This document shows, piece after piece, positions 1 through 64,000 of a DNA stretch of 64,000 nt (positions are counted from its first letter, which is position 1; every line of letters begins with the position of its first letter). The stretch comes from Klebsiella sp. BIGb0407. Its GTDB lineage: Bacteria; Pseudomonadota; Gammaproteobacteria; Enterobacterales; Enterobacteriaceae. A program made the translations under genes and the position numbers. The stretch covers positions 372,001-436,000 of the forward strand of contig NZ_JANUEQ010000003.1 in assembly GCF_024807845.1 (NCBI RefSeq). Direction: 5' to 3'. The notes under the pieces were generated by a model. That model was given only the letters and a program-made list of their open reading frames with translations, did no database searches and was not told the origin of the DNA.

Positions 1-510
1 GAGTAAGAAGAAAGGTTCTGACAACACTTCTTCACAATGTAAATCACTCGCCTCTCCGGGATCGATAACAATGGCCAGGTCAACCTCTCCCTGACGTACA
101 CTTTCCAGTACCCACTGCTGGGGCCTGTCATAAAGGATAAATTGAATTTCAGGATAGTTTTGTGCCGCCATCGCAATGGACTGTGGCATCAGATGGGCCG
201 AGATAGTCTGGCTGGCAGCGACGCGTACCGTACCACTCAGTTGATGGCCGATGCTACGTGCATCAAGCAATGTAGTATTCAGCTCTTCCAGCAACAGCTC
301 CAGTTTCGAAGCCAGTTGCTCACCCGCTGCCGTCAGAACCACTTCGCGTGTCGTTCTGTCGAGTAACTTCACGCTCAAGGTGGTTTCCAGATCTTTGACA
401 CTGTGGCTTACAGCCGACTGACTAAGCCCTATAGCCGCTCCCGCCTGACTAAAACTACCTTTGCGAGCAACAGCAACAAAAATGCGTAACTGACGTAGCG
501 AATAATTCAT
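1..510 (-). CDS. yfeR: LysR-family transcriptional regulator YfeR (partial, C-terminus off the left edge)
   Basis: This is the N-terminal 170 residues of a LysR-type regulator, reading off the left edge. It starts [11 protein letters not shown] and has the N-terminal winged helix-turn-helix (about residues 1-60, with [14 protein letters not shown] as recognition region), followed by the start of the substrate-binding domain ([15 protein letters not shown]). The match to E. coli YfeR is close throughout. It is divergent from yfeH with 89 bp between the starts, the same pairing as in E. coli, so it probably controls yfeH and itself. The effector is not visible here. Confidence 0.93.
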
Positions 511-599
511 TTATAAAATTCATCAATCTATTAAATAAATCAATTTTATTTCTAAAACCAGAAAGAACACAATAGGCCTCTTTCGGCGGAGAACTGGTT

Positions 600-1594
600 A
601 TGCAATTGTTTCGTGTTTTAGATCCTTTTACACTCATCCTGGTTTTAACAGTCTTACTGGCTTCTTTTCTTCCAGCCGTAGGTGATGTCTATGTATTCTT
701 TGAGTGGCTGACTACCGCCGCAATTGCCCTGCTCTTTTTTATGCATGGCGCTAAGTTATCACGTGAAGCGATTATTGCGGGTGGGGGTCACTGGCGTTTA
801 CATTTATGGGTGATGTGCAGCACCTTTATTCTGTTTCCGGCATTAGGTGTGCTCTTAAACTGGTGGCAACCTTTTGCAGTTAGCCAGCATATTTATGACG
901 GTTTCCTCTATCTCTCAATTTTACCTGCGACAGTACAGTCAGCGATTGCCTTTACCTCTATCGCCGGGGGAAATGTCGCGGCAGCCGTCTGTTCCGCCTC
1001 TGCATCCAGCGTATTAGGTATTTTCCTGTCACCCGTTTTGGTGGGTATCGTGATGCAGGTACAAGGTGCGAGTGGTAGCTTCCATGATGTCGGCAGAATT
1101 ATGCTGCAACTGCTACTCCCCTTTGTCCTCGGGCATTTAATGCGTCCGTGGATTGGGAATTTTGTGGCAAAACACAAGAAGATGATTGGTAAAACCGATC
1201 AGACATCGATTCTGTTAGTCGTCTATACCGCTTTTAGTGAAGCAGTGTCGCACGGTATCTGGAATAAAGTCGGTATCAGCGCATTGCTGTATATTGTGCT
1301 GATAAGCCTGATACTGCTGGCTATCGTTATCGGGGTCAATATCGTTGCTGCCCGGAAACTGGGTTTCAACAAGGCTGATGAAATTACCATTGTCTTCTGT
1401 GGCTCGAAAAAGAGCCTCGCCAATGGTATCCCAATGGCTAACATACTGTTTCCGGCAGCGGCAGTCGGTATCATGGTGCTGCCGCTGATGATTTTCCATC
1501 AGATCCAGCTTATCGTATGCGCCATAATGGCCAAGCGCTACCACCGTCAGGCGCTTGCTGCTAAAGCCGCGGCTGAAGCAGCCGCCAGTCAGAA

Positions 1595-1598
<4 letters not shown>
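600..1598 (+). CDS. yfeH: Bile acid:sodium symporter (BASS) family membrane transporter YfeH
   Basis: This 332-residue inner-membrane protein has about nine or ten hydrophobic segments and belongs to the SBF/BASS-like YfeH (DUF4137-type) family. Family landmarks include AALLFFMHGAKLSRE near residue 50, LPATVQSAIAFTSIAGGN near 120 and FCGSKKSLANGIPMAN near 270. It resembles E. coli YfeH over its whole length. The substrate is not established; sodium-coupled organic anion uptake is inferred from the superfamily. It is divergent from the LysR gene yfeR, and its stop overlaps that of convergent ypeB by a few bases. Confidence 0.93.
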
Positions 1599-3839
<2,241 letters not shown>

Positions 3840-3847
3840 TCAAGGAT

Positions 3848-3872
3848 AAAAAACCCCCGACATGCGGGGGTT
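3848..3872 (-). terminator. Rho-independent terminator between zipA and ligA
   Basis: On the minus strand an 8 bp stem (AACCCCCG / CGGGGGTT) with a five-base loop is followed by a run of T. It lies about 70 bp after the zipA stop and 17 bp before the ligA ATG. It should terminate most zipA transcripts, so ligA would depend on read-through, or on a promoter initiating inside this short space or within zipA. Confidence 0.8.
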
Positions 3873-3941
3873 GATTGATTACAAATTGAATGAGGGAGGC
3901 ATTGCGTCCCTTGATTGTGATAAGAGCGTAACAACAACCTG

Positions 3942-4868
3942 TTAGTTGTTTGCGTCCATGACTTCACGAATACGGTCTTGATACTCCCGCATTTTCTGTG
4001 GCGTCATCATCCGGCGTCCGTCATCTAATACGACTCCACCCACTTCATCAGCAATATGCTGAGCTGACTGTAGCATCAGCTTAAAGTTTTGCTGCGGATC
4101 ACCATAAGAAGGGACCTGCATAAAGATGGTTACGCCCGGGGTCAAAAACTCGGTCATAAAATCAGGATCAAATGAGCCAGGTTTCACCATGTTCGCCAGA
4201 CTAAACAATACAGAACCACTGCCATCCGGACTCAAATGACGATGGAAAATATTCATTTCACCAAATTTAAAGCCCGCCTGCTGGATACTGGCTAACAACA
4301 GTTCGCCGTTCAGCATATTGCCCGGATGTGCAGCCACATTCATCACCACGACAGTTTCTTTCAAACGCGGTTTTTCGACTGGCACAGGTTCAGCAACAAC
4401 TACAGGTTCAGGTTCCGGCTGTACGACCACAACAGGTTCCGGCTCTGCAGCTCTGACGGGCTCAGGACGTGAAGCAACAGGTTCAGCGCGAGGAGCAACC
4501 GGTTCAGCATAGACCTTAGGTGCAGGCTCAACTGGCGGTGTTGCATGACGCGGCTGGGCCGATGCATAAGGGGGTTCATACTTATGCTGGGGCGATGGCT
4601 GTGAAGTCGCGCTCTGTTGTTCACGTGATGTCAGTTCAGATGCAGGGGCTGTACGGTGGACGCGTACTTCTCCAACACTGTCCTGCTCTTCATCTTCATC
4701 CTCGTCATCGTATTCGTCTTCATCTCGCTTAGACTTCATACGTTTCAGTGGACGATCGCGAAAAATAGACGAACGCTCCTTACGGCTGGTCCACAGTCCG
4801 TGAACCAACAATGCTATTATGGCTATCGCGCCAACAATGATTAATATCAGACGCAAATCCTGCATCAT
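3942..4868 (-). CDS. zipA: Cell division protein ZipA
   Basis: ZipA anchors FtsZ to the cytoplasmic membrane at the division septum. The 308-residue product starts [26 protein letters not shown], an N-out membrane segment. A basic/acidic charged stretch ([20 protein letters not shown]) follows, then a Pro/Glu/Val-rich linker (about 75-170) containing EPEPVVV-type repeats. The C-terminal FtsZ-binding domain (about 170-308, [19 protein letters not shown] to the end) is well conserved. The linker diverges from the P/Q-rich one of E. coli, as expected for a flexible spacer. I chose the MMQDL start over the upstream extension because it matches the family. Confidence 0.96.
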
Positions 4869-5096
4869 TATATTCTCTGTTGTTCTAACACCTTGCCTAC
4901 ATGGCAAACATTTATACACTAAGAGTATTTGCCCATCTGCACAAGTGCAAGTGTGAGCGCATTTTTCTCAACAGAAAGATAGATCCAGGACACTTTTCGT
5001 CTCTTTTTCGACCAAATCCCGATACATATCTTCTCTTGAGCTCGGTTATGATAGGCATGCCAGCCGATCTCATTGATAACGGAGTCTGTTTAAATC

Positions 5097-5858
5097 ATGG
5101 TATTACCTTCTGACAACCGCCAACGTAATGGCGTTCACTATTTTACACAAGGTTGCAAATTAGTGCTCGAACCGGGCATAAAACGCTTCGTCATTCTGCC
5201 GTTGCTGCTCAATATCCTGTTGATGGGAGGTGCATTCTGGTGGTTATTTACTCGCCTGAATGATTGGATCCCGGCCATTATGTCTTACGTCCCTGCATGG
5301 TTACAGTGGCTGAATTACTTAATCTGGCCGCTAGCAGTCATTTCCGTGCTTCTGGTGTTCAGTTACCTTTTCTCGACCATTGCTAACTGGATTGCTGCGC
5401 CATTCTGCGGGTTACTGGCAGAACAGCTGGAAGCACGCTTAACCGGAGCAACTCCGCCCGATACGGGTATCAGTGATGTGCTAAAAGATACCCCCAGAAT
5501 AATGAAACGCGAATGGCAGAAATTTCGCTGGTACCTGCCGCGTGCGCTGTTACTGCTGGTGTTATATTTTATTCCCGGAGTGGGTCAGACAGTAGCCCCG
5601 ATACTCTGGTTTTTGTTTAGCGCCTGGATGTTAGCGCTTCAATACTGTGATTATCCTTTTGATAACCATAAAGTTCCATTTAATGATATGCGCGCCGCAT
5701 TACGAACCAACAAAACAACTCAGCTGCAATTTGGCTCGCTGATAAATCTGTGTACCCTGGTACCCTTTGTGAACCTGTTTATCATGCCAGTTGCGGTTTG
5801 TGGGGCAACCGCTATGTGGGTGGATTGTTATCGTAACCAGCACGCCCAGTGGCGATAA
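5097..5858 (+). CDS. cysZ: Sulfate transporter CysZ
   Basis: CysZ is an inner-membrane sulfate permease that feeds assimilatory sulfate reduction. The product has 253 residues, the same as E. coli, with hydrophobic segments near 30-55, 75-100, 145-175 and 200-235. Conserved stretches include [33 protein letters not shown] and [20 protein letters not shown]. It is divergent from zipA and lies 169 bp before cysK in the same direction. It is expected to be part of the CysB regulon. Confidence 0.97.
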
Positions 5859-5961
5859 ATTTAGCGAACTCACGGCGACACTTGAAGTCTGGAGTGTCGT
5901 CTCTTATTCCCATTTTCGAGGCCTTATTTCTGTTACACATATAGATATGCTATTTCCTTAC

Positions 5962-5989
5962 TTCCGCATATTGTCTGAGCAGGTATGCT
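5962..5989 (+). promoter_or_regulatory. Probable cysK promoter
   Basis: TTCCGC and TATGCT hexamers with 16 bp between them sit about 40 bp before the cysK ATG. The block around TTGTCTGAGC-GGTATGCT resembles the CysB-activated E. coli cysK promoter as I remember it, and the AT-rich stretch just upstream (around 5935-5960) is where CysB would bind. The weak -35 fits an activator-dependent promoter. The start site is inferred. Confidence 0.45.
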
Positions 5990-6027
5990 GAACCGGTATC
6001 TCAAATTTCGACTATTAAGGATGAGTA

Positions 6028-6999
6028 ATGAGCAAAATTTATGAAGATAACTCCCTGACCATTGGTCATACACCTCTGGTCCGCTTGAACCGTATTGGCA
6101 ATGGACGCATTCTGGCAAAAGTGGAGTCCCGTAATCCAAGCTTTAGCGTTAAATGCCGTATTGGCGCAAATATGATTTGGGATGCCGAAAAACGTGGCGT
6201 GCTTAAACCGGGTGTAGAACTGGTCGAGCCGACCAGTGGAAATACCGGTATTGCTCTGGCTTATGTCGCCGCTGCACGTGGCTATAAGCTTACTCTGACT
6301 ATGCCTGAAACCATGAGTATTGAACGCCGTAAGCTGCTCAAAGCACTGGGCGCTAACCTGGTGTTAACTGAAGGCGCCAAAGGCATGAAAGGCGCGATTC
6401 AGAAAGCAGAAGAAATCGTTGCCAGCGATCCGGCAAAATATCTGCTGCTCCAGCAGTTCAGTAACCCTGCTAACCCAGAAATTCACGAAAAAACCACAGG
6501 CCCGGAAATCTGGGAAGATACCGATGGTGAAGTTGATGTATTTATTGCGGGTGTTGGCACCGGTGGCACGCTGACAGGTGTCAGCCGTTACATCAAGAAA
6601 ACCAAAGGTAAAGAGGCGCTGATTAGCGTCGCCGTAGAGCCAACAGACTCTCCGGTTATTGCTCAGGCACTGGCTGGCGAAGAAATTAAACCTGGCCCTC
6701 ATAAAATTCAGGGTATTGGTGCTGGTTTTATCCCAGGCAACCTTGACCTTAAGCTTATCGATAAAGTCGTTGCCATTAGCAACGACGAAGCTATTTCCAC
6801 TGCTCGTCGCCTGATGGAAGACGAAGGTATCCTGGCAGGCATTTCTTCCGGTGCAGCGGTAGCCGCAGCGCTCAAGCTCCAGGAAGACCCGGCTTTTTCT
6901 GAAAAGAATATCGTAGTGATTCTGCCATCCTCAGGAGAGCGCTATCTGAGCACAGCATTGTTCGCCGATCTTTTTACCGAAAAAGAGTTGCAACAATAA
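6028..6999 (+). CDS. cysK: Cysteine synthase A (O-acetylserine sulfhydrylase)
   Basis: This PLP enzyme makes L-cysteine from O-acetylserine and sulfide. It has 323 residues, as in E. coli, and is nearly identical to it. The PLP lysine is K42 in [11 protein letters not shown], the substrate loop is TSGNTG (near 69), and the glycine-rich phosphate loop is GVGTGGT (near 177). In enterobacteria the C-terminus of CysE docks into this active site. It is preceded by cysZ and followed by a strong terminator before the pts operon. Confidence 0.98.
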
Positions 7000-7021
7000 T
7001 ATTACAATCCTAAAAGTGCCT

Positions 7022-7049
7022 AAAAAAGCACCCGTCAGGGTGCTTTTTT
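7022..7049 (+). terminator. Rho-independent terminator of cysK
   Basis: The stem AGCACCC / GGGTGCT has a short GTCA loop, an upstream A-run and a downstream T-run, 23 bp after the cysK stop. It separates cysK from the ptsHI-crr operon. Confidence 0.92.
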
Positions 7050-7365
7050 GTGGCTCACGTCAAACTTTTGCCCTATCTGGCATTGCGCCAATCTTTCAGG
7101 TCTGGTATTTAACGAGCAATTATTTTGAAGCGCGAAATTATTCGGTCTGCAATAGATAGCGGCTGAATCGATTTTACATGTTTGCAAAAGATCTGCTTTC
7201 AGCGGCATTATAACGTTTATCAATGCTGATTAGAAAGCATGCTGTTCATGGTTTCTATAAATACCCGATGTCGCATTTAATGCGTAAGAACTCTTTAGGC
7301 TAAAGTTTACTCTTAGAGCTAAACTTAAGTTCCATAACACTTAACCTATAAGTTGAGGAAAGCAA
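7050..7365 (+). promoter_or_regulatory. cysK-ptsH intergenic region; holds the pts operon promoters
   Basis: No gene is visible in these 316 bp. The distal third is AT-rich with several TAAA/TTTA-like hexamers, and the ptsH ribosome-binding site (TTGAGGAAAGC) is at the end. In E. coli this interval carries several ptsH promoters regulated by CRP and Mlc; I could not place individual sites with confidence. Confidence 0.4.
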
Positions 7366-7623
7366 ATGTTCCAGCAAGAAGTTACCATCACTGCACCAAA
7401 CGGTTTGCACACTCGCCCAGCTGCTCAGTTTGTTAAAGAAGCTAAAGGCTTCGCATCTGACATCTCTGTAACCTCCAACGGCAAAAGCGCAAGCGCTAAA
7501 AGCCTGTTCAAGTTACAAACTCTGGGTCTGACCCAAGGTACCGTTGTTACCATCTCTGCTGAAGGCGAAGATGAGCAAAAAGCGGTAGAGCATTTAGTAA
7601 AACTGATGGCTGAACTCGAGTAA
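7366..7623 (+). CDS. ptsH: Phosphocarrier protein HPr
   Basis: HPr is the 85-residue general PTS phosphocarrier that passes phosphate from enzyme I to the sugar-specific IIA domains, including Crr here and, in this window, the multiphosphoryl protein DhaM. The active site is H15 in [11 protein letters not shown]. Ser46 lies in the [13 protein letters not shown] region. It is the first gene of ptsH-ptsI-crr, 46 bp before ptsI. Confidence 0.99.
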
Positions 7624-7669
7624 GTTCCAGGTTCTTCTTTAAAACATCAGTCACAAGTAAGGTAGGGTT

Positions 7670-9397
7670 ATGATTTCAGGCATTTTAGCATCCCCCGGTA
7701 TCGCTTTCGGCAAAGCTCTTTTACTGAAAGAAGATGAAGTTGTCATCGATCGGAAGAAAATTTCTGCCGCTAACGTTGAACAGGAAGTTGAGCGTTTTTT
7801 GAGTGGTCGTGCGAAAGCATCCACTCAATTAGAGGCTATCAAGATTAAAGCCGGTGAAACGTTTGGTGAAGAAAAGGAAGCTATCTTCGAAGGCCACATA
7901 ATGTTGCTGGAAGACGAAGAGCTAGAGCAAGAAATCATAGCCCTGATTAAAGATAAGCTGGTCACCGCTGATGCGGCAGCCTATGAGATTATTGAAGGTC
8001 AGGCTGTTGCTCTGGAAGAGCTGGATGACGAATATCTCAAAGAGCGTGCAGCTGACGTTCGTGACATCGGTAAGCGCCTGCTACGCAATATTCTTGGCCT
8101 GACGATTATCGACTTAGGTTCTATTCAGGATGAAGTTATCCTGGTTGCTAAAGACTTAACACCGTCAGAAACAGCACAGTTAAATCTGGATAAAGTGCTT
8201 GGGTTTATCACCGATATCGGTGGTCGCACCTCCCATACGTCAATCATGGCTCGCTCTCTTGAGCTTCCAGCGATTGTCGGCACGGGTAGCGTCACCCAGC
8301 AAGTTAAGACCGGTGATTATCTGATTCTTGATGCGGTTAACAATGAAATTCACGTTAATCCGTCTGAAGAAACAATCCTCTCCCTGAAAGAAGCCCAGCA
8401 GCAATTAGCCAGCGAAAAAGCTGAACTTGCTAAGCTGAAGGACCTGCCTGCAATCACGCTGGATGGTCATCAGGTAGAAGTCTGCGCTAACATTGGTACC
8501 GTTCGTGATATCGAAGGTGCTGAGCGTAATGGTGCAGAAGGTGTCGGCCTGTACCGTACAGAATTCCTGTTTATGGACAGAGACTCACTGCCAACAGAAG
8601 AAGAACAGTTCAGCGCTTATAAGGCAGTTGCTGAGGCCTGTGGTTCTCAAGCAGTGATTATCCGTACTATGGACATTGGTGGCGATAAAGAGCTGCCATA
8701 TATGAATTTCCCGAAAGAAGAAAACCCGTTCCTCGGCTGGCGTGCTATCCGTATCGCGATGGACCGTAAAGAAATTTTACGCGATCAGGTACGTGCAATT
8801 CTTCGTGCATCTGCTTTCGGCAAATTACGTATTATGTTCCCGATGATTATTTCTGTTGAAGAAGTGCGTGCACTGAAAGCAGAAATTGAAATCATGAAGG
8901 CGCAACTTCGTGAAGAAGGTAAAGTCTTCGACGAAGAAATTGAAGTCGGTGTGATGGTAGAAACCCCTGCGGCTGCCGTTATTGCGCCTCATTTAGCCAA
9001 AGAAGTTGATTTCTTCAGTATTGGAACGAACGATTTAACACAATACACTCTCGCAGTTGACCGCGGTAATGATATGATTTCACATCTTTACCAGCCAATG
9101 TCACCGTCTGTACTGATACTTATTAAACAAGTTATTGATGCTTCTCATGCAGAAGGTAAATGGACTGGTATGTGTGGTGAGCTTGCGGGCGATGAACGTG
9201 CTACACTTCTGTTGTTGGGGATGGGTCTGGATGAGTTCAGTATGAGCGCCATTTCTATTCCGCAGATTAAAAAAATCATTCGCAATACAAACTTCAAAGA
9301 TGCGAAGGTGTTAGCAGAGCAAGCACTTGCTCAACCGACAACGGATGATTTGATGGCGTTGGTTAACAAGTTCATTGAAGAAAAAACCATCTGCTAA
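7670..9397 (+). CDS. ptsI: PTS enzyme I (phosphoenolpyruvate-protein phosphotransferase)
   Basis: Enzyme I takes phosphate from PEP on a histidine and passes it to HPr, starting every PTS chain in the cell. It has 575 residues, as in E. coli. The phosphorylated histidine (about H189) is in [13 protein letters not shown], the PEP-binding motif is [11 protein letters not shown] (about 290), and the C-terminal catalytic block is [21 protein letters not shown] (about 450) with the active-site Cys in [10 protein letters not shown]. It is the second gene of the operon, followed by crr after 33 bp. Confidence 0.99.
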
Positions 9398-9430
9398 TAC
9401 AGAAAAATTACTGCTTAGGAGAGAAGGCTA

Positions 9431-9934
9431 ATGGGGTTATTTAGTAAACTTTTCGGTGACAAAGGCAATAACGATACCGGAACCATTGAGATCGTTGCTC
9501 CACTGTCTGGTGAAATCGTGAACATCGAAGATGTGCCAGATGTCGTGTTTGCAGAAAAAATTGTTGGTGATGGCATCGCTATTAAGCCATCTGGCAACAA
9601 AATGGTTGCTCCGGTTGACGGAACTATCGGTAAGATTTTCGAAACGAACCATGCTTTCTCTATCGAATCAGACAGCGGCATTGAGCTGTTTGTCCACTTC
9701 GGTATTGACACCGTTGAACTCAAAGGCGAAGGCTTTAAGCGTATCGCTGAAGAAGGCCAGCGTGTGAAGAAAGGTGATGTCGTTATCGAATTCGACTTGC
9801 AATTACTTGAAGATAAAGCCAAATCAACTTTGACTCCTGTTGTCATCTCTAATATGGATGAAATCAAAGAGTTAATTAAGCTGACTGGTAGCGTGACGGT
9901 AGGTGAAACTCCGGTTATTCGCATCAAAAAGTAA
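9431..9934 (+). CDS. crr: PTS glucose-specific enzyme IIA (IIAGlc)
   Basis: This 167-residue soluble PTS domain accepts phosphate from HPr. It donates it to glucose/trehalose/sucrose IICB proteins and regulates adenylate cyclase and inducer exclusion. The active-site pair is H74 (ETNHAFSIES) and H89 (FVHFGIDTVEL). Two residues shorter than E. coli Crr, with the difference in the N-terminal stretch after FSKLFG. A ribosome-binding site (GGAGAG) precedes it and a bidirectional terminator follows. Confidence 0.98.
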   Translation: MGLFSKLFGDKGNNDTGTIEIVAPLSGEIVNIEDVPDVVFAEKIVGDGIAIKPSGNKMVAPVDGTIGKIFETNHAFSIESDSGIELFVHFGIDTVELKGEGFKRIAEEGQRVKKGDVVIEFDLQLLEDKAKSTLTPVVISNMDEIKELIKLTGSVTVGETPVIRIKK

Positions 9935-9949
9935 CAAGCTTTAGTGATT

Positions 9950-9975
9950 AAAAAGGCACCTTTAAGGTGCCTTTT
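9950..9975. terminator. Bidirectional terminator between crr and pdxK
   Basis: The stem AAAGGCACC / GGTGCCTTT with a small TTTAA loop has A and T runs on either side, so it can end both the pts transcript and the convergent pdxK transcript, whose stop codon is only 4 bp away. Confidence 0.9.
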
Positions 9976-9978
9976 TCT

Positions 9979-10836
9979 TTATCTCTGTGGCGGAAGAACC
10001 AGTTCATCAAGTTTAAGGCTCTGAGTCCAGGATATCGCAGCGAAAACGCGCTCTGCGGCCTTTGCGGCGGCCTCGGAAATCGGCATTCCTTTCAGCACAT
10101 GGCTCATCAGTTCAGCACAGAATAAATCCCCCGTCCCTTTCAGACTCATGATGACTCTTTCATGGCTGATGATATCCACCGACTCGGCGGTCACCGTCAC
10201 CACCGAAATCATCTCTGAGGTGTCACCCGGTGCACTGGTGATAACCACCCACTTTAGCGTCTCTGAAAGCAGGCTTTTAGCCGCATCCACGGCCTGTTCC
10301 AGTGTTTCACAGGGCATATCCGTCAGAACGTTTAACTCAAACAGATTAGGCGTAATACCATGAGCCACGGGTAACAATGCTGAACGATAGGCATCTGGTA
10401 TCCCGGCTTTCACATAGATACCGCTGTCGGTATCACCGATAACCGGATCAACCATAATCACAACATTGGGATGCCGTTGCTGAATGTAGTGTAGCCATGT
10501 CGCCAGCAACGTAATTTGCTCAGCACTACCCATATAACCCGTCATAACGGCTTTGAGCTCTCGCAGCGCATCGCGTTCTTCCAGCGCCTGTAAGTAACCG
10601 TTAAACCAGTCTGCCGGGATCACCCCACCATAATAAGTATCATAGTGTGGTGTGTTACTGAACAGTACCGTTGGTACCGCCATCGCGCGCCAGCCATGCT
10701 GTTTTATCGCAGGCATGGCAATACTGTTCCCCACGCTGCCATAGATAACCTGGGACTGTACTGCGACGATATCAGCCTGCAATGCACGCTGCGTATTGTT
10801 AAACAGTATCGACTGAATGTCGTTATCCTGACTCAT
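9979..10836 (-). CDS. pdxK: Pyridoxine/pyridoxal/pyridoxamine kinase
   Basis: PdxK phosphorylates B6 vitamers with ATP for PLP salvage. The 285-residue product belongs to the ribokinase superfamily. It shows [21 protein letters not shown] at the N-terminus, the [15 protein letters not shown] motif near 135 and the C-terminal anion-hole signature [13 protein letters not shown] near 233 with the catalytic Asp. The C-terminal quarter is less conserved than the rest. It stands alone, facing the pts operon. E. coli has yfeKS between pdxK and cysM; here only repeat sequence is present. Confidence 0.95.
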
Positions 10837-10848
10837 ATTCCCTCACCT

Positions 10849-10973
10849 GGATATCCTGAATAATTCAAGTTGCCTGTAGGCACTGAGTTTCCTCAGACGA
10901 TAAGCATAGACAAACTATGTGATTCGGCTGAAGAAATAAAAAACACCCTGCCTGCTTGAAGAATGACGGGTAT
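10849..10973. repeat. Degenerate copy of the dispersed palindromic repeat (pdxK-cysM)
   Basis: This begins with GAATAATTCAAGTTGCC and ends with TGAAGAATGACGGGTAT, imperfect forms of the terminal inverted repeats of the family. The core contains GATAAGCATAGACAAACTATG, which is also present in altered form near 54625. It sits directly against a full-length copy. Confidence 0.65.
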
Positions 10974-11168
10974 ATACCCAAAATAATTCGAGTTACAGGA
11001 CAAAACGTTTACGTTTTGAACAACGCAAAGCGTTGGCCCGCCAGGGCGAGACTCATTTATGAGTCTCGTAACGCGGCAAGAGAACGAATCCCGATGAACT
11101 TACTAAAGTAAGTGATTCGGGTGAGTGAACGTAGCCAACGCACCTGTAACTTGAAGTATGACGGGTAT
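10974..11168. repeat. Full-length dispersed palindromic repeat (pdxK-cysM)
   Basis: This element of about 195 bp has terminal inverted repeats: ATACCCAAAATAATTCGAG at one end and CTTGAAGTATGACGGGTAT at the other. The core has internal inverted stretches (GTTTACGTTTTGAAC, GTTGGCCCGCCAGG, ACGAATCCCGATGAAC-TTAC). The same termini recur around 17092, 37004, 54700 and 57314. It fills the pdxK-cysM gap and holds no gene. It could act as a transcript hairpin or a non-autonomous mobile element. Confidence 0.8.
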
Positions 11169-11171
11169 AGA

Positions 11172-12083
11172 TTAAATCCCCGCACCCTGAACATAGCTTT
11201 CTTCACCAAACACGCCAGTAGATAAATAACGATCGCCGCGATCGCAAATAATGGCTACAACGACAGAGCCAGGCCTTGTACGTGCCACACGAAGTGCGCC
11301 AGCAACAGCCCCACCGGAACTGACTCCGCAAAAAATACCTTCCTCTGCTGCCAGACGGCGCATCGTTTGTTCCGCTTCAGTTTGTGACATATCAATCACT
11401 TCATCAACCAAGGCGGGCTGGTAAATTTTAGGTAACCACTCTTCAGGCCAGCGCCGAATACCGGGAATACTACTCCCTTCTTCAGGTTGCAGACCAACAA
11501 TCTTGACAGATTTATTCTGCTCACGCATAAAGCGCCCTACTCCGGTAATGGTACCGGTGGTTCCCATACTGGAAACAAAATGGGTAATACGCCCCTTGGT
11601 CTGCTGCCAGATTTCAGGCCCGGTAGTCCGGTAGTGCGCCAGAGGATTATCAGGATTATTAAATTGATCGAGAACCTTGCCTTCACCGCGATCGGCCATT
11701 TCCTGCGCCAGTTCACGGGCACCTTCCATTCCCTGTGCTTTAGTCACCAGAATCAGCTCTGCACCATACGCCTGCATCGCCGCTTTACGCTCCATGCTCA
11801 TATTATCGGGCATCAGCAGCTTCATTCGATAGCCTTTCAATGCCGCTATCATCGCCAGAGCAATGCCGGTATTACCGCTTGTCGACTCAATAAGAACGTC
11901 ACCCGGTTTAATTTCACCGCGTTTTTCAGCCTCAACAATCATTGACAGTGCAGCCCTGTCTTTGACTGAACCAGCCGGGTTATTCCCTTCCAGTTTGACC
12001 CAAATCTCGCTGCCATTATTAAGCCCGGTGCGTTGCAGACGTACCAAGGGTGTATTGCCAATTGTATTTTCTAAAGTGACCAC
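11172..12083 (-). CDS. cysM: Cysteine synthase B (thiosulfate-capable O-acetylserine sulfhydrylase)
   Basis: CysM makes cysteine from O-acetylserine and sulfide, and can use thiosulfate to make S-sulfocysteine, which fits its place after the thiosulfate importer genes. The PLP lysine is K41 in GNNPAGSVKDRA, the substrate loop is STSGNTG, and the glycine loop is SSMGTTGT. I chose the GTG start (M-V-T-L-E-N-T-I-G-N). It gives 303 residues as in E. coli and has AGGGAG five bases upstream; an in-frame ATG 33 bp earlier adds an unconserved tail. Confidence 0.95.
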   Translation of the reverse strand: MVTLENTIGNTPLVRLQRTGLNNGSEIWVKLEGNNPAGSVKDRAALSMIVEAEKRGEIKPGDVLIESTSGNTGIALAMIAALKGYRMKLLMPDNMSMERKAAMQAYGAELILVTKAQGMEGARELAQEMADRGEGKVLDQFNNPDNPLAHYRTTGPEIWQQTKGRITHFVSSMGTTGTITGVGRFMREQNKSVKIVGLQPEEGSSIPGIRRWPEEWLPKIYQPALVDEVIDMSQTEAEQTMRRLAAEEGIFCGVSSGGAVAGALRVARTRPGSVVVAIICDRGDRYLSTGVFGEESYVQGAGI

Positions 12084-12177
12084 TACTACTCCCTGATTAC
12101 ATGAAAAAGCGGCCACTCAGGCCGCTATTAGGTGTTATATATTATTTAAACTATCAGGCTGACTGCCTCAGGTCTAG

Positions 12178-13239
12178 CTACGAAATACGGTTATTACCCT
12201 GATAAATTCGCGCATGCTGCAGACCCACAAACAGGCGCTCACCACGTTGCGGAGCCGTGCTATCACGAAGCACCAAGGTGATAGGTTCGTTATGCCAGCC
12301 CAGCGGCTGTACTACCAGCTGTGTGAAGTGGCCTCTGGGGCTTATCTCCAGTACCTGTACCGGTAGCGGTGAATCGAGGTTTGTCCGACGGCTGACATCC
12401 ACTTCCCATGGACGCAGGAACAGGTCTACTTCACCTTGATAATCCGGGGTGAAATCTAATGGCCAGCGATGGGCACCCACCTGGAAATGACTGGCGTGAA
12501 TAGTACCTGTGATCCGGTTTACCTCACCCAGAAACTCCAGTACAAAGCGTGTCTCTGGTTCGCGCCACACCACTTCAGGGGTATCTACCTGTTCAATATT
12601 ACCATTACTCATGACCACGACCCTGTCTGCCACTTCCATGGCCTCTTCCTGGTCATGGGTAACAAAGACGCTGGTAAAACGAAGTTCTTCATGAAGTTCA
12701 CGCAACCAGCGACGTAGCTCTTTACGTACCTGTGCATCCAGGGCACCAAAAGGTTCATCAAGCAGCAGAATTTGCGGCTCTACCGCAAGCGCACGCGCCA
12801 GGGCAACACGCTGCTTCTGTCCGCCAGAAAGCTGAGCTGGATATCGGTCCGCAAGATGAGATAGCTGAACCATTTCCAGTAATTTGGTCACTTTTTGTTT
12901 GATAGTTGCCGCTGAGGGACGTTCGCGACGCGGTAATACTGTCAAACCGAAAGCGATATTGTCGAATACCGACATATGGCGGAATAGAGCATAGTGCTGG
13001 AATACAAAGCCCACTTTACGCTCACGGGCATGGACCTGGCTTACATCGGTGCCATTAAAACGGATCTGCCCGCTGTTCTGGTGTTCAAGCCCGGCAATAA
13101 TACGTAATAAAGTGGTTTTACCTGAGCCAGACGGGCCCAGTAATGCCACCATTTGACCAGAAGGAATATCCAGCGAGATATCATTCAGTACCTGTGTTTT
13201 ACCAAATGACTTATTAATGCCGGCAATATCAATGCTCAT
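12178..13239 (-). CDS. cysA: Sulfate/thiosulfate ABC transporter ATP-binding protein CysA
   Basis: CysA is the ATPase that powers the CysTW permease. The Walker A motif is GPSGSGKTT (near 35), the signature is [15 protein letters not shown] (near 134), Walker B is [12 protein letters not shown], and the H-loop is [12 protein letters not shown]-terminal TOBE-like regulatory domain follows (about 240-353). At 353 residues it is about 12 shorter than E. coli CysA, lacking the last charged tail. Its start overlaps the end of cysW by 11 bp, so it is translationally coupled. Confidence 0.97.
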
Positions 13240-14104
13240 GATTTTCCTCCTGCTTGAGGCGTTTTTCCTGGTTATTCAGACGCCACTGCAGCGCACTTTT
13301 TAAGAACAATGTCAAAATAGCCATCACGGTTAATAGGGCTGCCGCGGTAAATGCTCCGACAGTATTATAATCTTGCTGCAACAGTTCAATTTGGAGCGGT
13401 AGTGAGAAGGTTTCGCCTCGAATCGCACCTGATACCACCGAGACAGCACCAAATTCACCAATCGCACGGGCATTAGTCAGAACTACGCCGTATAACAGCG
13501 CCCAGCGAATATTAGGGAGCGTTACGCGGCGGAACATCTGCCAGCCTGACGCCCCGAGTAAAATCGCCGCCTCGTCTTCCTGGCTCCCCTGGCTAAGCAT
13601 GACCGGCACCAGCTCGCGCACCACAAAAGGACAGGTGACAAAAATAGTAACCAGAACCATACCCGGCCAGGCGAACATAATTTGTAAGTCGTAAGCTTCG
13701 AGGAAACCACTCAGCGGCCCGTTAGAGCCATAAAACAGTAAATACACCAGGCCTGCGACTACCGGAGATACCGCAAAAGGGATATCCAGCAAGGTTAATA
13801 GCAACTGACGTCCCGGGAAATCAAACCTTGTGACCAGCCAGGCGAGCAAAATACCAAAGACCAGGTTTACCGGCACCGTTATCAGGGCGATTAATACCGT
13901 TAACCAGATAGCATGGAGCATATCCGGGTTACTGATATTATTCAGAGCGGGCATTATCCCTTTCGAAAAGGCTTCGGAGAAAATAGAGATAACCGGTACC
14001 ACCAGAATCAGAAACGAGACCAGCATACCTATCGCAATCAGCGACCATTTCCCCCAGTTAATGCGCCCGGAGTTGTTATTTTTTACTGCCGATTGATGCG
14101 CCAT
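13229..14104 (-). CDS. cysW: Sulfate/thiosulfate ABC transporter permease CysW
   Basis: This is one of the two membrane permeases of the sulfate/thiosulfate importer. It has 291 residues and six hydrophobic segments. The EAA loop that contacts CysA is present around residues 185-205 ([28 protein letters not shown]). It overlaps the cysT stop by one base (TAATG) and cysA by 11 bp. The protein would sit in the inner membrane with CysT. Confidence 0.97.
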
Positions 14105-14937
14105 TAGTGACCTACCACGCGTCGACCAAAGCGACTCTGTATGGTGTTAACCGTGAACAACAGTAATAGCGAAGCGGCAAGAATAACCGAAGCAATCGCG
14201 CTGGCTGCCGGATAGTCAAATTCCTGTAAACGCACAAAAATCATCAAGGAGGTGACCTCTGTCTTCCAGGCAATATTCCCGGCGATAAAGATAACCGCCC
14301 CGAACTCACCCAGGCTACGCGTGAAGGATAACGCCACGCCCGCCATCAATGCCGGAGAGAGCTCAGGCATAATCACCCGGCAAAAGCTTTGCCAGCGTGT
14401 TGCACCGAGCGTTTCCGCCGCTTCTTCATATTCCGGGCCCAGTTCTTCCAGTACCGGCTGTACGGTACGCACCACAAATGGAATACTGGTAAATGCCATC
14501 GCCACGGCAATACCAAGCCAGGTATAGGTGACCTTAATATCAAACTGCGCCAGCCATTCACCGTACCAGCCATTGACTGAGAATAGCCCGGCGAGGGTTA
14601 AGCCTGCCACCGCGGTGGGCAGGGCAAAAGGAAAGTCCATCAGCGCATCAAGCAGACTGCGTCCGGGAAATTCATACCGGGTCAGTATCCAGGCCATCAG
14701 CAGACCAAACACGCCGTTAAAGACGGATGCCACCGCAGCTGAAATCAGGGTCACTTTATACGCCGCAACGACCTGCGGGTTAGTGATGACTTCCCAGTAC
14801 TGCGCTAATGTCATTTCAGACAACTGCATCACGAGCGCGCTTAACGGCAGCAATAATATTAAACAAACAAACAGTAAACTGGTGCCCAGGCTTAAAGTGA
14901 AGCCAGGAAGGACACGCTTTGAGGCCTGGGCAAACAT
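14104..14937 (-). CDS. cysT: Sulfate/thiosulfate ABC transporter permease CysT (CysU)
   Basis: This is the second permease of the importer, with 277 residues and six hydrophobic segments beginning at about residue 17. The EAA motif reads EEAAETLGATRWQSFCRVIMPEL (near 175-197). The start codon overlaps the cysP stop by one base. The gene is called cysU in E. coli. Paired with CysW, it forms the channel fed by periplasmic CysP. Confidence 0.97.
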   Translation of the reverse strand: MFAQASKRVLPGFTLSLGTSLLFVCLILLLPLSALVMQLSEMTLAQYWEVITNPQVVAAYKVTLISAAVASVFNGVFGLLMAWILTRYEFPGRSLLDALMDFPFALPTAVAGLTLAGLFSVNGWYGEWLAQFDIKVTYTWLGIAVAMAFTSIPFVVRTVQPVLEELGPEYEEAAETLGATRWQSFCRVIMPELSPALMAGVALSFTRSLGEFGAVIFIAGNIAWKTEVTSLMIFVRLQEFDYPAASAIASVILAASLLLLFTVNTIQSRFGRRVVGH

Positions 14938-15953
14938 TAACTACGCCCCGCTGCTAACAGTTTGTCCAGTTCACCGCCTGTCGCGAAGTGCGTTTTCATC
15001 ACTTCAGGCCAGCCACCAAACTGCTCTTCAACAGTAAACAGCTGAGTTTGTGGGAACTTATCTTTCAGTTTATCCATAACCTGTGGATTATTTACCCGGT
15101 AGTAATAGTCAGTGATGATTTCCTGAGCTTTCGGGCTATAGAGATACTCTAGGTACTCTTTAGCCGCTTTTTCAGTACCGTTTGATTTGGTATTTTTATC
15201 CACCCAGGCAACCGGGAATTCTGCCAGGACGTTAACTTCAGGTACAACAACTTCGTAGCCGTCTTTCTCGTACTGGTTACGAATGTTGTTCACTTCAGAT
15301 TCAAAGGAGATTAAAACATCACCCAGACCACGCTCCACAAAGCTGGTTGTTGCCCCGCGACCACCGGTATCAAAGACCTCAACGTTGCCTAAAAACTTCG
15401 TCATAAACTGCTCAGTTTTCGCTTTATCGCCGCCGTCAGCTTTATCTGCCGCACCCCATGCTGCCAGGTAGGTATAACGTGCATTACCTGAAGTTTTTGG
15501 GTTAGGGAAAATCAGTTTTACATCTGAACGCGCCAAATCATCCCAGCTTTTGATATTTTTAGGATTGCCTTTGCGCACCAGGAAAGCCATGGTGGAATAG
15601 AACGGCGAGCTGTTATTACCAAGACGACTTTGCCAGTCAGCCGGAATAAGCTTGCCTTTATCATGCAGAATTTGTACGTCGCTCACCTGGTTATAAGTCA
15701 CCACGTCAGCTTTTAAGCCTTGCAGAATAGCCAGTGCCTGTTTTGATGACCCGGCATGAGATTGTTTTATCGTCAGCTTATCGCCGTTATTTTCATCAGC
15801 CCACTGTTTTTCAAACGGTGGATTCAATGCTGAGAATAACTCACGAGACACATCGTAAGAGCTATTCAGTAACTCTGTCGCCTGAGCAGAGCCAGCAAGT
15901 ACTAAAGAAACTGCTAATGCGTTCCATACATTTTTAACTGCTGAGATTGCCAT
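14937..15953 (-). CDS. cysP: Periplasmic thiosulfate-binding protein CysP
   Basis: CysP captures thiosulfate (and sulfate) in the periplasm for CysTWA. The 338-residue precursor has a signal peptide, [25 protein letters not shown], with cleavage likely after AQA. The mature protein has the family motifs [22 protein letters not shown] (near 66), [10 protein letters not shown] and [17 protein letters not shown] (near 153). It is the first gene of the cysPTWA operon and is expected to be activated by CysB and N-acetylserine. Confidence 0.97.
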
Positions 15954-16080
15954 GCTTTGCCCTTACAAGTGGTGAAAGTAATGGTTAACTGGCGACCAGT
16001 TTATTTATAACGGACGTCAAAACTATAACGCTTTTATATACCGTTTAGCGATTTGCAATAAGAAACGAGAATAAGCAGAT
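15954..16080 (-). promoter_or_regulatory. Upstream region of the cysP operon
   Basis: This stretch before cysP is AT-rich, with TTATAGTTTTGACG and TTATAAATAAACTGG segments on the minus strand suitable for a CysB-activated promoter. Placement is inferred from the known regulation of the homologous operon; I did not identify a clear -35/-10 pair. Confidence 0.35.
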
Positions 16081-16081
16081 G

Positions 16082-16103
16082 TGGCGCGGTTTATACCGCG
16101 CCA
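16082..16103 (-). terminator. Hairpin after yfeX
   Basis: A perfect 9 bp stem (TGGCGCGGT / ACCGCGCCA) with a four-base loop sits 5 bp after the yfeX stop. There is no T-run on either side, so termination efficiency is uncertain. It insulates yfeX from the co-directional cysP promoter region. Confidence 0.5.
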
Positions 16104-16107
16104 GCAA

Positions 16108-17007
16108 TTAGATTTTTAGCAGGACATCAAGTGAAGGGGCGAAATAATAACCGCCAGTTACTGCTCTGGTGAAACGCAGCATGCCGTCATGCTTACCATC
16201 GGTATCACCAAACATACTCAGCAGCTGTTGCTCAATGTTGTGTAAACGCGCGCAATAGGCAATGAAATAGAGGCCATGTACACCACTGGCGGTGCCATAA
16301 GGCAGACTCTGACGCAGAATTTTTAAACCTTTGCCATCTTCTTTCAAATCAACCCGGCTTAAGTGTGAGGTGACAGGACGCTCGTCCGCCTCAATCTCTT
16401 CGTTCTCAATTTTAGTGCGACCAATCGCCATTTCCTGGTCATGGATACTCATGCGGTTGAGCTGACGCAAGTTATGTTCCCAGCGCTGCACCAGGACATA
16501 GCTACCCCCGTCATCAATGCCGCCCTGGATAATAGCGACTTTCCGGCGTTCTTCCTCACCCTGCGGGTTTTCAGTACCGTCGACAAAACCACTCAGGTCA
16601 CGCTCTTCAACCCAACGGAAACCGTGCGTTTCCTCTTCAATCTTCAGTGCACTGCCAAAAGCGTTTAATGCCGCCTGCGCTAAGGTGAAGTTCACATCAT
16701 GGCGCAGGGAAAGAATATGGATCATCACATCATGCTGTGTAGCAGGTGCCAGCCCGCGCCCTAATGGCGTGAAGTCTTTCAGCTCTTTGGCACTTTCGTT
16801 TCCACGCAGCTCACGCCATAACTTGTTTCCGAATGCCACCACGGCACCGAGCTGTGCATCAGGGAATTTCTGCTGGAGTTCGTCCAGAGCGGTAATAAAT
16901 TTAGTGCAGCCTGCGCGTAAGGCGGCAAAATCACCAGTGAAAGAGGCTTCTAACCAAATACCAGCACGACAATGTTCAGGCAGAATGCCACTTTGAGTCC
17001 GGGACAT
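16108..17007 (-). CDS. yfeX: Dye-decolorizing-type heme peroxidase YfeX
   Basis: This 299-residue cytoplasmic DyP-type peroxidase has the same length as E. coli YfeX and matches it throughout. The family GXXDG motif is GFVDGTENP (near 140, catalytic Asp), the proximal heme histidine lies in SHLSRVDL (near 215), and the arginine is in ILRQSLPYG (near 232). E. coli YfeX oxidises porphyrinogens and dyes with peroxide; a heme-deferrochelatase role has been disputed. In E. coli the neighbours are also yfeY/yfeZ/ypeA, all in this orientation. Confidence 0.95.
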
Positions 17008-17091
17008 AGAATCTCCTAAATAGTAGCCACGACAGCGGCCCTCAGATTGCTAATGATATGAAAATACGTGTTTTCCACGCTTTATGATTTA

Positions 17092-17146
17092 CCGTCACAC
17101 TTCAAGTTGCCTGGGCGTTGCAGGCAACTCGAGTTATTTAGGGTAT
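17092..17146. repeat. Short copy of the dispersed palindromic repeat (yfeY-yfeX)
   Basis: This copy has only the two family termini joined by a short palindrome: CCGTCACACTTCAAGTTGCC, then GCAGGCAACTCGAGTTATTTAGGGTAT. Longer copies carry 70-140 bp between the same ends. It lies about 85 bp upstream of the yfeX start, within the yfeY-yfeX gap. Confidence 0.75.
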
Positions 17147-17277
17147 AAATGGTATAACGACACTTGGGAGATATCATACCCAAGCGTCGTTATAGAGTCC
17201 GACCAATTTATGAGTTTTTAGGTTTAGCTGTATTGACCTGTAGCATGACTCATTACGAATGATTTTGAATATCCGGA

Positions 17278-17853
17278 TTATTGTTGCCAGATAATTTTAT
17301 ACAGTGTCCATTTTTTCAGTTGGTCATCTGATGGCAGCAGGCTTTCCGGTCCGCTCCATTCGCCCTTAAAGGCATAACTGATATGGGAGCTATCAGGTGC
17401 TTTGCAGACAACTAAATCAGAATCGTCCCCTCTGCCCTGCTCACAAACACCGAAAGCTTTATCGTATAAATCGCCGAACGGCGTGCCGAGTTTAACGCCC
17501 TTTTCGCTCTCAATACTCGGATCCATCACTTCGATACGACTGACTTTGCCATTGTTACCGTTAATGATAAGCAGCACCTGTTTATCTTTCAGGGCTTCAA
17601 AGTAAGAAACGATCTCCCCGTTAGCGGCTTTCATACCGTTACGCAGACGATAATTATCATCGAGTCCGTCACGGATGGCTTCTTCGTTCATTGGCGTAGT
17701 GGCATTAAGACCGGCTACTCCCTGCTCGCTCACGGTAGGCGACGAACCAAACCAGTTCCAGGGAAGTGCTGAAGACCACTGAACAGACGACATCGTTGAA
17801 CAGCCGGCTAAAATAAGTGGTAGCCCTAATATCATCAGGCGCAGAGATTTCAT
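17278..17853 (-). CDS. yfeY: Predicted outer-membrane lipoprotein YfeY (RpoE-regulated in E. coli)
   Basis: This 191-residue lipoprotein precursor has the signal MKSLRLMILGLPLILAG with lipobox LAGC, lipidated at C18. The residue after Cys is Ser, which favours outer-membrane sorting. The remainder matches E. coli YfeY (NPWNWFGSS-like segment, HISYAFKGEWSGPE, DQLKKWTLYKIIW). Function is unknown; E. coli yfeY is a sigma-E target. It is followed by the yfeY-yfeX gap with a repeat element. Confidence 0.9.
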   Translation of the reverse strand: MKSLRLMILGLPLILAGCSTMSSVQWSSALPWNWFGSSPTVSEQGVAGLNATTPMNEEAIRDGLDDNYRLRNGMKAANGEIVSYFEALKDKQVLLIINGNNGKVSRIEVMDPSIESEKGVKLGTPFGDLYDKAFGVCEQGRGDDSDLVVCKAPDSSHISYAFKGEWSGPESLLPSDDQLKKWTLYKIIWQQ

Positions 17854-17894
17854 GAGGGATCCTTTTTAAAAGAAGTTACGGCCTTTGGAGTACA

Positions 17895-18350
17895 TCAATG
17901 ATGAAAAGTGCCATTTGATTCATGATGCAAGGCGAAGTAATCACGCAGTCTGGGGTTCATCACCAGCCACCAGAGTGCCAGGATGTCCATAACCAGTAAC
18001 GCAATAGTGATGCCGCTAATGGTATCTTCAACCAGCGCGCTACACTGCCAGGCCAGCAGGAGTAGCTGGGTCAGGATTAATACCCCTCGTAGCATCCGCC
18101 ATAAACGAGGCCATAAGCGACGGCGACCACTGAGCAGGAAAGTCAGGGCAGCCGGAATACCGGGTAATAAACCGAGCCAGAAATAGTCGCTATCAGGGTA
18201 AAATCCTTTCAGGATAGCCTCGCCCTGCTCACGTGAAGCACCGGCAATAACCAGTAATACCCATGTGCGGGCCTGAAAAATTAAGATAGCCCACAGCAGA
18301 ACAGGTGCTTTCAGATACCCTTGTGAGTCATAATCATTATATGAGTACAT
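17895..18350 (-). CDS. yfeZ: Inner-membrane protein YfeZ (DUF2919)
   Basis: This 151-residue protein has four or five hydrophobic segments (about 15-35, 55-75, 83-105, 110-135) and belongs to the DUF2919/YfeZ family. The conserved start YDSQGYLKAPVLLWAILIFQARTWVLLVIAGASR is clear. No function is known. It lies between ypeA and yfeY with gaps of 13 and 41 bp, so the three probably form one transcript. Confidence 0.88.
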   Translation of the reverse strand: MYSYNDYDSQGYLKAPVLLWAILIFQARTWVLLVIAGASREQGEAILKGFYPDSDYFWLGLLPGIPAALTFLLSGRRRLWPRLWRMLRGVLILTQLLLLAWQCSALVEDTISGITIALLVMDILALWWLVMNPRLRDYFALHHESNGTFHH

Positions 18351-18363
18351 GTTCGGGTTTTAC

Positions 18364-18789
18364 TCAATACTCCTGGTCTTCAATCAATCGTTTTCCCAGT
18401 AAAATAGTATCCTGATGCTCATATTCAAGCTTTTCATACAAGCCAATCACCAGATCATTTTCTTCCCGGATACAAATATTTATCTTCGGGCAGCCGCGTG
18501 CTATCAGTTTTTTTTCCAACCGATTCAATAACGCATTCGCGATACCACGGCCACGATACTCCGGGTGTACTCCCAAGTAGTAGGCCGATCCGCGATGACC
18601 GTCATAGCCCCCCATCACAGAGCCAACCACTTCACCTGCCACTTCGGCAACCAGAAACAGGTCTGGAGAGTGTTGTAGCTTACGTTCAATATCCATTTCA
18701 GGATCATTCCAGGGACGTAATAAATCGCAACGTTCCCAAAGAGTAATCACTTCTTCGAAGTCTTCCTGGCGAAAAACACGAATTTCCAT
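18364..18789 (-). CDS. ypeA: GNAT-family acetyltransferase YpeA
   Basis: This 141-residue single-domain GCN5-related acetyltransferase has the acetyl-CoA P-loop motif [26 protein letters not shown] (near 75-100). It matches E. coli YpeA from [14 protein letters not shown] to the C-terminus LGKRLIED. I placed the start at this ATG; an upstream in-frame start adds four residues without support. The substrate is unknown. It is divergent from amiA. Confidence 0.92.
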
Positions 18790-18991
18790 GAGGGTAACCA
18801 CCTTGAGTCAGAAAAATCTAATTATGACGATAAGCGTCCTATAAACCAATATCTGCCACAAAACTGTTAAAAAAGTGGCATAATCAATAATTAGCTACTA
18901 AATGAAAGAAAAAACATTTACGGCGCAATAATTTGGTTTTATTACACTATAACCTGCTTTTTGAATCACATAAGATAACGACTTCATCCGT

Positions 18992-20771
<1,780 letters not shown>

Positions 20772-20778
20772 ACGCGGC

Positions 20779-23058
20779 TTACAATGGCTGTGTTTGTGCC
20801 TCAACCACAGCCAGTGCCACCATATTAACGATACGACGAACAGAAGCTATCGGCGTTAAGATATGCACCGGCTTCGCCACCCCCATCAGTACCGGCCCAA
20901 CCGTAACCCCCTCAGAACTGGACACGCGTAGCAAGTTATAGCTTATACGCGCCGCCTCAACGTCAGGCATAATCAGAATATTAGCCGAGCCTTTCAGCGG
21001 GCTATCCGGCATCCGTTCCAGACGGATACTTTCCACCAGCGCGGCATCTCCATGCATCTCGCCATCGATTTCCAGCCCCGGTGCACGCTTACGGACATTG
21101 TCCAGAGTCTGGCGCATTTTACAGGCGGCTTTCGAGTCAGAAGAGCCATAGTTAGAATGCGATAATAAGGCCACTTTCGGTTCAATACCGAATCGACGTA
21201 CCGTTTCGGCAGCCAGTAACGTGATTTCAGTGAGTTCCTCCACCGAAGGGTCATCATTGACATAAGTATCAGCAATAAAGGTATTTCCGCTCGGCAGCAA
21301 CAGTGCATTCATTGCCCCGGCCGCCCGCACATTGTCGCGATAGCCAAAGATTTTTTCGACGACCGCGAAATGTTCGTGATACTCACCGATGGTGCCACAA
21401 ATTAAAGCGTCAGCTTCACCGCGATGTACCATGATGGCACCAATGACCGTAGTATTACTGATCACCGCTCGCTGTGCCTGCTCCTGGGTAATACCGCGGC
21501 GTTTCATGATGTTGTAGTACTCTTTCCAGTACTCTTTAAAGCGTGGATCCGACTCATTATTGACTATTTCAAAATCAACACCCGGCTGAATTTGCAGGCC
21601 CAGTTTTTTTAGCCGCATCTCGATAACGCTGGGACGACCAATCAGAATCGGTTTCGCGAGTCCCAGACTGACCAGTTCCTGAGTGGCATGCAGGACCCGT
21701 ATTTCCTCCCCTTCACTCAGTACCACGCGTTTCGGCTCTTTACGTGCCTGGGAGAAAATAGGTTTCATAAACAGATTGGTTTTATAGACAAATTCCGTCA
21801 GCTTTTCTTTATAGGCTTCAAAGTCAGCAATGGGCCTGGTTGCGACGCCTGAGTCCATCGCCGCTTTAGCAACCGCCGGAGCAATTTTTACGATTAGCCT
21901 TGGGTCAAAGGGTTTCGGAATAATGTATTCGGGGCCGAAACTCAGCTCTTCTTCACCATAAGCAGAAGCCACTTCTTCACTTTGCTCAGCATGAGCCAGA
22001 GCGGCGATGGCATGCACCGCTGCCAGCTTCATCTGCTCATTAATGGCCGTCGCCCCGACGTCCAGCGCACCACGGAAAATAAACGGGAAGCACAGCACGT
22101 TGTTGACCTGGTTCGGGAAGTCAGAACGTCCGGTACAGATAATCGCATCGGGCCGCACTTCTTTAGCCAGCGGCGGTAATATCTCTGGTTCCGGGTTTGC
22201 CAGCGCCAGGATCAGCGGGGCTTTAGCCATTTTTTTGACCATATCCTGGGTCAGTACTCCCGGTCCGGAACAACCGAGGAAAATATCCGCACCTTCAATC
22301 ACATCATCAAGGGTACGCTTCCCGGTATCAGGCACCGCATAAGCCGCCTTAGTTTCTGCCATCGGCTCTTCGCGGCCCTGGTAAATCACGCCCTTAGAAT
22401 CACAGACAATAATATTGCGCTTCTGCAGTCCGAGCGCGACCAGTAAGTTCATACAGGCTATCGCGGATGCGCCCGCCCCGGAAACTACCAGTCTGACCTC
22501 CGCAATATGTTTATCCACCACGCGCAAGCCATTGAGTACTGCCGCAGTACAGATAATTGCGGTGCCGTGCTGGTCATCATGGAAGACCGGAATATTCATG
22601 CGTTCACGGAGTTTTTTTTCAATGTAAAAACATTCCGGCGCTTTAATATCTTCCAGGTTAATGCCACCAAAAGTCGGTTCCAGAGAGGCGATAATTTCAA
22701 TCAGTTTATCCGGATCCATTTCATCAATTTCAATATCAAAAACGTCAATATTGGCGAATTTCTTAAATAATACCCCTTTACCTTCCATCACCGGTTTTCC
22801 TGCCAGGGCACCAATATTACCCAGCCCCAGTACCGCAGTACCGTTAGAGATAACGCCAACCAGATTACCCCGGGCGGTATACTTATAAGACGCCAGAGGG
22901 TCTTTTTCGATTTCCAGACAAGGCGCAGCAACACCCGGAGAGTAAGCCAGAGCCAGGTCACGCTGAGTCGCTAAGGGTTTGGTAGGAGAAACTTGTATCT
23001 TGCCAGGAATGGGAAACTCATGAAAGTCGAGGGCACTTTGCTTCAATTGTTCATCCAT
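20779..23058 (-). CDS. maeB: NADP-dependent malic enzyme MaeB
   Basis: MaeB decarboxylates malate to pyruvate and generates NADPH. The 759 residues, as in E. coli, comprise a malic enzyme domain (about 1-430, with [24 protein letters not shown] and [16 protein letters not shown]) and a C-terminal phosphotransacetylase-like regulatory domain (about 430-759). It is convergent with hemF with only 7 bp between stops. The eut operon that separates these genes in E. coli is absent. Divergent from tktB. Confidence 0.97.
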
Positions 23059-23374
23059 CAGGTTATTCCTTGATAGCGGGGGGGATTAATGACTGCTTCA
23101 GTCAAACAGTATCCCTTGGCTCTGGTGGATAAACGGTGAGCTAGCCCAAACTATTGACATGCTGTGTGGTAAAATTATGTATTCCCAGCAGATTCCGCCA
23201 CCTCTTCTCTCATACACCGAAAAATAGCGACTCGCCGCAATACATATTCCAGATAAACGCTATGCTTACTAAGAGAAAATCCCGTCACTGATGGTCGCAC
23301 CGGCTGGTGCCGGCCAGGATTAAAGGTCTGAGTCAGTGAATTCAGACCGTATTTCACCCTTGCTGGAGGAAATC
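23059..23374 (+). promoter_or_regulatory. maeB-tktB divergent region with a candidate tktB promoter; talA absent
   Basis: No gene is visible in 316 bp. A candidate sigma-70 promoter toward tktB has TTGACA at 23154-23159 and TATGTA at 23176-23181 with 16 bp spacing, about 195 bp before the ATG. The tktB ribosome-binding site is CTGGAGGAAATC. The E. coli order here is maeB, talA, tktB; I found no recognisable remnant of talA in any frame. Confidence 0.4.
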
Positions 23375-25375
23375 ATGTCATCACGTAAAGATCTCGCGAA
23401 TGCTATTCGTGCCCTGAGTATGGACGCGGTAGAGAAAGCGAATTCAGGACATCCGGGCGCGCCAATGGGAATGGCGGATATTGCTGAAGTGCTGTGGAAT
23501 GAGTTTTTGATCCATAACCCGGGCAATCCACACTGGCACAATCGCGATCGCTTTGTACTCTCGAACGGTCATGCCTCGATGCTGCTCTACAGCTTGCTGC
23601 ATCTGACCGGCTATGAACTGACGATTGATGATTTAAAAAACTTCCGCCAGCTACATTCCAAAACGCCAGGACACCCGGAAGTGACCGATACTGAAGGGGT
23701 TGAAACTACCACCGGGCCACTTGGCCAGGGCATCGCTAATGCCGTAGGGATGGCAATAGCCGAACGCACCCTTGGGGCACAATTTAATCAGCCCGGACAT
23801 GACATTGTCGATCACCATACCTATGTTTTTATGGGGGATGGTTGTCTGATGGAGGGTATTTCACATGAAGCCTGTTCTCTTGCCGGGACTCTTGGCCTGG
23901 GTAAACTGATTGGTTTCTACGACCACAACAGTATTTCAATCGACGGTGATACCCATGGCTGGTTTACCGATGATACCGCCAAACGCTTTGAAGCCTATCA
24001 CTGGCACGTGGTGCATGAGATAGACGGACATAACCCACAAGCGATTAAACAAGCGATTATTGAAGCCCAGGCCGTCACCGATAAACCTTCGCTTATCATC
24101 TGCAAAACCATTATCGGCTTTGGTTCCCCGAATAAAGAAGGTACTGAAAAAGCCCACGGATCCCCATTGGGTGACGCAGAAATAGCGCTGGCGCGTAAAG
24201 AACTGGGCTGGAACTATCCACCTTTTGAAATTCCAGCCGACATCTATCGCGGCTGGGATGCTAAAGAGGCAGGAAACCAGGCAGAGACTCGCTGGAATAA
24301 ACAATTCGCTGACTATACGGCGGCTTATCCGGAACTGAGTGCCGAATTCACGCGTCGCCTTGGCGGTAAACTACCTGAAACCTGGCACGATGCGGCCCAA
24401 CAATATATTGAACAGCTACAGGCTAACCCTGCAAAAGTGGCAACCCGTAAAGCGTCACAAAATACCCTTGATGCCTTTGGCCCCCTGTTACCTGAATTTC
24501 TTGGCGGTTCAGCCGACCTGGCACCGAGTAACCTGACTATCTGGAAAGGCTCAAAATCGATTAAGGACGATCTGGCAGGAAACTATATTCACTATGGTGT
24601 GCGCGAATTCGGTATGACCGCGATTGGCAACGGGATTGCGCTGCATGGCGGTTTTATTCCTTATACCGCGACCTTCCTGATGTTCGTTGAATATGCCCGT
24701 AATGCCGCGCGTATGGCGGCGTTGATGAAAGCCCACCAAATTATGGTTTATACCCATGACTCGATAGGTCTGGGTGAAGACGGGCCAACCCACCAGCCGG
24801 TGGAGCAGCTTGCCAGCTTACGTCTGACACCTAATTTCAGCAGCTGGCGCCCTTGCGATCAGGTAGAAACCGCGGTGGCATGGAAAGCTGCGATTGAACG
24901 TCACGATGGCCCAACCGCCTTAATTCTCACCCGTCAGGGACTGGCACAGATGCCAAGAACACCCGAACAGTTAGCGGCGATTGCGCGTGGCGGTTATATT
25001 CTGAAAGACAGTCAGGGCACGCCGGATATCATTCTGATAGCTACCGGGTCTGAAGTCGAGATTACCGTCAATGCGGCAGAGCAGCTTACTCAGGAAGGAC
25101 ACAAGGTTCGCGTCGTCTCTCTGCCATCAACGGATGTATTTGATGCCCAGGATGAAGCCTATCGTGAGTCTGTCCTGCCGTCAGATATCAGCGCCCGCGT
25201 TGCCGTCGAGGCGGGGATTGCTGACTACTGGTATAAATACACCGGGCTGAAAGGAAAAATTGTCGGCATGACGACTTTTGGTGCCTCAGCGCCTGCAGAA
25301 CAGCTGTTCCCGCTGTATGGTTTCACGGTGGAAAACGTGGTTAAACAGGCGAAAATTGTTCTGAGTAAAAAATAG
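23375..25375 (+). CDS. tktB: Transketolase TktB
   Basis: This thiamine-diphosphate enzyme transfers two-carbon units in the non-oxidative pentose phosphate pathway. The ThDP motif is [34 protein letters not shown] (near 153-187), the transketolase signature is [14 protein letters not shown] near 21, and the active-site block is [25 protein letters not shown] near 468. It resembles E. coli TktB more than TktA, for example in [17 protein letters not shown] and the opening [17 protein letters not shown]. The start MSSRKDL follows a strong GGAGGA and gives 666 residues. Confidence 0.96.
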
Positions 25376-25418
25376 CGCTACGGCAGGTGGGGTAATACCC
25401 ACCTGTTGCCCTGCCCAT

Positions 25419-25445
25419 CCAAAGTATTCACGACTCATACTTTGG
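25419..25445. terminator. Hairpin between convergent tktB and nudK
   Basis: A 9 bp perfect stem (CCAAAGTAT / ATACTTTGG) with a nine-base loop lies 8 bp before the nudK stop. A second stem, CAGGTGGG / CCCACCTG around 25384-25405, lies closer to tktB. Neither has a clear T-run, but both sit where convergent transcripts should end. Confidence 0.5.
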
Positions 25446-25453
25446 GTGACAAC

Positions 25454-26026
25454 TTACATAATGTTTCGTAGCTGGAGTTGTTGCAGCAAAATCACCGTTT
25501 TCCCGTCGCAGATTTCCCCGCGCGCAACCCTATCCAGCGCTTCATTAAAGGGGATCTCCAGCACTTCTATATCTTCATCCTCGACTCCGCCGCCGCTATC
25601 TTTACGCTGTAAGTCGGTGTAGGGCGCAAGGTAAAAATAGACCATCTCGGTCACTCCGCCCGGCGACATATAGAGTTCAAACACTTTTTCCAGCTCTCCC
25701 ACCTCATAACCGGTTTCTTCCATAGCCTCTTTGCGTACACACTGTTCGGGCTCATCCGCATCCAGTAATCCGGCACAGGTCTCTATCAGCATGCCGTCAG
25801 CATTGCCGTTCATCCAGGTTGCGACACGAAACTGTCGGGTCAGAACAACGGTTTTCTTCTCACTGTTATACAGCAGAATAGTGGCGCCATTGCCGCGGTC
25901 ATACACTTCACGTTTGTGACGAATCGTTTCCCCATTACGACGCAAAAGCTCATAAGTGACATTACGCAAAATAAAATAGTTATCAGAAAGAAGCTGATTC
26001 TTAATAACGTTAATACCCAATGACAT
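25454..26026 (-). CDS. nudK: GDP-mannose pyrophosphatase NudK (Nudix hydrolase)
   Basis: NudK hydrolyses GDP-mannose to GMP and mannose-1-phosphate. The Nudix box is at about residues 92-114: [23 protein letters not shown], with the catalytic EAMEE glutamates present and Lys in place of the usual Arg. The flanks ([42 protein letters not shown]) match E. coli NudK, and 190 residues is the expected length. ypfG, next to it in E. coli, is absent. Confidence 0.94.
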
Positions 26027-26200
26027 AACATTTCCTCAGTATGGAAAAAGAGCAATTTCCCAAAACGATTAACTCACATTGTAACGCTTATTTACGGGCA
26101 TTTTTCGCCACTTACAGGGCGATAGCTTTTAAAAAACAATGATAGCATGCAGGCTCTCCTGCGGTTTTTCTGACCACATAAAAAGAAAAGATCATCAAAA

Positions 26201-27499
26201 ATGCTATTCAAAAATTTCTTGTTACGTTTTCGTCAGCACAGCGCTATCACGCTCAATTCATTACATGATGCGATAGCAACCATCGAATTTTCACCGCAAG
26301 GTGAAATACTGACTGCCAATAGCTTATTTCTTGACCGCATGGGCTATGATCTCGCGGAAGTAGTCGGGCAGCATCATCAGATATTCTGTACTCCGGACTA
26401 TGTTAACTCCCCACAGTATCGTGAGTTTTGGCAGCGACTGCGACGCGGCGAAAGCTTTAGCGACAAATTTTTGCGGCTGGCTAAAAATGGCCGTGCCGTG
26501 TGGCTTGAAGCACATTATGTTCCGGTAAAATCTGCCAGCGGTCAGGTCGTTAAAATCGTTAAACTTGGCCAGGATATTACCAGTCATATCACAGATGCCC
26601 AGGAACAGCGGGCTATGGCAACAGCAATCAATCGTTCAATGGCACAGATAACTTTTAATCTACAAGGTGAAATTCTGGATGCTAACAGCAATTTTCTCAA
26701 TCTAATGGGTTACCGTGCTGACGAAATTACGGGCCGTCACCACAGTTTGTTCTGTTTACCCGAGTTCAAGAATAGCGAAGCGTATCAACGGTTCTGGCAA
26801 GAATTAAATAGAGGCGAATTTGTTTCCGGGCAATTTGAGCGTCTGACTAAACAGGGTAACTCGGTGTGGTTAAGAGCGACCTATAACCCGGTCTTCAATG
26901 AGTCAGGTGAGTTGTATAAGGTGATGAAGCTGGCTGCTGATGTCACCGCTCAGGTAGAAAAAAGTCAGCATGAACATGAGGCAGCACAACACGCTTATCA
27001 GGTTGCTTTGCAGACCAGTGAACGTACTGAATTTGGTGCAACAGTAACAGAAAAAAGCATTCAAACCATCAATAAACTGGCCGATGAACTTCAGGGTATT
27101 TCTACGGATATCAATGAACTGAACGAGGTATCAGACAGTATTGGCGATTTAGTTGATGATATTCGTCGCATAGCTAACCAGACGAACCTACTGGCACTGA
27201 ATGCCGCTATTGAAGCAGCACGTGCCGGACAGCATGGTCGCGGTTTTGCGGTCGTCGCGAATGAGGTTCGGACTTTATCAAAAGATATCAATATCGCCAC
27301 CAGTGAGATAGAAACCAAGGTTAAACACAACCATTCACTTACCGATAATGCATTAAAAACTATAGAATTTAACCTTACCGAAGTCGCCAATTGTGTTTCT
27401 CTGGCGGAAAATACCGGTAAGATCATGACCGAGGTAAACTCCAGCTCTAATGACGTGGTTTCTGCTATCAGCAACGTGGCTGAAGTTCTGAGAAAATAA
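26201..27499 (+). CDS. Soluble PAS-PAS-chemoreceptor protein, BdlA-like
   Basis: This 432-residue protein has two tandem PAS domains (about 20-125 and 137-250, each ending in a W-L-x-A-x-Y-x-P-V ... G-x-x-x-K-x-V/M-K block). A short methyl-accepting signalling domain follows (about 270-432) with the hairpin tip [34 protein letters not shown]. There is no transmembrane segment or periplasmic domain, so it should be cytoplasmic. The architecture and sequence resemble Pseudomonas BdlA, a biofilm-dispersion sensor. C-terminal of the tip, [15 protein letters not shown] departs from the usual receptor sequence. No CheR-tethering pentapeptide is seen. It stands alone between nudK and acrD, where E. 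coli has aegA-narQ. Sensing of redox or a small ligand by PAS is inferred. Confidence 0.85.
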
Positions 27500-27738
27500 G
27501 GTTACCCGGTCAGATATCACACCCTATTTCATATTAACATCATCAGCCAGGCAGATATTGTGTGGTTTATTTTGTACCACTGATGTCTGACCTGTATGTA
27601 AAGATAACCACGCTACAGGTCGACTGAATGGAAATAATTTACATTATCTTCGTAATTTCCCCACGTTTGTAGCTTAAAGAGCGATTACAGTGGGATAGTT
27701 TTTAATAAAAAAGAAGTGTTTTTAAGGGGTTCCATCGC

Positions 27739-30700
27739 ATGGCGAATTTTTTTATCTCACGCCCAATCTTTGCCTGGGTGCTGGCGATAGTCTTATGTCT
27801 GACCGGAACACTGGCTATTTTTTCGCTTCCCGTTGAGCAATATCCCGATCTGGCACCGCCCAATGTGCGTATAACAGCAAACTATCCTGGAGCCTCTGCC
27901 CAGACACTCGAAAATACCGTTACCCAGGTCATTGAACAAAGCATGACTGGCCTTGATAACCTGATGTATATGTCATCCCAGAGCAGTGCGGTGGGTCAGA
28001 CATCAATCACCTTAAGTTTTAAAGCAGGTACCAATCCGAACGAAGCGGTGCAGCAGGTTCAAAATCAGCTGCAATCCGCGCTCCGAAGACTCCCACAACC
28101 GGTTCAGGCACAGGGGGTCAATGTGCGTAAAACCGGGGACAGTAATATCCTGATGATTGCCTTTGTCTCAACCGACGGCAGCATGGATAAACAAGATATT
28201 GCTGACTATGTCGCCAGCCAGCTCCAGGATCCGATAAGCCGTATCGAGGGTGTGGGTGATGTGGATGCCTATGGCTCCCAGTATGCAATGCGTATTTGGC
28301 TTGATCCGATAAAGCTAACCAGTTACCAGCTCACCCCCCAGGATGTGGTTGAAAAGATTAAGTCACAGAACGCGCAAATTGCTGTCGGCCAGTTAGGAGC
28401 AACACCCGCTATAGACAGCCAGATGCTGAACGCCACCATTAATTCTCAGTCGCTGTTACAGACCCCACAACAATTCCGCGATATTGCCTTACGGGTTAAT
28501 CAAAATGGCTCAGTCATTACGCTAGGTGATGTCGCTATGGTGGAATTGGGCGCTGAACGCTATGATTTTCTGAGTCGCTTTAATGGCCAGCCGGCCTCAG
28601 GGCTCGGCGTGAAGCTCGCCGCGGGTGCCAATGAAATAGCCACCGATAAACTGGTCAGAGATAAAATTACCGAGCTGTCACGCTATTTCCCGCACGGGCT
28701 GGAAGCAAAAGTCGCCTTTGAAACGACCCCCTTTGTGAAAGCATCCATCAAGGATGTTGTTAAAACATTGCTGGAAGCCATTCTGCTAGTCTTTCTGGTG
28801 ATGTACCTGTTCTTACAAAATTTCCGTGCCACTTTAATTCCGACGATTGCCGTCCCGGTGGTGCTACTCGGTACCTTTGCGGTGCTGTATGCCTTTGGTT
28901 TTAGTGTTAATACCTTGACGATGTTCGCGATGGTACTGGCTATCGGACTGCTGGTCGATGACGCTATCGTGGTGGTTGAGAACGTCGAACGAATAATGAG
29001 TGAGGAAGGTCTTTCCCCCGCAGAAGCCACCCGGAAGTCAATGGGGCAAATCCAGGGCGCACTGGTGGGTATCGGCCTTGTCCTGTCAGCCGTTTTTGTC
29101 CCTATGGCCTTTTTTGGCGGCACAACCGGGGCTATCTATCGGCAGTTCTCCATCACCATTGTCTCGGCGATGGTGCTTTCAGTCCTGGTGGCGCTGATTT
29201 TAACCCCGGCGCTTTGTGCCACCTTATTAAAACCTCTGCGTAAAGGTGAATTACACGGTCAGAGAGGGTTCTTTGGCTGGTTTAACCGTCACTTTGATAA
29301 AGCGGCTCACGGTTATGAAGGCATGGTGGGTAAAATCCTTGGCCGTAGCCTGCGCTGGCTGGTGATTTACGGGTTACTCATCGTCGGAATGGTCATCCTG
29401 TTTATGCGTCTGCCGACCTCATTTTTACCGATAGAGGATCGGGGCGTTTTTTCCACTTCAGTGCAATTGCCCAGCGGCTCAACGCAGCAGCAGACCCTGA
29501 AAGTGGTTGAAAAAATAGAGCAGTATTATCTCACCCAGGAAAAGGATAATGTCGTCTCTGTTTTCGCCACTATTGGTTCAGGCCCTGGTGGGAACGGGCA
29601 AAACGTTGCCCGCCTGTTTGTACGCCTCAAGGACTGGGACCTGCGTGACAGTAACACGGCAAGTGCTCAGGCGATTATTGACCGGGCGACCAAAGAACTA
29701 TCGAAAATTAAGGAGGCTCGCGTATTTGCCAGCAGTCCTCCCGCGATCAGTGGTCTGGGCGCTGCGGCAGGGTTTGTTCTTGAATTACAGGACAACGCAG
29801 GTATCGGGCATCAAGGCCTGATGGAAGCGCGTAACCAGTTACTGAATCTGGCAGGTACCAATCCCGATTTGACGCGAGTACGCCATAATGGTCTGGATGA
29901 TAGTCCTCAGTTGCAAATCGATATCGATCAGCGTAAAGCTCAGGCGCTGGGCGTTTCGGTGGATGATATTAATAACACTCTTCAGACAGCATGGGGTTCA
30001 AGCTATGTGAATGACTTTATGGATAGAGGCCGGGTCAAAAAGGTCTATGTTCAGGCTGATGCTCAATATCGTATGCAACCCGATGACCTTCAGCGCTGGT
30101 ATGTGCGCAACAATGAAGGCGCTATGGTGCCATTCGCAGCCTTTGCCTCTTCTCACTGGGAAACCGGGTCATCACGCCTGGAGCGCTATAACGGCTTCTC
30201 TTCTGTGGAAATTGTCGGTGAAGCGGCCCCGGGCGTCAGTAGCGGGACGGCAATGAATATTATGGAACAGCTGGTGAGCCAGTTACCAACCGGCTTTGGC
30301 CTTGAATGGACGGGTATCTCTTATCAGGAACGCTTATCGGGTGCACAGGCTCCTGCCCTGTATGCTCTGTCATTGCTGGTTATTTTCCTCTGTCTGGCGG
30401 CATTATACGAAAGCTGGTCTGTCCCCTTCTCAGTTATGTTAATTGTACCGTTGGGCGTCATTGGTGCACTGGTCGCCACCTGGCTACGCGGGCTGGAAAA
30501 TGACGTCTATTTTCAGGTCGGGCTACTCACCGTTATTGGCCTGTCGGCGAAAAACGCGATTCTGATTGTCGAATTTGCTAATGACTTAAATACCCGGGGG
30601 CAGGATTTAGTCGCAGCCACGCGTATGGCCTGTCGTCAGCGTCTGCGTCCGATATTAATGACCTCACTGGCCTTTATTTTCGGCGTCCTGCCGCTGGTTA

Positions 30701-30852
30701 TCAGTAGTGGTGCCGGGTCAAGTAGTCAGCATGCGGTAGGTACAGGGGTTATGGGCGGGATGATTTCAGCGACATTCCTGGCGATTTTCTTTGTGCCGCT
30801 GTTCTTTGTTCTGGTCCGCAGGCGCTTCCCGGTACATAAGCGTCCTGAATAA
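27739..30852 (+). CDS. acrD: RND multidrug efflux pump inner-membrane subunit AcrD
   Basis: AcrD is a proton-driven RND transporter that, with AcrA and TolC, exports aminoglycosides and other amphiphilic drugs in E. coli. It has 1037 residues, the same as E. coli AcrD, with 12 predicted membrane segments and two large periplasmic loops. The proton-relay aspartate pair is in [16 protein letters not shown] (D407/D408), with the partner lysine in [17 protein letters not shown] (near 940). Conserved openings include [16 protein letters not shown]. No membrane-fusion partner gene is adjacent, as in E. coli. A terminator follows. Confidence 0.97.
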
Positions 30853-30858
30853 TATCCA

Positions 30859-30890
30859 AAAATAAAGCGCCTGTTGAGGGCGCTTTATTT
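30859..30890 (+). terminator. Rho-independent terminator of acrD
   Basis: The stem AAATAAAGCGCC / GGCGCTTTATTT is inverted around a short TGTTGAG loop, just after the acrD stop. It is symmetric and could also end the ypfM transcript arriving from the other side. Confidence 0.85.
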
Positions 30891-30951
30891 GTTCAATCTA
30901 CCGGTCAGTAAATTTATTGTCATATCACGTTTTATATTACATTCTGGATTT

Positions 30952-31011
30952 TTATTTGCGCAACATCTGCTCAATAAAGTCTTTCCAGTGCCCTAATTCA
31001 GTATCAATCAT
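30952..31011 (-). CDS. ypfM: Small protein YpfM (19 residues)
   Basis: The minus strand encodes MIDTELGHWKDFIEQMLRK, which differs at only a few positions from the E. coli small protein YpfM as I remember it (MIERELGNWKDFIEVMLRK). It is in the same place and orientation, between acrD and yffB and opposite to both. GAGG lies 5 bases before the ATG (TTGAGGCGTTT). The sequence is predicted to form one amphipathic helix. Function is unknown. It is too short for ordinary gene finders. Confidence 0.88.
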   Translation of the reverse strand: MIDTELGHWKDFIEQMLRK

Positions 31012-31467
31012 AAACGCCTCAAGTATTACAAATTTGTCACTCTGAGTCTGTTTCAGTGGTCTATCCGGGATAATCCCTTGTCAGCTCAGTGGCTAATTAA
31101 TACGCCATCCGGTGATTAACAGTCAACCAGAATTTTAAACATTTTTTAACACCCACGTATTCATCACAATCCCGCGCAATAAGTCCCCAAAACCGGAAGT
31201 TATATAAAAAACCTATAAAACAATACATTAAACAATACCCAGTACAATAATGCACCTGTTATCGTGATGTGCGTAATTGTTAAATGAAACTTTCTGAAGA
31301 AGAGAATCAAATAATTTGTGAATAAAATGAAGTATCACGGGGGATATGTTATCGAACTGATGCCTGATTAGGTTATTATCAGCCCCCTTTAATCAGTATT
31401 ATCATTGCTCTCAACGGCCAGGATAACGACTGACTGGCTCTCATTCGCCGATAAAAGTGGTATTTTT
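31012..31467. other. AT-rich non-coding gap between ypfM and yffB
   Basis: I see no gene in these 456 bp. The left end must hold the ypfM promoter (minus strand). The middle (about 31130-31260) is strongly AT-rich with ACAATA/AACAATAC near-repeats. The right end should hold the yffB-dapE promoter. Tiny frames at 31284 and 31327 lack ribosome-binding sites. Confidence 0.5.
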
Positions 31468-31848
31468 ATGTCAGATAAGCTTAAAAACGCTTTACCTGTG
31501 CTTTATGGTATTAAAAACTGCGACACCATTAAGAAAGCCCGTCGCTTTCTTGAACAGCAGAATTTTCCTTATCAGTTCCATGATTATCGTGCTGATGGCC
31601 TTGATGCCGCGCTGCTGGACAGCTTTATCGCCGAGCTCGGCTGGGAAGCGTTACTGAATACGCGCGGAACAACCTGGCGTAAACTGGACGAAACGTTACG
31701 TGCCAGCATCACTGATGCACCCAGTGCGGCAAAATTGATGCTGTCGATGCCCGCTATTATCAAACGCCCATTGCTCTGTGCGCCCGGTAAGCCTATGCTT
31801 TTGGGCTTTAATGAATCAAATTATCAGAAGTTTATCAACGAGGTATAA
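31468..31848 (+). CDS. yffB: ArsC-family (Spx/MgsR-type) protein YffB
   Basis: This 126-residue thioredoxin-fold protein belongs to the arsenate reductase-like family. The N-terminal motif is [16 protein letters not shown] with one cysteine (as in E. coli YffB), followed by [23 protein letters not shown] and [21 protein letters not shown]. coli YffB binds glutathione but has no clear arsenate reductase activity. The ATG chosen gives eight extra residues (MSDKLKNA) relative to E. coli. It lies 4 bp before dapE, so the two are surely one operon. Confidence 0.93.
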
Positions 31849-31852
31849 CGTT

Positions 31853-32980
31853 ATGTCCTGCCCGGTTATTGAGCTGGCCCAACAGCTTATTCGTCGCCCT
31901 TCCCTCAGTCCTGATGATGCGGGATGCCAGGCGTTACTGATAGAACGCCTGCGTGCTATTGGCTTCACGGTTGAACGCATGGATTTTGGCGAGACGCAAA
32001 ACTTCTGGGCTTGGCGTGGGCAAGGTGAAACTCTGGCATTTGCCGGACATACTGATGTCGTTCCTCCGGGTGACGCCGATCGCTGGATAAACCCGCCGTT
32101 TGAACCCACGATTCGTGATGGCATGCTGTTTGGTCGCGGTAGCGCGGATATGAAAGGTTCGCTGGCAGCAATGGTGGTTGCAGCAGAACGTTTTGTTGAG
32201 CAGTATCCTCATCACCAGGGGCGTCTGGCATTTTTAATCACCTCCGATGAAGAAGCCAGCGCGCAGGACGGCACAGTCAAAGTCGTCGAAGCCCTGATGG
32301 CGCGTAAAGAGCGCCTTGATTATTGTCTGGTCGGTGAGCCATCAAGTACCGAAGTCGTTGGTGATGTGGTCAAAAATGGCCGTCGTGGTTCTATGACCTG
32401 CAACTTAACCATTCATGGGGTTCAGGGCCATGTTGCCTATCCGCATCTGGCGGATAACCCGGTACATCGCGCGGCTCCAATGCTGAATGAACTGGTCACC
32501 ATAGAGTGGGATAAAGGTAACGAGTTCTTCCCGGCGACCAGCATGCAGATTGCCAATGTTCAGGCCGGAACAGGCAGTAATAATGTCATTCCTGGCGAGC
32601 TATTTGTGCAGTTCAACTTCCGCTTTAGCACTGAACTGACGGATACTGAAATCAAACGCCGCGTGGCCGCTTTACTGGATAAACACCAGCTACGCTACAC
32701 GCTGGACTGGTGGCTGTCCGGACAACCATTCCTGACCCCACGCGGTAAGCTGGTTGATGCAGTGGTTCACGCGATTGAGCATTATAATGAGATTAAGCCG
32801 CAACTCTTAACCACGGGTGGCACATCAGACGGACGCTTTATTGCCCGTATGGGTGCCCAGGTTGTTGAGCTCGGCCCGGTCAATGCGACGATCCATAAAA
32901 TCAACGAATGTGTTAAGGCGTCAGATCTTCAGTTGCTGGCCCGGATGTATCAGCGCATTATGGAACAACTCATCGCCTGA
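31853..32980 (+). CDS. dapE: Succinyl-diaminopimelate desuccinylase DapE
   Basis: This di-zinc M20-family enzyme hydrolyses N-succinyl-LL-diaminopimelate in lysine and peptidoglycan synthesis. It has 375 residues, as in E. coli. Zinc ligands are visible in [12 protein letters not shown] (H66), [10 protein letters not shown] (D99), [11 protein letters not shown] (E133/E134) and the late His of [10 protein letters not shown]. The start [12 protein letters not shown] matches the family; longer in-frame extensions run into yffB. It is followed by ypfN after 29 bp, and shares a pathway with dapA further along. Confidence 0.98.
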
Positions 32981-33009
32981 CAACAGGTGCACAGACAGGG
33001 GATATCAGC

Positions 33010-33204
33010 ATGGAATGGCTAGCACGTTACTGGTGGATTTTTATCCTGGTGGCATTGGTGGGTATCTTCATTAATGTCATTAAAGACTTGAACCGGGTTG
33101 ATCATAAAAAGTTTCTGGCCAATAAGCCTGAATTACCGCCCCATCGTGACTGTAACGATAAATGGGACGACGAAGATGACGATAATCGTCCAAAAAAATC
33201 CTGA
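33010..33204 (+). CDS. ypfN: Small membrane protein YpfN
   Basis: This 64-residue UPF0370 protein has one N-terminal membrane segment ([21 protein letters not shown]) followed by a conserved charged tail ([23 protein letters not shown], then an acidic stretch). It matches E. coli YpfN. Function is unknown. It lies downstream of dapE in the same direction and is closed by a terminator. Confidence 0.93.
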
Positions 33205-33215
33205 TAACTCAAGAC

Positions 33216-33245
33216 AAGCGGGCTGAATATTCAGCCCGCTTTTTT
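33216..33245. terminator. Terminator between ypfN and tmcA
   Basis: The stem AAGCGGGCTGAAT / ATTCAGCCCGCTT is nearly loop-free and followed by a T-run on the plus strand, ending the yffB-dapE-ypfN transcript. It abuts the stop of the convergent tmcA. Confidence 0.9.
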
Positions 33246-35262
33246 ACTGGCCCACGACTTGCCTGATTTGCTGAACCCAGAGCTGTAATGCCTCGCAGCG
33301 CGGGAGATCAAGCTTTCTCAGTGCCATTGCTGTTTCTGAACGCAGGGCAGACAACAGGGCTTTTCGCCCGGTTAACTTAAATAACTGACACAACTCGCTG
33401 TGGCTGTGCCCCCTTTCAAACTGCCCACGTAATAAATCTAAGGGTTGCTCACAGGCCAGCAGTAAGCGATGTAGAGAAGCCCGGGCAGAATCAAGTGGGC
33501 GATGGGCAAAGGCAAAACCGGCCAGTTCAAGCCAGTCATTATCATTGAGTGAATCATCAGCCAGCGCAGGCAAATCCGCCATGATGTCGACTGGCAGCTG
33601 CGGGTACCAGTGACTATTGCGGAACAATCGTTGTTGTTCAGCATCAGCAAGCCTGATACCGGCTTCAGACAAAGGCAGCAGCGCCATCAGGGTATAACAC
33701 CCGCTACTGGCTTCCCGCTGGGTTCCGATACGTACCATTTTAAAGCCACAACGTTGCCAGAACCGCCATAATTCTTCGGTATAGCCAAAACTGACGGACA
33801 GATAATCATACTGCCCTTGCGCCAGGGAGAGAGCCTGTTTTATCAGCTCACTTCCCAGCAGCTGGCGCTGATAACTGGGATGAACCGCAATACGGCTAAC
33901 GCGTAAACCACGCAAAGTTGCAGCCAGAGGACTTCCGCCATGGGCCGCCAGCGACTGGGCGACCAGGTTTCCTCTGGGGCGGCGAAACCCGGCCCAGACC
34001 TGCTGGCTCAACAAAGGATCAAGCCCACCCTCCTCTACCAGCCATAATGCCCCGGCACAGCGCTGTTCGATGGTGGCTGCGAGATAATGCATTCCTGGCG
34101 CATCAAGCAGACGTCGCCAGTCCAGTGGCGATGTACGGTAGTGAGCGCCGGATAACAGGCGATAAATATCCGCCAGTGAACGCATATCGAGCCTGTCGAT
34201 AACCGCAAACTGTACCGGTCCCGCTGGCAGAGAATCGAGATCGGGCTCATCAAATAACATTATCTGGTCTATCAATCGTTCCAGAGGGTCATTTTCGGCC
34301 CAGCGAACGGGCGTGTTGAGCGTAAAAGCGTGATATGAAGGAAGTGAGGCACAAAATTTCAGCAAAAAGCCGCGCCCGGTGCCTTCATAACCCTGTACCG
34401 TGGTCGTCAGCAAAACGCGAGGAAAAGAGGCAATCATTTGCTGCAATAGCGGGGCGGGAATAGCCGCGGCCTCATCAACAATCAGCCAGTCAAAATCCCC
34501 TTCAGGTTTGTCCTGAACCAGGGCATCCGGCGCGATAAAGTGAAACCTTTCCCCGGCAAATTGCGCCAGTACATCGGTTGCGGCTTTGGCAGGGGCGCTG
34601 ACCAAACACCGGCCAGAACTGTGATTCACCAGCATACCCGCCAGCGATGACTTGCCTCGTCCCCGGGCCGCAGTCACCACGGCAACGCCACTTTCCATAG
34701 CCGTCAGTTTCGCCAGCACTGTCGCTTGCTCCTGCTGCGGCCCCTGATTAACCGGGTACCAGTGCGGATAATCAGGTAAATCTTTCAGCCTGAGCGGATG
34801 ATTTTGCTGCCATAGCACTGCATCGGATGAGCCAGTGATACAGGACTCCAGCCAGGCAATAAAATGTGGTGTGGCTATCGGCTCAGGCGTATCGCTCCAG
34901 CGGCAGGAATCCGTGTCCGGGAGCTGCGGCCAGCGTTGCCAGTCCGGGGTTAGCAGAACCAGCCAGCTTCCTGCTTTTAACGTACCCGCAAGAGCCGCCA
35001 GGGCTGCGGCATCAAGTCCGGTACGTGCGTCAAAGACTGCATGCTGAAACTCTCGTCCCAGTAAAGAACGCAGCGCCCCTGGCGCGCAATGTAACGGCCA
35101 TTCAATGTTATCGCCCACCCATAACCAGTCACCCGTTAATCGGTCAGCTAATTCCTGAGCTTGCCGCTGGCACCACTGCCACTCACCCGCAATCACCAGC
35201 AGGCGTCGTATACCGCTATCACGCATCTGTGTGGTCAGAGGTACAAAATCACTCAATATCAT
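33244..35262 (-). CDS. tmcA: tRNA(Met) cytidine acetyltransferase TmcA
   Basis: TmcA makes N4-acetylcytidine at the wobble position of elongator tRNA-Met using acetyl-CoA and ATP. The 672 residues contain an N-terminal DUF1726 region, a DEAD-like ATPase with Walker A AARGRGKSSLAG (near 200) and LIVDEAAAIPAPLL (near 260), and a GNAT domain (about 400-530) with RIAVHPSYQRQLLGSEL. A C-terminal tRNA-binding region follows. Formerly ypfI. Its start overlaps the ypfJ stop by four bases. Confidence 0.96.
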   Translation of the reverse strand: MILSDFVPLTTQMRDSGIRRLLVIAGEWQWCQRQAQELADRLTGDWLWVGDNIEWPLHCAPGALRSLLGREFQHAVFDARTGLDAAALAALAGTLKAGSWLVLLTPDWQRWPQLPDTDSCRWSDTPEPIATPHFIAWLESCITGSSDAVLWQQNHPLRLKDLPDYPHWYPVNQGPQQEQATVLAKLTAMESGVAVVTAARGRGKSSLAGMLVNHSSGRCLVSAPAKAATDVLAQFAGERFHFIAPDALVQDKPEGDFDWLIVDEAAAIPAPLLQQMIASFPRVLLTTTVQGYEGTGRGFLLKFCASLPSYHAFTLNTPVRWAENDPLERLIDQIMLFDEPDLDSLPAGPVQFAVIDRLDMRSLADIYRLLSGAHYRTSPLDWRRLLDAPGMHYLAATIEQRCAGALWLVEEGGLDPLLSQQVWAGFRRPRGNLVAQSLAAHGGSPLAATLRGLRVSRIAVHPSYQRQLLGSELIKQALSLAQGQYDYLSVSFGYTEELWRFWQRCGFKMVRIGTQREASSGCYTLMALLPLSEAGIRLADAEQQRLFRNSHWYPQLPVDIMADLPALADDSLNDNDWLELAGFAFAHRPLDSARASLHRLLLACEQPLDLLRGQFERGHSHSELCQLFKLTGRKALLSALRSETAMALRKLDLPRCEALQLWVQQIRQVVGQ

Positions 35263-36110
35263 GATTTAGCGGACGCCGAGTCAGGACTCAGGCATTGCTC
35301 CAGCTCCCCACTCACGAAGCCGCGATTAAACGCCTGATAACGTTGACCCAAAGTACTGTAAGTGAAGTTTTCTGGCATGACTCTATCGGGGGATAACTGA
35401 CGCTGTTGTTCATCGATAGCCTGCGAGACATTCATCGCTGGCTGTATATCCCCGGCACTGAGGATCTGTTGCTCTGCCATACGGTGCCCCCACAGTCCGG
35501 CAAAACAGTCGGCCTGCAGTTCTTGTTCTGTTGATAAACCAGAGGCTGTCGCAGACACTCCTGGCTCAAGAAGTTTTTGCACATGATGTCCGACCGCATG
35601 GGCCATCATATAACCCTGGGTAAAGTCTCCCCCCGCACCGAGCGCGCTTTGCATATCGTCATACAGAGTTAAAGAAACATAAATCGTGTCGTCCTGCGGG
35701 CAATAAAATGTGCCGATGGCTTGGCGCTTGTCACCACAGGCATTACTGACTGTATCACGGTAAGTGACTAGTTCAGGTGACTGATATTTAAGCCCGCGGC
35801 GTTCAAATAACGCCTGCCAGGTTTCATCGAGAGTCGTCATTATCATGCCAGTAAATTCAGCGTCTTCACCCGCAGGTGAAACCACTTTGTCATAAGAGAT
35901 AGCGGGCTTTTCTACTACCTTTTTATTTGCAAATAAACCGATGATAGCCGACTGGTAATAACTGACCAGAATGACTATTACCAGCAAAATAAAAAAACCT
36001 TTACCCCGAGGAATACGAAAAATTCCGCGCCCTGTTCGCATAGCAGGCTGGCCAGGAGTTCGCAGTTCTTGTTCCGGATGGCTATTTTCAGGCTGTCCAA
36101 GCTTGCGCAT
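35259..36110 (-). CDS. ypfJ: YpfJ, predicted neutral zinc metalloprotease with an altered active site
   Basis: This 283-residue membrane-anchored protein of the neutral zinc metallopeptidase (DUF/peptidase_MH2, KPN_00457-type) family has one segment at about 39-60 and a catalytic domain outside. The family motif HEXXH, which in E. coli reads HEVGHH as I remember it, is HAVGHH here: codon 172 is GCG (Ala) at 35595-35597, removing the general-base glutamate while both histidines (H171, H175) and the downstream TEQELQADCFAG ligand block remain. The loop before TEQEL is shorter than in E. coli and the N-terminus has diverged, but the frame is intact. Coupled to tmcA by a four-base overlap. Confidence 0.9.
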   Translation of the reverse strand: MRKLGQPENSHPEQELRTPGQPAMRTGRGIFRIPRGKGFFILLVIVILVSYYQSAIIGLFANKKVVEKPAISYDKVVSPAGEDAEFTGMIMTTLDETWQALFERRGLKYQSPELVTYRDTVSNACGDKRQAIGTFYCPQDDTIYVSLTLYDDMQSALGAGGDFTQGYMMAHAVGHHVQKLLEPGVSATASGLSTEQELQADCFAGLWGHRMAEQQILSAGDIQPAMNVSQAIDEQQRQLSPDRVMPENFTYSTLGQRYQAFNRGFVSGELEQCLSPDSASAKS

Positions 36111-36184
36111 ATTCGCTACCTCATTGACCTTTTATAAGCTGGAATTCTAGAGGGATCACAGGCGAATGACTACTGTAACTCGAT

Positions 36185-36211
36185 GAAAAAAAAGGGCGCT
36201 TGATAGCGCCC
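36185..36211 (-). terminator. Rho-independent terminator of purC
   Basis: On the minus strand the stem GGGCGCT / AGCGCCC with a four- or five-base loop is followed by eight T, about 30 bp after the purC stop. It separates purC from ypfJ-tmcA. Confidence 0.9.
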
Positions 36212-36241
36212 AGATTTGGCAAAACGGAAACGATTGCGCAG

Positions 36242-36955
36242 TTAGTCTAATTTAACGCCAAGACGGTGTGCAACAGCTTCATAGGCTTCGATAAGTCCAC
36301 CCAGACTTTGACGGAAACGGTCTTTGTCCATTTTGTCGAGCGTTTCTTTATCCCACAGGCGGCTGCCGTCTGGTGAGAATTCGTCACCCAGAACCACTTC
36401 ACCGTTGAACAGACCGAACTCCAGTTTAAAGTCGACAAGGATTAATCCTGCATCATCAAACAGCTTGCTCAGAACGTCATTGGCCTTGTAGCTCAGCTCG
36501 CGCATACGGGCAAGATGCTCTTTGCCAACCCAGCCGAAGGTTTCGCAGTAAGACTCATTGACCATCGGATCGTGCATAGCATCGTTTTTCAGGAACAAAT
36601 CGAATAACGGTGGATTAAGCAGCGTACCTTCTTCGATCCCCAGACGCTTAACCAGCGATCCGGCGGCACGATTGCGGATAACACACTCAACCGGCACCAT
36701 ATCCAGTTTCTTTACCAGCACTTCGTTGTCGGAGAGTAGCGCTTCCATTTGGGTTGGAATACCCGCTTCTTCCAGCTTAGTCATAATGAAATGGTTAAAC
36801 TTATTGTTCACCATACCTTTACGATCAAACTGTTCGATGCGCGCGCCATCTCCTGCTGACGTATCATTGCGAAACTCAAGTACCAACAGGTCCGGGTTTT
36901 CCGTACTGTAGACGGTCTTCGCTTTGCCGCGATACAACTCAGCTTGCTTTTGCAT
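36242..36955 (-). CDS. purC: SAICAR synthetase PurC
   Basis: PurC joins aspartate to CAIR with ATP in de novo purine synthesis, the step after PurE/PurK, which are also in this window. The 237 residues, as in E. coli, start [24 protein letters not shown] signatures include [21 protein letters not shown] (near 90) and [32 protein letters not shown] (near 170-200). A PurR site would be expected just upstream, but the candidate there has a spacing defect. Confidence 0.98.
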
Positions 36956-37003
36956 CTTTCTGTCACTCCAGGTGTTGTAACCGCTTTGCGGTCAAGGATT
37001 AAT

Positions 37004-37128
37004 ATACCCGTCATACTTCAAGTTGCATGTGCGTTGGCTACATTCGTTCACCCGAATCACTTACCCGCGTAAGCTCATCGGGGCTCTCTCACTTGCCGCC
37101 TTCCTGCAACTCGAATTATTTTGGGTAT
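37004..37128. repeat. Dispersed palindromic repeat (bamC-purC)
   Basis: This 125 bp copy starts ATACCCGTCATACTTCAAG and ends CTCGAATTATTTTGGGTAT, the family termini in inverted orientation. The core has CGTTGGCTACATTCGTTCAC, then CCCGAATCACTTAC, AAGCTCATCGGGG and CTTGCCGCC. It occupies most of the gap between bamC and purC, upstream of the purC promoter. Confidence 0.85.
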
Positions 37129-37149
37129 TATAATGCGTAATAATGAAAG

Positions 37150-37171
37150 AGGGTCGGTATAAACCGACCCT
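37150..37171 (-). terminator. Hairpin after bamC
   Basis: The stem AGGGTCGGT / ACCGACCCT with a short loop lies 7 bp after the bamC stop. On the minus strand it is followed by a mixed CTCTTTCATT tract, a weak T-run. It probably ends the dapA-bamC transcript. Confidence 0.6.
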
Positions 37172-37177
37172 GGATAA

Positions 37178-38212
37178 TCATTTATTAAATGCGGCCTGGA
37201 ATACTGCAACCAAGGCATCATTTTGCGACTGCGTTAAGGCATGTCCTTTCGGATCGATAAACTGCATGCTACTGCGGTTATCCAAATCGCCTATTTGTAA
37301 CTTATAGTCGCCGCTAACCAGCTCCGGGTCTCTCGCTCCCAGCTCTGACCAGCCACTGTCAGAAAGCGGTTTATAAGTCACCGCGATACTTCCTTTAGAG
37401 CGGGTAGCATCAGTGACTTTCATGCCCATTCTTTCAAGCGTCGCAGGTAATTTACCCCAGACTGCGTTAAAGGGTGCACGTACCACTAGCATCGGTAAAC
37501 CGGTGTCATCAGCTGCGCTCTGCACATCGAATTCTGATACAGAACGATTATCCTGCATATTCTGCCGGGTAGTTTGTGCGTTATCCAGACCTAAGCTGAT
37601 GCTATTGAGCATTTCAGAGCTGTAACGCTGCACCGCTGCAGGATCAGAGACAGGCTTACCGTCTTGCTCCAGGTTCAGCAACTTAACCACGATAGACTGC
37701 TGATAGCCCTGAGGTAACAGGCTTATCTGATAGCGCCCACGGTATTGATTATCTTCGTCGGCACGATTCCATTGAACCCAATCCGTGGTGAGGGTTTGCT
37801 GACCATCACTACGTTCGGCGATGGTATAGTTTTTTTCCTGGAGAATACTCACTACTTGTGGCCACAGCCCGTTCGCCAGAGCCGCCTCGACGAGCAATGT
37901 CGCAGTGTCTCCTGCAAACGCGGTCCGTCCACCATTCACCAGAGCCAGAGCCTGAGTCGGCGGACGAATATCCAGTTCTTTACCAATCGCAGTGCTACTA
38001 CGAACCACTGGAATATCATACTTGCCATTCTGGACAGGCAAGATCATACCAGCCGGAGCATGCAAATCGGAAAGCGGTGTCGCTTGCAGATAGGCTTCAT
38101 CACCGCTCACCTGACGTTTATAACGCTGATCGCTGCTACATGCAGCCAGCAACATGGCGAGCGAGACAACAGCAACTTTTGCCACCGTCGATTTCTGTAC
38201 TGAGTAAGCCAT
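37178..38212 (-). CDS. bamC: Outer-membrane assembly lipoprotein BamC
   Basis: BamC is a lipoprotein subunit of the beta-barrel assembly machine. The signal peptide ends in lipobox LAAC with the lipidated C25. An unstructured N-terminal segment ([35 protein letters not shown]), known in E. coli to lie along BamD, is followed by two helix-grip domains (about 100-215 and 225-344). It has 344 residues, as in E. coli. It starts 15 bp after dapA, forming the dapA-bamC operon. Confidence 0.97.
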
Positions 38213-38227
38213 TAAATCTCCCTAGCT

Positions 38228-39106
38228 TTACAGCAAACCGGCATGCTTAAGTGCGTCAAGAATGACCGGGCGACTTGCGTCGGTTATCGGTGTCATTGGC
38301 AAACGTAAGGTGTCGGTTGCTACAAGACCCAATTCCTTTGCAGCCCATTTGACTGGGATAGGATTGGGCTCTACAAATAGTTTATGGTGTAGCGGCATCA
38401 GACGCTGATTAATCTCACGAGCTTGTGCAAATTGCCCTTCGGCAGCCAGTTTACACATTTCTGCCATCTGGCGCGCGGCTACGTTTGCGGTAACGGAAAT
38501 AACACCGTGACCACCGAGTTGCATAAAGTCTAATGCATTAGCATCATCGCCGCTGACCAGGATAAAGTCATCGTTAACCAACTCTTTGATCTGGTTTACA
38601 CGACTTAAGTTCCCGGTTGCTTCTTTGATACCGATAATATTTTTTATCGCTGACAGTCTGCCAACTGTTTCAGGCAGCATGTCACAGCCAGTACGCGATG
38701 GCACATTGTACAGCATCTGTGGTAAGTCGGTACTTTCAGCAATCGCTTTAAAGTGCTGATACAGCCCTTCCTGAGTAGGACGGTTGTAATAAGGAGTTAC
38801 AGAAAGACAGCCAACAATGCCGCTATTGTGGAAGTGTTTCGTCAGAGAGATGGCTTCAGAGGTTGCATTCGCCCCTGTTCCTGCGATAACCGGAATTCTG
38901 CCGTCAGCCAGTTCCAGAGTTAACATCACAACATCACCGTGTTCGTCATGACTCAAGGTCGCAGACTCACCGGTTGTTCCCACCGAGACAATCGCCGACG
39001 TTCCAGCGTCGACATGATAATCAATCAGTTTTTTCAGGCTGGACCGACAAACATTACCTTTCTCATCCATCGGTGTAATTAACGCGACAATACTTCCCGT
39101 AAACAT
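38228..39106 (-). CDS. dapA: 4-hydroxy-tetrahydrodipicolinate synthase DapA
   Basis: DapA condenses pyruvate with aspartate semialdehyde, the first committed step to diaminopimelate and lysine. It has 292 residues, as in E. coli. Visible are [15 protein letters not shown] (near 42-56), [14 protein letters not shown] (near 106), LYNVPSRTG (Y133) and the Schiff-base lysine in IIGIKEATG (K161). The ATG chosen ([17 protein letters not shown]) has AGAGGG upstream; a start six codons earlier lacks support. It is divergent from gcvR. Confidence 0.97.
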
Positions 39107-39246
39107 TGGCGACCCTCTGTGCAAACATGTTCTCCAATGTTACGTTTGGTACCATCACAAAAGCAAGCAGCCAGAAGGCGCTAAGCGGTTGGCAGCAGGT
39201 TTTTTTTGTGCTTTCCTAATGATTATCGTATCCAGACACAGGAAGA

Positions 39247-39807
39247 ATGCGTTTGACACCCTCATCACACCATTATTTGGTTATCACAGCACTTGGAACT
39301 GCCCGCCCGGGTATCGTCAATACCATCACTCGTCACGTCAGTAGTTGTGATTGTAATATTGAAGACAGTCGCCTTGCGATGCTGGGAGAAGAGTTCACTT
39401 TTATCATGTTACTTTCGGGTAGCTGGAATGCGATAACCCTGATTGAGTCGACGCTTCCGCTAAAAGGGGCTGAACTTGACCTGTTAATTGTGATGAAGCG
39501 CACCGCAGCTCAGGATATCTCCCCGATGCCGGTAAGTGTCTGGGTGCAAGTCGAAGTTGCTGACTCACCCCATCTGGTTGAACGCTTTACTCATCTGTTC
39601 GATGTTCATCATATGGATATCGCTGAACTAGTTTCCCGAACCACTCCGGCACAAGATAGTCAGGGGCCAAGGCTGTATATTCAAATCACTGCGCACAGCC
39701 CAGGCTCGGAAGATGCAAGTATTATCCAGCAAGCCTTTAAATCCCTATGTACAGAACTCAACGCAGAAGGCACTATTAGCGTGGTTAACCTACAACAAGA
39801 AGACTGA
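39247..39807 (+). CDS. gcvR: Glycine cleavage system transcriptional repressor GcvR
   Basis: GcvR binds glycine through ACT domains and inhibits the activator GcvA by protein contact, controlling gcvTHP. The 186-residue product has two ACT domains (about 8-85 and 95-175). The conserved blocks RPGIVNTITRHVSSCDCNIEDSRLAMLGEEFTFIMLLSGSWNAI and DVHHMDIAELVSRT match E. coli. ATG and an in-frame TTG two codons later are both possible starts. It lies 18 bp before bcp. Confidence 0.94.
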   Translation: MRLTPSSHHYLVITALGTARPGIVNTITRHVSSCDCNIEDSRLAMLGEEFTFIMLLSGSWNAITLIESTLPLKGAELDLLIVMKRTAAQDISPMPVSVWVQVEVADSPHLVERFTHLFDVHHMDIAELVSRTTPAQDSQGPRLYIQITAHSPGSEDASIIQQAFKSLCTELNAEGTISVVNLQQED

Positions 39808-39825
39808 GAGAGACGGAGAGAATCG

Positions 39826-40296
39826 ATGAATCCACTGAAAGCCGGTGACAGCGCACCCAAATTTAGCCTGCCTGATCAAGACGGCGAGCAAGTAAATTTA
39901 ACCGACTTCCAGGGACAGCGTGTTTTGGTTTACTTCTATCCGAAAGCGATGACACCCGGCTGTACTGTACAAGCCTGTGGTTTACGCGACAATATGGATG
40001 AGCTAAAGGCGCACGGCGTCGAAGTGCTGGGTATCAGCACTGATAAACCAGAAAAACTGTCCCGCTTTGTCGAAAAAGAGATACTTAACTTCACCCTGCT
40101 GTCTGATGAAGACCATCAGGTGAGTGAGCAGTTTGGCGTCTGGGGTGAAAAATCCTTTATGGGGAAAACCTACGATGGCATCCATCGTATTAGCTTCCTA
40201 CTCGATGGTGAGGGTAGAGTTGAGCATGTATTTGATGACTTCAAAACCAGCAACCACCACGACATTGTGATTAACTGGCTAAAAGAAAACGGTTAG
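39826..40296 (+). CDS. bcp: Thiol peroxidase Bcp (peroxiredoxin Q)
   Basis: Bcp reduces hydroperoxides with electrons from thioredoxin. The 156 residues, as in E. coli, carry the peroxidatic cysteine in KAMTPGCTVQACGLRDN (near C46) and the resolving cysteine five residues later. GVWGEKSFMGKTYDGIHRISFLLD is the C-terminal hallmark. It is cotranscribed with gcvR, ends at a bidirectional terminator, and marks the last gene of conserved E. coli order before the dha module. Confidence 0.97.
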   Translation: MNPLKAGDSAPKFSLPDQDGEQVNLTDFQGQRVLVYFYPKAMTPGCTVQACGLRDNMDELKAHGVEVLGISTDKPEKLSRFVEKEILNFTLLSDEDHQVSEQFGVWGEKSFMGKTYDGIHRISFLLDGEGRVEHVFDDFKTSNHHDIVINWLKENG

Positions 40297-40313
40297 TCCT
40301 GATGTTTTAGCTT

Positions 40314-40346
40314 AAAACGCTCGATGAGCCTTTCATCGAGCGTTTT
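40314..40346. terminator. Bidirectional terminator between bcp and glpF-like gene
   Basis: A 14 bp perfect stem (AAAACGCTCGATGA / TCATCGAGCGTTTT) with a five-base loop has built-in A and T ends. It can stop both the gcvR-bcp and the convergent glpF-like transcripts. Confidence 0.92.
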
Positions 40347-40379
40347 CTCTCGTCACTCAGGCCGACAATTATTTTTGGT

Positions 40380-41213
40380 TCAGGCACTGTGTCGGGAGGT
40401 CTTCTTCTCTGTTATCTCGGGTGTTTGTTCTGAAGGTAGATGAGGGACGACAAAATACCGATATCCCCATGCTCCCAGCAAAGCCCCTACTACGGGTGCC
40501 ACGAGTGGGATCAGAAAATAGGGAACCCGATAACCGCCAGTAAAAGCGACCTCCCCCCAACCGGCAAAAGCGGCAAATATTTTCGGGCCCAAATCCCGGG
40601 CAGGATTAAGCGCAAACCCGGTTAATGGCCCCATAGAAGCACCAATCACGGCAATCAGCAATCCAATCAGCAAGGGTGCCAGCGGCCCTCGAGGAATGCC
40701 ATTCCCCTCGTCAGATAGCGCGATAATCATCGCCATCATCACAGCGGTAATAACCATCTCCACACCAAATGCCTGCATCAGTCCAAGACGGCTATCGGGA
40801 TAGGTAGAAAAAATACCGGCCATCGGCAAGCTGTCGAGGCTGCCACGGACAATATGGTGGGTCTGTTCGTAATCAGTCAGCAGGTTGACATACAGTCCGT
40901 AGACTAACGCTGCCCCGCAGAATGCTCCTGCTACTTGAGCCGCCATATAGGGCAATACTTTACGTCGTTCAAAATTCGCGAACAGGCAGAATGCCAGAGT
41001 CACAGCCGGATTCAAATGCGCACCAGAGATCCCGGCGGTCAGATAAATGGCCATAGCAACACCTAACCCCCAAATCACACTGATTTCCCACTGACCAAAG
41101 TTAGCGCCTGCGACCTTATACGCAGCCACACAACCAACCCCAAAAAAAACCAGCAGTCCAGTACCTAGCATTTCAGCAATACACTGCCCTTTTAAACTCA
41201 CTGTCTGGCTCAT
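40380..41213 (-). CDS. Glycerol facilitator, GlpF-type aquaglyceroporin
   Basis: This 277-residue major intrinsic protein has six membrane segments and both NPA half-helices: SGAHLNPAVTLAF (near 68) and GFALNPARDLGPK (near 203). It starts MSQTVSLKGQCIAEMLGTGLL, very close to E. coli GlpF. The C-terminus (EQTPEITEKKTSRHSA) differs. It lies downstream of dhaR on the same strand and away from any glpK, so it probably serves the dha pathway by admitting glycerol for DhaD. A second glpF with glpK may exist elsewhere in the genome. Confidence 0.9.
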   Translation of the reverse strand: MSQTVSLKGQCIAEMLGTGLLVFFGVGCVAAYKVAGANFGQWEISVIWGLGVAMAIYLTAGISGAHLNPAVTLAFCLFANFERRKVLPYMAAQVAGAFCGAALVYGLYVNLLTDYEQTHHIVRGSLDSLPMAGIFSTYPDSRLGLMQAFGVEMVITAVMMAMIIALSDEGNGIPRGPLAPLLIGLLIAVIGASMGPLTGFALNPARDLGPKIFAAFAGWGEVAFTGGYRVPYFLIPLVAPVVGALLGAWGYRYFVVPHLPSEQTPEITEKKTSRHSA

Positions 41214-41406
41214 GATAGACCCTGCGATTAAGTACAAATAAAAAGTAAAATTACGGCTTCTGAACACAGGTTACGTTACTGAAAAAAATCATTAAATAAG
41301 TTTGATTACAATAGCCCCTGACACTCCTTTGCGTAATCGGCTGAGGGGGAGATTAGCCGAAATTCTGATGCGATTTCTCCCATGAATCGCTTTGAGAAAG
41401 GCCATT

Positions 41407-43332
41407 TTAGTCCAGGTATTTACGTTTAAACTGGCTGGCATCAATGTCATATTGCTTCATCTTGCGCCATAGCGTCGTACGGCCAATATTAAGCAACTGC
41501 GACATTTCCTGTACGCGGCCGCTCGTCACCCGGGCGGCATGAATAATTGCCTCTTTTTCGAGAGCCCTGAAAGTCAGACTGGCAGGTAACAAGGATGAGT
41601 GGCTTCGGTCTCCGGGACGTTCATTAAACAGATGTGCGGGAATATGACTTAAGCGAATACGGCCGTGCTCACTACTGATGGCAATATTTTCAATAACACT
41701 ATTAAGCTCGAAATCATTACCCGGCCAGGAGTACGCCACCAATTGTGCAAGGGCATCCTCATCCAGCTTGAAACGAGAAGAAAAACGTCTCTCAAGGCTG
41801 CGTAGCCGATTATGGACCAGAGACGGAATACTGCTGTTTCGTTCACGCAGAGGAGGAATCACAATTTCAAAGGAGTGTAATGCATAGTAAAGCTGCCTGC
41901 TAAAGCGGTCTTGCTCCACCAGATTGCCCAGATCTACTGTCGTCGTCGCGATAACTTTTACATCGACCGGGATCAGACGTCGTGCATCCAGCCGGGTGAG
42001 CACGCCTTGCTTAATCACCTGTAATAATATCGACTGAAGTTCCGGAGCCAGATATTCAATTTTATCCAGGAAAAGAGTTCCGCCATTCGCCAGTTCCAGA
42101 CGACTTAACCGTCCATTTTCATCATGAGTCTGCGAACTTCCCATAAAATCTGGTCCGAGAATATTATCGGCATACAGCTGACAATTCACCGCAATATAAG
42201 GGCCATCAGCATGTTCACTTTCATTGTGAATAGCCTGTGCAATCAGTTCCTTTCCTACTCCTTCTTCCCCACGAAGTAATACGGGAAAATTGCCCCTGGC
42301 AGCCTGGCGGCCAAAATGAATCAAACGTCGGGTTTCAGGATCGTCAGCCGACATTTGTTCGAAAGTGTGAGTGACTTTCCCCAGTTGACTGGTCATTAAC
42401 TGGCGCATCTGCTCAACCGGATGAAGCAGTAAGATAAAACTGTTCCCCTGATCTTCCACAATCGGCTTCAGGGTCACCACCGCATCAATAAACTGATGCT
42501 GGCTTTCAAATGTCACTTCGGCATGATTCAGGGATTTGGCATGTTTAATCGCTCGGCGTAACAGGGTCGGGAGCGTTATCAGCTCACTCAGATTCTTACC
42601 CTGGCTTCTCTGATTATCCAGATACAGCATATTAGCGGCCTGTACATTCAGAAATTGCAATACGCCCTGCTCATTCCAGGCCATTACCCCATCATCCATG
42701 CTTTCCAGCAACCCATACATTTGGTTCAAATGACGGTTAGATTCGGCCAGTAAACTGTCAGTTAATAATGAATTCCCCACTTCTCTGGCAATAGCGAGTG
42801 TTAACGAAAGATCGGCAACGGAGGCCTCACTGGCCAGGCAGCACAAAGCGATAGAACCAAATAACCGCCCGTTGTTATCAAATACCGGTGTCGAGCAGAA
42901 TGACCATGGGAACAATGCCTGCTTAAAATGCTGCTCACCGTAAGTTTTTATCGGCAGCCCCTGCATAGCTGCCAGTGAAAGTGCACTGGTTCCAATGATG
43001 CTTTCCGCGCAATAACTCCCGGTAAAAAAACCCAGTTCTTCAAGTTGTTCCCGTACTTGAGGATGTCCACAATGGCTAAGGATACAGGCTGACTCATCCA
43101 GAATAAAAAACGCGCAGTCCCGGCTATCCATAAACTCCCAGGCATCTTCCAGAGCGGCCTGTCCAATTGTCAGCAGCGCGGTTTTACGACGACAGATAGA
43201 CTCAAAGGTGAGCCCCTGAGCCTGGTGAGGAACGCCCCAGCTTTCCCGCTGCATAATTTTCCCACAACGGTGCCAGGATTGAGCGATAAATGAAGAAATA
43301 TCCTGCTCTGTTTTTGGATTCTGTGTCGCCAT
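41407..43332 (-). CDS. dhaR: Dihydroxyacetone kinase operon activator DhaR
   Basis: DhaR is the activator of the dhaKLM operon and, in E. coli, is switched by contact with DhaK (antagonist) and DhaL-ADP (coactivator). The 641 residues contain an N-terminal GAF-like region, a PAS region (about 200-310), an AAA+ domain (about 320-550; Walker A LLRGEEGVGKELIA, GGTLFLDKIEYL) and a C-terminal Fis-type helix-turn-helix (LLNIGRTTLWRKMKQYDI). The GAFTGA loop of sigma-54 activators is not present, consistent with action at sigma-70 promoters as reported for E. coli. It lies 127 bp after dhaD and before the glpF-like gene. Confidence 0.95.
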   Translation of the reverse strand: MATQNPKTEQDISSFIAQSWHRCGKIMQRESWGVPHQAQGLTFESICRRKTALLTIGQAALEDAWEFMDSRDCAFFILDESACILSHCGHPQVREQLEELGFFTGSYCAESIIGTSALSLAAMQGLPIKTYGEQHFKQALFPWSFCSTPVFDNNGRLFGSIALCCLASEASVADLSLTLAIAREVGNSLLTDSLLAESNRHLNQMYGLLESMDDGVMAWNEQGVLQFLNVQAANMLYLDNQRSQGKNLSELITLPTLLRRAIKHAKSLNHAEVTFESQHQFIDAVVTLKPIVEDQGNSFILLLHPVEQMRQLMTSQLGKVTHTFEQMSADDPETRRLIHFGRQAARGNFPVLLRGEEGVGKELIAQAIHNESEHADGPYIAVNCQLYADNILGPDFMGSSQTHDENGRLSRLELANGGTLFLDKIEYLAPELQSILLQVIKQGVLTRLDARRLIPVDVKVIATTTVDLGNLVEQDRFSRQLYYALHSFEIVIPPLRERNSSIPSLVHNRLRSLERRFSSRFKLDEDALAQLVAYSWPGNDFELNSVIENIAISSEHGRIRLSHIPAHLFNERPGDRSHSSLLPASLTFRALEKEAIIHAARVTSGRVQEMSQLLNIGRTTLWRKMKQYDIDASQFKRKYLD

Positions 43333-43422
43333 TGCCTGCCCTGGAGTTCCAAATACATGTGTACCAGTGACGTCTGCTTGTCACCCGTATCAGCTGGCAG
43401 TAAGTTTAGCTGCAATAAAGAT

Positions 43423-43450
43423 AAAATGCCCCTACCTGTTGCAGGGGCAA
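43423..43450 (-). terminator. Terminator of dhaD
   Basis: On the minus strand the stem TGCCCCT / AGGGGCA with a seven-base loop is followed by TTTTATC, 10 bp after the dhaD stop. It separates dhaD from dhaR, which therefore should have its own promoter in the following 90 bp. Confidence 0.8.
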
Positions 43451-43459
43451 GCGCTGAGG

Positions 43460-44560
43460 TTATTTACGGGCCAGCCATTGTTCACCAAAACGGTCTGCTG
43501 TAAGGATAGCGGCATAGACGCTTTCTGCTGAGACAGGGAACGGCATATTATGAATAGTTTCGCCAGGTGCACAGGTAGCTTTGGCAACCGCCATGATTTT
43601 TTCTTCAATACCTTCTTTAACGCCCATTTCTGCAAGAGTTACCGGCAGGCCGACTCGCTGGCAGAAGCCCAGCACGGTTTCAATTTCTGCCATTGGACTA
43701 TTTTGCAATACCAGCTGGGACAGCGTACCAAATGCGACTTTTTCACCATGGTATAAATGGTGGCACTCTTCAAGAATAGTAAAACCATTATGGATGGCGT
43801 GAGCCGCAGCAAGCCCGCTGCTTTCAAAACCAATACCACTCAAATAAGTATTCGCTTCGACAACTCGTTCCAGAGCGACAGTTACGACGCCCGCTTTTGC
43901 GGCAAGCAAAGCTTTTTCACCTTCCGTCATCAAGGTGTCGTAGCAAAGACGCGCCAGGCTCAGTGCCGCAGCCGTAGACTGACCACCCGCCATACTCACG
44001 GCTCTGGCGTCATAGCAGGCTTTTGCTTCAAACCAGGTTGAGAGTGCATCCCCCATGCCAGCTACCAGTAAACGTACCGGTGCTTTGGCAATAATTGCCG
44101 TATCCATTACCACCATATCGGGGTTTTTCGGATAAATAAGATATTCTTCAAACTCGCCTGATTCTGTATAGATAACAGATAGCGCACTGGTTGGTGCATC
44201 AGTGGAAGCAATGGTCGGAATAATGACGACCGGCAATTTCTGGTAATAACCTATCGCTTTTGCCGTATCCAGCGTTTTTCCGCCGCCGATACCGACCACA
44301 CCTTTACAACCCTTTTGTTTTAGAATGGCTATCAGGCGGTTAATTTCCACATGGCTGCATTCACCGTTGAAACGTTCTGCGTGACAATGAATGTTATGTT
44401 CATGCAGGCCATTGAGCACTTTATCCCCGGCCAGCTTCATCACGAAATCATCAGCTATCACAAAAAAGCTGTCTGCCAGATTTTTAGCATATTGACCAAA
44501 CAACGCAGATGCATCAGGACCCTGGAGATATTTTGCCGGAGATTGAATAACTTGTAGCAT
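43460..44560 (-). CDS. dhaD: Glycerol dehydrogenase DhaD (NAD-dependent, GldA family)
   Basis: This enzyme oxidises glycerol to dihydroxyacetone with NAD+. The 365-residue product starts MLQVIQSPAKYLQGPDA and is closest in memory to the DhaD of Klebsiella and Citrobacter dha regulons. NAD-binding GVVGIGGGKTLDTAKA is near 90-105, IPTIASTDAPTSALSVIY near 118, and metal ligands lie in GMGDALSTWFEAKA (Asp) and HAIHNGF...HHLYHGEKVAFG (two His). The ATG chosen gives the family length; an upstream in-frame start adds 13 residues. It is divergent from dhaKLM. Confidence 0.94.
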   Translation of the reverse strand: MLQVIQSPAKYLQGPDASALFGQYAKNLADSFFVIADDFVMKLAGDKVLNGLHEHNIHCHAERFNGECSHVEINRLIAILKQKGCKGVVGIGGGKTLDTAKAIGYYQKLPVVIIPTIASTDAPTSALSVIYTESGEFEEYLIYPKNPDMVVMDTAIIAKAPVRLLVAGMGDALSTWFEAKACYDARAVSMAGGQSTAAALSLARLCYDTLMTEGEKALLAAKAGVVTVALERVVEANTYLSGIGFESSGLAAAHAIHNGFTILEECHHLYHGEKVAFGTLSQLVLQNSPMAEIETVLGFCQRVGLPVTLAEMGVKEGIEEKIMAVAKATCAPGETIHNMPFPVSAESVYAAILTADRFGEQWLARK

Positions 44561-44715
44561 TCTCTTCACCCTCAAATTAAATATTGAACTCGTTGACATG
44601 ATGACGCCTGGCCTTGTTCACTTCTGCTAATCCATTTCAGCGGGAAGTTGAACACTAGCGGCGCGATAACATCACTCTAGAGCGGGTGGGCGGCAAAAAA
44701 ACTTTCATCAATTTT

Positions 44716-44730
44716 GTTCTTATATGAAAC
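44716..44730. promoter_or_regulatory. Putative DhaR operator, dhaD-side pair, copy 1
   Basis: GTTCTTATATGAAAC is the weakest of four matches to a shared palindrome of the form GTTYCA-N3-TGRAAC. Its centre is 32 bp from that of the next copy. Confidence 0.5.
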
Positions 44731-44747
44731 TAAAAATCAAAACGCAT

Positions 44748-44762
44748 GTTTCATTATGGAAC
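44748..44762. promoter_or_regulatory. Putative DhaR operator, dhaD-side pair, copy 2
   Basis: GTTTCATTATGGAAC differs by one base from the perfect palindrome at 44961. It is located 188 bp upstream of the dhaD start. Confidence 0.6.
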
Positions 44763-44960
44763 CTAAAACCAGATAAATAATCAGGATTGCGATCTCTATC
44801 CGTCTTTACATCACAATCTGTACCAGTACAGGAATGGAAGCGCTCCTCTCTGCCCGTTTAAAAAAATAATATTCTGCCTGAATACGGTAAGCCAGAGGAT
44901 TGATAGCTGCATCCAGAATGTAGCTCTGCCTCCCATTGTTGTTCTTTTTTAGTAAAATTC

Positions 44961-44975
44961 GTTCCATTATGGAAC
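44961..44975. promoter_or_regulatory. Putative DhaR operator, dhaK-side pair, copy 3
   Basis: GTTCCATTATGGAAC is a perfect inverted repeat (7 bp arms around one central base) and is the best member of the set. Confidence 0.65.
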
Positions 44976-44991
44976 AAATAAATACGTCCAA

Positions 44992-45006
44992 GTTTCACTC
45001 TGGAAC
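44992..45006. promoter_or_regulatory. Putative DhaR operator, dhaK-side pair, copy 4
   Basis: GTTTCACTCTGGAAC has its centre 31 bp from that of copy 3, about three helical turns, so a pair of dimers would bind on one face. It is about 140 bp upstream of the dhaK ATG. Confidence 0.55.
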
Positions 45007-45145
45007 CTATTTTCTCGCTGTATTTCTTTTCTTCTGTCGAAGCCAAAATCACTCTATCGACCATGGGAGAAAATCTCATGCCGCTTGCTTACATCGGGCC
45101 AGGATAAACCCTGTGACCCCATTAATATTATGCGGAGTATAGAAA

Positions 45146-46216
45146 ATGAAAAAACTGATTAACCGTGTCGAAGATGTACTCAGTGAACAGCTTATCGGCC
45201 TTGCTAAAGCTCACCCTGAACTACAACTGCATCAGGACCCGGTTTATGTCACCCGAGCGGATGCCCCGGTCGCCGGGAAAGTCGCGCTGTTATCCGGCGG
45301 TGGCAGTGGCCACGAACCTATGCACTGTGGGTTTATCGGAAAAGGAATGCTAACCGGCGCTTGCCCGGGCGAAATTTTCACCTCTCCTACACCAGACAAA
45401 ATGTTCGAATGTGCAATGCATATTGATGGAGGAGAAGGCATCCTGCTGATTATTAAAAACTACACCGGTGATATTCTTAATTTTGAAACTGCCACCGAGC
45501 TATTGCACGAAGGCGGCGTAAAAGTGGCGACAATCGTGGTAGATGATGACGTCGCCGTCAAAGACAGTCTCTACACCGCCGGACGCCGTGGCGTAGCTAA
45601 TACGGTGTTGATTGAAAAATTAGTCGGTGCAGCAGCAGAACGCGGAGACTCTCTGGAAGCCTGTGCCGAACTGGGACGCAAGCTAAATAATCAGGGCCAT
45701 TCTATCGGCATTGCCTTAAGTGCCTGTACAGTTCCTGCCGCAGGGATCCCTTCTTTTGAACTTCAGGATAATGAAATGGAGTTCGGCGTCGGGATCCACG
45801 GAGAGCCGGGTATCGACCGTCGCAGTTTCACCTCTCTGGACAACACCGTCGATGAGATGTTTAGCACTTTACTGGAAAATGGCGATTACACGCGTACGTT
45901 ACGTCAATGGGACAGTGTCAAAGGCAACTGGCTGGAAATAAAACAAGCAAAACAGGCACTCCAGCGCACAGATAAGGTTATTGCCATGGTCAACAACCTC
46001 GGTGCAACCCCTCTTTCAGAGTTATACGGCGTCTATAATCGACTGGAAAAATGCTGTCAGGAAGCCGGTATCACTATCGTTCGGAACCTGGTCGGCACCT
46101 GGTGTACTTCCCTGGATATGGAAGGCTTCTCTATTACTTTACTGAAAGCCGACGATGAGACGCTCACCTTGTGGGACGCGCCAGTTCACACCCCTGCCCT
46201 GAACTGGGGATACTAA
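45146..46216 (+). CDS. dhaK: PTS-dependent dihydroxyacetone kinase, Dha-binding subunit DhaK
   Basis: DhaK binds dihydroxyacetone covalently as a hemiaminal on a histidine and receives phosphate from DhaL-ATP. It has 356 residues, as in E. coli. The substrate histidine is in EFGVGIHGEPGIDRR (about H218), and the glycine-rich LSGGGSGHEPMHCGFIGKGMLTGACPGEIF lies near 48-77. In E. coli it also inhibits DhaR when substrate is absent. It is the first gene of dhaK-dhaL-dhaM, preceded by the paired palindromes. Confidence 0.98.
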   Translation: MKKLINRVEDVLSEQLIGLAKAHPELQLHQDPVYVTRADAPVAGKVALLSGGGSGHEPMHCGFIGKGMLTGACPGEIFTSPTPDKMFECAMHIDGGEGILLIIKNYTGDILNFETATELLHEGGVKVATIVVDDDVAVKDSLYTAGRRGVANTVLIEKLVGAAAERGDSLEACAELGRKLNNQGHSIGIALSACTVPAAGIPSFELQDNEMEFGVGIHGEPGIDRRSFTSLDNTVDEMFSTLLENGDYTRTLRQWDSVKGNWLEIKQAKQALQRTDKVIAMVNNLGATPLSELYGVYNRLEKCCQEAGITIVRNLVGTWCTSLDMEGFSITLLKADDETLTLWDAPVHTPALNWGY

Positions 46217-46226
46217 GGAGATAATG

Positions 46227-46859
46227 ATGTCACTTACTAAAAATCAAATTGTTAACTGGCTCTACCGCTGTGGAGACATTTTTGCCACTGAACGTGATTT
46301 TTTGACCGGTCTGGACCGCGAGGTTGGCGATGCCGATCACGGGCTGAATATGAATCGTGGCTTTAGCAAAGTGGTGGAAAAACTGCCTTCAATTGCTGAT
46401 AAAGATATTGGTTTTATTCTAAAAAATACCGGTATGGTCCTTCTCTCTAATGTCGGGGGTGCCAGCGGCCCCTTGTTTGGAACCTTCTTTATTCGTGCGG
46501 CCCAAGTCACTCAAGCCCACCAAAGCCTGACGCTGGATGAGCTATATCAAATGATTAACGAAGGCGCTGACGGGGTGGTTAACCGAGGTAAGGCGGAGCC
46601 TGGCGACAAAACAATGTGTGATGTCTGGCTTCCGGTAGCAAAATCACTCCAGCAATCCAGCGAGCAACATTTATCGCTACAAACCGCACTGGATAACGCC
46701 TGCCAGGTCGCAGAACAAGCCGCACGGGCAACGATAACCATGCAAGCCCGTAAAGGGCGCGCCAGCTATCTGGGTGAGCGTAGCATTGGGCACCAGGATC
46801 CGGGAGCAACTTCGGTATTGTTTATGATGCAGATGCTGGCCGCAGCGGCCAGAGAGTAA
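46227..46859 (+). CDS. dhaL: PTS-dependent dihydroxyacetone kinase, ADP-binding subunit DhaL
   Basis: DhaL holds a permanently bound ADP that DhaM rephosphorylates, then phosphorylates Dha on DhaK. The 210 residues contain the Mg-ADP aspartates in DREVGDADHGLNMNRGF (near 28-44), GGASGPLFGTFF and the ARKGRASYLGERSIGHQDPGATS block. Of two adjacent ATGs I chose the second, which has AAGGAG six bases upstream and matches E. coli MSL. ADP-DhaL is a coactivator of DhaR in E. coli. Confidence 0.97.
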   Translation: MSLTKNQIVNWLYRCGDIFATERDFLTGLDREVGDADHGLNMNRGFSKVVEKLPSIADKDIGFILKNTGMVLLSNVGGASGPLFGTFFIRAAQVTQAHQSLTLDELYQMINEGADGVVNRGKAEPGDKTMCDVWLPVAKSLQQSSEQHLSLQTALDNACQVAEQAARATITMQARKGRASYLGERSIGHQDPGATSVLFMMQMLAAAARE

Positions 46860-46874
46860 GCGAAGGATAAGGCG

Positions 46875-48296
46875 ATGGTGAATCTGGTAATTGTTTCTCA
46901 TAGTGCCCTTTTGGGCCAGGGAGTCGGGGAATTAGCCCGGCAAATGTTGAGGGGGGATGGCTGTCGGCTGGCCATCGCCGCCGGGATAGACGATCCCGAA
47001 AATCCTATTGGTACCGACCCCATCAAAGTGATGGAAGCGATTGAGTCAGTATCAGATACAGACCATATCCTGGTGATGATGGATATGGGGAGCGCTTTGC
47101 TCAGTGCCGAGACGGCACTAGACTTGCTTGACCCTGCTATCGCGCAGAAAGTGCGTCTGTGTGCTGCCCCTCTGGTGGAAGGTACACTGGCTGCCACCGT
47201 CAGCGCGGCTAGCGGAGCCGGTATTGAAAAAGTGATGATGGATGCACAAAATGCCCTGCTGGCAAAACGCATCCAACTGGGGCTACCCGCACAGGAAGAT
47301 GTGATACAAACCCCGGAGCTGGCTCACCGGGAAGATACTGATGCTCAATCAATCACCGTTGTTATCCACAACCCTAACGGTTTGCATGTTCGCCCGGCAG
47401 CGCGTTTGATTGATGCCCTGGCAGGGTTTGATGCCCATCTGCTATTAGAAAAAGACGGTAAATGCATCAAACCTGACAGCATTAATCAGATTGCTCTCTT
47501 GCAGGTTCGCCGCCACGACAAACTTCGGCTTATCGCGTCAGGCGCCCAGGCAACAGAAGCATTAACGGCGTTTCGGGCTCTGGCAGAAGAGAACTTTGGT
47601 GAACATATCGGCGAGGCATATCAAAAAACACCCGCTGAGGGAAAAACGAACATCCGTGGCCAGGTGTTACAGTACGCTCCGGTGGATTTTGCCCTGGAAA
47701 AATCGGTCAGCTCTCAGTCGGATAATGAATCCAGACGCCTGCGAAAAGCCATTAATCAGACGCTTGGCGATATTAACCGTCTGACCCAGCTCGCCGGTGA
47801 AAAGTATTCCACCGATATTGCGGCTATCTTCTCCGGACATCATCTGCTGCTGGACGATAAGGAATTGTTCGACAGTGCCTGCGAACTGATACGAACTGAC
47901 CAGTACAGCGCTGAATGGGCCTGGTCACAGATTATGACCGAGCTGAGTAATGAGTATCAAAAACTGGATGATGCCTATCTGCAGGCCCGTTACATCGATA
48001 TCGAGGATATTTTGCACCGTACCCTTTGCCATCTGAAACAGATGACGGATGTCTTTCCGATATTACAGCACCAGACCATCCTTGTTGCCGATGATATCTA
48101 TCCTTCGCTGGTGGTTCAGCTGGATGCCCGTAAAGTGGCCGGGATTATCCTGAAAAAAGGGAGCGCGTTATCTCATAGCGCGATTATTGCCAGAGAAGCA
48201 GGGATCCTTTATCTCAGCCAGCAAGGCGATGCGCTCCACGGCTTACGCAATGGTGAGTTCCTGACGCTGGATAACGTCCCCACCCGTTCTCAGTAA
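46875..48296 (+). CDS. dhaM: PTS-dependent dihydroxyacetone kinase, phosphotransferase subunit DhaM
   Basis: DhaM links the kinase to the PTS: phosphate passes from EI and HPr (ptsH/ptsI in this window) through its histidines to DhaL-bound ADP. The 473 residues have three domains: a mannose-type EIIA (about 1-135, active H9 in VIVSHSALLGQG), an HPr domain (about 155-245, His in NPNGLHVRPAARL) and an N-terminal enzyme-I-like domain (about 260-473, with GSALSHSAIIAREAGI). This is the three-domain E. coli form. It ends before a strong hairpin. Confidence 0.97.
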   Translation: MVNLVIVSHSALLGQGVGELARQMLRGDGCRLAIAAGIDDPENPIGTDPIKVMEAIESVSDTDHILVMMDMGSALLSAETALDLLDPAIAQKVRLCAAPLVEGTLAATVSAASGAGIEKVMMDAQNALLAKRIQLGLPAQEDVIQTPELAHREDTDAQSITVVIHNPNGLHVRPAARLIDALAGFDAHLLLEKDGKCIKPDSINQIALLQVRRHDKLRLIASGAQATEALTAFRALAEENFGEHIGEAYQKTPAEGKTNIRGQVLQYAPVDFALEKSVSSQSDNESRRLRKAINQTLGDINRLTQLAGEKYSTDIAAIFSGHHLLLDDKELFDSACELIRTDQYSAEWAWSQIMTELSNEYQKLDDAYLQARYIDIEDILHRTLCHLKQMTDVFPILQHQTILVADDIYPSLVVQLDARKVAGIILKKGSALSHSAIIAREAGILYLSQQGDALHGLRNGEFLTLDNVPTRSQ

Positions 48297-48320
48297 TCAG
48301 TTTCAATTGTGCTATTTCTG

Positions 48321-48353
48321 ATATTCCTCCGGAGCAAGTCTCCGGGGGAATAT
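48321..48353. terminator. Strong hairpin between dhaM and perM
   Basis: A 14 bp stem with one T-G wobble (ATATTCCTCCGGAG / CTCCGGGGGAATAT) and a five-base loop lies 24 bp after dhaM and 12 bp before the convergent perM stop. It lacks a clear T-run on either side. Confidence 0.6.
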
Positions 48354-48365
48354 GACATCTTCTTC

Positions 48366-49445
48366 TCAGGATGACGTGACGTTCTCTTCATCTACAATGT
48401 CATCATCCGGCCAGGCATAGACCACCGCTTTGACCAGTGTCGCAAGCGGGATGGCAAAAAATACGCCCCAGAAGCCCCAGAACCCACCAAAAATTACTAC
48501 GGATAAAATAATGACTAAAGGGTGAAGGTTAACGGCTTCAGAGAATAAGACCGGAACCAGCACGTTGCCATCCAGGGCCTGAATAACCAGATAGACCGCA
48601 AATAAGGTCCAGAATTCTGGCCCGTGACCAAACTGGAATAGTGCCACAAAGACCACCGGAATGGTCACGACAAAGGCCCCGATATAGGGTATCAATACAG
48701 ATAAACCCACCAGCACCGCCAGCAGTAATGAATAATTCAGACCAAAAACAATAAAGCCGAGATAAGTCGCTACACCGACAACCACCATTTCCAGCACTTT
48801 ACCGCGAATATAATTGGTGATTTGCTGATTCATCTCCACCCAGACACGCCCGGCTAAGGTGCGGTTACGGGGTAAAACACGTCGCACCGCGTTGAGCATC
48901 TGCTCTTTATCTTTAAGCAGAAAAAATACCATCAGCGGGACCAGAATCAGATAAATGGCCAGGGTCAGTAGACCAACCAGCGACGCCAGAGAAAACTTCA
49001 CCACCTGATCGCCGACGCCGGTCAGCCTGGAACGCATATTTTCAGTCATAGCGTCAAAAATGCCCACATCAACCAATGCCGGGTAACGTTTTGGCAAGGT
49101 CGCGGCAAAGTCAGTCAGATGATTCAACATCGTAGGCAAATCGCGGATCAGATAAATACCCTGCTGCCAGGCAATCGGCGCTACGACCAGGGTTAATAGC
49201 AGAAGAATACCCACAGAAAAAATCAGCATAATACTGGCCGACCAGGTGCGTGAGCAGCCCAGTCTTTCCAGTCTTGCAGTTGGCCACTCAAGCAAATAAG
49301 CCATAACAAGCGCGACCAATAGCGGAGCCAGCAGGTTATGAAAGAAAAACAGTATGCCAAACCCCACCACCAGAATAACCAGCAGCGCAATCGCCTCTGG
49401 ATCACTGAAACGACGGCGATACCACTGTAACAACATACCTAGCAT
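48366..49445 (-). CDS. perM: AI-2E-family membrane protein PerM
   Basis: This 359-residue polytopic membrane protein of the UPF0118/AI-2E exporter family matches E. coli PerM (353), from MLGMLLQWYRRRFSDPEAIALLVILV to FGGFWGFWGVFFAIPLATLVKAVVYAWPD. Seven or eight hydrophobic segments are visible. The transported substrate is unknown. It is divergent from bepA, as in E. coli, marking the return of conserved order after the dha module. Confidence 0.95.
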   Translation of the reverse strand: MLGMLLQWYRRRFSDPEAIALLVILVVGFGILFFFHNLLAPLLVALVMAYLLEWPTARLERLGCSRTWSASIMLIFSVGILLLLTLVVAPIAWQQGIYLIRDLPTMLNHLTDFAATLPKRYPALVDVGIFDAMTENMRSRLTGVGDQVVKFSLASLVGLLTLAIYLILVPLMVFFLLKDKEQMLNAVRRVLPRNRTLAGRVWVEMNQQITNYIRGKVLEMVVVGVATYLGFIVFGLNYSLLLAVLVGLSVLIPYIGAFVVTIPVVFVALFQFGHGPEFWTLFAVYLVIQALDGNVLVPVLFSEAVNLHPLVIILSVVIFGGFWGFWGVFFAIPLATLVKAVVYAWPDDDIVDEENVTSS

Positions 49446-49684
49446 ACAAACTTCCTGAGTCTTTTTGGCGGAGATGAATTGTAACCAATTGGAATGGAAA
49501 AGACTTTGCTTTTTAATGTGTCTTATAATGTAGTAACCACTTGAATAAGTGGTTTATTCCATATTCTCTCTGCGTTCAGGCAGTGACTTACCCACAACCA
49601 AGGGCTAAAGTAGATAGCAGATATGCGAACTTATTTCCGAATTGGTATGTCAAAACTGGACTCCGACTCTACAGGACAGCTGTT

Positions 49685-51148
49685 ATGATCAGGCCGTTGA
49701 AAAAGAAACTGATTACCGCGCTTATGTTCGCGTCTCTGGCTGGAAGCCTGCCTGCTACAGCCGCTGATTTTAACGATCAACTGCCCGATATCGGCACGAG
49801 TGCGGGAAGTACTCTGTCTATTGGCCAGGAAATGCAAATGGGGGACTACTACGTTCGCCAGCTGCGCGGAAGTGCACCATTAATTAATGACCCCTTACTG
49901 AATCAGTACATTAATCAGCTGGGAACTCGCCTGGTCAGCCATGCCGACTCGGTCAAGACTCCGTTTCAGTTCTATTTAATTAATAACGACGATATCAACG
50001 CCTTTGCCTTCTTTGGCGGTAATGTCGTGCTTCATTCCGCGTTATTCCGTTACGCCGATAACGAAAGCCAGCTGGCTTCGGTGCTGGCACACGAAATATC
50101 CCACGTTACCCAGCGCCATCTGGCGCGTGCGATGGAGGATCAGCAAAAAAAGGCCCCTCTGACTTGGGTCGGTGCGCTGGGCTCTATCCTGCTAGCTATG
50201 GCGAGTCCGCAAGCGGGTATGGCGGCACTATCAGGCACCATGGCGGGTACTCAGCAAAGCATGATCAGCTTTACCCAGCAAAATGAGCAGGAGGCAGACC
50301 GAATCGGGCTGCAAGTATTGCAACGTGCAGGTTTTGATCCTCAGGCAATGCCGAACTTTTTTGAAAAATTACTCGATCAGTCGCGCTATTCCACGCGTCC
50401 GCCTGAAATGCTGTTAACTCACCCCCTGCCGGAAAGCCGTCTCTCTGATGCCCGCAACCGTGCCAATCAGATGCGTTCTGTGGTTGTACAGTCTTCAGAG
50501 AATTTTTACTTAGCAAAAGCACGTGTACTGGGAATGTACAATACCGGCCGTAACCAATTGACGGACGAACTACTCAATAGCTGGTCAAAAGGCAATATTC
50601 GCGAGCAGAACGCCGCCCGATACGGAAAGGCGCTTCAGGCAATGAACGACAAGAAGTGGGACGAAGCGCGTAGCCTGCTGCAACCCCTGTTAACCGCTCA
50701 GCCTGCTAACCCCTGGTTTCTCGACATGGCAACCGATATCGACATAGGTCAGCATAAAACTGCTGAAGCGGTTAATCGGCTGAAAAATGCTCCCGGCTTA
50801 AAAAATAATCCGGTACTGCAAATTAACCTTGCCAATGCCTATGTTGAAAACTCACAGCCGGCTGAAGCGGTCATCATTCTTAACCGCTATACCTTTGCTA
50901 ATCCAAACGATCCGAATGGCTGGGATCTTCTCGCCCAGGCTCAGGCATCTTTAGGCCATCGCGATCAGGAGCTGGCGGCTCGTGCTGAATTACTGGCGAT
51001 TAATGGTCAATTGGATCAAGCCATTACTATGCTCAGTGGAGCCAGTCGCCAGGTTAAACTGGGCAGCCTGCAGCAAGCACGTTATGACGCACGTATCGAT
51101 CAATTGCGCCAGTTACAGCAACGTTTTAAACCTTATACCAAGATGTAA
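49685..51148 (+). CDS. bepA: Periplasmic chaperone-protease BepA
   Basis: BepA is an M48 metalloprotease with a TPR domain that helps assemble LptD or degrades it when stalled. It has 487 residues, as in E. coli. A signal peptide ([26 protein letters not shown]) leads to the zinc site [11 protein letters not shown] (near 136) with the third ligand in [11 protein letters not shown], and TPR repeats at about 310-480. The ATG is chosen by match to the family; a much longer in-frame reading lacks support. Formerly yfgC. Followed by yfgD after 10 bp. Confidence 0.96.
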
Positions 51149-51158
51149 TGGAGCCTTT

Positions 51159-51521
51159 ATGACTGCTATCGTCACTCTTTATCATAATCCGCGCTGTTCC
51201 AAGAGCCGTGAAACACTTAAATTGTTGCAAGATTCAGGCGTTACGCCCGCAGTAATACGCTATCTGGAGACACCTCCGGATGCAGCAACTATCACGTCAT
51301 TACTCGATATGCTCGGTTTTAGCGACGCACGTGAGCTAATGCGTCGTAAAGAGGCGGTTTATAGTTCACTGCAACTTGATAATCCGCAATTATCTCAGGA
51401 AGCCCTGATTCAGGCGATGATAGAGAATCCGATTCTGATTGAACGTCCTATTGCCGTGGCACAGGGTAAAGCGCGTATTGGTCGCCCGCCTGAGCAGGTT
51501 CTGGAAATTCTGAATAACTAA
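51159..51521 (+). CDS. yfgD: ArsC-family arsenate reductase-like protein YfgD
   Basis: This 120-residue thioredoxin-fold protein has the ArsC active site HNPRCSKSRETL with the catalytic cysteine and the three arginines of the family (including ERPIAVAQGKARIGRPPEQVLEIL). It matches E. coli YfgD from VTLYHNPRCSKS. Arsenate or another thiol-linked substrate is possible; no ars operon is nearby. It is coupled to bepA. In E. coli hda follows, but here a terminator and opgB follow. Confidence 0.93.
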   Translation: MTAIVTLYHNPRCSKSRETLKLLQDSGVTPAVIRYLETPPDAATITSLLDMLGFSDARELMRRKEAVYSSLQLDNPQLSQEALIQAMIENPILIERPIAVAQGKARIGRPPEQVLEILNN

Positions 51522-51542
51522 CCAACCGGTTACCGCAAGCAT

Positions 51543-51580
51543 AAAAAAACAGGGAAGCGCTATCGCCTCCCTGTTTTTTT
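51543..51580. terminator. Bidirectional terminator between yfgD and opgB
   Basis: The stem ACAGGGAAGCG / CGCCTCCCTGT with a short loop has seven A before and seven T after, so it works in both directions and separates convergent yfgD and opgB. Confidence 0.92.
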
Positions 51581-51606
51581 ATCGCTATAGAGTACTGCCG
51601 TCAGGC

Positions 51607-53892
51607 TCAGGTACCCGGCTCGATATCAATACTCTCGATTCCTACCCCTAATTTACGCGGATCGTGTCCAAGAATATTCCCTTCATTAGACAGTTGTGGG
51701 GCTGGCGGTATTATCGTTAACAGGTTGCTGCCTTGCGGATTACTCATATGCAGCGTCACCTCAGAGATTTGGTCTCCAAGAATAATACTGTGTTCTTCGT
51801 TTCCGACTTTAACCCGTACCGGCTCGTTAATATTCTGACCGAAAGCTTTCGCCTTCATCTTCAGGGTAAACTGCTCCGGAAGCGGCTCACGATACTCAAT
51901 GGTAACCTCCGGTGCCAGATTCGCATTCGACCAGCGTCCCCATGACTCAGGACGTGAAATTCCATTGAATTTTGCAATAGTGTCCGGTGCACCAGGAATA
52001 TTAAAGATAAAGCCTGGAGCCTGATAGCGAATATCATTTTCTTCAATTTTTAGTCGCTCAACGTTTTGCTTAAAACGCTGGCTATCGCCAGGTCCCGGCT
52101 CCCAGACAACGGGGCGGGTATCTTGTGGCCCGGGCAGCAGACTTACGATTGGCTGCCCGTCAAGCTGACCCTGAGCGGCGCACAGCTCGGTAGACAGTGC
52201 AAGTTCAGGATCCCAAAGACGGGCCATCTTAAAGCACTTATCCACCCAGATAAATTTGTCATCGCCTTTAAAAGCAGCCAGCTGATAGCGAAGCGGTGCG
52301 GAATACTCGCTCTCCGGCAATGGCTCAATTTTATCTTTGCCGACTTTCAGCAGCATCGGTAAGCGGAAATGCGCTCCAGAATAACTAAATGTGTTGTGCT
52401 CCTGGTCAACGGTAAACTCAGAAATCGTTTTCGGGAAGTTCCACAAATCAATAACGTCAGGCTTCCACTCCATGATTTTATCTTTCAGGTTAAGGAAGAT
52501 AAAAGAGAGAGACTCCGCAGAGAAGCTGCTTCTGCCCAAACCAATCGCATTACCCCCACCCAAGAGATCCAGTACCGTTGCCCCGTTATCCATAGGATTA
52601 CGTTTCATCGTCTTTATCTCAGCCTCAGGCGCATTTCCGGGGAGGACAAAAAACAGGTTATTTCTGTCCTGTGGAGTGAGATATTTATAGGCACTATTGT
52701 TCATTGCCAGGTGATCGGAGGAAACCACAATCAACGTTTGGTCAAAATAGGGAGAGGCTTTAATTTTTTCGATAAGCTTCGCAATATGCTCCTGACTACA
52801 GGCTACGGCACCAAAGCTGGTATTCTTTTTCCCCTCGTAACTGTAACTCTGACGCTTACAGCTTTGAGAAATGAAGCCATCCGGATGATGGGTATCAACG
52901 GTGAGCGTGAATAAAGAGAAACGCTCCCCTTTCTTCGATAGCTCAATAAATTTCTCATAGACCTCATTCAGAACCGTATCATCGTAGAAGCCCCAGTTAT
53001 TACGATAAGACTGATCTTCAACGATATTTTTAAGCTCCTGCGCACCGTAGGTATAATCGAAACCATGGGAAGAGAGAAAGATATCTTTTCCTGCAAAGCG
53101 TAGGTCTGCGCCCTGAATAAAGTAGTTTTTATAGCCCGAAGCTTTGAGAATATCGCCAAGGCAGATATTTTTAGGGAAAAAACTCGACATAGATGCCGAT
53201 GAGTTACCTTCAAACGGGGCAAATAACGGAATACCGCATTGTGAAGCCACCATACCGGCAATGGTATAGTCCATTCCAGGTAACTGGCCGGTGTGGCTAA
53301 AATCAATCCCGGAACCTTTCACTGCGTTTAATTCAGGCGTCAGATCGGGAAACAGATTGTCATCAAAATAGGTACGTTCAAGACTCTCGGCATAGATATA
53401 AACCAGATTCAGTTTGGGATCTTTAATGGTTTTCTGTGGTATCTGGTAATAGTCTGAAAAATCAGAGTTGTCATGCGGTTTCTGCGAAGTAACCAACGAC
53501 TTAACTTGCTGAAAAGCCGGTGCAGTATTAATGGAAAGTAAAGCCAGTACTAAAGCCGACAAACTATAGCCCGCATGGCTGGGCTGGTTTCTGCGGCGTA
53601 AAATCCAGGTCAGTGCTGCGATAATCGCAATCAGGCCAACAGCAATACCCAGCCCGGGTAAGATATACTTGCCAACGCCCGCCCCTGTCATACTGCTGGT
53701 CAGGGTATAGAGAACAGCATCATTGATCCCTTCACCGGTAAAGTAATCACTGGCGATAAAAGTGATGTTAAGAACAATAAACAGACAGGAAATCAGTAAA
53801 ATAGCAGCAAACCACCAGATGTTTCTCCCAGCTTTTAGCGAATAGAGTGCAATCGCGGCACAAAAGAGAAAAATTGAAAGTAATTCCAACAA
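51607..53892 (-). CDS. opgB: Phosphoglycerol transferase OpgB (MdoB)
   Basis: OpgB transfers phosphoglycerol from phosphatidylglycerol to periplasmic glucans. It has an N-terminal membrane domain with four segments (about 3-30, 30-50, 75-100, 105-125) and a large alkaline-phosphatase-like periplasmic domain. In this domain the catalytic Thr is in GTxYTIAGM-like [15 protein letters not shown], and metal ligands include [11 protein letters not shown] place the start at TTG 53892 (TTG-GAA-TTA-CTT, M-E-L-L): it has GAGG eight bases upstream, gives 761 residues (E. coli 763) and aligns with E. coli MSELLS. An ATG at 54003 would add 37 unconserved residues. In E. coli this gene is near 99 min, not here. 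Confidence 0.92.
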
Positions 53893-54239
53893 CGCCAGTC
53901 CCTCAAAAATCGCGCAACCAGGCGCTGTGTCATAACCGGGCGCTAATTTAACCCCGTTGCCATCTCGCTGCAATTTACATGACATAAATTTGCGTATCAC
54001 CACTAAAACATTGCAGTTCTCTAAGCGTTTTTCCTTAATAATAATTCTGCCATGAGGCTTTTTCCCCAGAACAGCCCGGCTCTCAAACCAACAATGATTA
54101 AAAATGCCGAGCCATGCCGTAAAGGCGAAATCTGAATCAATTCCGAACCGATCTTTTATACACTTTAAGGGCCATAGAAATGCAGTGACTTTTTTTATTC
54201 ATGGGATGAGACGTATTCCCAAATCAAGGAGAGAAAATT
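53893..54239. other. Gap between divergent opgB and an unrecognised small gene
   Basis: This gap holds the opgB leader on the minus strand and, toward 54140-54230, an AT-rich stretch probably carrying the promoter of the 117-codon gene. A strong ribosome-binding site (AAGGAGAG) occurs at its right end. I see no other gene or repeat. Confidence 0.5.
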
Positions 54240-54593
54240 ATGTTTGAAAATATCCATTATGATTTTTCGGCAGGTAAGCAACTCAGCGACTACAGCCTGG
54301 AAAAAAGCACCGATTTTCCATTTCAATCAACTTATTTTGAGGGGAACATACTCAAATTAGTTGCTTCAGATAGTCAAGACGGCGAACTTGTCATTAAAAC
54401 CAAGGCCAAAGTTGCTGGCATCAGTCTTCTGTTAAGTGTGAAGAATGTAAAAGGAACCGCATCAAACAACGGTCATCCGCTGATCAATAATTCAGCTATA
54501 AAAATATCGACAGTGGCTAACGGCGACGCGATTATTTCTGTTAAGCACGGTGACACCTTTGAATTCACAGGGTATGAACTGGCTGCTGGTTAA
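54240..54593 (+). CDS. Unrecognised small protein, 117 residues
   Basis: I do not recognise this gene. It begins MFENIHYDFSAGKQL and ends FEFTGYELAAG. It has no signal peptide, cysteine or membrane segment, and looks beta-rich, with alternating hydrophobic strands separated by Asn/Asp/Gly turns (DSQDGELVIKTKAKVAGISLLLSV, SNNGHPLINNSAIKISTVANGD). The base composition is more AT-rich than its neighbours. It is preceded by a well-placed AAGGAGAG and a stand-alone promoter region, and stands where opgB and ahpC, distant in E. coli, have been joined. It could be a cytoplasmic or non-classically secreted beta-sandwich protein; it is also possible that it is not expressed. Confidence 0.65.
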   Translation: MFENIHYDFSAGKQLSDYSLEKSTDFPFQSTYFEGNILKLVASDSQDGELVIKTKAKVAGISLLLSVKNVKGTASNNGHPLINNSAIKISTVANGDAIISVKHGDTFEFTGYELAAG

Positions 54594-54613
54594 CCACAAT
54601 AAACAGATATGAG

Positions 54614-54696
54614 CCAAGCTCAGCCCGTCGATGAGCATAGACAATGCTGTGATTCGCGGGCTGAACGCAGCCCCGGGCAAATCGATGTATGACCGG
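54614..54696. repeat. Degenerate copy of the dispersed repeat (before ahpC)
   Basis: This contains GATGAGCATAGACAATGCTGTGATTCG flanked by inverted CAGCCCG / CGGGCTG. It is related to the degenerate copy near 10895 (GATAAGCATAGACAAACTATGTGATTCG). As there, it stands directly before a full copy of the repeat family. Confidence 0.55.
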
Positions 54697-54699
54697 ATA

Positions 54700-54856
54700 A
54701 TACTCTAAATAGTTCGAGTTGCATGACAAACCTTTACGTTTTGAACAATGCAGAGCGTTGGCCCGCCAGGGCGAGGATCACGATGAGCTTACAAGGGTAA
54801 GTGATTCGGGTGACGAATGCAGCCAACGCACAGGCAACTTGAAGTATGACGGGTAT
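54700..54856. repeat. Full dispersed palindromic repeat (before ahpC)
   Basis: This copy of about 157 bp begins ATACTCTAAATAGTTCGAGTT and ends CTTGAAGTATGACGGGTAT. Its core shares TTTACGTTTTGAACAA, GCGTTGGCCCGCCAGGGCGAG and AAGTGATTCGGGTGA with the copy at 10974. It ends about 90 bp before the ahpC start, close to the ahpC promoter. Confidence 0.8.
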
Positions 54857-54945
54857 TTGCCTATCAATTCGATACGGCTAACCCATTAGAGCCAATTTAA
54901 CAATCAAGGTATCTTTCTCCCATCGCAAACGGAGAGGATATACAG

Positions 54946-55509
54946 ATGTCTTTAATTAATACCAAAATCAAACCTTTTAAAAATAGCGCCTTCAAAAAAG
55001 GTGAGTTCATCGAAGTGACTGAGAAAGATGTCGAAGGTCGCTGGAGCGTGTTCTTCTTCTACCCTGCTGACTTCACTTTTGTTTGCCCGACTGAATTGGG
55101 TGATGTTGCTGACCATTATGAAGAGTTCCAGAAACTGGGTGTTGATATCTATTCTGTTTCAACCGATACCCATTTCACCCACAAAGCCTGGCATGGTAGT
55201 TCTGAGACTATCGCCAAGATTGACTACGCCATGATTGGTGACCCAACGGGTGCCCTGACCCGTAACTTTGAAAATATGCGTGAAGAACAAGGTCTGGCAG
55301 ACCGTGGTACCTTTATCGTAGACCCGCAAGGCATTATCCAGGCTATCGAAGTCACCGCAGAAGGTATTGGCCGTGATGCATCAGACCTGCTGCGTAAAGT
55401 TAAAGCCGCACAGTATGTTGCCAGCCATCCGGGTGAAGTCTGCCCGGCAAAATGGAAAGAAGGCGATGCGACTCTGGCTCCTTCTCTCGACCTGGTCGGT
55501 AAAATCTAA
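54946..55509 (+). CDS. ahpC: Alkyl hydroperoxide reductase AhpC
   Basis: AhpC is a 2-Cys peroxiredoxin, the main scavenger of low-level H2O2 and alkyl peroxides. It has 187 residues, as in E. coli, and is nearly identical. The peroxidatic Cys is in [16 protein letters not shown] (C47) and the resolving Cys in [10 protein letters not shown] (C166). AhpF recycles it. OxyR regulation is expected; a site was not identified. Three hairpins separate it from ahpF. Confidence 0.98.
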
Positions 55510-55528
55510 TATTTCACCTTCTGATGCG

Positions 55529-55557
55529 TTTATCGGCTGTCACGACAGTCGATAAAA
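55529..55557 (+). terminator. First hairpin of the ahpC-ahpF spacer
   Basis: TTTATCGGCTGTC and GACAGTCGATAAA form an almost perfect 13 bp stem with a two-base tip. The same TTTATCGGCTGT string begins the third hairpin. It probably caps the 3' end of the ahpC mRNA. Confidence 0.6.
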
Positions 55558-55571
55558 CCCATCACCAAATT

Positions 55572-55591
55572 GCTGGCACTGTCCTGCCAGC
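55572..55591 (+). other. Second hairpin of the ahpC-ahpF spacer
   Basis: GCTGGCA / TGCCAGC form a perfect 7 bp stem with a six-base loop and no T-run. It may stabilise the ahpC mRNA or be a processing signal. Confidence 0.5.
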
Positions 55592-55624
55592 GACAAAATA
55601 ATGTTTGTTATTTCTCTTCTCTTT

Positions 55625-55649
55625 ATCGGCTGTGATAAGCCGATTTTTT
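55625..55649 (+). terminator. Intra-operon terminator before ahpF
   Basis: The perfect 7 bp stem ATCGGCT / AGCCGAT with a six-base loop and a run of six T (one in the stem) has the form of a rho-independent terminator, 21 bp before the ahpF ATG. It would reduce ahpF relative to ahpC, as the peroxiredoxin is needed in large excess over its reductase. Confidence 0.75.
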
Positions 55650-55670
55650 CAGGTAATAAGGGGACCTTTT

Positions 55671-57251
55671 ATGCTCGATACAACAATGAAAAACCAGCTC
55701 AAGGTCTACCTTGAAAAACTGACCAAACCGGTCGAATTAATTGCCACTCTGGATGACAGCGCTAAATCATCCGAAGTGAACCAGCTACTGACTGAAATAG
55801 CAGAGCTATCCGACAAGGTTTCCTTGTCTGTTGATAACACCCTGCCGGTGCGTAAACCTTCATTTTTAATCACAAACCCGGGTTCAAACCAGGGGCCACG
55901 CTTCGCCGGCTCACCGCTCGGCCATGAATTTACTTCTCTGGTGCTGGCTCTGTTACAGATGGGTGGACACCCTTCCAAGGCTTCGGTTGAAGTTCTGGAA
56001 CAAATTCAGGCTATCGAGGGTGATTTTCACTTTGAAACCTATTATTCCCTGACCTGCCATAACTGCCCCGATGTGGTGCAGGCGCTGAATTTGATGAGCA
56101 TCCTCAACCCGCACATTACACATACAGCAATTGATGGCGGCGTTTTCCAGAATGAGATCCAGGAGCGAAATATCATGGGGGTCCCTGCCGTACTCCTGAA
56201 TGGTAAAGATTTCGGTCAGGGACGTATGACGCTCGAAGAAATCGTCAGTAAAATTGATACCGGAGCCGAAAAACGTAAAGCCGAAGCACTGAATGCTCGC
56301 GCACCTTACGAAGTCTTTATTGTCGGTAGTGGTCCTGCTGGCGCTGCTGCTGCAATTTATGCCGCGCGTAAAGGTATTCGTACCGGTCTGATGGGTGAAC
56401 GATTCGGTGGCCAGGTACTGGATACCGTCGATATCGAAAACTATATCTCTGTTGCCAAAACAGAAGGCCAGAAATTCGCTTCAGCACTGAAAGTACATGT
56501 AGATGAGTATGACATTGATGTCATCGACAGTGAAAGTGCCAGCACCTTGATTCCGGCAAGTGAGGAAGGTGGACTCCATCAGCTCGTCACCGCCTCAGGG
56601 GCCACACTGAAAGCCCGTTCGATTATTATCGCAACCGGAGCAAAATGGCGAAATATGAATGTCCCGGGTGAAGAACAGTACCGTACCAAAGGAGTCACCT
56701 ATTGCCCGCACTGTGATGGCCCGTTATTTAAAGGCAAACGTGTCGCGGTTATCGGCGGTGGTAACTCAGGTATCGAGGCGGCGATAGATCTTGCAGGCCT
56801 GGTGGAACATGTCACCGTGCTGGAATTTGCCCCGGAGATGAAAGCCGATAAGGTATTACAGAACAAAGTCCGTAGCCTGAAGAATGTCGATATTATCCTT
56901 AATGCTCAAACCCAGGAAGTCAAAGGGGATGGCAGTAAAGTGACGGGTTTGCAGTATCAGGATAGAGTCAGCGGTAATCATTATGATATCGCGCTGTCGG
57001 GCATCTTTGTGCAGATAGGCCTGCTGCCTAATACCCAGTGGCTGGACGGCGTCGTGGAACGCAATCGCATGGGTGAAATTGTGATTGATACCAAAGGTGA
57101 AACCAGCGTCAAAGGTATCTTCGCTGCAGGTGACTGCACCACTGTGCCTTACAAGCAGATAATTATTGCCACAGGTGAAGGGGCAAAAGCTTCTCTGAGT
57201 GCATTTGATTACTTAATTAGAACCCCGGTCGCCGTTGCCAATGCGGCATAA
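55671..57251 (+). CDS. ahpF: Alkyl hydroperoxide reductase flavoprotein AhpF
   Basis: AhpF uses NADH to reduce AhpC. The 526-residue protein has an N-terminal double-thioredoxin-like domain with redox motif CHNCPD (near 129) and a C-terminal thioredoxin-reductase-like part with FAD motif [19 protein letters not shown] (near 216), the CPHC disulfide (near 345) and NAD motif [12 protein letters not shown]. The ATG chosen ([17 protein letters not shown]) matches E. coli and is preceded by AAGGGGA. E. coli has 521 residues; the extra ones are at the C-terminus (VAVANAA). Confidence 0.97.
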
Positions 57252-57270
57252 AATCCTGAACTTGTAGCGT

Positions 57271-57299
57271 AAAAAAAGCGGCTTAATTGCCGCTTTTTT
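57271..57299 (+). terminator. Terminator of ahpF
   Basis: The stem AAGCGGC / GCCGCTT with a TTAATT loop has a seven-A run before and a six-T run after. Ends ahpCF. Confidence 0.92.
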
Positions 57300-57313
57300 A
57301 CTGTGTAAAGCAG

Positions 57314-57374
57314 GTAATGATTCAAGTTACCTGGGTGTTGACTGCGCTCAGGTAACTTGAAGTATGACGGGTAT
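57314..57374. repeat. Short copy of the dispersed palindromic repeat (ahpF-cysS)
   Basis: This has TTCAAGTTACCTG and CAGGTAACTTGAAGTATGACGGGTAT inverted around a 15-base centre. As with 17092-17146, only the termini of the family are present. It lies between the ahpF terminator and the convergent cysS stop, touching the latter. Confidence 0.75.
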
Positions 57375-57376
57375 TT

Positions 57377-58762
57377 TTATTTACGGCGCCAGATAGTCCC
57401 TTCAGCACCATCTTCCAGCACAATACCCAGCTCATTCAAACGATCGCGCGCCTGGTCCGCCTGTGCCCAGTTTTTAGTCGCACGGGCTTCATTACGTTGC
57501 TTGATTAAACCTTCTATCTCTGCAACTTCACCGTCATCAGCCTGCGCGCTGCTTTGCAGGAACTGCTCCGGGTCTTGCTCCAGCAAGCCCAGTACGCCCG
57601 CCAGGGAACGTAATGCTGATGCCAGGCCGTTTGCCGCCTGCGGGTTTTCACTTTTCAGGCGGTTAATTTCACGCGCCATATCAAACAGTACCGCATAGGC
57701 TTCTGGAGTATTGAAGTCATCGTCCATCGCCTCACAGAAGCGTGCAACATAAGCTTCACCGCCCGCGGCCTCAACGCTTGCATCGGTACCGCGCAAGGCG
57801 ATATACAGACGCTCAAGAGAAGCGCGTGCCTGCTGCAGGTTCTCTTCACAGTAGTTTAACTGACTGCGATAGTGCCCGGAGATCAGGAAGTAACGCACGG
57901 TTTCAGCATCGTAATACTTCAGTACATCGCGTACGGTGAAAAAATTACCCAGTGATTTGGACATTTTTTCACGGTCAACCATCACCATTCCGGAGTGCAT
58001 CCAGGTGTTGACGTAACTACCGCTATGGGCACAGGTTGACTGGGCCATTTCATTTTCATGATGAGGGAAAATCAGGTCAGAACCCCCGCCGTGTAAATCA
58101 AAATGGTTACCCAATTGCTTGCAGTTCATCGCCGAACATTCAATATGCCAGCCCGGGCGCCCGGCTCCCCAAGGAGATGGCCAGTTAGGTTCACCAGGTT
58201 TTGACATTTTCCACAGAACGAAGTCCATCGGGTTACGCTTGGCATCAACCACATCAACACGCGCTCCCGCCTGGAGCTGGTCGAGATCCTGACGCGACAG
58301 TGCGCCGTAATTAGGATCGCTTGCCACCGAGAACAGCACATCACCGTTGTCGGCAACATAGGCGTGTCCGCGCTCCAGAAGCTGCTCAACGATTTCGATA
58401 ATTTCCGGAATATGGTTAGTTGCCCGTGGTTCGCTATCAGGGCGCAAAATATTCAGGGCATCGAAATCCTTGTGCATTTCAACCACCATACGATCGACAA
58501 GGGCGACGAAATCTTCGCCATTTTCCTGCGCGCGTTTGATAATTTTGTCGTCGATGTCGGTAATATTTCGTACGTAAGTCAGCTCGTAACCCCGATAGCG
58601 TAAGTAGCGAGCAACCACATCGAAGGAAATAAAAGTGCGTCCGTGTCCAATATGACAGAGATCGTAAACCGTGATACCACACACGTACATGCCGACTTTT
58701 CCAGCATGAATAGGCTTAAATTCCTCTTTTTGGCGAGTCAGGGTATTAAAAATTTTTAACAT
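57377..58762 (-). CDS. cysS: Cysteinyl-tRNA synthetase
   Basis: CysS charges tRNA-Cys. This class I synthetase has 461 residues, as in E. coli. HIGH motif is [12 protein letters not shown] (near 36), the KMSKS motif is [11 protein letters not shown] (near 266), and zinc ligands include C28 in [12 protein letters not shown] and [30 protein letters not shown]. It is convergent with ahpF and divergent from ppiB, which is the E. coli order on the ppiB side. Confidence 0.98.
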
Positions 58763-58937
58763 CAGGAGATTCCATGTCTGTGTGTGGAAAAGGCAATCGC
58801 TTATCTAATCGAGGGATTTTAGCGCGAAGCAGCTTGCTTTGCATTACTGACGCGACGGTAAGAGTTATGTTATAAAAACACCTTGATAAAACGGCACGGT
58901 TTGCCGAGATATCCACTGACACTTATAGGATACAAAA

Positions 58938-59432
58938 ATGGTTACTTTTCACACTAATCACGGCGATATTGTTATTAAAACTTTTGATGATAAAGCGCCA
59001 ATTACAGTTAAAAACTTCCTCGACTACTGTCGCGAAGGTTATTACAGCAACACCATTTTCCACCGTGTGATTAACGGCTTTATGATTCAAGGCGGCGGTT
59101 TTGAGCCTGGCATGAATCAGAAAGCAACCAAAGAAACTATTCAGAACGAAGCAAATAACGGCCTGAAAAACACCCGCGGTACGCTGGCCATGGCCCGTAC
59201 TCAGGCTCCACATTCTGCCAGCTCACAGTTCTTTATCAACGTAGCTGATAACGACTTCCTGAACTTCAGCAGCGAAAGCATGCAAGGCTGGGGCTATTGC
59301 GTCTTTGCCGAAGTCGTGGAAGGCCTGGATGTGGTTGATAAAATCAAAGGCGTTGCAACCGGCCGTAGCGGCATGCACCAGGACGTGCCTAAAGAAGATG
59401 TCATTGTTCAAAGCGTAACTGTTAGCGAATAA
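58938..59432 (+). CDS. ppiB: Cytoplasmic peptidyl-prolyl isomerase PpiB
   Basis: This cyclophilin-type proline isomerase has 164 residues, as in E. coli, and no signal peptide. Catalytic and substrate residues are seen in [20 protein letters not shown] (the Arg and Phe near 43-48), [20 protein letters not shown] and [16 protein letters not shown]. It overlaps lpxH by one base (TAATG), so the two are coupled. Confidence 0.97.
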
Positions 59433-60154
59433 TGCCAACTCTGTTCATTGCAGATTTACATCTGTGTGATGAGGAACCGGCGATCACCGCCGGTTTTCTT
59501 CATTTTCTGACCCACCAGGCCGTCAATGCAGATGCGCTCTATATTTTAGGCGATCTGTTTGAAAGCTGGATTGGCGATGACGATACCACACCTCTTCATC
59601 TGCAAATCGCGGCGTCAATTAAAACCCTGGTGGACTCCGGTGTCCCCTGCTACTTCATTCATGGGAATCGTGATTTCCTGATAGGCAAACGCTTTGCGAA
59701 GGCAAGTGGAATGATCCTGCTGCCCGAGCTGCAAGTGGTTAATCTTTATGGCCGCAAGATGCTGATTATGCACGGTGATACTCTCTGTACCGATGATACC
59801 GGTTATCTGGCCTTTCGGAAAAAAGTCCATAAGCCCTGGCTGCAAATCCTTTTTCTGGCACTACCACTCTTTTTCCGCCGCCGTATTGCGGCAAAAATGC
59901 GTGCCAGTAGTAAAGCCGCCAATAGCAGTAAATCGCTGACGATTATGGATGTGAATCAGCAGGCAGTGGTGGATACGCTGACCGAACATCAGGCTCAGTG
60001 GTTAATTCACGGCCATACTCATCGTCCGGAAATCCATGAACTGGTAGCCCGCCAGCAACCGGCCTTTCGCTGTGTATTAGGGGCCTGGCATCATGAAGGG
60101 TCGATGATTAAAGTCACCCCGGAAAACGTCGAATTGATTTCATTTCCTTTTTAA
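59432..60154 (+). CDS. lpxH: UDP-2,3-diacylglucosamine diphosphatase LpxH
   Basis: LpxH releases UMP from UDP-diacylglucosamine to give lipid X in lipid A synthesis. This calcineurin-like phosphoesterase (240 residues) shows the di-metal motifs: [12 protein letters not shown] (D8, H10), [13 protein letters not shown] (D41), [13 protein letters not shown] (N79), [11 protein letters not shown] (H114) and [11 protein letters not shown] (H195/H197). It is a peripheral inner-membrane enzyme. Coupled to ppiB and followed 137 bp later by purE. Confidence 0.97.
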
Positions 60155-60186
60155 CTGAAATCGTTGTTTTTGCCCTTTTAAGCTCC

Positions 60187-60202
60187 GCGCAACCGTTTTC
60201 CT
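60187..60202 (+). promoter_or_regulatory. Putative PurR operator of purEK
   Basis: GCGCAACCGTTTTCCT resembles the PurR consensus ACGCAAACGTTTTCGT at 13 of 16 positions and lies about 90 bp before purE. In E. coli purEK is repressed by PurR from a site in the same place. Confidence 0.65.
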
Positions 60203-60291
60203 TCCGTAATGTTCGTGCTATTCTCTCAACCCTTGTGACCGAATGCGCCGCGTTCGGTGATGTCTGCACACCCACAGGAGTTTTGAGACGC

Positions 60292-60801
60292 ATGTCTTCT
60301 GAGCATACCCCGGCATCTATCGCCATTGTTATGGGTTCAAAAAGTGACTGGGCAACCATGCAGTTTGCCGCTGAAATCCTCACCGCCCTGAACATTCCTC
60401 ATCATGTCGAAGTCGTCTCCGCGCATCGCACCCCCGATAAACTGTTTAGCTTTGCTGAACAAGCTGAAGCTAACGGCTATCAGGCGATTATCGCGGGCGC
60501 TGGCGGGGCTGCACATCTTCCGGGCATGCTGGCGGCTAAAACGCTGGTTCCGGTATTGGGTGTGCCCGTACAAAGCGCGGCCCTGAGCGGCGTAGACAGT
60601 CTCTACTCTATTGTCCAGATGCCACGCGGTATTCCGGTCGGTACGCTGGCGATTGGTAAAGCGGGTGCTGCCAACGCAGCCTTATTCGCAGCCCAAATTC
60701 TCGCGCTGCATGATAAAGCCCTGCACCAGCGCCTGGTAGAATGGCGTCAAAGCCAGACTGATGAAGTCCTTGATAACCCGGATCCACGGGGTGAGGCATG
60801 A
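60292..60801 (+). CDS. purE: N5-carboxyaminoimidazole ribonucleotide mutase PurE
   Basis: PurE moves the carboxylate of N5-CAIR to make CAIR in purine synthesis. The 169 residues, as in E. coli, carry [23 protein letters not shown] (catalytic His) and [29 protein letters not shown]. The start ATG is set by the match [19 protein letters not shown]. It overlaps purK by four bases. Confidence 0.98.
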
Positions 60802-61868
60802 AACCGGTCTGCGTCTTAGGTAACGGCCAGCTGGGACGTATGCTGCGTCAGGCGGGTGAGCCTCTGGGTATCGCGGTCTATCCGGTTGGCCTGGATGCGG
60901 AACCTGAAGCCGTCCCTTTTGCACAAAGTGTCATTACCGCTGAGATTGAACGCTGGCCGGAAACGGCGCTAACGCGTGAACTGGCGCTGCATAACGCTTT
61001 TGTAAACCGTGATGTTTTTCCGATTATTGCCGATCGCCTGACACAAAAGCAGTTATTTGACCGACTGGGTCTGGCGACAGCTCCGTGGCAGTTACTGTCC
61101 AGTGCTGAGCAGTGGGCTGGCGTATTCAATACGCTCGGTTCTCTGGCGATAGTAAAACGTCGCACTGGAGGTTATGACGGTCGCGGTCAGTGGCGTTTAC
61201 GCAGTGATGAAACCGCGCAGTTACCCGCTGAATGTTACGGCGAGTGTATTGTTGAGCAAGGGATCAATTTCTCTGGCGAGGTTTCGCTGGTCGGTGCCAG
61301 GGCACATGACGGCACAACGGTATTTTATCCGCTGACCCATAATTTGCATCAGGAAGGCATTTTACGCACAAGCGTTGTCTTCCCTCATGCTAATCGTGAG
61401 CATCAGGATCAGGCTGAAGCGATGCTTAGCGCGATTATGGATGAGCTGAATTATGTCGGCGTAATGGCCATGGAGTGTTTTATCACTCCGGCAGGACTGC
61501 TGATTAATGAGCTGGCACCAAGAGTACATAACAGCGGCCACTGGACGCAAAACGGCGCCTCAATCAGCCAGTTTGAGCTGCATTTACGTGCGATCCTTGA
61601 CTTGCCCCTGTCAAAACCGGTGGTGAATGCTCCGTCAGTGATGATCAATCTGATCGGCACCGACGTAAATTATGACTGGCTGAAACTGCCGCTGGTTCAC
61701 CTGCACTGGTATGACAAAACTGTCCATGCAGGCCGCAAAGTCGGACACCTTAACCTGAACGACTCGGACACCTCACGACTGAGCGCTTCACTTGAAGCAC
61801 TGGTTCCACTGCTGCCACCAGAATATGCCAGCGGTATTGCCTGGGCGCAAGGTAAGCTTGCTAAATAA
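60798..61868 (+). CDS. purK: N5-carboxyaminoimidazole ribonucleotide synthase PurK
   Basis: PurK uses ATP and bicarbonate to carboxylate AIR, feeding PurE. This ATP-grasp protein has 356 residues. [25 protein letters not shown] is the N-terminal nucleotide-fold opening, and [16 protein letters not shown] and [28 protein letters not shown] are the ATP-grasp metal and substrate blocks. It is the second gene of purEK. In E. coli a purine-catabolism (allantoin) cluster follows; here it is absent. Confidence 0.97.
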
Positions 61869-62012
61869 CGACTGAACTGTAGTCATAAGGGGAAAGAAAT
61901 GAACTCGTTTTTCTTTTCCCTTAACTTCTCCTGTAATCCTGTTATTCATCCTCCTTTCTGCTAACTTTCTTTCGAAAGACCTATTCAAAATCAGTGAGTG
62001 TTTACCAGAGAC

Positions 62013-62050
62013 AAAAAAATGCCCGGACCATACTGATCCGGGCATTTATT
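62013..62050. terminator. Terminator between purK and ybbP
   Basis: The stem AATGCCCGGA / TCCGGGCATT with an eight- or nine-base loop has, on the minus strand, a strong T-run, so it best terminates ybbP. It may also end purEK, whose stop is 144 bp away. Confidence 0.85.
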
Positions 62051-62064
62051 CAAAGCGATATCTG

Positions 62065-64000
62065 TCAGGCGACAAAGCGGCGGAACAACGCCTTACCTTT
62101 CAGTAATCGTAAGCCCAGCCAGCTGCCGCAGAGCGAGAGCAGGATGGCACCGGTTACCGGTAAGATAACCCACAGTCGCCAGTCCGGCTGCCACGGGAAG
62201 TCAAATACCTTGGTTTGTAGCAACCCCAGGGCAGTTTCAGCGCCCATCGCCGCAACCAGCCCTGATACCAGGCCTAACAAGGCAAATTCCCACCAGAGTG
62301 TGACTCGCAGCAGTTTCTTGCCCGCGCCAAGGGTACGGTAGACCACCAGCTCCTGATGGCGCTGACGCATACCGACCTGCACTTGAGCCAGCAATAACAA
62401 CAGACCGCAAGCGGTGACCAGCACTACCATTAACTCCAGCGCCCGACTCACTTGTTCCAGTACTTGACCGACTTGTTTAATAATCGCGCCGATATCCAGC
62501 AGACCGATAGTCGGAAACTCACGGTTTAACTGGGTCAGCAAGCTATTATCCCCTTGCCAGCGGAAGCTGGTCAGTAAGCTTTGCGGCTGATTTTCCAGCG
62601 CGCCCGGCGGGAAAATAAAGTAGAAATTCGGTCGCATACTTTCCCAGTCGACTTTACGCAGGCTGGTAACTTTGGCAGAAAACGGCTGGGTATCCCCCAT
62701 AAAGGTCAGCGTATCCCCCAGCTTGATATTCAGCCGGGCAGCCACTGCCTCATCCATCGAGGTTTCACCCGCTTTCGGCGGCCAGTAACCGCTGGTTATC
62801 GGATTATGCTCCGGTTTATGGCTCTGCCAGGTGAGGTTTAACTCACGGTTCAGAGCTTCATCCGGATTACCTTCCGTCGACTTGCCGTTAATTTCCGTCA
62901 TACGTACCCGAACAATCGGATAGAAATTCTCCGCCGTGACACCGTGGCTGGTCAGGAAGGTTTTCACCGGTTCCGCCTGCTCGGGGGCAATATTGATCAG
63001 GAAGTAATTCGGGCTTTCTTCGGGCAGTTGCTGCTGCCAGCGATCCAACAGATCGCCCCGCAGCACCAGCAGCAAGGCCAGCAACATAAAGGATAATGAG
63101 AAGGCCGCCAGTTGGCTGAGCGTCACCCAGGGCTGTCTTAATAAACGGTTGATTGCCAGTCGCAGAGCAAGATGCTTAACCGTCAGCACTCTCAGTAACT
63201 TCAGTACCGCAAAACCGACGCCGCCCGCCAGTACCGCCAGCACTAACATGCCTGCGAGAACCGCCCACAGCAGAGTATTGCCGCCCATTAATATTGCCAG
63301 CAGGACGACAACGATGCCCGCCATCACCGGCAAATAGATTTTCAGCGGCCAGAGGTTAGCCACCGCATCCTGACGCAGGACACGTAATGGCTGAGTCGCC
63401 AGTAATAAACGATACGGACGAATACCGACCAGGAATGAAATACCGACCATCGACCCCATCGCCCATATCCATGGCCAGAAGCTGGCGGCAGGCAGGTCAT
63501 TAGGCAGTACCGGCCTTAACATCTGCATCAGTAAGGATTCAAATACCAGGCCGATAAGGCTGCCGGTAATGGCAGAAAGCAGCAGGACCATAAACCACTG
63601 ACCGATAATCAGTTTAGCCAGAGCCACCCTACCCGCACCGAGCGTTTTTAAAATCGCGACCAGGTCATAACGGCTACGACAGTAATGGCTCATCGCCACC
63701 GCCACGGCAGCAATCGCCAGTAACAGCGTCAGCAGTGCAGAAAGTAATAAGAATTGCTGGGCACGTTGCAGCGATTTGCCCAGAGCACCTTCGTCCTGCT
63801 CCATGCCAACCCAGCGCTGTTCAGGCTGTAATACAGGCAGTAAAAAGTTCTCATATTGCTGTAATTGTTCCGGCGTGCCGGCAAACTTATAGCGCCAGGA
63901 AATACGGCTTCCCGGTTGCACCGCACCCGTTTGCTCTACGTCCGCGATATTCATCATCAGACGCGGGGCTAACTGAAACGGGTTAAACCCGGCATCAGGT
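62065..64000 (-). CDS. ybbP: ABC transporter permease YbbP (partial, N-terminus off the right edge)
   Basis: This is the C-terminal 644 residues of YbbP, a large FtsX/MacB-type permease that pairs with the ATPase YbbA. The frame remains open to the window edge. Hydrophobic clusters near 125-150, 180-215, 240-300 and 330-360 of this fragment surround a soluble extracytoplasmic domain, and the last two permease segments end the protein. Landmarks ALGKSLQRAQQFLLLSALLTLLLAIAAVAVAMSHYCRSRYDLVAILKTLGAG match E. coli. The function is not established; YbbAP is associated with lipid or lipoprotein traffic and with the neighbouring tesA. Confidence 0.93.
   Translation of the reverse strand, partial: PDAGFNPFQLAPRLMMNIADVEQTGAVQPGSRISWRYKFAGTPEQLQQYENFLLPVLQPEQRWVGMEQDEGALGKSLQRAQQFLLLSALLTLLLAIAAVAVAMSHYCRSRYDLVAILKTLGAGRVALAKLIIGQWFMVLLLSAITGSLIGLVFESLLMQMLRPVLPNDLPAASFWPWIWAMGSMVGISFLVGIRPYRLLLATQPLRVLRQDAVANLWPLKIYLPVMAGIVVVLLAILMGGNTLLWAVLAGMLVLAVLAGGVGFAVLKLLRVLTVKHLALRLAINRLLRQPWVTLSQLAAFSLSFMLLALLLVLRGDLLDRWQQQLPEESPNYFLINIAPEQAEPVKTFLTSHGVTAENFYPIVRVRMTEINGKSTEGNPDEALNRELNLTWQSHKPEHNPITSGYWPPKAGETSMDEAVAARLNIKLGDTLTFMGDTQPFSAKVTSLRKVDWESMRPNFYFIFPPGALENQPQSLLTSFRWQGDNSLLTQLNREFPTIGLLDIGAIIKQVGQVLEQVSRALELMVVLVTACGLLLLLAQVQVGMRQRHQELVVYRTLGAGKKLLRVTLWWEFALLGLVSGLVAAMGAETALGLLQTKVFDFPWQPDWRLWVILPVTGAILLSLCGSWLGLRLLKGKALFRRFVA

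Follow-up and report, generated by a model that had tools for sequence, protein, structure and literature searches.

Paired 15 bp inverted repeats upstream of dhaD and dhaK as predicted tandem operators of DhaR

Introduction

Which protein reads the four palindromic sequences that lie between dhaD and dhaKLM in Klebsiella sp. BIGb0407, and how would they serve transcription in both directions? In the window (the whole stretch of DNA analyzed, 64,000 nucleotides), the glycerol dehydrogenase gene dhaD (43460–44560, minus strand) lies opposite the plus-strand genes dhaK (45146–46216; TIGR02363, 494.6 bits against a cut-off of 406.25), dhaL (46224–46859; TIGR02365, 264.3 against 138.3 bits) and dhaM (46875–48296; NF008478, 717.9 against 520 bits), with the four copies between them, while dhaR (41407–43332, minus strand) and a glpF-like gene are located behind dhaD. 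The dhaR product, of 641 amino acids, has GAF, PAS, AAA and Fis-type helix-turn-helix (HTH_8) domains according to Pfam; it scored 1010.7 bits with the NCBIfam equivalog model for DhaR (NF008485, cut-off 551) and is encoded beside dhaKLM and dhaD. Its residues 11–318 are similar in sequence to a regulator of solved structure (4lrx; also 4lry and 4lrz), and from this similarity the sensor part is predicted to bind DhaK and DhaL.

The control of dhaKLM by DhaR is already known in E. coli. In E. coli and Klebsiella, DhaR is described as kept inactive by DhaK and as activated by dephosphorylated DhaL (PMC5890353, PMC12821955). It is also described as binding dihydroxyacetone phosphate in vitro (PMC6775132).

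Results

Two pairs of inverted repeats

Three of the four copies match GTTYCA-N3-TGRAAC exactly: the distal operator of dhaD (GTTTCATTATGGAAC, 44748–44762), the distal operator of dhaK (GTTCCATTATGGAAC, 44961–44975), and the promoter-proximal operator of dhaK (GTTTCACTCTGGAAC, 44992–45006). The original prediction had counted a fourth copy of the same form, the promoter-proximal operator of dhaD (GTTCTTATATGAAAC, 44716–44730, which reads GTTTCATATAAGAAC towards dhaD); this one turned out to be weak, with two mismatches. The remaining features of the predicted layout were found as described: start-to-start spacings within the pairs of 32 and 31 bp, one perfect inverted repeat (both arms of the copy at 44961), and distances of 156 bp to dhaD (44716 to 44560) and 140 bp to dhaK (45006 to 45146). 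The distance to dhaD is correct if the start of this gene is taken by homology as 44560, the start in common with an annotated Klebsiella gene, and not as the first ATG of the ORF at 44599. We also observed that the 44716–44730 operator is degenerate on its dhaD side, and that many relatives likewise have a degenerate outer half; in about half of 56 dhaD promoters position 11 is A and not G, as if a weak half-site had been retained.

Allowing one mismatch, the window contained five matches, two of them outside the dhaD/dhaK region, against a mean of 0.58 in shuffled sequences. Pairs spaced 30–33 bp occurred twice in the window and not once in 300 first-order Markov simulations of it, and a chance origin of the palindromes was therefore rejected, by the shuffle for the matches and by the simulation for the pairs. 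The 5.59 Mb genome has nine exact copies, three here and six elsewhere. Five of those six are inside ORFs of at least 90 amino acids and one is not; being unpaired and mostly inside ORFs, the lone copies were not adopted as extra targets. Pair scans of the source genome, covering spacings of 31 and 32 bp with up to three mismatches, returned one place at each spacing, both in this region, so the genome-wide count that had been proposed as a check left the two dha pairs as the only ones at these spacings.

Conservation in loci with DhaR

We assembled a set of loci consisting of 76 named loci (DhaR of 36–92% identity), E. coli K-12, two plasmid loci and stretches of further genomes. Counts refer to 86 loci with DhaR relatives (1.82 Mb, window included), with at most two mismatches per copy and three in all. 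The 86 include L122–L124 and L127–L129; they leave out L121 and L125 (repeats of L074 and L061), L126, which holds dhaR only (its genome, G028, has a pair before dhaD), and L038, a dha locus of E. coli that is interrupted by insertion elements and in which pairs lie before dha genes too. The 86 loci are not independent, as L127 repeats L104 and L036 is close to L040.

We found 138 pairs spaced 30–33 bp in these loci, each within 450 bp of the start of a dha-cluster gene; across spacings of 16–100 bp, there was a single further pair, spaced 69 bp and away from dha genes. A pair was present in 77 of the 86 loci, the nine without being eight Yersinia loci and L112. The eight Yersinia stretches have no dhaK. 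In all eight genomes a pair without mismatches was found elsewhere (scan at spacing 32), directly before dhaD (71–73%), which is followed by dhaK (74–75%), and G063 has a second pair in addition. L112 encodes DhaR (36%) and dhaK, yet no pair was detected in the locus, nor in its genome in the scan at spacing 32. In four loci with a DhaR of 36–37% the spacing of the pairs is 33 bp, and in three of the four the copies are weaker. Scanning upstream of dhaKLM in other genomes, as the original prediction had suggested, thus revealed pairs before dhaK or before a dhaD–dhaK operon in nearly all DhaR loci. As a side observation, operator pairs are present at two dha loci of Yersinia artesiana (L039, L094), a genome with two DhaR genes, 90% and 52% identical to that of the window.

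An alignment of 26 divergent dhaD/dhaK regions was used to measure conservation as mean majority frequency. This was 0.86–0.90 in the operators, 0.58 in the spacers between them, 0.52 in the middle of the region and 0.69 over the whole. Single exact copies do occur six times elsewhere in the source genome, as they might if these were chance repeats or functionless relics; however, the simulations gave no pairs at all, and the operators are far better conserved than the spacers that separate them, which leaves such an origin a negligible probability.

Co-occurrence with DhaR

The source genome and 59 relatives were scanned for pairs at spacings 31 and 32. A DhaR of at least 55% identity was found in eight of these 60 genomes, and all eight carry a pair with at most two mismatches. 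The other 52 gave one match with three mismatches (G017), located within an ORF and close to the 3' end of that ORF. Two of the 52, G025 and G044 (DhaR of 35–37%), were counted as misses because their pairs, spaced 33 bp, fall outside the spacings scanned. A control with the reversed pattern yielded one match in one genome at spacing 31 and none at 32.

We then considered 37 whole genomes with DhaR, reached from 79 named loci and scanned at the same spacings. The pair was found in 35, at 34 places with spacing 31 and 31 places with spacing 32, against one and zero for the reversed control; the two genomes with no match (G103 and G104) have 33 bp pairs in their loci. Sixty of the 65 places were assigned to known loci by overlapping coordinates and the remaining five were read individually. 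All but one of the 65 are at dha genes, the exception lying beside a second DhaR-family gene in Serratia microhaemolytica. Pairs stay with dhaK or dhaD even where dhaR is distant: in three Citrobacter genomes one pair is 151–152 bp before a dhaK whose contig is not that of dhaR, and a fourth case is G026, with the pair 152 bp before a dhaK that is about 2 Mb from dhaR. Neither of the outcomes named beforehand as contrary to the prediction, many unrelated matches or a lack of conservation near dhaK in genomes with dhaR, was seen. The proposal of one dimeric regulator for both directions, most simply DhaR, is supported by this tracking of DhaR by the pairs and their near confinement to dha genes.

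The second regulator of Serratia microhaemolytica (G091) is 37.6% identical to DhaR and scores 796 bits against the cut-off of 551. In the stretch L185 (5049–11186) it has glyoxylate-carboligase-like and related ORFs on one side and a BCCT transporter gene on the other, the first ORFs of the stretch having been named by eye. A pair spaced 31 bp lies before the transporter gene, and the stretch read has DhaL without dhaK.

A different regulator acting on dha genes, such as NtrC or the LysR-type YgfI (DhfA), might bind the palindromes instead. NtrC genomic SELEX lists the dhaK–dhaR spacer of E. coli, and the NtrC box TGCACCAnnnTGGTGCA has CCA-N3-TGG in common with the motif (PMC8743547). For YgfI, ChIP-exo places binding upstream of dhaKLM, and expression of dhaKLM is reported to be lower in a ygfI mutant (PMC9068703). 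Moreover, G019, with dhaK at 73%, has one exact copy 43 bp before dhaK (L177:4559–4573) in a genome with no pair and no protein above the DhaR cut-off (best 339 against 551 bits); the copy may be a relic or serve another regulator, and it counts against strict exclusiveness of the motif to DhaR. Nevertheless, the pairs track DhaR over 60 genomes; they are confined to dha genes in the scanned genomes, whereas NtrC is described as a global regulator with 93 E. coli targets (PMC8743547); and the second DhaR-family gene of Serratia has its own adjoining pair although dhaD and dhaK are not its neighbours. We therefore consider this alternative very unlikely. NtrC and YgfI do not explain why pairs follow DhaR, yet they could add inputs. 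The CCA-N3-TGG core common to the NtrC box and the operator might explain the SELEX hit in the spacer of E. coli K-12 (L035:4840–5066).

Promoter geometry

Promoters were collected from pairs within 200 bp of a gene start (58 dhaK, dhaK1-type kinases included, 56 dhaD and 20 dhaB, before removal of identical rows), and bases 21–60 after the proximal copy were scored with –10 hexamer weights; these promoters are related by descent. The best –10 started at base 37–38 in 46 of 57 dhaK and in 56 of 56 dhaD promoters, and at base 36–37 in 18 of 20 dhaB promoters. The hexamers are mostly CAGAAT or CACAAT at dhaK, TACAGT, TATAGT or TAGAGT at dhaD, and TAAAGT or TAGAGT at dhaB. In the window, the candidates are TAGAGT for dhaD (44674–44679, minus strand, base 37) and CAAAAT for dhaK (45044–45049, plus strand, base 38), with mean majority frequencies of 0.955 and 0.942 in the 26 regions. 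The –35 place is mostly a T-tract, and the best match to TTGACA, with spacers of 16–18, was only two of six bases in 34 of 57 dhaK, 42 of 56 dhaD and 19 of 20 dhaB promoters. No full sigma-70 promoter with a –35 was found in 44560–45180 (shuffles give 1.4), which fits dependence on an activator without proving it. It is probable that the two pairs serve separate promoters, each with a –10 of its own.

The constancy of this geometry bears on the possibility that the pairs mainly repress, for instance dhaR itself, and that dhaK and dhaD are activated from elsewhere. DhaR represses its own gene in E. coli. Compatible with this, 12 of 79 loci have dhaK and dhaR side by side in divergent orientation, and the pair falls in the space that separates the two genes. 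Against it, the distance from pair to –10 is constant at dhaK, dhaD and dhaB, pairs lie before dhaK with no dhaR nearby, and the 127 bp before dhaR in the window, the dhaD–dhaR gap, hold no operator copy with fewer than four mismatches. Mainly repressive pairs are thus highly unlikely, and activation of dhaK and dhaD from the pairs is preferred. Within the dhaD–dhaR gap we noted a terminator-like hairpin with a T-rich tail (43427–43449, minus strand), one being found where shuffles average 2.5; dhaR may therefore have its own promoter. Simple co-transcription of dhaR with dhaD, and hence self-activation, was dropped in view of this hairpin, although shuffles yield more such structures.

DhaR and the sigma factor

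Its domain families, Sigma54_activat and HTH_8, would fit a DhaR that works as a classical enhancer-binding protein and stimulates sigma-54 promoters from these sites. DhaR has been counted among the enhancer-binding proteins of E. coli (PMC8743547), and DhaR and DhaQ groups of Clostridiales among sigma-54 activators, with dhaKLM as the DhaQ target (PMC6615313). However, the GAFTGA motif was absent in 12 aligned DhaR proteins, and in alignments to CapR, NifA and NtrC three residues of this site are deleted and the next ones changed. The DE of Walker B is likewise replaced in the 12 proteins, by DK, EK, EQ or EN. Judged from its sequence, DhaR is without parts needed for the work of a sigma-54 activator. 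E. coli DhaR has indeed been described as lacking GAFTGA, as sigma-70 dependent, and as wrongly ranked among sigma-54 activators, with reference to a 2005 E. coli study (PMC3162934).

The DNA does not favor sigma-54 either. The –10 is constant and of sigma-70 type, and among the best five sigma-54-like matches per strand in 44560–45145 there was no suitably placed GG-N10-GC for dhaK or dhaD; the only one is at 45086–45101 on the minus strand, more than 500 bp from dhaD. Window-wide, 337 matches against a shuffle mean of 326.7 correspond to the chance level. Action of DhaR on sigma-54 promoters is accordingly highly improbable.

The helix region IGRTTLWRK hardly varies among the 12 proteins, as would suit an operator that is itself constant.

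A third conserved element

Upstream of the dhaD pair there is a further conserved element, ACGGATAGAGATCGCA (44788–44803, minus strand; mean majority frequency 0.882), which is CRP-like, with a weaker counterpart, GTAGCTCTGCCTCCCA, upstream of the dhaK pair (44920–44935, plus strand; 0.733). Such an element, at a nearly fixed distance from the distal operator, is common to dhaK, dhaD and dhaB promoters. In most dhaK promoters, and in most dhaD promoters of the Enterobacteriaceae type, TCNCA lies 25–26 bases upstream of the distal copy; most dhaB promoters have TCACA there, and Serratia and Yersinia dhaD promoters have GTGCGCCAGYTCKCTT and similar sequences at that place, best read one base further. 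Compared with both halves of the CRP consensus TGTGA-N6-TCACA, the matches averaged 5.64 of 10 before dhaK at the conserved register (2.58 over all registers), 4.21 before dhaD (2.48; Serratia and Yersinia shifted by one base) and 5.75 before dhaB (2.70, another register reaching 5.15), mostly with one good half. In its register and in the symmetry that it partly shows, the element is reminiscent of a CRP site with its centre about 41 bp from the distal operator, an identification we offer tentatively and at somewhat less than even odds. It was not adopted as a proven CRP site; YgfI or another protein could bind.

A broader and more doubtful proposal, though one we would not dismiss, is that dha promoters of Enterobacterales are built to a single, rigid composite plan, in which a CRP-like site lies about 41 bp (four turns) upstream from the distal operator, two DhaR dimers bind in phase, a T-tract stands where the –35 would be and the –10 is fixed, and that the DhaR/DhaL module with the same operator pair was reused in the glyoxylate-carboligase-like/BCCT-transporter cluster of Serratia microhaemolytica. 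If true, the composite design would let catabolite control and dihydroxyacetone sensing be read out on one DNA face.

Discussion

The sites have the properties looked for in a DhaR operator: the inverted repeat is 15 bp long, its copies are paired at a distance of about three turns, and the pairs precede dha genes in genomes with DhaR. We consider it very likely that each pair is a tandem DhaR operator, predicted from the sequence to hold two in-phase dimers that activate a sigma-70 promoter. The direct observations are the sites, their spacing and conservation, their co-occurrence with DhaR, the constant place of the –10 and the missing GAFTGA; the proposed mechanism builds on them as follows. 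Each 15 bp repeat would be contacted by one DhaR dimer via the Fis-type helix-turn-helix at the C-terminus of the protein, and the two dimers of a pair would occupy the same DNA face, with about three helical turns between them. The candidate –10 hexamer begins at base 36–38 beyond the proximal copy and lacks a good –35; DhaR would accordingly recruit sigma-70 RNA polymerase, to dhaKLM one way and to dhaD the other. If transcription starts about seven bases after the hexamer, the operator centres would be near –56 and –88.

The feature is a solid but largely expected regulatory element, and nothing known is overturned. What is added here is a well-tested definition of the operator, a record of its occurrence across genera, and a promoter geometry that is constant. 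In the portions of the literature searched, which did not extend to the 2005 E. coli DhaR study, we found no DhaR operator sequence; we make no claim that the operators are unpublished. The definition (15 bp, paired, 31–32 bp) and the promoter geometry are usable for the dha regulon, which is employed in 1,3-propanediol production. DhaR also provides a clear example of a one-time sigma-54 activator that apparently acts at sigma-70 promoters, with a mechanism directly testable in E. coli K-12.

Comparison with known systems

The closest comparison is the DhaR–dhaKLM system of E. coli K-12, which has one pair, GTTTCATAGTGAAAC and GTTCCATATTGAAAC, 31 bp apart and 118 bp before dhaK; a CACAAT hexamer starts at base 37 after the proximal copy, and DhaR is 69% identical. 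It differs in that the single pair lies between dhaK and dhaR, whereas the window has dhaD between these genes, and two pairs. In the dha regulon of Klebsiella pneumoniae and Citrobacter freundii, read from copies on plasmids, dhaD and dhaK have the same divergent layout with two pairs, but dhaB and dhaT are present as well, and dhaB is preceded by a third pair; no match to dhaB, dhaT or the neighbour orfW was found within the 64 kb window.

TyrR, HupR and VpsR have DNA sites and signals other than those of DhaR. They belong to the protein family of DhaR, and they are described as sharing sigma-70 dependence (TyrR and HupR) or a defective GAFTGA (VpsR) with it (PMC3162934). The NtrC box of E. 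coli is likewise a palindrome with a three-base centre and a CCA-N3-TGG core, but it is described as 17 bp long with GCA/TGC ends, while the DhaR operator is 15 bp long with GTT/AAC ends (PMC8743547).
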